Part shown: one piece after another, positions 1 to 32,547 of the stretch
How positions within the stretch are numbered: position 1 is the first letter of the stretch
Layout of the letters: the number at the start of each line of letters is the position of its first letter
Source: an uncultured Flavobacteriales bacterium
GTDB lineage: Bacteria; Bacteroidota; Bacteroidia; Flavobacteriales_D; Crocinitomicaceae
Direction: 5' to 3'
NCBI GenBank assembly: GCA_913056215.1
Contig: CAJXMN010000024.1
Location: 1 to 32,547 of the forward strand
DNA: 32,547 nucleotides
Notes under the pieces: generated by a model
Told to the model about the DNA's origin: nothing
Database searches by the model: none
What the model saw: only the letters and a program-made list of their open reading frames with translations
Position numbers and translations under genes: made by a program

Positions 1-81
1 AAGAAATTTCTTGAGAATCCAGAGAAAGACTGGCTTAAAGAATACGACCCACAACTTCAAATCAAATTTAGCAGCGCCTAA
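1..81 (+). CDS. 3' end of an unidentified protein (partial)
   Basis: An open frame enters from the left edge and ends at a TAA after 26 codons; the visible tail ends in DPQLQIKFSSA. It is Lys/Glu-rich like neighbouring genes and in the same direction as the abiF-like gene that starts 170 bases later. The fragment is too short to assign to a family. It could be a gene of the same defence cluster or an unrelated neighbour. That it is coding is inferred only from the clean frame at the edge. Confidence 0.4.
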   Translation, partial: KKFLENPEKDWLKEYDPQLQIKFSSA

Positions 82-251
82 AGTAAGGGGCTTGCTTTTT
101 AGTTTCAAAGAGAGGAAGCAGTAAAACCAACACTTTTATGGTGTGAATTGACTAATTCTTATTTTTATCGGACAGTAGTGAATCAGAATACTAAATCGTT
201 TTTACCATTTAGATTTTAAAAGCGTTTTTAATTAACCTGAGAATTAATATT

Positions 252-1130
252 ATGGGACGAAAAGCCACTAGAATAGAGAAACAAATTGAAATACTCAAAA
301 ATCGTGGGATGGAACTGGACTATTCTCATGAAAAAGTCAAAGAAATTCTTTACGATATAGGCTATTACCGTTTGGGGTTTTATTGGAATCCTTTTGAGGT
401 AGATAAAGATCATAATTTCGAGTCAGGAACCAAGTTCTCTACAGCTGTAAAGTTATATTACTTAGATGTTGATTTAAGGGATTTACTTATTCGTTTTATC
501 AATAGAATTGAAATCAATTTCAGAACTAATGTGGTATACTTAGTCTCCAATAAATATAAAGATACCCCCACTTGGTTTATTAGTCCGGATGTTGTGGAAC
601 AAGAATACATTGATAATATTGACAAACATTATAATGATCGCTTTAAAAACGATAATAAACCTATCAAACTTCACCACAGGAAGTACCTTAATGATAAATA
701 CGCACCTGCTTGGAAAACATTAGAGTTCTTTACATTCGGTGCGATTCTGAAAATTTACTCATCTCTAAAGAATGAAGAAATTAAGAAAAGAATTGCTGCT
801 AAATACGATGTGATTAGTATAAAAAAATTCAAAAATTTAATCAATACAATGGTTTTTGTGCGTAATGCCTGTGCACATGGTAATGTGATTTTTGATTTAA
901 AAACTCCAAAAGGCATTTCTAGTTTACCAACATTGAACTTTCATAATGAGGATCGCCATTCATTACGCTCATCTGTACTTGTTATTTTGTATTTCTTAGA
1001 TCATATTTCTGAAAACAGGAAAGTAGAACTAGCGGAAGAGTTTGATGGTTTAATTAAGAAAAACTGTTCGGATCCAGCTCTAAAAGAGATTATTGAAACT
1101 AAAATGGGTTGTGTTTTACAAGAAGATTAA
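252..1130 (+). CDS. abiF: Abi_2 / AbiD-AbiF family abortive infection protein (HEPN-type)
   Basis: A 292-residue protein with the Abi_2 layout: N-terminal IEKQIEILKNRGM, then a YYRLGFYWNPFE block (about 38-49), an RDLLIRFINRIEINFRT helix (about 76-92), and RNACAH at 204-209. The last is an R-X4-H motif of the HEPN ribonuclease superfamily. Known family: AbiD/AbiF proteins act in phage exclusion, and AbiF proteins have been linked to a small RNA and proposed as relatives of the ancestor of Cas13. Inferred role: an RNA-cleaving toxin that stops growth on phage infection. The ATG at 252 fits the family N-terminus. The gene lies alone among housekeeping genes and is A+T rich, which suggests acquisition. 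The symbol marks the family; AbiD naming is equally possible. Confidence 0.85.
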   Translation: MGRKATRIEKQIEILKNRGMELDYSHEKVKEILYDIGYYRLGFYWNPFEVDKDHNFESGTKFSTAVKLYYLDVDLRDLLIRFINRIEINFRTNVVYLVSNKYKDTPTWFISPDVVEQEYIDNIDKHYNDRFKNDNKPIKLHHRKYLNDKYAPAWKTLEFFTFGAILKIYSSLKNEEIKKRIAAKYDVISIKKFKNLINTMVFVRNACAHGNVIFDLKTPKGISSLPTLNFHNEDRHSLRSSVLVILYFLDHISENRKVELAEEFDGLIKKNCSDPALKEIIETKMGCVLQED

Positions 1131-1169
1131 AAATGTTCTTTAAAATTATTTTTAAAAATAATATTATCA

Positions 1170-1177
1170 TATATTTG
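1170..1177 (+). promoter_or_regulatory. -7 promoter element of a putative small RNA
   Basis: TATATTTG matches the Bacteroidota -7 consensus TAnnTTTG exactly. It lies 39 bases after the abiF stop and just ahead of a stem-loop and a terminator, with no protein-coding frame following. A clear -33 TTG element is not visible, but the upstream stretch is very A+T rich. Confidence 0.5.
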
Positions 1178-1182
1178 TACCA

Positions 1183-1264
1183 ATAGTGCCCCATTAAACA
1201 TCACGCTTTAATGCTGCACTCTAAAATAAGAAATATAAAACCTTGGCTCGCCCAAGGTTTTTTT
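1183..1264 (+). ncRNA. Putative structured small RNA downstream of abiF (candidate AbiF partner RNA)
   Basis: A roughly 80-nt non-coding unit is bounded by an exact -7 element at 1170-1177 and a terminator at 1237-1264. Its 5' part folds as AGTGC (1185-1189) with GCACT (1216-1220), a 2x2 internal loop, then CATTAAA (1192-1198) with TTTAATG (1207-1213), closing an 8-nt loop: 12 pairs in total. The 3' part is the terminator hairpin. Known: AbiF genes are associated with small structured RNAs in a toxin-antitoxin-like arrangement. Inferred: this RNA guards or guides the AbiF-like protein. The alternative is that the stem-loop is only the 3' untranslated region of abiF. The start position is estimated from the promoter. 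Confidence 0.5.
1237..1264 (+). terminator. Rho-independent terminator, possibly bidirectional
   Basis: A perfect 10-bp stem AAAACCTTGG / CCAAGGTTTT with a 5-nt loop is followed by a run of T (1258-1264). On the other strand the same hairpin is followed by TTTTATATTTC, so it could also end the leftward ftsH transcript coming from 1456. Confidence 0.85.
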
Positions 1265-1455
1265 ATTACCGTACATTATATCTTTGTTTTAATAACAATA
1301 AACAAATCAACACCACGCAAAGAATAACTCGAAATCTTTGGAAGACATAAAGGAAACGAATTCAATCGCTCACTAGATCGTAAAATTTAAAAATGTTTTG
1401 TGGATTCACAGCAACAATCATTCAAAAACCATAAGCTCAACTATCAGGTAAAGGA
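1265..1455. other. Non-coding spacer between the terminator and ftsH
   Basis: This is the remainder of the 325-base gap between the abiF and ftsH stop codons. It has no credible coding frame. A second exact -7 match, TATCTTTG at 1279-1286 on the + strand, has nothing recognisable behind it and may be a relic or chance. Confidence 0.5.
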
Positions 1456-3381
1456 CTATTTGTCTGAATCCTCTTCCTCATCAAACTTCCTTTCCCCCAA
1501 AACTTTCACAAAATCTTCCTTATACAACACCTCTTTCTCCATGAGTGATTGAGCAATAGTTTCAACGTCCTCGCGGTGTTTCTCGAGCAATTCCTTTGTG
1601 CGTTGGTAGCACTCTTCAATGAACGCACGCGCCTCGACATCAATCATATTGGCCGTTTCTTCGGAATACGGTTGACGCATGCTGTACTCGTTTTGGAGGT
1701 CTTTGTAAGAGAACGGACCTACCTTTTTATTCATACCGTAAAGCGCAATGATCGCATAAGCAATCTGTGTCGTTTTTTCCAGATCATTTTGAGCCCCTGA
1801 TGAAACATCGCCGAAAACAAGCTCCTCCATGACACGTCCACCTAATGTCATACAGACCGTATCTCTTAATTCATTTAGCGTGTATAGGTTTTGCTCTTTT
1901 GGTAAATACTGTGCAAATCCGAGTGCAGCTTCTCCACGCGGAATGATGGAAACTTTTAGAAGCGGATGAGCGTGTTCGAGTAACCAGCCCGTGACAGCAT
2001 GACCTGTTTCGTGATAGGCAATAATCTTCTTCTCTTTCGGGCTGATGAGCTTGTTCTTTTTCTCCATCCCTCCGATAACGCGATCAATTGCAGATATGAA
2101 GTCTTCCATCTCCACCTTGTCTTTCTTTTTGCGCGCAGCATGTAGTGCAGCTTCATTACAGATGTTTGCAATTTCTGCTCCTGCAAATCCTGGCGTTTGT
2201 TTCGCAAGATCTTCAGGATCGATATCATTCCCAAGGGTTAATTTTTTTAAGTGTACTTTAAAAATCTCTTCCCGACCATGAATATCTGGTTTGTCCACAT
2301 GGATTTGACGGTCGAAACGACCTGGTCGAAGTAGGGCTTTATCCAATAAATCAGGTCGATTAGTCGCTGCAAGAATAATTACTGTTTTATCACTGCTGAA
2401 CCCATCCATTTCTACCAGTAATTGATTCAGCGTATTTTCGCGTTCGTCATTTGTCTGCGTATTTGATCGTCCTCTCGATCGCCCAATCGCCTCGATCTCA
2501 TCAATAAAAATGATACAAGGTGCTTTTTCACGTCCCTTTTTAAAGAGATCTCTAACTCTAGCCGCTCCGACTCCTACAAACATTTCCACAAAATCAGAAC
2601 CAGATATACTGAAAAAAGGAACTCCTGACTCACCAGCCATCGCTTTGGCCATTAATGTTTTTCCTGTTCCTGGAGGGCCGGTCAGTAACACGCCTTTAGG
2701 TATTTTAGCACCTAGTTTTTTGTATTTTTCATCGTGCTTGAGAAAATCAACGACCTCCATGACTTCTTCTTTGGCCTCATCCAATCCAGCAACTTGGTCG
2801 AAATCGACATCAACTTTTTCATCTCCCTCAAACAGCTTGGCTTTCGATTTGCCGGTATTGGCGAATGGATTTCCACCGCCACCTCCACCCATACGGGATG
2901 ACATTCTGCGCATGATGAACATCCAGATCGCTACGATAATGATGATCGGTAACACCCACGAAAGAATATTGGAAAACCAATCCTCTCGTTTTTCAAAACG
3001 TGGACTCACCTTAGCGCTCTCCTCTAGATTTTGTTGTGCTTCTTCTAACTGCTGCTGAAAATATTCTACCGACCCAATAGTGAATGTGAATTGCGGTCCT
3101 TTTTTGTTGTCCGAAACCTCGCTATGCTCATTACTCTGCAATGCTGCAGGTGTTAGATAGACTTCTACATTCTTCTCGTTTACGACGATGATTTTACTGA
3201 CTTCTCCATCTTGTAGTAGCTCAGTTTTAAATTCTTTCCAATCGATTTCTTTGGGTTCACCAGTATTTGAAAAGTAAGTGACCCCTACGAAGACCAACAT
3301 GATGGCTGCGTAGATCCAAAAAATATTGAATTTGGGAAATTTACCTTGTCCTGATGGAAACTTTTTCTTTTTGTCAGTCAT
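1456..3381 (-). CDS. ftsH: ATP-dependent zinc metalloprotease FtsH
   Basis: A 641-residue membrane-anchored AAA+ protease that degrades unassembled membrane proteins and regulatory factors. Visible parts in order: a Lys-rich N-terminus, membrane helix 1 (about 19-37), a periplasmic domain, membrane helix 2 (about 139-157), a Gly-rich linker (165-170), Walker A GPPGTGKT (235-242), pore motif FVG (268-270), Walker B IIFIDE (290-295), the second region of homology ending LLRPGRFDR, and the zinc site HETGH (457-461). Length is normal for the family. The C-terminus is acidic. An exact -7 element on the same strand at 3404-3411 places the transcript start shortly before the ATG. The gene is an ordinary housekeeping gene and all catalytic residues are present. 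Confidence 0.98.
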
Positions 3382-3403
3382 AGCGATAGAAATGAATCAA
3401 CTG

Positions 3404-3411
3404 CAAATCTA
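3404..3411 (-). promoter_or_regulatory. -7 promoter element of ftsH
   Basis: Read on the minus strand this is TAGATTTG, an exact TAnnTTTG match, 22 bases upstream of the ftsH ATG. It shows that ftsH can be transcribed independently of trhO upstream. Confidence 0.55.
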
Positions 3412-3487
3412 TGTATAATTTGACGGATGAAAACTGATGAATATTTGTTTTTGCCATGAATTGATAAATGGTGGGGGAAATAAATAT

Positions 3488-4576
3488 TTATTCCTTCTCC
3501 ATCTTAATCGGATCAACAATATTAATCGGTTTCTTATTGTTTGATTTGTAAAACAGTTTTTCCGATCGCCCTTTTTTGAAGATCTTATTGCTGTTATTCT
3601 TTCCTTTGCGCAACTTTCGTTGTTCTTCTTCAGGAAGGTGGATGACATCTTGGCAATCATCTGAACAGCACCCCTCCAACTTTTCGCTGCACTTTTCACA
3701 TTGAATAAATAGCAAGTGACAGGCATCATTCACACAGTTGGTATGGGTATCGCAAGGTTCGCCGCATTGGTGGCATACTGAAATGATATCATCTGAAATA
3801 CGTTCGCCGCGCCGCTCGTCAAAAACAAAGTTCTTTCCAATAAACTTGTTTTCTATGCCTTTATTTTCGCAGTCTCTAGCGTATTTGATAATACCACCTT
3901 CGAGCTGATGTACTTTTTTGAATCCACGATGTTTATACCATGCTGAAGCTTTCTCACAGCGAATTCCCCCGGTGCAGTACATGACAATTTTCTTGTCCTC
4001 ATTTCCTTTTAAAACTTCATCTTCGATCAGGGGCAAGGACTCTCTGAAAGTATCTACATCCGGAGTGATAGCGCCTTTAAAGTGACCAACCTCGGTTTCG
4101 TAATGATTTCGCATGTCGATCAACAAGGTGTTCGGATCATCGACAATTTGGTTAAATTCTTCTGCTTTTAAATGTTTTCCTTTGTTGGTAACATCAAATG
4201 TATTGTCGTTCAATCCATCGGCAAGAATCTTCTTGCGCACTTTAATTTTTAATTTCAAAAACGGGAATTCTGCTTCCGACTCATCTACGGCGAGATTTAA
4301 ACGGATACCATTCAGAAAAGAGATCTCATAAAGTTCTTTTTTGAATTGTTCAAATTTGTCAGCGGGAACACCGATCTGGGCATTGATACCTTCGGTAGCA
4401 ACATACGTTCTTCCAACGATTCCTAGTTTGTTCCACATTTGAAACAAGTGATCTCTGAAAACTTGAGGATTAGGTATTGAAGCGTATTGATAAAAAGAAA
4501 CCGTCACGAAGTTCGTTCCGCGCTCTTTCAACTTCTCCACCAACTCCTCTTTACTCAATGTATTCCACAGTTGCAT
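3488..4576 (-). CDS. trhO: tRNA uridine(34) hydroxylase, rhodanese-type (TrhO / UPF0176)
   Basis: A 362-residue protein of the TrhO (YceA) family, which hydroxylates U34 in the anticodon of certain tRNAs using oxygen. An N-terminal acylphosphatase-like domain begins VSFYQYASIPNPQVFRDHLF (26-45), followed by a central rhodanese domain with active-site loop CTGGIRC starting at Cys201. A Cys-rich tail (about 265-315) with several CxxC pairs probably binds zinc, and the C-terminus is strongly basic, fitting tRNA binding. E. coli TrhO has about 350 residues, so this is full length. It reads in the same direction as ftsH with a 106-base spacer. An exact -7 element lies at 4607-4614. The assignment is firm; the substrate tRNAs are inferred from the family. 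Confidence 0.93.
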   Translation of the reverse strand: MQLWNTLSKEELVEKLKERGTNFVTVSFYQYASIPNPQVFRDHLFQMWNKLGIVGRTYVATEGINAQIGVPADKFEQFKKELYEISFLNGIRLNLAVDESEAEFPFLKLKIKVRKKILADGLNDNTFDVTNKGKHLKAEEFNQIVDDPNTLLIDMRNHYETEVGHFKGAITPDVDTFRESLPLIEDEVLKGNEDKKIVMYCTGGIRCEKASAWYKHRGFKKVHQLEGGIIKYARDCENKGIENKFIGKNFVFDERRGERISDDIISVCHQCGEPCDTHTNCVNDACHLLFIQCEKCSEKLEGCCSDDCQDVIHLPEEEQRKLRKGKNNSNKIFKKGRSEKLFYKSNNKKPINIVDPIKMEKE

Positions 4577-4606
4577 GCTATGTATAATTTTTGATTAAAG
4601 ATGATG

Positions 4607-4614
4607 CAAAAATA
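4607..4614 (-). promoter_or_regulatory. -7 promoter element of trhO
   Basis: Read on the minus strand this is TATTTTTG, an exact TAnnTTTG match, about 30 bases upstream of the trhO ATG. Confidence 0.5.
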
Positions 4615-4663
4615 AACAATTCTGAATATACGTATCATTTTCAGTTATTCGCTCCATCAAAAA

Positions 4664-4677
4664 CTGATATTTATCAG
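4664..4677. promoter_or_regulatory. FNR/CRP-type inverted repeat upstream of sqr-cydAB
   Basis: CTGATATTTATCAG is a perfect 14-base inverted repeat with the core TGAT-N4-ATCA. This is the FNR-type consensus TTGAT-N4-ATCAA with only the outer T/A pair changed to C/G. Its centre lies about 70 bases before the probable start of the sqr transcript, a spacing used by activating FNR/CRP proteins. It could also act on the divergent trhO promoter. Regulation by oxygen is inferred from the motif and the operon content. Confidence 0.45.
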
Positions 4678-4728
4678 CAATCAATTGTCATCCTAAGAAA
4701 TGAACTTTATCACCTTTTGCATATATCG

Positions 4729-4737
4729 TAACTTTTG
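4729..4737 (+). promoter_or_regulatory. Probable -7 element of the sqr-cydAB operon
   Basis: TAACTTTTG resembles TAnnTTTG with one extra base. It lies about 50 bases before the ATG at 4789. A transcript starting a few bases downstream would not contain the farther in-frame ATG at 4735, which supports the 4789 start. Confidence 0.35.
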
Positions 4738-4788
4738 TTACTGATGAGAATGTTCATTATTTATACATTAGCTCAAAATACTTACACT

Positions 4789-6042
4789 ATGAAAGATCAT
4801 TATAACACATTAGTTATTGGTGGAGGAACAGGAGGGATTATGGTCGCTTCTCAACTACTCGCTAAAGGATTGGAAAAGGATATTGCCATTATTGAGCCGG
4901 CAAAATATCACTATTATCAACCTGCATGGACGTTAGTTGGTGCGGATACTTATGAATATGAAGATACGCAACGTACCATGAGCAGCGTGATGCCTGAAGG
5001 TGCAGATTGGTTACAACAAAAAGTTACGAAAATCAAAGCTGATGATAATAAAGTCGTGTTAGACAATGAGAAGGAAGTAACGTACGATTATTTAATCGTA
5101 TCCCCTGGTTTAAAGCATGATTTTTCGCTTGTACCAGGACTCCAGGAAGTAATGGACGATCCAGATTCTGGTGTGGGAAGCGTTTATACGGATCCTGAAA
5201 AGGTGAAGAAGAATATCAAAAGATTTGAAGGCGGAGTGGCATTATTTACGCAGCCCACGACACCAATTAAATGTGGCGGTGCACCACAAAAAATCATGTA
5301 TCTGGCCGAATCAGCGTTTAAAAAGCAAGGTGTACGCGACAAAGCTAAAGTTGTTTTTGCAACTAATGGGGGAGTAATCTTCGGAATAAAGCCAGTAAAA
5401 GAAACTTTAATGAAGGTGGTTAACCGGAAGAATATCAACCTTAAGTTTGGTCATAATTTGGTAGAGATTGATCCAAAAGAGAAGATTGCCTGGTATGAAC
5501 TTGGCGATAACAAAGGAGAGCATAATGATCTCGACGTCGAAACTATTGAAAAAGATGGTAGGGTTGGAATCAAATATGATTTCTTGCACACCGCACCACC
5601 TTCAGTAGCCCCAGAATTTGTTAAAGAGTCAGGTCTAACAAACGAAGCGGGTTGGATGGATGTTGATCAGTATTCCTTACAACATAAAAAATACAAAAAC
5701 ATCTTTGGTATAGGAGATGTAGCTGCACTACCCACCGCAAAAACAGGAGCAGCTATACGTAAACAAGTTCCAGTTGTGATTGATAATCTGGAGAAACTCA
5801 AAAAGGGCAATGAGCATTTTGATAAAAAGTACAACGGTTATTCATCTTGTCCTTTAGTTACTGACTATGGCAAAATGGTGTTGGCCGAATTTGATTACGA
5901 AGGAAACTTTACTCCTGATCCGAAATTGAAATGGATGTTAATTGGCGACAGTTCGAAAGAACATTGGCGTCTTTGGATGCTTAAAAAATACGGTTTACCT
6001 TATCTTTACTGGAACAAAATGATGAAAGGTAAAGATGTTTAA
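4789..6042 (+). CDS. sqr: Sulfide:quinone oxidoreductase, type II (SQOR-like)
   Basis: A 417-residue FAD-dependent membrane-associated oxidoreductase that oxidises sulfide and passes electrons to the quinone pool. The N-terminal FAD-binding motif VIGGGTGG follows at once from the ATG at 4789; an in-frame ATG 18 codons upstream adds a stretch foreign to the family and probably lies before the transcript start. The protein has only two cysteines, Cys162 (IKCGGAPQKIMYLAE) and Cys354 (GYSSCPLVTDYG). These match the redox pair of SQR and the context seen in mitochondrial-type SQOR; the third cysteine of type I enzymes is absent. The FAD-binding GIGDVAALPTAKTG motif is also present. cydA begins 9 bases after the stop, so sulfide electrons likely go to cytochrome bd. 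The exact sulfur acceptor cannot be told. Confidence 0.88.
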   Translation: MKDHYNTLVIGGGTGGIMVASQLLAKGLEKDIAIIEPAKYHYYQPAWTLVGADTYEYEDTQRTMSSVMPEGADWLQQKVTKIKADDNKVVLDNEKEVTYDYLIVSPGLKHDFSLVPGLQEVMDDPDSGVGSVYTDPEKVKKNIKRFEGGVALFTQPTTPIKCGGAPQKIMYLAESAFKKQGVRDKAKVVFATNGGVIFGIKPVKETLMKVVNRKNINLKFGHNLVEIDPKEKIAWYELGDNKGEHNDLDVETIEKDGRVGIKYDFLHTAPPSVAPEFVKESGLTNEAGWMDVDQYSLQHKKYKNIFGIGDVAALPTAKTGAAIRKQVPVVIDNLEKLKKGNEHFDKKYNGYSSCPLVTDYGKMVLAEFDYEGNFTPDPKLKWMLIGDSSKEHWRLWMLKKYGLPYLYWNKMMKGKDV

Positions 6043-6051
6043 AATTGGTTT

Positions 6052-7350
6052 ATGGAAAATGTAGAGTTTGCCCGGTTGCAAATGGCGTTAACATTAGTAT
6101 TTCATATTGTTTTCGCTGCTGTGGGAATGGTGATGCCTTTTTTTATGATTGTGGCTCATCGAAAATGGATTAAAACACGTGATGAAGTTTATTTGCGTTT
6201 GACCAAGGCTTGGCAACGGGGTGTAGCTATATTTTTTGTTATTGGAGCGGTCTCAGGGACCGCTCTTTCTTTTCAACTGGGTTTGTTATGGCCTGAATTT
6301 ATGAAGCATGCAGGGCCCATTTTTGGAATGCCTTTCTCACTTGAGGGAGCAGCCTTCTTCGTGGAGGCTATTGCTTTCGGTTTTTACATCTACGGTTGGA
6401 AACATTTAAAAGAAAAATTCCATTGGTGGATGGGTGTGTTGATTGGTGTTTCGGGGGTCGCCTCTGGAATACTGGTTGTTGCAGCAAATGCCTGGATGAA
6501 TTCTCCTGCAGGATTTGATTTTATAAATGGTGAATACGTCAATATTGATCCAATAGCAGCAATGTTTAATGATGCGTGGTTCACCCAGGCGCTACACATG
6601 ACACTTGCAGCTTTCACAGCAACTGGTTTTGCTGTAGCGGGTATTCACGCTTTTCAAGTATGGCGAAACCGTCATGTTGAATTACATAAAAAGGCATTTA
6701 AAATTGCGATTACTTTTGGAGCTGTCGCGGCAATTCTTCAGCCTTTTAGTGGCGATTTGTCTGCTAAAGATATTGCAGAGCGACAGCCGGCAAAGTTGGC
6801 TGCACTTGAGGCACATTATGAAACTGAAAAAGGAGCCCCACTCTATATCGGTGGTATTGTCAATGAGGAAGAACAGACAGTAGGTTACAAGATCGAAATC
6901 CCGAATGCGCTTTCATTTTTAGCCTTTGGGGATTTCAATGCTGAGGTAAAGGGGCTCAATGATTTTCCAGAAGATGAACGACCACCTGTGGCTATAACGC
7001 ATTACGCTTTTCAAATTATGGTGGGCTTGGGTATGCTCTTGATGTTGGCTGGAATTATCTTTTTCATTGCCCGTAAGAAAACGAAATGGATGCGATCCCA
7101 AAAGTTCTGGCTCTTTTTTACACTTTTAGCTCCAATGGGTTTTGTAGCATTAGAGGCAGGCTGGATTGTGACTGAAGTTGGGAGGCAACCCTGGATTATT
7201 CATGGAGTCATGAAAACAGCTGACGCTGTTACACCAATGCCTGGATTACAGTATAGTTTTTATATGTACCTCGTATTGTATAGTGTCCTATCTTTCGTAG
7301 CAATATTCTTGATGAATCGTCAAATTAAAGCTTTAAACAGCACAAAATAA
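6052..7350 (+). CDS. cydA: Cytochrome bd-type quinol oxidase subunit I
   Basis: A 432-residue polytopic subunit carrying the haems of the bd-type terminal oxidase, which oxidises quinol and reduces oxygen to water. Visible: His18 in the first helix (FHIVFAAVG), the acidic helix FSLEGAAFFVEAIAFG (95-110), His182 (ALHMTLAAF), Met323 (FQIMVGLGM) and the signature GRQPW (377-381). It is about 90 residues shorter than E. coli CydA, with a short periplasmic quinol loop (about 235-290), as in cyanide-insensitive-oxidase-like members. It starts 9 bases after sqr and ends 6 bases before cydB, so the three genes are one operon. Known: bd oxidases tolerate sulfide that inhibits haem-copper oxidases, which suits the neighbour. 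Quinol type (menaquinol in Bacteroidota) is inferred. Confidence 0.95.
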   Translation: MENVEFARLQMALTLVFHIVFAAVGMVMPFFMIVAHRKWIKTRDEVYLRLTKAWQRGVAIFFVIGAVSGTALSFQLGLLWPEFMKHAGPIFGMPFSLEGAAFFVEAIAFGFYIYGWKHLKEKFHWWMGVLIGVSGVASGILVVAANAWMNSPAGFDFINGEYVNIDPIAAMFNDAWFTQALHMTLAAFTATGFAVAGIHAFQVWRNRHVELHKKAFKIAITFGAVAAILQPFSGDLSAKDIAERQPAKLAALEAHYETEKGAPLYIGGIVNEEEQTVGYKIEIPNALSFLAFGDFNAEVKGLNDFPEDERPPVAITHYAFQIMVGLGMLLMLAGIIFFIARKKTKWMRSQKFWLFFTLLAPMGFVALEAGWIVTEVGRQPWIIHGVMKTADAVTPMPGLQYSFYMYLVLYSVLSFVAIFLMNRQIKALNSTK

Positions 7351-7356
7351 AACTAT

Positions 7357-8409
7357 ATGTTGTACGTCGTATTGTTCTTCTTGTTTTTTGCCGTTTTGCT
7401 CTACACCTTGTTAGGCGGTGCAGATTTTGGCGCAGGAATTTTAGAGAGTTTTTCATCCAAAAAGAATAGAGATATCAATCGAGATGTAATTTATCGTGTT
7501 ATTGGACCCGTTTGGGAGACGAATCACGTTTGGTTAATCATCGTAATTGTAGTTTTATGGGTGGGGTTTCCTATTTACTTCAACGCAATTTCAATTTATT
7601 TACATATACCTTTAACACTTATGTTGATTGGAATTACCATTCGTGGTATATCCTTCGTTTTTCGTCATTACGATGCTATTAAAGATGAAAACACACAGCG
7701 TATATACAATGCATTGTTTCGAATTGGAAGTGTGGTCACTCCAATATTTATTGGGATGACATTTGGAGCGTTAGTAAGTGGTAATATAGAGTTGATAGAA
7801 GAAGGGGGTAACCAAAGCTTCTCAGCTGTTTATGTCATGAGTTGGTTCAATATTTTCTCGCTACTCATAGGGGTGTTCTTTGCTGCGCTATGTGCTTTTT
7901 TAGCTGCCGTTTTTTTGATTGGTGAAACGGATGGGGCAATCCGTAAAATGTATTCCCGAAAAGCAAATATTGCTGTTTTAGCGTTGGTTGTAATTGGATT
8001 TATCACACTTTTATATGGTTATTTCTCGAATCGTGTTTTTGTGTTAGATTTTATCACCAATCCTTATTCAGTAGGAGCGGTTGTTTTGTCAGGAATCTTA
8101 ATGCTACCCCTTCGTAAATCAATTTCACAAAGAGCCAGAGTGAAAACCCGAATTTTAGCGGCGATGCAAGTTATTCTTGTTTTGTTTGCAGCGTTTATAG
8201 CGCATTTCCCAAATTTTATTATTACAACAACGGAAGAGGTCAGTTTAATGGAAAGTACAGCCCCTGATTCGGTAATTAACGTCATTGGAGGGGCGCTTAT
8301 TTTGGGAGGTATAATCATTCTCCCTGGTGTATTTCACCTTTTTAAAGCCTTTGGTATGATAAAATCATTTAAAAAGTCTTCTAAAACTACAAGCGGAATT
8401 AAAGAGTAA
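7357..8409 (+). CDS. cydB: Cytochrome bd-type quinol oxidase subunit II
   Basis: A 350-residue, highly hydrophobic partner of CydA with about eight to nine membrane helices. The N-terminal helix with LLGGADFGAGIL and the following WETNHVWLIIVIVVLW segment are characteristic of CydB. Length is close to the family norm of about 335-380. It begins 6 bases after cydA and is the last gene of the operon. Its stop codon lies in one arm of a small inverted repeat (8404-8421) shared with the convergent yjbQ gene. No separate CydX-like small subunit or cydCD maturation genes were seen in the window. Confidence 0.95.
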   Translation: MLYVVLFFLFFAVLLYTLLGGADFGAGILESFSSKKNRDINRDVIYRVIGPVWETNHVWLIIVIVVLWVGFPIYFNAISIYLHIPLTLMLIGITIRGISFVFRHYDAIKDENTQRIYNALFRIGSVVTPIFIGMTFGALVSGNIELIEEGGNQSFSAVYVMSWFNIFSLLIGVFFAALCAFLAAVFLIGETDGAIRKMYSRKANIAVLALVVIGFITLLYGYFSNRVFVLDFITNPYSVGAVVLSGILMLPLRKSISQRARVKTRILAAMQVILVLFAAFIAHFPNFIITTTEEVSLMESTAPDSVINVIGGALILGGIIILPGVFHLFKAFGMIKSFKKSSKTTSGIKE

Positions 8410-8421
8410 TTCATTTTACTC
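8404..8421. terminator. Small hairpin between convergent cydB and yjbQ
   Basis: GAGTAA and TTACTC form a 6-bp stem with a 6-base loop spanning both stop codons. There is no T-run, so termination activity is uncertain. Confidence 0.25.
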
Positions 8422-8823
8422 ATAGATGGATACAACTAATTTTCTATTCCCACCATTATTTCGAAATTCGCACAGGTAGATGCCTTGCCAAGTACCCATA
8501 TTTAACTTGCCATTTGTGATAGGTATGTTTAATGATGAACCTACCATAGATGATTTGATATGAGCAGGCATATCATCTGGTCCTTCAAAAGTGTGCTCAT
8601 AGAAGGGCTCGTTTTCTTTGACAATATGATTAAACGATGACTCCATATCCGATCTCACTGTTGGGTCTGCGTTCTCGTTGATGGTTAAACCAGCGGAAGT
8701 ATGCTGAATGAACACATTGAATAAACCTTTATCTGGTAACTTCAGTTGACTTAATAGTTCATCCGTAATGAGATGAAAACCTCGTGGAAACATTGGTAAT
8801 GTTATGAAATGTTGTTTGATCAT
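8416..8823 (-). CDS. yjbQ: YjbQ/UPF0047 family protein (secondary thiamine-phosphate synthase-like)
   Basis: A 135-residue single-domain protein, full length for the family. It carries the UPF0047 signature HTSAGLTINENADP from His41, a second conserved His (DDMPAHIK, about residue 88) and the TWQGIYLCEFR segment (about 111-121) near the end. Known: members adopt a compact barrel-like fold with a metal-like site of conserved residues, and E. coli YjbQ has weak thiamine-phosphate synthase activity; the physiological role is unsettled. It is convergent with cydB, only 6 bases apart, and is a single-gene unit. The family call is firm and the function is not. Confidence 0.9.
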   Translation of the reverse strand: MIKQHFITLPMFPRGFHLITDELLSQLKLPDKGLFNVFIQHTSAGLTINENADPTVRSDMESSFNHIVKENEPFYEHTFEGPDDMPAHIKSSMVGSSLNIPITNGKLNMGTWQGIYLCEFRNNGGNRKLVVSIYE

Positions 8824-8972
8824 GAATCTATTTTTTAGATGATGTACAATCTAACTAATGTAACAAAAGCAGTCAGAAAAAGCTTGATTGTATTAACTAT
8901 TCCCAATTGAACGAATTCAACTGACTATCCCCCCAAAAGTGTTAATTTTTCACGTTTTATAAAAAAGACGTA

Positions 8973-8980
8973 TATTTTTG
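8973..8980 (+). promoter_or_regulatory. -7 promoter element of the secreted Asp-box protein gene
   Basis: TATTTTTG is an exact TAnnTTTG match, 28 bases before the ATG at 9009. Confidence 0.5.
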
Positions 8981-9008
8981 GTCTGTTAGAATTTAATTAA
9001 TTGAGATT

Positions 9009-11489
9009 ATGAAAAACCTATTTCTACTATTCACACTTACTTTTTTGACGAGCATAACTTTTTCTCAGGTTTTCCCCGTGGAATCAACTGACCTGAAAAT
9101 GGATGATATTATATCTCAATTTGAAGTTTGGTGTGACTCACATGAAACGGAACAATCCAGGCTTAATAAACACTTCCAACGTTGGAAAAGTATACATAAA
9201 ATGCGCGTAAATGACGAAGGTTATATTACACCACAAAAAGAGTATGCTAGAGCATACCGCGAATGGTTAGAATCGTTTGCAAACAAGGGAATGGAAAAAA
9301 GTTCGGTTGGAGAATGGATCCCTCTGGGAATCAAAGAGTGGCAAGGTACTTCGACTTATGGTTACAATCCAGGGAATGGTCGCTTAAACTGCGTTGCAGT
9401 TGATCCTAACAATATGTCAACGATCTATGTGGGGTCTCCTTCAGGAGGACTCTGGAAAAGTACCGACGCAGGTCAAAATTGGAACACATGTTTTGATTCT
9501 CTCGCGTGGGTTGGCGTATCATCTATTGCTGTAGATCCTCAAAATTCTCAGCACGTATATGCTGGCACAGGTGATCGTGACGGATACTGGCTTGAAGGAG
9601 CTGGTCTTTATGAGTCATTCGATGGAGGACAAACCTGGGAAGAGGCAGGGTTGAATAGTCAGCAACGAATGATCAATAAAATACTGATCAATCCCGAAAA
9701 CCCTCAGACACTCTTTCTTGCTACTGAGGAAGGGGTATATCGGAGTACGGATGCCGCAAGCAGTTTTACGCTTGTTTACAATAACGAGACGATTCGTAAT
9801 CTTGTGATGCATCCTACAGATACGAGTATTATCTATGGATGTAATGATGTTTTGATCCGGTCTTATGATGGTGGTCTATCATTTACGGATACGATACCTG
9901 CCAGCAATAGTTTAGAACGGTTAGAGATTGCTGTAACGCCCGCTGCTCCAGACTATTTATACGTGATTACTGCAAAAAACAACGGAGGGTTTAATTCATT
10001 ATTAAGATCTACTAATGCTGGAGTTAGTTTTGTTCAAATGTCCGATAGTCCCAATATTTTATCGGGTGAAAGCGACGGATCCGGCACTGGCGGACAAGCT
10101 TGGTGGGATTTGGCATTGACGGTATCTCCTAATGATCCGGATATTATTCTTTCGGGTGGTATTAATGCCTGGAAGTCTATTGATGGTGGTCAAAACTGGA
10201 ACTTATCCTCTAATTGGATTTATTTTGGTGGAACCAATTATACCCATGCGGACATTCACTATTTTTATAATAGTGGTTCACGTACTTATTGTGCATCTGA
10301 CGGAGGTCTATTTTATAGTGATGATTTTGGAGATAGTTGGGTGAATGTTTCGGCCGGTCTCAATATTTCCGAGGTCTACCGCTTGGCCGTTTCTAATGAG
10401 GATCCTGCTCGTGTACTTATAGGTACGCAAGATAATGGAACAAACCGAATGAATAATGGCAGTTGGACGCATATATTTGGAGGTGATGGAATGGATTGTA
10501 TGTTTGATCAGTTTGATCCTGATACGTACTATTTTTCAACACAAAATGGAAATTTATTGCGCACCAATTCAAATATGGGGAATTATAACAACATTTCCCC
10601 TTCAACAGATGGTGCCTGGACGACACCAATGGACATGAACGTTCAAGCTCCCAGTGAAATATATACGGCCTATACATCAGTATATAAAAGTACAGATCAG
10701 GGAACAAACTGGGTGAATTTGTCCCCTTCTTTGTTACAGTCCGGAGCGATCAATTACCTGAAAGTCTCTCCTGTGAATTCAGATTATATTTACGCGGCCT
10801 CCGGTACGCAGTTGTTTGTTACCACTGATGGGGGAACTACGTGGGAGACGATTCAATTATCTGGTGGAGGTGTTTTAAACCTTGCTGTTTCAGAAATAGA
10901 TCCCGAACGAATTTGGTTGATTACCGCTGGTACGCAAAATGAACTCCTGGAAAGCACTGACGCTGGTCAGAGCTTTGAAAACTTAGCGACAGGGAATATT
11001 GGTACGCTTGGCTTGAGATCCATTATCCCTTATGAGTCGTACCATGACGCCTTGTTTGTGGGTACAGAAAATGCAGTGCTTTATCACGATAGTATCAACG
11101 GGTGGCAACCGTGGACTGACGGTTTGCCTGGAGTCTATGTGAGAGAGCTAGAAATTAATGCCGATCAGACTAAACTCTATGCTGGCACCTATGGAAGAGG
11201 TGTTTGGGTTTCAGAGCTACCTCAATTGACAGCTTCTGTAACATCTCACGATAAAATGGATATCCAGTTATTTCCTAATCCAGCTTCTCAAACGATAACA
11301 ATAGATGCCGAAGAAGAGCAGATAGAACAGATAGTCATGTTGGATATGGCTGGTCGTGTGGTTCGAAAGCAAGATAGCTCCTCAGAGCAGTTACAGATCA
11401 ATGTTTCCAATCTCGTTGGTGGAACCTATTATCTTAAGATTTATACAGCTCATGGTTCTTCCGTGAAGTCTGTGACCGTGAGAAATTGA
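9009..11489 (+). CDS. Secreted Asp-box (sortilin/BNR-type) beta-propeller protein with T9SS sorting domain
   Basis: An 826-residue exported protein. It has an N-terminal signal peptide ending near TFSQ (residue 20), a linker to about 115, then roughly ten Asp-box motifs of the form S-x-D-x-G-x-x-W/F between about 150 and 655, for example STDAGQNW, SFDGGQTW, SIDGGQNW, STDQGTNW and TTDGGTTW. Repeats of this kind form the blades of sortilin/sialidase-like propellers. The last 80 or so residues (FPNPASQTITID ... GGTYYLKIYT ... VKSVTVRN) are a type A T9SS C-terminal domain, so the protein should cross the outer membrane by type IX secretion and be anchored or released. No catalytic residues of a glycosidase could be identified. 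It may be an adhesin or carbohydrate/protein-binding surface protein. Confidence 0.88.
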   Translation: MKNLFLLFTLTFLTSITFSQVFPVESTDLKMDDIISQFEVWCDSHETEQSRLNKHFQRWKSIHKMRVNDEGYITPQKEYARAYREWLESFANKGMEKSSVGEWIPLGIKEWQGTSTYGYNPGNGRLNCVAVDPNNMSTIYVGSPSGGLWKSTDAGQNWNTCFDSLAWVGVSSIAVDPQNSQHVYAGTGDRDGYWLEGAGLYESFDGGQTWEEAGLNSQQRMINKILINPENPQTLFLATEEGVYRSTDAASSFTLVYNNETIRNLVMHPTDTSIIYGCNDVLIRSYDGGLSFTDTIPASNSLERLEIAVTPAAPDYLYVITAKNNGGFNSLLRSTNAGVSFVQMSDSPNILSGESDGSGTGGQAWWDLALTVSPNDPDIILSGGINAWKSIDGGQNWNLSSNWIYFGGTNYTHADIHYFYNSGSRTYCASDGGLFYSDDFGDSWVNVSAGLNISEVYRLAVSNEDPARVLIGTQDNGTNRMNNGSWTHIFGGDGMDCMFDQFDPDTYYFSTQNGNLLRTNSNMGNYNNISPSTDGAWTTPMDMNVQAPSEIYTAYTSVYKSTDQGTNWVNLSPSLLQSGAINYLKVSPVNSDYIYAASGTQLFVTTDGGTTWETIQLSGGGVLNLAVSEIDPERIWLITAGTQNELLESTDAGQSFENLATGNIGTLGLRSIIPYESYHDALFVGTENAVLYHDSINGWQPWTDGLPGVYVRELEINADQTKLYAGTYGRGVWVSELPQLTASVTSHDKMDIQLFPNPASQTITIDAEEEQIEQIVMLDMAGRVVRKQDSSSEQLQINVSNLVGGTYYLKIYTAHGSSVKSVTVRN

Positions 11490-11500
11490 TACCCTCATAA

Positions 11501-13336
11501 TTACTGGGGTTCGAAGACCTCAACTTTTATATCATCAACGTAAACAGGGGAATCATTACGATGCCAGAAATGAATTTTGATATGATCATTGATTGTTCGT
11601 GGTTCTGGTGTCAGGTAAACCATTTCGATTTCATTCCATTGCTTAATGGGAACATCTTTAAGACTCATCTTTTCCCATTTATAGTTAGCTCCTTTATAAT
11701 TGAAGCATGTGGTGAGTAGGGTGGGATGTTCGTCTTCTTGATTTGTTTTATAAACTTGCGCAGTAATTCGAATGAATGCGTGAGCTTTAGCTGTGATATT
11801 TTTATAAGGTGTTTCAAAAGGAGGGGAGTAAATAACATCATCATTTAATAAAAAAGACTGATTTCCCGATGCGGTCTTTTTAGAACTGTTTCCTGAACGG
11901 TCTTCAAAACTGGTTTTATACAATATTTTATGAGTGTATTCGCTTGTGTCAAGGTAGTTAATGTTTTCCGTATTGGATCGATCAATTAGTAACAATTCTT
12001 TTTTTAGTTGATCATCAGGTATTAGTGATCCAAACGTTGCAAAATAATAGGCTTTTGTCATTCGATCACCTGGAATAACTCCTCGATAGTATTGAATGGT
12101 TTGAAAGATATTTAAAGCAACAATAGCTAGCAGTAATAGAGTTAAAATAAATTTGACGGCGAATTGTTGTTTCCAGAGGTATTGAATCAAGTACCCGAGA
12201 GGAATGATCATCACAACCATTGTGGGTATCAACGTCCGCTGGCTAAATGAAGTTGCATACCACCAACATGACCAGCTGGAAACAAGGTATAGATTGAGAA
12301 CAAAAAAGCTAAATAGCGAAACAAATAGCGGCTTATTCTTTTTGTAGAGGCTAATAAAACCTAAAGTGGCTATAAACATTAATGGGGTGTAAACGTACCA
12401 TCCTTTTCTGAAACTGAACAATGTATCGAGCGTATGCGGTGCCAGGAAGTCCAATCCTTCCGCGGGATTACCATAATCGAGAAATAATAACTGCCCAGTT
12501 GTTACTTTCCAGTAAATGAGCTGAATACTGCCAATCGCAACGATAATAGCTGTGAAAATAAGCAGTTGCTTTTTGAATTGAAGAAATAATGCTTTACGAT
12601 TCTGTTGACCACGGATAGGCCAAAGTAGTGGGATCAGTAGACAGACGATTGCTGTAGGGCGTGTTAGTATGACCAGACCACAAGTGATCCCCAGAAAAAT
12701 GACTGTCGTGCGTTTATGATTGCGATACCATTTTATCGTTAGCCAGATGATAATTGTATAAGCAGTAAACAACAAGTTATGACTCATCGCATTTTGCCCA
12801 TACATCGTTATGTGAAGTAAATAGTTGGAACCTAATACAACCAGGGTTACAAGCAAGATAGAAAGGTGTTGATTAAAAAAATAACGGACGACTTTTAACA
12901 AAAAATAGATGCCCAAAAGCGTATAAAACAACGATCCAATGAATATTGCTACTTGATAAGGCTGCGAAAAACCATCTGCGGGAAAATCAGTATAAGTCGC
13001 CACAATATGAGCGATGAAGAAAAACGGTGCATAACAAATAGCCCACCCAGAAGTATATTTTAAAACAAAGTCTCCATTCGGTAGAATCTGCGTTTGATAT
13101 AATGTTTCGGAGTTATTGTAAGTAGAAATAATCTCCCTCAAAAACTCAAAGACTTCACTTGAGTTTCCTTCTGCAATGAAAGTAACGGGCAAGTACAAAT
13201 AATACCCAAAGACGTCGTAACTAATGGTGTTGGATGGATAAAAGTAAATGTTATTTACTAGGATGAATACAACTATGAGTAGGAAAAATAGTCGAATTGG
13301 GGTGAAATATGCTAAAATGTTGCGGTTTATTTGCAT
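11501..13336 (-). CDS. Polytopic membrane protein, GT-C glycosyltransferase-like, with C-terminal soluble domain
   Basis: A 611-residue protein. Residues about 1-410 contain roughly eleven to twelve hydrophobic helices, and the first loop after helix 1 carries SYDVFGYYLYLP, with an Asp placed as in the catalytic loop of GT-C (PMT/ArnT-like) transferases that use lipid-linked sugars. Residues about 415-611 are soluble and beta-rich, ending in VYVDDIKVEVFE, typical of a carbohydrate-binding-like sandwich presumably on the periplasmic side. It follows guaD by 35 bases on the same strand and converges with the T9SS protein gene. T9SS cargo in Bacteroidota can be glycosylated, which makes the neighbourhood suggestive. 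Transferase activity is inferred from topology and one motif only. Confidence 0.6.
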   Translation of the reverse strand: MQINRNILAYFTPIRLFFLLIVVFILVNNIYFYPSNTISYDVFGYYLYLPVTFIAEGNSSEVFEFLREIISTYNNSETLYQTQILPNGDFVLKYTSGWAICYAPFFFIAHIVATYTDFPADGFSQPYQVAIFIGSLFYTLLGIYFLLKVVRYFFNQHLSILLVTLVVLGSNYLLHITMYGQNAMSHNLLFTAYTIIIWLTIKWYRNHKRTTVIFLGITCGLVILTRPTAIVCLLIPLLWPIRGQQNRKALFLQFKKQLLIFTAIIVAIGSIQLIYWKVTTGQLLFLDYGNPAEGLDFLAPHTLDTLFSFRKGWYVYTPLMFIATLGFISLYKKNKPLFVSLFSFFVLNLYLVSSWSCWWYATSFSQRTLIPTMVVMIIPLGYLIQYLWKQQFAVKFILTLLLLAIVALNIFQTIQYYRGVIPGDRMTKAYYFATFGSLIPDDQLKKELLLIDRSNTENINYLDTSEYTHKILYKTSFEDRSGNSSKKTASGNQSFLLNDDVIYSPPFETPYKNITAKAHAFIRITAQVYKTNQEDEHPTLLTTCFNYKGANYKWEKMSLKDVPIKQWNEIEMVYLTPEPRTINDHIKIHFWHRNDSPVYVDDIKVEVFEPQ

Positions 13337-13371
13337 TCTGGAGGTGGATAATAATGTTCAGGTATGATTTA

Positions 13372-13845
13372 TTAGTATGTTTCTTTTTCTTCAAATTCAT
13401 CCCATCGTTGAAAGGATTGCAGGGCATCCGTACGCATAAATTGGTCTGTTTTTAATTTTCTCTGTTTGTAATTGAATTTAAGTTCTTCATAGATAAAAGC
13501 GTCATCAAAACCGCTGCTGGCGGCATCGTCTTTATTACATGCAAAGTTGAGCTCATCCAATCGCGCCCAATAGATGGCGCCCAGACACATGGGACAAGGT
13601 TCACACGAAGAGAAAATCGCGCAGCCCGTCAAGTCATAAGTGGATAACTGTTCGCAAGCTTTTCGTATCGCATTTATTTCGGCGTGGGCAGTAGGATCGT
13701 TGTCATTGGTTACGCTATTGGCGCTTTCTGCAATGATTTCTCCATTTTTGACAACCACAGCACCGAATGGACCACCACCCTTGTCAACATTATTGGTTGC
13801 TAATTGAATGGCCCTGGCCATGTATTCTTTGTATTCCGATGTCAT
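13372..13845 (-). CDS. guaD: Guanine deaminase (cytidine deaminase fold)
   Basis: A 157-residue nucleobase deaminase converting guanine to xanthine, a purine salvage step. Zinc ligands and catalytic Glu are in place: HAE (His54, Glu56) and PCPMC (Cys84, Cys87). The segments NDPTAHAEINAIRKAC, CLGAIYWAR and SSGFDDAFIYEEL, plus the C-terminal FQRW...FEEKETY, closely follow the pattern of B. subtilis GuaD, which has a domain-swapped C-terminal tail and about 156 residues. This separates it from TadA, which lacks that tail. It lies upstream of the GT-C-like gene on the same strand with a short spacer, so they may be cotranscribed without a clear functional link. Confidence 0.85.
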   Translation of the reverse strand: MTSEYKEYMARAIQLATNNVDKGGGPFGAVVVKNGEIIAESANSVTNDNDPTAHAEINAIRKACEQLSTYDLTGCAIFSSCEPCPMCLGAIYWARLDELNFACNKDDAASSGFDDAFIYEELKFNYKQRKLKTDQFMRTDALQSFQRWDEFEEKETY

Positions 13846-13982
13846 GGGTCATTGATTTATTAAGTAAATATAAAAAATACAATTGAATTTGAAATATGGA
13901 GATGATTTTAGTGAGAAAATTGAAAAGAAAATGATGCTGGAAAAACTATTACTTTAGCTTCAAAAAAAGATAATCTACGCGT

Positions 13983-15593
13983 ATGCCCGATTTTGATATA
14001 TGGAGTTTTATAGCAGGTCTAGGAATCTTCCTTTTAGGGGTTTCTCAGATGGAAAGCGGACTCAAAAATCTTGGGGGTAAATCGTTTCGTCATTTTATTC
14101 GAACGCAAACCAAAAATCCGATCAAAGCAATATTGGTTGGGGTTTTTATTACGGCATTGCTTCAAAGTAGCAGTGTTGTTAGTTTGATGGTTTTGGCGTT
14201 TGTGGGTGCTGGAATTATTCCGTTGAGAAATGCCATCGCTATTATTTTAGGAACTAATATCGGTACGACCATTACAGGTTGGATTGTCGCTTCAATCGGG
14301 TTTAAATTTCCAATCGATGCGTTTGCTTTACCATTTTTAGGAATTGGAGGGATTCTGGTTACCTTCTTTAGTTCTCGTGTATTTTTCTCTGAACTGGGTC
14401 GGTTGTTAGTGGGTTTTGGAGCGCTGTTCCTCGGTCTCGATTTTATGAAAACAGCGATTGATGTGGCTTCCATTGAAACTTCTTTTTTGGGTGACCTCTA
14501 CATTTTACCACAATTATTCTTCCCTATTGGCATAATCATGACTGCTATTATTCAGTCGAGTTCTGCAACAATGGCGATTACATTAAGTGCTTTGTATGCT
14601 GGCGTTATTCCTATTGAAGTTGCAGCGGCTATTGTGATAGGTAGTGACCTGGGAACAACTACCACTGTTCTACTCGGTGGGTTGAAAGGAAATCACGTCA
14701 AGCGACAAGTAGCTTACGGGCATGTCAGTTTTAATGTCGTTGCTGGAACTTTTGCGTTAATCATGCTTTATCCTTTGTTGTACTTTGTACAGGACATTCT
14801 TGTTATTAAAGACCCACTTTTTCAACTCGTAGTTTTTCACAGTAGTTTCAATATCCTTGGTGTGCTTATCGTTCTGCCTTTTTTGGGGAAATTTACACGT
14901 CAAATGGAACGCATGGTAAAACCAAAGAAGGTGACACTTTCGCCATTGCTCTCCACTGTTCCAACAGAAATTATTGAAGGTGCAATCGAAGCAATGCGAA
15001 AAGAAGGACAAGATTTGCTGGAGCGCGTTAAAAACTATCGATATGAAGCATTCAAAGTCGAACAAAGAGGAATTACCGAGACGATGTTTGCCAAACGCTC
15101 CTCTTCACTTTTGGAACAATATCGAAAAATTCAACTCAAAGAAGGTGAATTGATTTCGTATTACCTCAAAGTACATCGCAATGAAATGGCTGAAGGAGAA
15201 TCAGAGCAAATTCAAAAATTGGTCAGTGCTGTCAAAAACCTAACACTTGCAGCCAAGAACATCAAAGGCATAATGCATACAATAGATGTGCTAAAAGATG
15301 GAGAAAAGACCGAAGAAATTACTTTACAAAAATCCATTCAGGAACAATTCACCGTTTTTTACGAAGCAGTTGAAGAACAGCAAAACGACACAGTAATTGA
15401 ATTACTCATTAATCGTGCTTATCGCGAGAATGTGAATGCGATTTATAATATGGTTGAAAACGAAGTGCTTCGTAAAGATGAACTGACTTCTTTTTTACAC
15501 CTCAACAGCCAAATCAAACAGTTTAAAACGCTTTATTGGCAGAGTAGGGAAGGGTTGAGCATGCCAAACGTGGATGAATCTACTCATCTTTAG
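13983..15593 (+). CDS. Na+/phosphate cotransporter family protein (NptA/YjbB-like) with PhoU-like tail
   Basis: A 536-residue protein. The membrane part (about 1-310) contains the inverted duplication typical of the family, each half carrying a QSSS motif: TALLQSSSVVSLMVLAFVGAG and TAIIQSSSATMAITLSALYAG. The soluble C-terminal half (about 320-536) is helical and PhoU-like. Role: sodium-driven phosphate transport, import or efflux not decidable here. The last 16 codons are odd: the 42 bases encoding SQIKQFKTLYWQSR recur exactly at 16915-16956, where the frame would continue IELF then stop. The present end (EGLSMPNVDESTHL) may therefore have been supplied by inserted DNA. Confidence 0.9.
   Translation: MPDFDIWSFIAGLGIFLLGVSQMESGLKNLGGKSFRHFIRTQTKNPIKAILVGVFITALLQSSSVVSLMVLAFVGAGIIPLRNAIAIILGTNIGTTITGWIVASIGFKFPIDAFALPFLGIGGILVTFFSSRVFFSELGRLLVGFGALFLGLDFMKTAIDVASIETSFLGDLYILPQLFFPIGIIMTAIIQSSSATMAITLSALYAGVIPIEVAAAIVIGSDLGTTTTVLLGGLKGNHVKRQVAYGHVSFNVVAGTFALIMLYPLLYFVQDILVIKDPLFQLVVFHSSFNILGVLIVLPFLGKFTRQMERMVKPKKVTLSPLLSTVPTEIIEGAIEAMRKEGQDLLERVKNYRYEAFKVEQRGITETMFAKRSSSLLEQYRKIQLKEGELISYYLKVHRNEMAEGESEQIQKLVSAVKNLTLAAKNIKGIMHTIDVLKDGEKTEEITLQKSIQEQFTVFYEAVEEQQNDTVIELLINRAYRENVNAIYNMVENEVLRKDELTSFLHLNSQIKQFKTLYWQSREGLSMPNVDESTHL
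15507..15548 (+). repeat. 42-bp direct repeat, copy 1 (inside the Na/Pi transporter gene)
   Basis: Identical over 42 bases to 16915-16956. Both copies are followed, after a short indel, by TTGAGC. The copy is coding here, in the 3' end of the transporter gene. The flanks on the left differ, so identity starts abruptly. Confidence 0.95.
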
Positions 15594-15681
15594 CGCCTGT
15601 TGAGGGTAATTGCTGATAGAGCGTTGTTCTTCGTTGTCTTTATTTGCAGTTGAAATGAACAGAAAAGTCTTATCGATTACC

Positions 15682-15689
15682 TATTTTTG
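15682..15689 (+). promoter_or_regulatory. -7 promoter element ahead of the hsdM stub
   Basis: TATTTTTG is an exact TAnnTTTG match, 19 bases before the stub's ATG at 15709. The promoter has apparently outlived its gene. Confidence 0.45.
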
Positions 15690-15708
15690 ATAGTAATAAA
15701 ATTTACCA

Positions 15709-15783
15709 ATGGTCAAATCAGGTATTGGTTGTGAGAAAGAATTATGGGACGCAGCGAACGAATTGAGAGGCGCTGTTTCTTAA
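15709..15783 (+). pseudogene. hsdM: N-terminal remnant of a type I restriction-modification methylase (hsdM)
   Basis: An ATG opens a 24-codon frame ending in TAA. Its product contains IGCEKELWDAANELRGAVS, which follows the pattern of the extreme N-terminus of type I HsdM subunits (roughly IGFEK-x-LW-x-AAD-x-LRG). The normal protein would continue for about 480 more residues; none of that follows. No downstream hsdM, hsdS or hsdR sequence was found in any frame of the window. An intact -7 element sits upstream. I read it as a truncated relic of a restriction system lost by deletion. Because it is so short, chance similarity cannot be ruled out. Confidence 0.5.
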
Positions 15784-15827
15784 ACCATCTACAAAAACTA
15801 TATTTTTCCACTATGCGAGACCGTATT

Positions 15828-15840
15828 GAACTATAAGTTC
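15828..15840. promoter_or_regulatory. Palindromic operator candidate upstream of the two-gene module
   Basis: GAACT-ATA-AGTTC is a perfect inverted repeat 58 bases before the ATG at 15899, near the -7-like sequences. The placement suits autoregulation, which is common in toxin-antitoxin pairs. Confidence 0.35.
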
Positions 15841-15898
15841 ATGGTATCATAAAACTTTTGTACATTTACAACGTTAGGAGTTATGAAAATCAATAGAT

Positions 15899-16375
15899 AT
15901 GGAAACGTTAGAACGGGTTTTTCACTCTGTTAAAGAGGAAAACAAAAAGACCGATAAACTGGTCAAAAAGAAAAATCCTTATCAGTTCAGTAATGATGAA
16001 GAGCACAACAACCGTTTGCTCGATACGATTTCAGAATGTAAGGAAATAGTAAACAATGTGAATAATGTTTACTTAAACCTTTTCGAAATCTTAAATGATA
16101 TCTATGAAGTTGATCCAGCAACTTTGGAAGATAAAGATCATTCTTTTCTGAATAAGATGATCAAAAGTCTAAACAAAATGAATAAGCAAGTTTCGCGTTT
16201 CTTTAGTGAACTCATGAGAGAAAAAGCGCTTCGAGAAGGTTGTCAAAGTCCGCTAATGGATCTGCGCATCAATATTCGAAGTATGCGCGAAACAATTGCA
16301 GATATTGAAGATAAACTGGTCGATAAAGATGATGATACCGATCAATTAATTGACGATCTGTTGGGACAGTTCTAA
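15899..16375 (+). CDS. Helical acidic protein, candidate antitoxin-like partner
   Basis: I do not recognise this 158-residue protein. It is almost entirely predicted helix, with a basic stretch near the N-terminus (NKKTDKLVKKKNPY, about 16-29), a long amphipathic middle (about 38-110) that could form a coiled coil or helical bundle, and a strongly acidic end (DIEDKLVDKDDDTDQLIDDLL). There is no signal peptide, membrane segment or visible DNA-binding helix-turn-helix. It precedes a RelE/ParE-like gene in the same frame, separated by its TAA plus 12 bases to a GTG. That order suggests an antitoxin or chaperone-like partner, but the all-helical build is unlike the usual RelB/HigA types. A start at 15883 is out of frame. 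Confidence 0.7.
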   Translation: METLERVFHSVKEENKKTDKLVKKKNPYQFSNDEEHNNRLLDTISECKEIVNNVNNVYLNLFEILNDIYEVDPATLEDKDHSFLNKMIKSLNKMNKQVSRFFSELMREKALREGCQSPLMDLRINIRSMRETIADIEDKLVDKDDDTDQLIDDLLGQF

Positions 16376-16387
16376 AAATCGTTGCAT

Positions 16388-16846
16388 GTGCGAATCTACA
16401 CCACTACCTCTTTCCAAAGAAAATATGAGAAACTGTGCAAAATAAAGAAGCGATATGCCTGTTTATCGGATCGGTTGTACGACTTTGTTTTTGAACGCAA
16501 TTTAACTCCTCGGGGCGACTTGCTATACCGCAGAAAGGAAAACCAAGCGGAAGTATTTAAGGCACGACTTAAATCATGTACCAATAATGGTAAAAGTTAT
16601 GGGTTCAGAATGGCTTATCTTATTCTTCCAGAATATGCAATCTTGTTAGAGGTTTACCCAAAATGGGGGCCAAAAAGAGCTGATGATATAACTCCAGAGG
16701 GCGTGGGTTATTTGTTAGCTGAGGCGTTAGGAGAAAAAGATGATCATATGTTACTTGAATTGCAGGCTAACGATAAAAAGAAGAAAATGGAATTTCATGA
16801 ACAAGTAGAAGAAACAATGATTGAGCGGTTAGATGAAGAAGAGTAA
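16388..16846 (+). CDS. RelE/ParE-like protein with acidic C-terminal extension, candidate toxin
   Basis: About 152 residues. The core follows the RelE/ParE pattern: beta strand and helix VRIYTTTSFQRKYEKL, a second helix (RYACLSDRLYDFVFER), then strands AEVFKARLKS and SYGFRMAYLILPE-AILLEVYPK, corresponding to the RelE 'K-x-RL...GFR-x-x-Y' sheet. Such toxins usually have 85-110 residues; here a helical acidic tail (about 110-152) is added, ending in MIERLDEEE. No ATG serves as start: the frame opens with TTG at 16382 or GTG at 16388. I chose GTG because TTG is rarer and GTG places strand 1 at the N-terminus. Catalytic residues are not identifiable with confidence. It may instead be a non-toxic RelE-fold protein. 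Confidence 0.65.
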   Translation: MRIYTTTSFQRKYEKLCKIKKRYACLSDRLYDFVFERNLTPRGDLLYRRKENQAEVFKARLKSCTNNGKSYGFRMAYLILPEYAILLEVYPKWGPKRADDITPEGVGYLLAEALGEKDDHMLLELQANDKKKKMEFHEQVEETMIERLDEEE

Positions 16847-16914
16847 CCGTACTGATAATTAAATAACTCTTTTTAGCTACCTTTCTTCCATCATGTTAAA
16901 ACTATAAAGATTGT

Positions 16915-16956
16915 AGCCAAATCAAACAGTTTAAAACGCTTTATTGGCAGAGTAGG
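16915..16956 (+). repeat. 42-bp direct repeat, copy 2 (intergenic)
   Basis: An exact copy of 15507-15548. Read in the transporter's frame it gives SQIKQFKTLYWQSR, then IELF and a TAA at 16969-16971 that overlaps the stop codon of the convergent czcB-like gene. It could be the original transporter 3' end, displaced by an insertion. Confidence 0.95.
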
Positions 16957-16967
16957 ATTGAGCTTTT

Positions 16968-18110
16968 CTAATGCGAATGCCCACCAAATCCAGCTTCTTC
17001 ATCCTTAATCAAATCAAAAGCACCATTTAACAAAAATGTATGATCGTGCCACTTGTTATCAATAGCGATCCAATCGTTTTGACGTTGTATGACTTTAACC
17101 TGGGTGCGTTTGAAATGCGTTTCTCCATCCTGTTTATCTGTCGCAACTAAAACGAAACTTTCCGCATTGATTTCGGTTACAGCAGTTGAAGGGAGTGCTA
17201 ATAGTGAGTCGTCAGCCACGTTTATTTTACCATTTACATAGGCTCCAATCGTTAAATGTGGGGAGATAGAATCAGGATGTGCATGGACGAGTACTCTGCG
17301 GTCGTCCTTAACTTCAGCTCCTATCCGATGTATAGTGGCGGTGTAAATAGCTTTACGTTCTCCGTGTAGCCAAAATTTTAATGGTTGACCTTCGGAAAGT
17401 GCTGGAATATCTTTAGCAAAAACTTGCAGTTCCAAATGAATATGATCCGGATCGACGAGTGCCATTAATTGTGTTTCATCACCCACCCATGTTCCCGTAG
17501 CGATATTTACTGATGAAATAATTCCATCTGAGGGAGCTAATACAGCATAACTGCTCGACATCTCGCCTGAAAGCACAGCATTTGGAGAAATATGGATCAG
17601 CTGTAATTGCTGTTGCAAACTGTTGCGAGTAGCCCGCTTTGAAAAGAAAGCACTTTTTGCTGCAAGAAAATCTTTTTTTGCCACTACATTTTCCTTGTAT
17701 AATTGTTGGAGTCGATGGTATTCCTGTTCGAGATATTCCAATTCACTTTCTGCTGCGACAAAACGCTCCTGTAATTTCAAAATTCCTTGATGTTCAATAA
17801 TAGCCAGTGTTTCCCCTTGCTTTACGTGATCACCTACGATGACTTTCACTTGCTTGATGTAGCCGGGGAGAAAATGACTAATGACATGACGATGTGAAGG
17901 TGGGAGGTCTATTAAGCCCGTGAAATTAATGTTTCGCTCAAAAGAGCGCCGTTGAGGTGCACCAATTTTGTAATCGTTCGCCTCCATTTGATCGTTAGTT
18001 AATACCAAGCCACCTTCTTCGTGATGGTCGTGCACATCTCCCACTGAATTTGTTTTTTCATTGCAGGCTGTGAATATTAAAAATGCGGATATGTAAAATA
18101 TATATTTCAT
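16968..18110 (-). CDS. czcB: RND efflux periplasmic adaptor, CzcB/CusB-like lipoprotein
   Basis: A 380-residue membrane fusion protein that bridges the inner-membrane pump and the outer-membrane channel. It has a lipoprotein signal with lipobox FTAC (Cys16), a His-rich stretch just after (VHDHHEEGG), barrel-sandwich halves GYIKQVKVIVGDHVKQGETLA (written here in part) and APSDGIISSVNIATGTWV, and a helical hairpin between (about 110-175). The C-terminus is again His-rich (GFGGHSH). It starts 9 bases after the fused pump gene and is last in the operon. The His clusters fit capture of divalent metal in the periplasm. The symbol is by family and by the CzcA-type signature of the pump. Confidence 0.88.
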   Translation of the reverse strand: MKYIFYISAFLIFTACNEKTNSVGDVHDHHEEGGLVLTNDQMEANDYKIGAPQRRSFERNINFTGLIDLPPSHRHVISHFLPGYIKQVKVIVGDHVKQGETLAIIEHQGILKLQERFVAAESELEYLEQEYHRLQQLYKENVVAKKDFLAAKSAFFSKRATRNSLQQQLQLIHISPNAVLSGEMSSSYAVLAPSDGIISSVNIATGTWVGDETQLMALVDPDHIHLELQVFAKDIPALSEGQPLKFWLHGERKAIYTATIHRIGAEVKDDRRVLVHAHPDSISPHLTIGAYVNGKINVADDSLLALPSTAVTEINAESFVLVATDKQDGETHFKRTQVKVIQRQNDWIAIDNKWHDHTFLLNGAFDLIKDEEAGFGGHSH

Positions 18111-18119
18111 GATTTTCGC

Positions 18120-21100
18120 TTAAAGAAGTAAATAATTGAGTTGAATTATGGTTTGATTATACCCATTCAGTAGTTTGAGATATTCGAGTTGGATCATTTT
18201 GGCCGTTTCAAGACTTTGCGTGTATTTAAAAAAGTCGATTTCACCCGCATAATAACTTTTCGAAGCTGTTCTGGCAATTTCCTTACTGAGTGCCAGTCCT
18301 TCATTTTCATAATAGTTCAATTGATTCGAGAAATTCTGACGTTGCGCTTTTAGTTGCTTTTTATACGACGCTAAACGGTATTCGTAGTGCTTTTTTTCAT
18401 ATTCCTGAGCTTCGATTTCGAGCTTTTTAGATTGTATTCTTGCACGGTCACCAGAATAAAGTAAGGGGATGCGAATACCAACTTGATAAGCATGAAGATA
18501 ATCATCGAGTCCTCGGTTTGAACCCACTGAATAATTCAAGCTCAGATCCGGAAGCATGCGTTTTTTCTCCAGTTGATAATCATTTTGCTTGATTTTAACT
18601 TGTGATGAAAGAATTAATCTGCCCATGCTGTAAAGGCTATCTACATTTTGTTGGGTCAACTTTTCCAGAGGTGATGATGCGACCTGAAATAGGGTGTCGG
18701 ATTGAATAAAGCTGCGCATCTCTTCATACGCTCTAAGCAATTCACTGTTCACACTTTTAAAATCAGTTTGTATTTTTCGTTGTTTGGAAATTGCGGTTAA
18801 TTTCTCGAGGTTGTTTGAACCACCGAGATCAAAATTGCGCTTTGCTTTAGCGGCGAAATCTGAATAAATACTGTCGAGTTGCTGTAAGACAGATTTGCGT
18901 TCCTCCAAATAGATGAGGTAGTAATATTGCCGTGTAATTTGCTGGAATAATTCTGCTTTTCGAAGTGCATATTTATGTTTTGACAATTGGGTGCGTGAGA
19001 CATTGAGCTTTTTCGCCGAACCATAAGTCGTGGGAAAAGAAAAGTTTTGTTGAACGCCAAACTTATGATTTGGTACACCATTTGGGGCCAAGTCGTTTTC
19101 ATCAAAAGCATTGTAAAATGTTGTTTTTTCAAAATCAAAAGCTGTTTTTTCTGCAGTCTCCCGCGCTTCTATAAGAGTTTGACTTGATGCTAAACCTGAA
19201 TTGTTGGTGTTAGCAATGTTTTTCAGCTGACTCAAGTTAAGTACCTGAGGTTCTTGTCCAAAAGCAAAGCTACCTGAAAAAATCAGCAGGAGAGGAATAA
19301 TTTTCATCGTATTCGAAGTTTTTAAGGATTTTGAAGAACGTGATTTTAACAGTCCGTAAAGTACGGGTAAAATGATTAGTGTCAACAAAGTCGATGTGAT
19401 CAATCCACCGATGACAACGGTAGCCACGGGACGTTGAACTTCGCCACCTGCACCAGTAGAAACAGCCATAGGCAAAAAACCGAGTGCAGTGGTGCTGGCA
19501 GTTAATAAAACGGGCAGCAAACGATCTTTCGCCCCTTTGACAATTAATTCGCGAACAGGAGTAGTTGAAAAATCAAAGGTTTTATAGTGCTCAATTAAAA
19601 TTATTCCGTTGAGTACTGCAATACCGAACAATGCGATAAATCCAACACCAGCGGAAATACTAAAAGGCATGTCGCGAACCCATAAGAGTAAGACGCCCCC
19701 AACAGCGGCTATAGGAATAGCACTAAAGATTAAAACAGACTCGATAATAGATTTAAATGCAAAATACAGCATAATGAAAATTAATGCGAGAGCAACGGGA
19801 ACAGCATAAAGCAATCGGTTTGAAGCACGTTGAAGATTTTCGAATTGTCCACCATAGGTAATACGATAACCGACAGGAAGGTCCAATTGCTCATCTAAGC
19901 GAGCTTTTATCTTATCCACAACTGTTTGTAAGTCACTATTCCGAACGTTAACTCCAACTACGATTCTACGATTTGTTTGATCACGTGAAATTTGAGCGGG
20001 ACCTTCCTCATATGAAATAGAGGCAACCTCATTCAGCGGGATTTTAGTGTCCTTCGGCGTATCGATCATGAGACCTTGAAGATCCTCAATTGATTCGCGG
20101 TGATTTGCCTGAACGCGCGCGACGAGATCAAATCGCTTTTCTCCTTCGAAGATGACTCCCATCTTTTTACCTGCAAAGGCCATAGAAACGATTTCGTTGA
20201 GTTCCGTTATATTTAATCCGTACATCGCCAATTTATCGCGCTGGTAACGTACCCTCATTTGAGGCAACCCGGTGACCTTTTCAACAACAATATCTGTTGC
20301 TCCAGGAATATTCTTAATCAAGGATTTAATCGTTTTACCTTTGGATTGTAATAAATCCAGATCTTCGCCAAATATTTTTATTGCAATATCCGATCGCACG
20401 CCAGTGATTAACTCGTTGAAGCGCATTTCGATGGGTTGAGAAAATTCAATGCCAATAGCGGGTATGATTTCCAGTACTTTTTTGATGGAATCTGCCAGTG
20501 CATCTTTAGAGTCTGCTGTAACCCATTCTGATTTATCTTTGAGGATTACCATCACATCTGTTTGCTCCATTGACATGGGATCGGTAGGCACTTCTGCTGC
20601 ACCAATACGGGTAACTGCAGTTTTTACTTCAGGGAAATTATCTAATAATAGCTGTTCAATTTTTGTTGATGTTTCGATTACTTTTTCTAAGGATTTCCCG
20701 GTTTTCATTACGGGTTGGATAACAAAATCTCCTTCGTCTAATTGAGGAACAAATTCTCCACCCATGTTGGAAAAAACAACAAATCCAATTGCAAGAAGTC
20801 CAATTGAACTTCCGATCACTACCTTCTTTTGGCGCAAAGCCCATTTAAGTGAGGGAATATACGCCCAACGGACTCCTTCCAGAATTTTTTCTGAAATTTT
20901 AAACCTGTTTTTAGCTTTACTATTTATAAAAATGGATGACATCACCGGAACATAGGTGAGGCAAGTAATTATCGCACCAATAATGGCAAATATAAAAGTC
21001 AGTGCCATCGGAATAAACATTTTCCCTTCGACTCCGCTTAACGAGAGAATTGGAATGAAGACAATAATGATAATGAGCTGACCGAAAATGGCAGATCGCA

Positions 21101-22436
21101 TCATTCTAGATGTTGCTTTTATGGTGGTTTCGTCCTTGTCTTCCTGATTGAGCGATCCCTTTTTAGATGCTTTTTGTAGAAGTCGTAGCGCTGTAAATTC
21201 AACAATGATGACAGCTCCATCGATGATGATTCCAAAATCGAGTGCGCCCATACTCATTAAGTTAACATCGATATTGAAAACATACATTAAGGAAAGCGCA
21301 ATCAAAAAACACAATGGAATTACAGATGAAATGATCAGTCCTGCGCGAATATTCCCAATCAAAAGAATAACGACGATGGCAACAATGATAAAACCAATCA
21401 GTAGATTTTCAATGACTGTAGAGATTGTTTTGCTAACCAATGTACTCCGTTCAAGAAATGGTACTATTTCTACTCCTTCGGGTAGTGATTCTTGCAATTG
21501 TGCTATACGCGCTTTGACAGCTTCAGTTACCTCGTTAGAATTGGCTCCCTTTAACATCATGATTTGACCCATGACCTTTTCACCTTCTCCATCACTTGTA
21601 ACAGCTCCAAAACGAGGTGCATGCCCCATTTGAACTTTGGCAATATTACCGACCGTGACTGGCTGATTTTCTTTAACAGTAATGACGGTTTTACGTATGT
21701 CTTCAAGGTCTTCAACCAATCCTTCTCCACGAATAAAATAGGCTTGGTCTTCTTTTTCAATGTAACTCCCTCCCGCAACACTATTATTTTTTTGTAGTGC
21801 ATCAAAGAAGTCGTTAATAGAAATACCTTTCGCATGGAGTTCGGCTGTGTTGATAGCGACTTCGTATTGTTTGAGGTATCCTCCCCAAGTATTGATTTCA
21901 ACCACACCATTGATTCCAGCTAGTTGACGTCGTACCAACCAATCTTGAATGGTTCGTAAATCTGTTAGCGAGTAATTGTCTTTGTGTGCTTCATCAACCT
22001 CAATGGTATATTGGTAAATTTCTCCTAAACCAGTTGAAATAGGGCCCATTTCTGGTGAGCCAAACCCTTTAGGGATTTTGTCCTCAGCAGATTTGATTTT
22101 TTCTGCAATTAATTGTCGCGGCAGATAGGTCCCCATATCGTCTTCAAAGACCAAGGTGACGACAGAAAGTCCAAACTTTGAAGTCGAGCGAATTTCTTTA
22201 ATTCCCGGAAGATTCGCCATTTCCAACTCGATGGGATACGTGATAAACTGCTCGACATCGAGTGTTGAGAGGTTTCGCGAAGTTGTTAGTACCTGAACTT
22301 GATTGTTGGTCACATCGGGAACAGCACCTATAGAAATCCGGGAAATGGCATAAATACCAAATCCTATAATAAAAGCTGTGAAAAGTAAAACGATAAACTT
22401 GTTCCTTACACTGGAACGAATAATTTTTGCTAACAT
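18120..22436 (-). CDS. czcA: CzcA-type heavy-metal RND pump fused to a TolC-like outer-membrane channel
   Basis: A 1438-residue fusion. Residues 1 to about 1035 are a full HME-RND proton-driven metal exporter; helix 4 carries MGALDFGIIIDGAVIIVE (from Met396, with Asp400 and Asp406). This is the form seen in CzcA-like Zn/Co/Cd/Ni pumps rather than the copper/silver CusA form. After a basic linker (SRSSKSLKTSNT), residues 1044-1061 (MKIIPLLLIFSGSFAFGQ) look like a complete signal peptide with a cleavage site. Residues 1062-1438 are a TolC-family outer-membrane factor with two helical repeats. Cleavage after translocation would free the channel. Such fusions are known in Bacteroidota. An internal start at the 1044 ATG (19307) is an alternative source of a free channel protein. 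Confidence 0.92.
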   Translation of the reverse strand: MLAKIIRSSVRNKFIVLLFTAFIIGFGIYAISRISIGAVPDVTNNQVQVLTTSRNLSTLDVEQFITYPIELEMANLPGIKEIRSTSKFGLSVVTLVFEDDMGTYLPRQLIAEKIKSAEDKIPKGFGSPEMGPISTGLGEIYQYTIEVDEAHKDNYSLTDLRTIQDWLVRRQLAGINGVVEINTWGGYLKQYEVAINTAELHAKGISINDFFDALQKNNSVAGGSYIEKEDQAYFIRGEGLVEDLEDIRKTVITVKENQPVTVGNIAKVQMGHAPRFGAVTSDGEGEKVMGQIMMLKGANSNEVTEAVKARIAQLQESLPEGVEIVPFLERSTLVSKTISTVIENLLIGFIIVAIVVILLIGNIRAGLIISSVIPLCFLIALSLMYVFNIDVNLMSMGALDFGIIIDGAVIIVEFTALRLLQKASKKGSLNQEDKDETTIKATSRMMRSAIFGQLIIIIVFIPILSLSGVEGKMFIPMALTFIFAIIGAIITCLTYVPVMSSIFINSKAKNRFKISEKILEGVRWAYIPSLKWALRQKKVVIGSSIGLLAIGFVVFSNMGGEFVPQLDEGDFVIQPVMKTGKSLEKVIETSTKIEQLLLDNFPEVKTAVTRIGAAEVPTDPMSMEQTDVMVILKDKSEWVTADSKDALADSIKKVLEIIPAIGIEFSQPIEMRFNELITGVRSDIAIKIFGEDLDLLQSKGKTIKSLIKNIPGATDIVVEKVTGLPQMRVRYQRDKLAMYGLNITELNEIVSMAFAGKKMGVIFEGEKRFDLVARVQANHRESIEDLQGLMIDTPKDTKIPLNEVASISYEEGPAQISRDQTNRRIVVGVNVRNSDLQTVVDKIKARLDEQLDLPVGYRITYGGQFENLQRASNRLLYAVPVALALIFIMLYFAFKSIIESVLIFSAIPIAAVGGVLLLWVRDMPFSISAGVGFIALFGIAVLNGIILIEHYKTFDFSTTPVRELIVKGAKDRLLPVLLTASTTALGFLPMAVSTGAGGEVQRPVATVVIGGLITSTLLTLIILPVLYGLLKSRSSKSLKTSNTMKIIPLLLIFSGSFAFGQEPQVLNLSQLKNIANTNNSGLASSQTLIEARETAEKTAFDFEKTTFYNAFDENDLAPNGVPNHKFGVQQNFSFPTTYGSAKKLNVSRTQLSKHKYALRKAELFQQITRQYYYLIYLEERKSVLQQLDSIYSDFAAKAKRNFDLGGSNNLEKLTAISKQRKIQTDFKSVNSELLRAYEEMRSFIQSDTLFQVASSPLEKLTQQNVDSLYSMGRLILSSQVKIKQNDYQLEKKRMLPDLSLNYSVGSNRGLDDYLHAYQVGIRIPLLYSGDRARIQSKKLEIEAQEYEKKHYEYRLASYKKQLKAQRQNFSNQLNYYENEGLALSKEIARTASKSYYAGEIDFFKYTQSLETAKMIQLEYLKLLNGYNQTIIQLNYLLL

Positions 22437-22473
22437 GGATTAAACGGATAAAAAGTGAATAAAATCGAACTTT

Positions 22474-22860
22474 CTAACAGCCGTTTTTGGGTGGTTGAAG
22501 AAGGTTTGAAGCCGCCACAGAAGTATGCGGTTCTTCGTAGTAGAAATAATGTTCAGAAACGTTGTTTTCGGGTTGGTAAGCTACGACGAATTCGGGGTGG
22601 TCAATTTTAAGATCTATACAAACGTGGTGCGAGTGATGAAAGGGAAGATTTTTGTGATCTTCGTTGTTCTCGTTCTTATGTTGCTCTTTCTGCCCTCCGT
22701 AATGCTTGTTGATAAAAGTCAGCAAACTGTCTCCATCACTTTCATGATGCTCCTGATAATGTTCGAGTAGCTCTGGTAGTTTAGTAATATCAGTAACGCT
22801 CAAATGAAGAGACTGGGCAATCGTTAACGACATTAGCGGTATGAGCAATAACAACTTCAC
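22474..22860 (-). CDS. Small His-rich exported protein of the metal efflux operon
   Basis: A 128-residue protein with a signal peptide (MKLLLLIPLMSLTIAQ) and many His residues in clusters (HYQEHHESDGDS, NKHYGGQKEQHKNENNEDHK, LPFHHSHH), ending LLQPPKNGC. It is first in the leftward operon, 37 bases before the pump gene. I recall similar small proteins ahead of czc/cus genes in other Bacteroidota, but not their function; periplasmic metal binding or sensing is an inference from the His content. The start is a GTG at 22860: Lys2 plus the hydrophobic run makes a good signal peptide, and the next in-frame ATG would cut it. An exact -7 element lies only 4 bases upstream, so the mRNA is nearly leaderless. 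Confidence 0.75.
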   Translation of the reverse strand: MKLLLLIPLMSLTIAQSLHLSVTDITKLPELLEHYQEHHESDGDSLLTFINKHYGGQKEQHKNENNEDHKNLPFHHSHHVCIDLKIDHPEFVVAYQPENNVSEHYFYYEEPHTSVAASNLLQPPKNGC

Positions 22861-22864
22861 GTAA

Positions 22865-22872
22865 CAAAATTA
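22865..22872 (-). promoter_or_regulatory. -7 promoter element of the metal efflux operon
   Basis: Read on the minus strand this is TAATTTTG, an exact TAnnTTTG match. Only 4 bases separate it from the GTG start codon of the His-rich protein. Confidence 0.5.
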
Positions 22873-22966
22873 AAGAAAAAAAAGGAAAGAATGATTTTAA
22901 ACTAGTTGAAAGCTAAATAATCGTCATTGTTCGTTAATTAAGACATCTAAGGAAAAAAAGCAATAA

Positions 22967-23206
22967 CTACTTCTTTATTTGAGTATCTTCGTCTTCGTCG
23001 TGATTTGGATCAGTAATGGTTATATCGTCGTCATCGCGTACCAGACCACCTTCATTGTCGTCACCTTCATCTCCTTTTTCAAAACAAGAGTGATCGCGGG
23101 AATCATTATTTTCACGCGGCTGAATATCTGATTTATGACAGCTACCCAACGCAAACAAACCAATTGCGAATATTGAAAAGACTGTATATCGAATCGACTT
23201 TACCAT
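22967..23206 (-). CDS. Small acidic lipoprotein
   Basis: A 79-residue protein with a lipoprotein signal: MVKSIRYTVFSIFAIGLFAL followed by GSC (Cys23). The mature part is short and very acidic (GDEGDDNEGG, RDDDDITITDPNHDEDED) and ends in KK. Small lipoproteins with an ITDP-type acidic tail are common in Bacteroidota; their function is unknown to me. The start is set by the promoter: an upstream in-frame TTG (23218) lies inside the -7 element TATATTTG at 23216-23223, so translation should begin at the ATG at 23206. It follows the sensor kinase gene but has its own promoter, so it may be a separate unit. Confidence 0.7.
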   Translation of the reverse strand: MVKSIRYTVFSIFAIGLFALGSCHKSDIQPRENNDSRDHSCFEKGDEGDDNEGGLVRDDDDITITDPNHDEDEDTQIKK

Positions 23207-23215
23207 AATTACCTT

Positions 23216-23223
23216 CAAATATA
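23216..23223 (-). promoter_or_regulatory. -7 promoter element of the acidic lipoprotein gene
   Basis: Read on the minus strand this is TATATTTG, an exact TAnnTTTG match, with 9 bases between it and the ATG at 23206. It fits in the gap after the kinase stop codon. Confidence 0.55.
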
Positions 23224-23237
23224 AAGTAATTTTATCG

Positions 23238-26150
23238 TTATTCCAAATATTGTTTGATTAGTTTGAATATAACGAGCGTTCCTTTTACGGAACCGTCTTC
23301 ATTGTAAAGTTGTTGAGGTCCAATCATTTCAATAGATCGAGCAGATATTTTTTGTAAGAGATCAATGCGACCTTTTGTGATGAGCATACCTTGAGATTCA
23401 TGGTCTCCTGTCTCTGGATGCTTCTTTTTTACAGACTGTTCAATTCCTACACCGTTATCACAAATTTCTATACGGATATGGTCAAGATGATCGGTGATAT
23501 TAATCGTTATCTGTCCTTTGCGCTTTTTTAATGGCAAAATACCATGAATAATACTGTTTTCAACGAAAGGCTGTAAAAACATTGCGGGCACTTTAAGTAG
23601 CTCTATCTCTACATTTGCTCCCACGTTGATGGAGTAGTTGATTTTATTTTGAAACCGCATCGATTCCAGGTCGAGGTAAAGTTGGAGTCGTTCTAGTTCA
23701 TCACCGAGCGCTACCATTCCGTCTTTACGGTGTGAGCTATCCAGATTTTTTCGAATAAGTTTAGCAAAACGCGATAAGTATTTATTGGCCGATTTTTTGT
23801 CTGACGAATTGATATAATATTGAATGGAGTTTAAAGAATTGAAGATAAAATGACGATTCATACTCGCGTTGAGTGATTGTTGTTCGAGCTTGGTCAGTTT
23901 ATTTTTAAATTCCAGTTGCAGGCGATAATTTTTCCTTCTGAGCTGTGCAACACGAACGCGATCGAGGGCGTAAACAATCAGTCCTGCAAGAAGAACCATG
24001 ATACTATAAAACCACCAGGTTCTGTAAAAAGGAGGAAGCACTTCTATAGCTGTTTTAAAACTACTGGATTGCTTTCCAATTTGGTTGGTTGCACGAAAAT
24101 GTAAGGTGTAATTCCCTAATGGTAAATTGGTGAAATTGACTGTTGGATTCTCTGAAAGTGGCGACCATTTTTCTGAAAATCCTTCTAGTCGATATTGATA
24201 TTGAAGGTCGTCGGGATGGGTGAGAAAAAGTACGTCAAAATTGAATTGTACATCATTGTTTTTATAGGCGATTTGGAGCTGGCCTTCAGTTGTCGATTTA
24301 ATGGCTTGTAATCGGCTATTCGGAATGGGTTTGAAATTGATATGAATTCCTGTGAGGTTTATTTTTGGAGGAGCGGAGGTATAAAGAAGGTGTCGTTTTT
24401 GGAGATGCATTTTCATTAACCCTGAGGCCGTTCCAAACCAAAAAATATCGCGATTTTTATCGTAATAATGAGCGTTTAGATTAGTCTCTAAATCAACAAG
24501 ACCCTCATTAATAGAGTAGTGGTGGATGATTGCTCCCGACTCACTCAGTTCATACATTCCACTATTGGTGCCTACGAAGAAAACAGTATCAATGTGCTGG
24601 ATAAAGTTGACATAATCGTTGCCCGTCTTCCGCTGTAAAATTTTTCGTTTGAAAGTGTCTTCGTCCTGGATATAAAGTCCGTTTTCAGTTCCCGCCCATA
24701 ACTTTCCTCTGGGATCTTGTTCAATGCAGTTAACACCAGCCTCAAATGCCGCAATATTCTTGGTTTTTCCATTTTTGAGTTCAATTACTCCTTCCTGACT
24801 AGCCATAAATAAGGCATCTTCTTGCTGAATGAAATCACGAACGTTTCTACCTAAATCATTTTGCGCTGTTAGGGGTGTTATTTGTCTTTGATTTAGATTG
24901 AATGCTACAGGAGCCTCGGCTGTCCCGATGTAAAAGGTACTATCATTAATCGCCTTTACACCTCTTATGCGATTGGCAGGCAATCCATCTTCTTCATAAA
25001 AGCTATACCATTGATTATAGTCGTAATAAAAAAGTCCGAAATTACTACCGAAAACAATGCCTTCTTCACTGTAATCCATACTCCAAACACTGCTCGGAAT
25101 GTAATCGATTGGTTTGATTTCTTCGTTCTTGCTTACGCGAAAAATACCTTTGTCGTAAGTCGAAATCCAGCGATCATCATTTTTATCTTTAATAATTGAT
25201 ATCACAAGGTTGCTGGGCCATCCATTCTTTTTAGAATAATAGTTAAATGTTTCTCCAGTAAATCGAATAAGTCCTTTCCCCCCTGTGCCTAGCCAATAGT
25301 TGCGCTCGCGATCGATAAAAATGGTGTTAATGTCGTTGATGGGCAGCCCTGTAGATTCAGTTAACCTTAAAATGGTGTCTTTCTCCAGGCAAACTGCGCC
25401 TTCTCTGGAATTCAGCCAGAAATTACCGAAGGGGTCAGTAATCATGGAGCGAAAAGGGGTGTTTTGTTGGCGGTAAATGGTGTCGATCTGTCCGCTGTAT
25501 TTAACGTGAAGCAAAGAGCCATCATAGGTAGTTGCTAAAATGGAGTCACGCAATAAGTGTACTGATGAAAAAGAGGTGTTTTTAGTATGAGGTATAGTCT
25601 CGAATTTCCCAGAATTATATCTTTGAATACCATTACGTGTAGCTAGAAGTATGTCTTTGTTTTTCATAACACCACCGCGAATACGTTCTGGGCTATTGTT
25701 GATCACATTGAGCTGTTGTGTTGCTTTATTCAACTCCAATAATCCGTTGCCATTGGTCATCACTAAAATTTTTTTACCGTATTTAAGGATAGAAGTGACA
25801 TTAGCAGGGGGTAAATGGGGGGGGAACTTCGCATAACAGAAGGTGTCTGACTTGTATTGATAGGAAATACCCTTGTCGTGACCAATGAACAATGTATCAT
25901 CGATGATGTTCAAATGCACTGCACGATTGTTGAGCAAGCCACTGCTCTTACCGTAAGTAAGAAATGAAGTGCCATCAAAACGCGCTAGACCACCAAAAGT
26001 TGCAATCCAAAGATATCCTTCTTCGTCCTGCTCAATGGCGTTGACTTGTGATTGAGGGAGACCTTCACTCGTGCTATATTCTAAAAAGGAATAGTTTTGT
26101 GCGTAGTAATAAAAAGGCAGAAATAATAATAGAAAGCAGCACCATTTCAT
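23238..26150 (-). CDS. Sensor histidine kinase, Reg_prop/Y_Y_Y periplasmic sensor with LytS-type kinase
   Basis: A 970-residue membrane sensor. It has a signal peptide (to about residue 18), then two-component-propeller repeats over about 25-600 (for example EDEEGYLWIATFGGLARFDG-like motifs with G-L-W-x-G/A-T), a Y_Y_Y domain (about 630-700, with LPLGNYTLHFRATN), one membrane helix (about 713-733) and a short coiled linker. A His_kinase domain follows, with phosphoacceptor His767 in MNRHFIFNSLNSIQ, N-box LQPFVENSIIHG and G-box CDNGVGI. The residue before His is Arg rather than the common Pro. The gene overlaps the upstream LytTR regulator by one base (TAATG), so they are translationally coupled partners. 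The ligand is unknown. Confidence 0.93.
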   Translation of the reverse strand: MKWCCFLLLFLPFYYYAQNYSFLEYSTSEGLPQSQVNAIEQDEEGYLWIATFGGLARFDGTSFLTYGKSSGLLNNRAVHLNIIDDTLFIGHDKGISYQYKSDTFCYAKFPPHLPPANVTSILKYGKKILVMTNGNGLLELNKATQQLNVINNSPERIRGGVMKNKDILLATRNGIQRYNSGKFETIPHTKNTSFSSVHLLRDSILATTYDGSLLHVKYSGQIDTIYRQQNTPFRSMITDPFGNFWLNSREGAVCLEKDTILRLTESTGLPINDINTIFIDRERNYWLGTGGKGLIRFTGETFNYYSKKNGWPSNLVISIIKDKNDDRWISTYDKGIFRVSKNEEIKPIDYIPSSVWSMDYSEEGIVFGSNFGLFYYDYNQWYSFYEEDGLPANRIRGVKAINDSTFYIGTAEAPVAFNLNQRQITPLTAQNDLGRNVRDFIQQEDALFMASQEGVIELKNGKTKNIAAFEAGVNCIEQDPRGKLWAGTENGLYIQDEDTFKRKILQRKTGNDYVNFIQHIDTVFFVGTNSGMYELSESGAIIHHYSINEGLVDLETNLNAHYYDKNRDIFWFGTASGLMKMHLQKRHLLYTSAPPKINLTGIHINFKPIPNSRLQAIKSTTEGQLQIAYKNNDVQFNFDVLFLTHPDDLQYQYRLEGFSEKWSPLSENPTVNFTNLPLGNYTLHFRATNQIGKQSSSFKTAIEVLPPFYRTWWFYSIMVLLAGLIVYALDRVRVAQLRRKNYRLQLEFKNKLTKLEQQSLNASMNRHFIFNSLNSIQYYINSSDKKSANKYLSRFAKLIRKNLDSSHRKDGMVALGDELERLQLYLDLESMRFQNKINYSINVGANVEIELLKVPAMFLQPFVENSIIHGILPLKKRKGQITINITDHLDHIRIEICDNGVGIEQSVKKKHPETGDHESQGMLITKGRIDLLQKISARSIEMIGPQQLYNEDGSVKGTLVIFKLIKQYLE

Positions 26151-26929
26151 TATTCTATGCCTTTTAGCGTTTTTAAAAATTGGCTGACACGATTGCGTGC
26201 CACGGGAAGTTGAATTCCTTCTTCTAATTCGATAATATGACCATCTTCTGAAATGTATTCCTCAATGTTATTCATATTCACCATGTACGATTTGTGTATC
26301 CTATAGAAAATTGAATCATCCAATATGTCTTCGTAAACTTTTAATGTGCGCGTATCGAGATAACGCGTTCCATCTTTAAAGTGTAACATCGTGCAGTTTC
26401 CACTCGCCTCAAGGTAAGTGATATTATTTTCATCAACGATTTTTACACCCTTTGTATGTGAAATAGCAATGCGGTGCGTTTCCTTATTCCGTACTAAACG
26501 ATCAGCTAAATTCTGGAGCGAATGAAAATAATCTTTATAATTAGAAGGATTGTTAGTGAATGTTTCTTTGGTGGCGATGATTTTATCAACGGCTACTCTT
26601 AGATCTTCCTCATCAATAGGTTTGAGAATGTAATGTGCTGCATTCGCCTGAAAGGCACGAATCGCATAATCCTTAAAGGCTGTGACAAAAACCACCAAAA
26701 AATTGCGGTTCTCAATCATATCCAGAAGTTCAAAACCTTCAGAACCACTTGGCATACGTATATCCAGAAAGACGACATCCGGCTGAGAACTTTCGATGAT
26801 ACTTTTGGCATCCTCTTTATCTTCTGCTTCACCAATGATGTCGATTTCAGGGCAACAACTTTCAAGCATCATAATGAGATTCTTTCGAGCTAATTCCTCA
26901 TCATCAACAACTACAGCACGTAAATTCAT
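26150..26929 (-). CDS. LytTR-family response regulator
   Basis: A 259-residue regulator. The receiver domain (about 1-120) has acidic pair Asp9/Asp10, phosphoacceptor Asp56 (VVFLDIRMP) and the Lys of ILKPIDEEDL. The LytTR DNA-binding domain (about 155-255) has ITYLEASGNCTMLHF, RTLKVYEDIL and FYRIHKSYMVNMNNI. Length is typical of the LytR/AlgR group. It is first in a two-gene unit with the sensor kinase, sharing one base of stop/start. A 14-base inverted repeat (26942-26955) lies 12 bases before its ATG over a -7-like TACATTTA, which suggests autoregulation. Target genes cannot be told; the adjacent acidic lipoprotein is a candidate. Confidence 0.95.
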   Translation of the reverse strand: MNLRAVVVDDEELARKNLIMMLESCCPEIDIIGEAEDKEDAKSIIESSQPDVVFLDIRMPSGSEGFELLDMIENRNFLVVFVTAFKDYAIRAFQANAAHYILKPIDEEDLRVAVDKIIATKETFTNNPSNYKDYFHSLQNLADRLVRNKETHRIAISHTKGVKIVDENNITYLEASGNCTMLHFKDGTRYLDTRTLKVYEDILDDSIFYRIHKSYMVNMNNIEEYISEDGHIIELEEGIQLPVARNRVSQFLKTLKGIE

Positions 26930-26941
26930 AGGTATCAGATT

Positions 26942-26955
26942 TTACATAAATGTAA
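26942..26955. promoter_or_regulatory. Inverted repeat at the LytTR regulator promoter
   Basis: TTACAT-AA-ATGTAA is a perfect 14-base inverted repeat overlapping a -7-like sequence (TACATTTA on the minus strand) and 12 bases from the ATG. It is a candidate operator. Confidence 0.35.
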
Positions 26956-27266
26956 TAAAAACTTATTACTGAGCGATCAATTGCAGGTTGATGAACAATG
27001 TGGTTTACACTGTTTATTGCTTAACAACTACAACTGAATCAATAGTTCTAACGCCTAAAGATGTGATGGGTATATAAACCATATCAATTTTATACATTAG
27101 CTATTAAACCTTAAAAAAAAGCGATGAGATTAACATTACAAATAGATCGAGACATTTGGATATTTAATGATAACGGAAATTAGACCGCGTAAGCTACTTT
27201 TCTTTTAAAGATAAAATGACATTACTCAGCGGATAAAAAGTGTGGTTGAGCTAAAACTAAGAAGAA

Positions 27267-27280
27267 AGCCTCGGGAGGCT
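27267..27280 (-). terminator. Inverted repeat AGCCTC-GG-GAGGCT, weak terminator or operator
   Basis: A perfect 6-bp inverted repeat (hairpin with 5 bp and a 4-base loop). On the minus strand it is followed by TTTCTTCTT, so it may end the leftward hydrolase transcript. On the plus strand it lies 12 bases before the -7 element and could instead bind a regulator. Confidence 0.35.
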
Positions 27281-27292
27281 ACTGAACAAAGT

Positions 27293-27300
27293 TATATTTG
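27293..27300 (+). promoter_or_regulatory. -7 promoter element of the 96-residue gene
   Basis: TATATTTG is an exact TAnnTTTG match, 7 bases before the ATG at 27308. The transcript is therefore leaderless or nearly so. Confidence 0.55.
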
Positions 27301-27307
27301 TCCCTAA

Positions 27308-27598
27308 ATGAAACCCCGGAAGCAAGATCAAAATTTATTGAATCCAAGTGAAGGTGGAGAACAGGTTCCCCATATTGAATATAGTGGAGGTAGGATCAAG
27401 TGCGCCTATAATTGCGAAGGGGTGTATAGTTATGCGATTTCCTCTGAATTGGGCACCATTGTAGCGAAAGGTGATTTTAGAAATGGGTTTGAAATTGAAG
27501 TAGATGCCTTGGAACCTGGCTTTTATCAGTTGGTGATCTTTAATGCGTATCGACGTATTAACTATCCGTTTCAAGTGAAAGAAAACGATAAAGTGTAG
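27308..27598 (+). CDS. Small beta-rich protein resembling a T9SS C-terminal domain, no signal peptide
   Basis: A 96-residue protein without signal peptide or membrane segment. From about residue 40 the pattern YSYAISSELGTIVAKG ... FEIEVDALEPGFYQLVIF ... NYPFQV follows a T9SS type A tail (strand, G-x-x-V turn, strand, L-x-P/A-G-x-Y strand, final strand). It lacks the rest of a cargo protein and any export signal, so it is probably a cytoplasmic stand-alone domain of similar fold. The exact -7 element 7 bases upstream supports expression and this start. Its last 41 bases overlap the convergent hydrolase gene tail to tail. The fold similarity is a pattern judgement; function is unknown. Confidence 0.65.
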   Translation: MKPRKQDQNLLNPSEGGEQVPHIEYSGGRIKCAYNCEGVYSYAISSELGTIVAKGDFRNGFEIEVDALEPGFYQLVIFNAYRRINYPFQVKENDKV

Positions 27599-28331
27599 AA
27601 GTGACTTCATGTTCAGACTCTTGATGACTCATGTGTCCAGCATGTTGTAAAAGTGTTAAATTATTTCCGCTTTTTTTAACGAATTTGATGATTTTATTTG
27701 TGTCAATCAACGGATCATTTGCCCCGTGAATGATAAGTGCTTCTTTTGCTTTATGCTTGAGTGTTTCCTCTTGAGCCGATCGTTTGCGCATGGCATGGAT
27801 AACAGCAATTATTTGTTCTTTCGGAAGCTGTCGCGCCGCTTTAATTAAATCGTAAATGGCTTGCCGATGAGCTGTTGGGTCGATGTACAGATTAGGAATC
27901 GCTGTTTCTAAAAAAAGTGATTTGTTTTTAGCGACTACTTGAGCTACGCGCTTCCGCTCTTGTTTTTTTGAAGGACTATCAGGCCAGGGGTGTGAATTTA
28001 ATAATACGAGTCGCGATATCAATGAAGGGAACGTGGACGTCAGTTCCAGTCCGACGTACCCACCAAGTGAATGACCAACACAGCTGCATGATGCTATATT
28101 TAATTCATCTAATAACCGGGCGACGGCTCGAGCCATTTCTGGAATTGAATTGACACGTTGAGAGTTCATAGACCCTCCATGTCCTGGTAAATCGATCAGA
28201 ATGAGTTGATGATGAGGTAATTTGTTAGTTAGAAAACTCCACATGGACCGGTCTTCCAAAAATCCATGTAAAAAAAGAACAGAATAGCCGTTTCCGACTA
28301 TCCTGTAGTTCAATAATGGTTCGTTCTTCAT
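27558..28331 (-). CDS. Alpha/beta-fold hydrolase
   Basis: A 257-residue single-domain hydrolase. It has an oxyanion segment FLHGFLEDRSMW (20-31), a nucleophile elbow GHSLGG with Ser88, an acid in IHGANDPLI (about 205-213), and a catalytic His in HAGHMSHQE (about 235-243). The triad is complete. The layout resembles BioH/MenH-type esterases and lipases, but no feature fixes the substrate. Its ATG overlaps the stop codon of the aminopeptidase gene by one base (TAATG), so the two are translationally coupled. The last 41 bases overlap the convergent 96-residue gene. Confidence 0.88.
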   Translation of the reverse strand: MKNEPLLNYRIVGNGYSVLFLHGFLEDRSMWSFLTNKLPHHQLILIDLPGHGGSMNSQRVNSIPEMARAVARLLDELNIASCSCVGHSLGGYVGLELTSTFPSLISRLVLLNSHPWPDSPSKKQERKRVAQVVAKNKSLFLETAIPNLYIDPTAHRQAIYDLIKAARQLPKEQIIAVIHAMRKRSAQEETLKHKAKEALIIHGANDPLIDTNKIIKFVKKSGNNLTLLQHAGHMSHQESEHEVTSTLYRFLSLETDS

Positions 28332-29623
28332 TATTTATTCATTATATCCTCGATCTCTTCTACTTCGATTGGAATATTGGGCATCATATTTAATGGTCCT
28401 TGCCCGTCACGAATGATCAAATCATCCTCTAGACGAATACCTAAATTCTCTTCAGGAATGTAGATCCCAGGTTCACATGTGAAAACCATCCCCGCTGAAA
28501 TAGGTTTGTGATAGAGGCCGTAATCATGTGTGTCTAAACCGATATGGTGTGAGGTTCCATGCATGAAATATTTTTTATAAGCAGGCCAATCTGCATGTTG
28601 GTTTTTAATATCTGTTTTGTCGAGCAATTTCAGCTTAACCAGTTGCTCTTCCATAAGTTTCCCCACCTCCTTGTGATACTCAGGAATTAAAGTGCCTGGT
28701 ACAAGTAGTTTTTCAGCTTCTTTTTTCACATGAAGCACGGCGTTGTATACTTCTTTCTGTCGTTCGGTATATTTTCCGCTGACGGGAAATGCTCTCGTTT
28801 GATCCGAACAGTAATTCGCATATTCAGCACCGAAATCCATTAAAATAACATCACCATCTTTGCATTGGTCTTTATTTTCAATGTAGTGCAACACACATGC
28901 ATTTGCACCTGTTGCTATGATTGGCGTATAGGCAAACCCTTTCGCTCTGTTTTTGGTGAATTCATGAATGATTTCAGCTTCGATCTCGTGTTCCCAAACC
29001 CCCGGTTTGATAAATTCCATCACCCGGCGAACGGCACCTGTTGTAATGTCACATGCTTTTTGCATGATCTCTAATTCGATGTCCTCTTTTACAGATCTGA
29101 TCTCATGTAAAATTGGTGCACTTTTATGAACTTGATGCGCCGGATACTCCTTTTTACACCAGTCAATGAATCGATCTTCGCGAAGCTCAACCTCCGTGTT
29201 TCCGCGTAAATGTTCGTTGGTGTTGAAGTAGATTCCTTCGGCTTCCGCCATCATTCTTTTGAAGACCTGATCAAATTCTTTCAGCCAGAAAACAGTTTTG
29301 ATACCAGTAGCTTCGTACGCCGCTTCTTTGGTTAGTTTTTCACCTTCCCAAACCGCAATATGTTCGTTCGTTTCACGAAGGAATAGTACCTCGCGGAATT
29401 TTTTGTCAGAAGCATCAGGGAAAAGCACAAGAATACTCTCCTCCTGATCGACACCTGATAAATAAAAAATATCTCTGTGTTGATGAAAAGGGATCGAACT
29501 ATCTGCACTTATTGGATAAATATCGTTCGAATTGAAGACAGCCAAAGCTCCTGCCTTCATCTTTTGCATAAATTTGGTCCTGTTTCTTTCAAATAATCGC
29601 TTGTCGATCGGTTCGTATCTCAT
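28331..29623 (-). CDS. pepP: Xaa-Pro aminopeptidase (aminopeptidase P, M24 family)
   Basis: A 430-residue metallopeptidase removing N-terminal residues before proline. It has an N-terminal creatinase-like domain (MRYEPIDKRLFERNR onward, about 1-170) and a pita-bread catalytic domain with metal ligands in order: DFGAEY and CSDQTRAF (two Asp), HGTSHHIGLDTHD (His), TCEPGIYI (Glu) and GIRLEDD (Glu). The E. coli enzyme has about 440 residues. I chose the ATG at 29623; a longer frame from 29704 adds 27 basic residues foreign to the family, and a -7-like TACCTTGC on the minus strand lies between the two. The gene is coupled to the downstream hydrolase by a one-base overlap. Confidence 0.93.
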   Translation of the reverse strand: MRYEPIDKRLFERNRTKFMQKMKAGALAVFNSNDIYPISADSSIPFHQHRDIFYLSGVDQEESILVLFPDASDKKFREVLFLRETNEHIAVWEGEKLTKEAAYEATGIKTVFWLKEFDQVFKRMMAEAEGIYFNTNEHLRGNTEVELREDRFIDWCKKEYPAHQVHKSAPILHEIRSVKEDIELEIMQKACDITTGAVRRVMEFIKPGVWEHEIEAEIIHEFTKNRAKGFAYTPIIATGANACVLHYIENKDQCKDGDVILMDFGAEYANYCSDQTRAFPVSGKYTERQKEVYNAVLHVKKEAEKLLVPGTLIPEYHKEVGKLMEEQLVKLKLLDKTDIKNQHADWPAYKKYFMHGTSHHIGLDTHDYGLYHKPISAGMVFTCEPGIYIPEENLGIRLEDDLIIRDGQGPLNMMPNIPIEVEEIEDIMNK

Positions 29624-29743
29624 AGTCTTTGTATTTATGTTGTATGTACGTTTATTGAATTTGGCAAGGTACAAAATTCTCGTTGGTCCTGCATTTTTTT
29701 TCATTGAAATATTGGAGCGTAAATAGTTTACGTTCTACTGTCG

Positions 29744-29751
29744 TAAGTTTG
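29744..29751 (+). promoter_or_regulatory. -7 promoter element of the 106-residue gene
   Basis: TAAGTTTG is an exact TAnnTTTG match, 22 bases before the ATG at 29774. Confidence 0.5.
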
Positions 29752-29773
29752 TGATGAACTTAAAAAAACAGGA

Positions 29774-30094
29774 ATGATGAGAACGATATTTGATAACCTT
29801 ACAGTGCAGCACATACAAATCGAAGAACACAATAATAAAGCTTCTGTTGAGGTACGATTTTTACAAAACAACGAATGGATTGCCTCAACTTTGGTACTCG
29901 ATCATACGGATTTGAATCAACTTTTTGCAAAAATGAATGCCTGTGGAATTGCCGTTTCTCTGAGCGATGATTTCAATTGTTATTCAACGGAGGAGGGTAG
30001 AATATTTACGCTGAATTGTAATGAGAAAGGATGGAGTGAAGTCGCCTTAAACTCTTTTACACCAGTGAATCCGGTGCGTCAACTTCGCGCGTAA
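29774..30094 (+). CDS. Small protein of unknown function
   Basis: A 106-residue soluble protein I do not recognise. It has no signal peptide or membrane helix. The sequence alternates strands and short helices (SVEVRFLQNNEWIASTLVL, DLNQLFAKMNACGIAVSL, RIFTLNCNEKGWSEVAL), suggesting a small alpha/beta fold. Support for being real: an exact -7 element 22 bases upstream, a GGA three bases before the ATG, and a stop that abuts the convergent flippase gene with one base between them. The start may be the second of two adjacent ATG codons. Confidence 0.6.
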   Translation: MMRTIFDNLTVQHIQIEEHNNKASVEVRFLQNNEWIASTLVLDHTDLNQLFAKMNACGIAVSLSDDFNCYSTEEGRIFTLNCNEKGWSEVALNSFTPVNPVRQLRA

Positions 30095-30095
30095 A

Positions 30096-31535
30096 TTACG
30101 TTTTCTCCCGCAGCAGCCGTACAATCGTTCTGATATCTACAATGCGGAACAGGAAGAGCGCTGCCGTACCCACCAAAAGTGTTGCGAAAAAGCCCATTGC
30201 ACGATTATTCCATAGGAGAATATAATGTGAAGCAGCGAGGAGAACGAAGAGGAGCAGACCTATTTTAGCGAGGTGTTTGTAGTGAACATTGAGTTGGAAT
30301 ACGCGGAGCACCAACAGTATTTGAATGAGTGATGTGAGTGATTGCGTTCCCAGAGTGGCAAATGCGGCACCTTCTGCTTTGAACATGGGGATCAAGATGA
30401 GATTCGCTGTAAAATTCACCGCAATCCCTGCGAGGGCCATACGATTGAGCAGTTTTAAATTGCCATTAGCCGTGAGAAGGGTTCCAAACACGTGACTTGC
30501 GGCCATGGGGATAAAGCTCAGGATAATCCAACGGAACGAATGACTGGCTGCGTCGATTTCTTGATTGTATATTATTTCCATAAGCGTGACTGCCGATTGA
30601 CTCGCTGCTATGCCAAGTACAAATGCTGTACCTACCAACATGAGTGCCGCCGAATTTAGAATTGGTTTAATGGACTCCCGTTGTTTAATTTGACGCGCAA
30701 AAATCGGTAATAATAATCCCGCTACTAAAAAGGCGAACATGTTCACGGCATCCAGGAGTCGGAAGCCTTGAGCGTATATTCCGGCCTGTTCTTGTCCCTC
30801 GGGTAAGAGCCGTTCAATCATAACGGCATCCATCCGCGTATAGAGCATCATGAGTAATATGAGCAGCGCGTAGGGCGTGCTTTGTTTGAGTAGAGCTCGC
30901 GAAAATAACTGACGAAATGCAAATTGTACGCGACCAATTTTGATATAAGAAAGCACCAGTGCTACTAAAACAGTAATGAAATAGGTGACTGTTTGGGCGT
31001 AAACAAACCACTCGATTTTGAAAGGTGTTTCTATCCATGAACTGTATAAAAGCACTGCGCAGATAATAATCAGCAAAAAACGATCGAGTACGGATAAAAT
31101 AGCATCTATTCTAAATAAGTGCAACCCCGCAAAATTACTTCTCAAATAGAGGAGGAGTCCCGCCAGAAACTGATTGAAAACGAGGAGTGACAACAGGTGC
31201 ATTTGAAAATTGTCATAACCCAAAAGTAATGCCAGACCTATGCTCAATGCAAAATAGGCTCCGCCTAAGATGAATCTTAACCCGAGGATGGGACCGATAT
31301 ATTTCACCACAGTATTGGGGTGTTGCGCAATATTTTTTGTGTTGTAATTATTGATACCAATATCCAGGACGATATTGAAGAGAAAGGAGAAGTTCAACAG
31401 TGAAAAATACATGCCATAGTCTTCTGCACCAACTGTATTCTGAACCTGTGCGTCGATCGCAAAAAGATAGAACGGCTTGATCAACAAGTTGAGCACTATG
31501 ATCATGATTAAATTACCGAAAAATTTTTTTTGCAT
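30096..31535 (-). CDS. Polysaccharide flippase (MOP superfamily, Wzx-like)
   Basis: A 479-residue protein with about 12-14 hydrophobic helices and the N-terminal pattern of oligosaccharide flippases: FFGNLIMIIVLNLLIKPFYLFAIDAQVQNTVGAEDYG (seen in parts), with the family's G-x-x-x-Y-G loop and a later LRFILGGAYFAL helix. Expected role: moving lipid-linked glycan units across the inner membrane for surface polysaccharide assembly. No other polysaccharide genes lie next to it in the window. The start at 31535 is decided by the promoter: the longer frame begins at 31562, inside the -7 element at 31560-31567. Confidence 0.85.
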   Translation of the reverse strand: MQKKFFGNLIMIIVLNLLIKPFYLFAIDAQVQNTVGAEDYGMYFSLLNFSFLFNIVLDIGINNYNTKNIAQHPNTVVKYIGPILGLRFILGGAYFALSIGLALLLGYDNFQMHLLSLLVFNQFLAGLLLYLRSNFAGLHLFRIDAILSVLDRFLLIIICAVLLYSSWIETPFKIEWFVYAQTVTYFITVLVALVLSYIKIGRVQFAFRQLFSRALLKQSTPYALLILLMMLYTRMDAVMIERLLPEGQEQAGIYAQGFRLLDAVNMFAFLVAGLLLPIFARQIKQRESIKPILNSAALMLVGTAFVLGIAASQSAVTLMEIIYNQEIDAASHSFRWIILSFIPMAASHVFGTLLTANGNLKLLNRMALAGIAVNFTANLILIPMFKAEGAAFATLGTQSLTSLIQILLVLRVFQLNVHYKHLAKIGLLLFVLLAASHYILLWNNRAMGFFATLLVGTAALFLFRIVDIRTIVRLLREKT

Positions 31536-31559
31536 GATTTTGACCTTCTGCAGCAAGAA

Positions 31560-31567
31560 CAAATATA
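31560..31567 (-). promoter_or_regulatory. -7 promoter element of the flippase gene
   Basis: Read on the minus strand this is TATATTTG, an exact TAnnTTTG match, 24 bases upstream of the ATG at 31535. Confidence 0.55.
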
Positions 31568-31650
31568 CGAAAACCCTAACGTTATGTTTAATGAAACTGT
31601 GGACTGAACGAAAATGTCGGACAAACGGTTTAAATCATTAAATTAGACCT

Positions 31651-32547
31651 ATGGATAAAAAGATAGATAAATATTTAACCGACCAGCAAGCATACTTTGA
31701 ATCTCAAGCCACGCGATCAGTTCGATTCAGGAAGGAAAAGCTCAAGCTGTTGCGAGATATGCTGAAAGATAATGAAGATCGTTTGAATGCTGCTATCAAC
31801 GCTGACTTCAAAAAGTCGGAATTCGATACATTTACGAATGAGTTGGCGCTTCTTTATCTTGATATTGACGAAGCGATTGCGAAATTGCGAAATTGGTCGC
31901 GGAGGAAAAGGGTAAATACAAATGTCATTAATTTTCCTGCCAAAAGCTTTATCTATCCGGATCCATTAGGTAGTACATTGATTATTGGAGCGTGGAATTA
32001 TCCGTTTCAACTATCCTTTGCGCCCGTGATTGCGGCCATGGCGGCTGGGTGTACGATGACGTTAAAGCCCAGTGAAGTGCCGTCGAATACGAGTAGCGTG
32101 ATCGCCGAGCTTGTAGAGGACTATTTTGATCCAGCATATTTTCAGGTTGTCGAAGGAGGCGTTGAGGAAACTACCGCACTTTTAAAATTGAAATGGGATA
32201 AAATATTTTTCACAGGAAGTGTTCCCGTAGGAAAGATTGTCTATCAAGCCGCTGCTGAAAACCTGGTTCCAGTAACCCTTGAATTAGGTGGTAAAAGTCC
32301 TGCAATCATTACGAAGGATGCGAATCTCGATCTCGCTGTGCGACGAATTGTTTGGGGGAAATTTTTGAATGCTGGACAGACCTGTATAGCGCCCGATTAT
32401 GTCGCTGTTGCGAAGGAAATTAAAGAGGATTTTATTCAACGTCTAATCAACCGTATAGCGGAGATGAACTATGCGACTGATAAAGGGAATTACGTGCAAA
32501 TTATCAACGATAAAAACGTTCAACGGCTCGAAAAACTCATTCAGGAA
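31651..32547 (+). CDS. Aldehyde dehydrogenase, ALDH3-like (partial, runs off the right edge)
   Basis: The first 299 codons of an NAD(P)-dependent aldehyde dehydrogenase. Visible: IGAWNYPFQLSFAPVIAAMA (cofactor site, from about residue 112), LKPSEVPSNTS, FFTGSVPVGK, the general base Glu211 in ELGGKSP, and the catalytic Cys245 in NAGQTC. The short N-terminus and the Glu211/Cys245 positions are close to those of class 3 enzymes (Glu209/Cys243 in human ALDH3A1), which act on fatty and aromatic aldehydes. The frame is open to the last base. The gene is divergent from the flippase. No exact -7 element is visible upstream. Confidence 0.92.
   Translation, partial: MDKKIDKYLTDQQAYFESQATRSVRFRKEKLKLLRDMLKDNEDRLNAAINADFKKSEFDTFTNELALLYLDIDEAIAKLRNWSRRKRVNTNVINFPAKSFIYPDPLGSTLIIGAWNYPFQLSFAPVIAAMAAGCTMTLKPSEVPSNTSSVIAELVEDYFDPAYFQVVEGGVEETTALLKLKWDKIFFTGSVPVGKIVYQAAAENLVPVTLELGGKSPAIITKDANLDLAVRRIVWGKFLNAGQTCIAPDYVAVAKEIKEDFIQRLINRIAEMNYATDKGNYVQIINDKNVQRLEKLIQE

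Follow-up and report, generated by a model that had tools for sequence, protein, structure and literature searches.

Known AbiF systems and the locus in the window

AbiF-type HEPN toxins with RNA partners have been proposed as the root of Cas13. In Clostridioides difficile phages, the RNA RCd22 neutralises AbiFCd by direct binding (PMC12373285). PbAbiF from Prevotellaceae is described as a single-strand RNase that is restrained by its non-coding RNA, AbiFr (PMC12737573), and one RNA per monomer was reported for the complex (PDB 8VZ6; PMC12737573). The known abiF RNA is represented in Rfam by RF03085. A looser parallel is with the type III toxin-antitoxin systems (ToxIN, CptIN, and TenpIN), in which an RNA antitoxin counters an RNase toxin. 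ToxIN has an array of antitoxin repeats upstream of the toxin gene (PMC12373285 describes part of this as well).

The window (the whole stretch of 32,547 nt that was analysed, from an uncultured Flavobacteriales bacterium) contains an Abi_2 gene and, downstream of it, a putative small RNA unit. The features are:

252-1130, plus strand: Abi_2 (AbiF/AbiD-type HEPN) gene, 292 amino acids, probable RNase toxin
1170-1177, plus strand: TATATTTG, a TAnnTTTG match, the Bacteroidota -7-type promoter-like element of the RNA
1184-1264, plus strand: small RNA unit of about 80 nt (5' end inferred from the promoter-like element)
1185-1220, plus strand: hairpin of 5 + 7 = 12 pairs
1185-1189, plus strand: 5' strand of helix P1, AGUGC, pairing with 1216-1220
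1192-1198, plus strand: 5' strand of helix P2, CATTAAA, pairing with 1207-1213
1207-1213, plus strand: 3' strand of P2, TTTAATG
1216-1220, plus strand: 3' strand of P1, GCACU
Between P1 and P2: internal loop CC/CT
1221-1226, plus strand: conserved single-stranded CUAAAA, 3' of the hairpin
1237-1264, plus strand: intrinsic terminator, with a 10-pair stem at 1237-1261 and a T run to 1264

(TAnnTTTG is the promoter consensus of Bacteroidota.) The original prediction had reported the TAnnTTTG element, the 12-pair stem-loop, and the terminator, with no coding frame, beside an AbiF-like HEPN gene with an R-X4-H motif, and all of this held. No open reading frame of at least 60 amino acids overlaps 1131-1264. 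This strand folds at -27.1 kcal/mol, versus -13.75 +/- 3.02 for dinucleotide shuffles (z = -4.42; 0 of 200 were as low). When only the interior of the hairpin was shuffled, the energy was as low in 1 of 100 trials. Our model of this RNA, R1, matches the window at 1183-1228 with 51.3 bits (the window is among the sequences that R1 was built from), and this is the single strong R1 match in its genome. A weak second place (L098, E = 0.593) was not accepted as real. The RNA in the window lacks an upstream TTG element that is present in most of its relatives.

The protein matches the Pfam domain Abi_2 (PF07751, E = 3.8e-43) and AbiD in PADLOC (E = 9.5e-50); no NCBIfam family matched it. It is the only Abi_2 match in its genome. 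Arg204 and His209, which form the R-X4-H motif, are invariant across 37 aligned sequences, as are Asn205 and Cys207. In AbiFCd, the matching arginine and histidine are required for toxicity (PMC12373285). An AlphaFold2 model of the protein (pLDDT 93.9) aligns to PbAbiF (8vz6_A) with Z = 26.1 and 2.5 Å over 278 residues, at 24% identity. The next structural row is CasRx at Z = 7.0, which is a weak fold similarity. In Foldseek, PbAbiF (8vz6) was the sole fold match at E <= 0.001. (The absence of a ToxN-family fold from the Foldseek match list does not exclude that family.) By its domain, its R-X4-H motif, and its modelled fold, the protein qualifies as an AbiF/AbiD (Abi_2) HEPN protein; toxicity and phage resistance are inferred.

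An RNA conserved beside Abi_2 genes across Bacteroidota

We scanned genome contigs with the window's own protein and obtained 67 homologous loci, all from Bacteroidota by title, whose proteins are 38-63% identical. The RNA lies beside the gene in 66 of them: downstream in 62, as the original prediction had it, and upstream in 4. (The contig of the remaining locus, L011, stops 84 nt past the stop codon, so the presence of the RNA could not be assessed.) In L045, L062, and L065 the RNA is upstream of the gene on the same strand, with R1 scores of 39 bits for L045, 19.9 bits for L065, and only 10.5 bits for L062, which was recognised by eye. In L061, whose gene is cut by the contig end, a copy lies about 310 nt upstream (22.5 bits). 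Each locus has one strong R1 match, mostly downstream, and no antitoxin repeat array. R1 was searched on both strands, and its matches put the RNA on the gene's own strand. As a side observation, the Abi_2 frame of L063 (2501-3315) is broken, yet the adjoining RNA scores 38.5 bits. Also, in L030 a SAM-II riboswitch (3567-3626) lies directly 3' of the RNA.

The 62 loci with a downstream RNA share the core AGUGC-CC-P2-loop-P2'-GCACU-nUAAAA. (The core coordinates of L017, L044, and L050 were placed by hand.) These RNAs and the one in the window make up a set of 63. Exact TAnnTTTG is found within 40 nt upstream of 60 of the 63, and it lies 5-12 nt before the stem in 58; L018, L048, and L063 have near-matches by eye. 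TTG is found 22-23 nt above the start of TAnnTTTG in 46 of 58 RNAs. A script found a terminator after 53 of the 63 RNAs, and the other 10 have, by eye, a strong hairpin and a T run a few bases off. In the UAAAA strand, the first two As are invariant and the last two are at least 90% conserved across the 63 alignment rows.

As the query of the 67-locus scan was the window's own protein, only a sample of 395 genomes and the viral scans described below could test linkage beyond this clade. Across the 395 genomes, which were drawn from the phylum, R1 found 10 places in 9 genomes. Six of these places adjoin Abi_2 genes, and those 6 genomes are the six with full-length Abi_2 matches of 137-151 bits (48 genomes had any Abi_2 match). 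Two more places, L093 and L097, are orphan copies with no Abi_2 gene near. They appear decayed: neither has an exact TAnnTTTG, and their stems are incompletely formed in the predicted fold. (Both copies are at 1501-1546 on the minus strand, near frames that we named by eye as resolvase-like and transposase-like.) Two other places were judged by eye to be false: the one in L094 is inside a coding frame, and the one in L096 is a simple palindrome. Among 100 genomes of the window's own order, the RNA was found only in the window's genome, so its distribution is patchy. Overall, these RNAs constitute a conserved family whose members stay next to the Abi_2 gene across Bacteroidota.

We then examined whether the stem covaries beside other abi genes, which was one check that the original prediction had proposed, and it does. 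In a MAFFT alignment of the 63 cores (59 distinct sequences), the covariation score was 0.372, versus 0.138 +/- 0.014 for 500 shuffles (0 of 500 reached it) and at most 0.117 with the partners slid. Paired cells made up 85.1%, versus 70.7 +/- 1.1 in the shuffles. All six tested pairs of P2 change on both sides, and only 74.6% of P2 cells are paired in this alignment. P1 hardly varies: 97.6% of its cells are paired across the 59 distinct sequences and three of its pairs are constant. The number of pairs that changed on both sides was not above the shuffles (7 versus 6.3; 210 of 500 shuffles), and the number of further pair types separated only weakly from them (28 versus 24.1; 11 of 500). When sequences were folded singly, all 63 formed at least 4 pairs of P1 and an inner helix of at least 3 pairs. 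The share of interior shuffles that were as stable had a median of 8% and was 5% or lower for only 22 of the 63 RNAs, so single sequences alone are weak evidence. Covariation and pairing relative to shuffles show that the RNA is selected for structure.

Comparison with the known abiF RNA

The original prediction had guessed at a form that was not yet catalogued, and this guess fits. No family in Rfam 15 matches the RNA at gathering in the window or in 60 of the 67 loci, and RF03085 has no match in positions 1-1500 of the window at E <= 10. (Near-matches of other families in 1-1500, such as OrzO-P at 29.1 bits, rimP, and MicC, are far below their gathering scores and were taken as chance.) The RF03085 model did find its positive control, L068, at 37.6 bits. 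However, it also missed 13 PbAbiF-like loci (L072-L084) at E <= 0.5, so a miss by Rfam means little alone. Searches with RF03085 of 40 and of 148 genomes from the phylum gave no match, but the controls were silent too, so absence was not shown.

The layouts are more informative. RF03085 has 6 base pairs, a 1-nt 5' bulge, 3-4 base pairs, a loop, and a 3' bulge of 5-7 nt (in phage phiC2: CCCGCC-A-AGC-loop-GCU-CAAAUA-GGCGGG). In contrast, this RNA has 5 base pairs, an internal loop of about 2 by 2-3 nt, 6-7 base pairs, and then UAAAA. We built another model, R2, from 14 Bacteroidota RNAs with the RF03085 layout, and searched it over 92 sources at E <= 1. R2 matched 18 places in PbAbiF-like loci at E <= 1.1e-8 (most of them by construction) and L141 weakly (E = 0.031). 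In the 67 sources with this RNA's type it matched no RNA, with one stray far from the gene (L037, E = 0.13). R2 is also narrow: it missed L083, L111, L117, L118, L123, L127, and L068. Conversely, R1 has no match in L068-L084 at E <= 5, nor in 30 further sources at E <= 1. By its layout and by both models, this RNA is distinct from RF03085.

Like this RNA, RF03085 and RCd22 are small hairpin RNAs that adjoin an Abi_2 gene and have a terminator. But RCd22 is upstream, is co-transcribed with the gene, and has two motifs (PMC12373285), whereas this RNA has a single motif, is mostly downstream, and has its own promoter-like element. PbAbiF shares the protein fold (Z = 26.1) and the R-X4-H motif, but with 24% identity it belongs to a separate clade. 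The type III systems resemble this module in the inferred pairing of an RNA antitoxin with an RNase toxin; unlike them, this module has a predicted HEPN/PbAbiF fold, no repeat array, and its own promoter-like element. We found no description of the RNA in the literature that we searched. A caveat is that this search did not extend to a 2025 Cell paper on AbiF or to the 2017 definition of RF03085, so priority is uncertain.

The two kinds of RNA correspond to different groups of proteins. The proteins with this RNA, 38 of the 65 in our tree, group together with support of 99/99 (they come from 36 of the 67 loci, plus the window and L085; no frame was found for L103, which was left out, as were L079, L082, and L084). 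PbAbiF (8VZ6) falls in the other group. There, a layout finder identified an upstream RNA with the RF03085 layout in 17 of the 22 PbAbiF-like rows with flanks. Such an RNA is visible by eye in L073, L111, and L118, and not in L121 or L127. The row closest to PbAbiF in the tree is L123, whose upstream RNA has this layout. Within the group with our RNA, the earliest branches are L062 and L065, followed by L045. The RNA is upstream in all three, so the simplest reading is an upstream start and one later move downstream. This order is tentative, as the fork above L045 lacks strong support (95/60) and the root is a midpoint root.

As side observations, many Bacteroidota PbAbiF-like genes (among L072-L084 and L099-L123) have upstream RNAs of the RF03085 layout. 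The Rfam abiF family needs a wider model, and R2 is a start. Of 38 plasmid records, two were inspected: L140 and L141 encode proteins nearer to the PbAbiF-like clade, and neither record has an R1 match at E <= 1. The Chryseobacterium plasmid L141 has two different genes in a row that are annotated as Abi family (1495-2400 and 2838-3518).

The proposed module, viral copies, and alternative explanations

What could this RNA do? It is likely that the RNA and Abi_2 form a toxin-antitoxin-like module in which the RNA is a type III-like antitoxin that keeps the HEPN RNase inactive, but this is inferred and there are no bench data. In this view, the Abi_2 HEPN protein would be an RNase toxin. The RNA would be transcribed from its own promoter and would fold into a hairpin of 12 pairs interrupted by an internal loop, with the UAAAA strand after it. 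By analogy with RCd22 and PbAbiFr, it would bind the Abi_2 protein so that the HEPN site stays inactive. Phage infection would lower the level of the short RNA, which would free the toxin. We infer that the RNA acts in trans, given a promoter-like element of its own and its occurrence both upstream and downstream of the gene; a switch of sides without loss of linkage argues for this.

The comparisons above show that the RNA is conserved and covaries, that it has promoter-like elements and terminators, and that it is linked to one protein clade whichever side of the gene it lies on; the protein has a predicted fold and a conserved active site. Transcription, binding, inhibition, phage-triggered release, and the RNA substrate are inferred. 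The partner-RNA interpretation of the original prediction is thus supported, with transcription, toxicity, and neutralisation still inferred. Several points count against the antitoxin reading. In the viral loci L134 and L136 (identical over the compared stretch), the Abi_2 frame is intact, belongs to this clade, and shares 52% identity with that of L054, yet no RNA was found nearby. This seems to be a toxin gene bereft of its partner RNA. (TATATTTG occurs downstream of the stop at 2388 in these loci, but there is no RNA.) The P2 pairing of 74.6% and the number of pairs changed on both sides, which was not above the shuffles, also count against it. In addition, the RNA's layout differs from those of the RNAs with demonstrated action, the RNA in the window lacks the TTG, and there are no expression, binding, or toxicity data for this clade. 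A second RNA partner with a different structure, linked to a protein clade of its own and able to lie before or after the gene, shows how freely the RNA half evolves. The Bacteroidota RNA and Abi_2 are a testable pair.

A protein scan of viral contigs gave 11 loci, with the RNA in 7 (downstream in L129-L132 and upstream in L133, L135, and L139). Among the 11, L137 and L138 are cut short, L134 and L136 are the two without the RNA, several are near-copies, and L131 is from the same record as L147, which came from a separate search. That search, five pattern scans that were independent of the protein, gave 30 viral loci (L142-L171), of which we kept 9: L142, L144, L146, L147, L149, L150, L151, L162, and L171. 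The other 21 had at most 26.4 bits with R1, or nothing, and no convincing unit by eye. (L167 was dropped at 26.4 bits although L162 was kept at 27.2 bits; what decided for L162 was its exact TAnnTTTG and its terminator with a T run.) L147 and L171 are RNA units beside Abi_2. Where aligned, L149 is identical to L142 and L150 to L146.

This leaves RNA units without Abi_2 in five distinct viral records, so some copies stand alone: L142 (47.9 bits), L144 (48.6 bits), L146 (33.6 bits), L151 (46.1 bits), and L162 (27.2 bits). Abi_2 was not found in the records behind them, but the records may be fragments (that of L151 is only 5.8 kb). Given the size of the collection, scores such as 33.6 and 27.2 bits could be chance; the promoter-like element and terminator make chance less likely. 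R1 searches over five whole phage records (four crAss-like and one unclassified) gave a best E of 0.479, and no copy was seen. The DNA neighbours of the viral copies in the phage collection showed nothing that bears on the question.

Two minor observations concern these records. Near the stand-alone RNA of L162 is a gene with a SocA/Panacea antitoxin domain (1055-1606; PF13274, E = 9.2e-25). The record of L142 (L184) has a second, divergent unit at 318-362, which scores 25.9 bits and has TACCTTTG and a stem resembling a terminator; a frame near it is possibly host DNA.

Why would phages carry the RNA without the gene? One explanation is that these copies are remnants of former modules. We see this as no better than an even bet, though at least as likely as a decoy role, and it is compatible with the antitoxin reading. 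In its favour, the bacterial orphans L093 and L097 look decayed. Among the viral copies, exact TAnnTTTG is missing from L142 and L151, the predicted fold of L144 lacks the hairpin and its terminator is not clear, and the internal loop is gone from L146. Against it, the hairpin is present in the predicted folds of L142, L146, L151, and L162, and exact TAnnTTTG precedes L144, L146, and L162. Furthermore, the gap that holds L151 is 178 nt long and separates a Crassvirus capsid gene (PF23898, E = 1.1e-70; major head protein in PHROG) from the next gene, followed by a tRNA-Trp.

A bolder reading is that Bacteroidota phages, including one crAss-like phage, carry the stand-alone RNA as a decoy antitoxin that disarms the Abi_2 HEPN RNase of the host. 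There is a precedent: pseudo-ToxI of phage PhiTE is a phage-borne mimic of an RNA antitoxin (PMC3475682). But here we have sequence evidence only, the toxin family is different, and the viral copies are single units rather than repeats. The decoy reading is weakened because L142 and L151 are without an exact TAnnTTTG and the predicted fold of L144 is not the expected one, and on balance we lean against it. If it were true, this would be an RNA-based anti-defence comparable with pseudo-ToxI and spread over unrelated phages, and the stand-alone viral copies would make the arms race around these RNAs directly testable.

For the RNA itself, we considered three alternatives to an antitoxin. First, it might be a guide or activator that the HEPN protein requires, as Cas13 requires its crRNA. 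AbiF has been described as ancestral to Cas13 (PMC12737573), and the model has the weak similarity to CasRx (Z = 7.0). However, the variable parts of the RNA are very short and no spacer-like region was seen, both AbiF RNAs that have been studied are reported to inhibit (PMC12373285, PMC12737573), and a Z of 7 in a helical protein may merely reflect a common arrangement. So, we consider a guide unlikely.

Second, a small RNA with a promoter-like element and a terminator that adjoins a gene might be an antisense (type I-like) regulator of the abi mRNA. This is very unlikely: the RNA is on the same strand as the gene, and its mean duplex energy was -21.16 kcal/mol with its own mRNA versus -21.04 kcal/mol with those of other loci (31 of 63 were better with their own; p = 0.89; only -60 to +150 of the abi mRNA was covered).

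Third, the abi mRNA might simply end in this structure, which would then be no more than its 3' end or terminator region, perhaps an RNA processed from the 3' UTR. The downstream position in 62 of 67 loci would allow this, but it is also very unlikely: 4 of the 67 loci have the RNA upstream, some viral records have it alone, and the promoter-like element before nearly all of the relatives' RNAs (TAnnTTTG in 60 of 63, with TTG at the 22-23 nt spacing in 46 of 58) speaks against read-through from the gene as the only source of the transcript.
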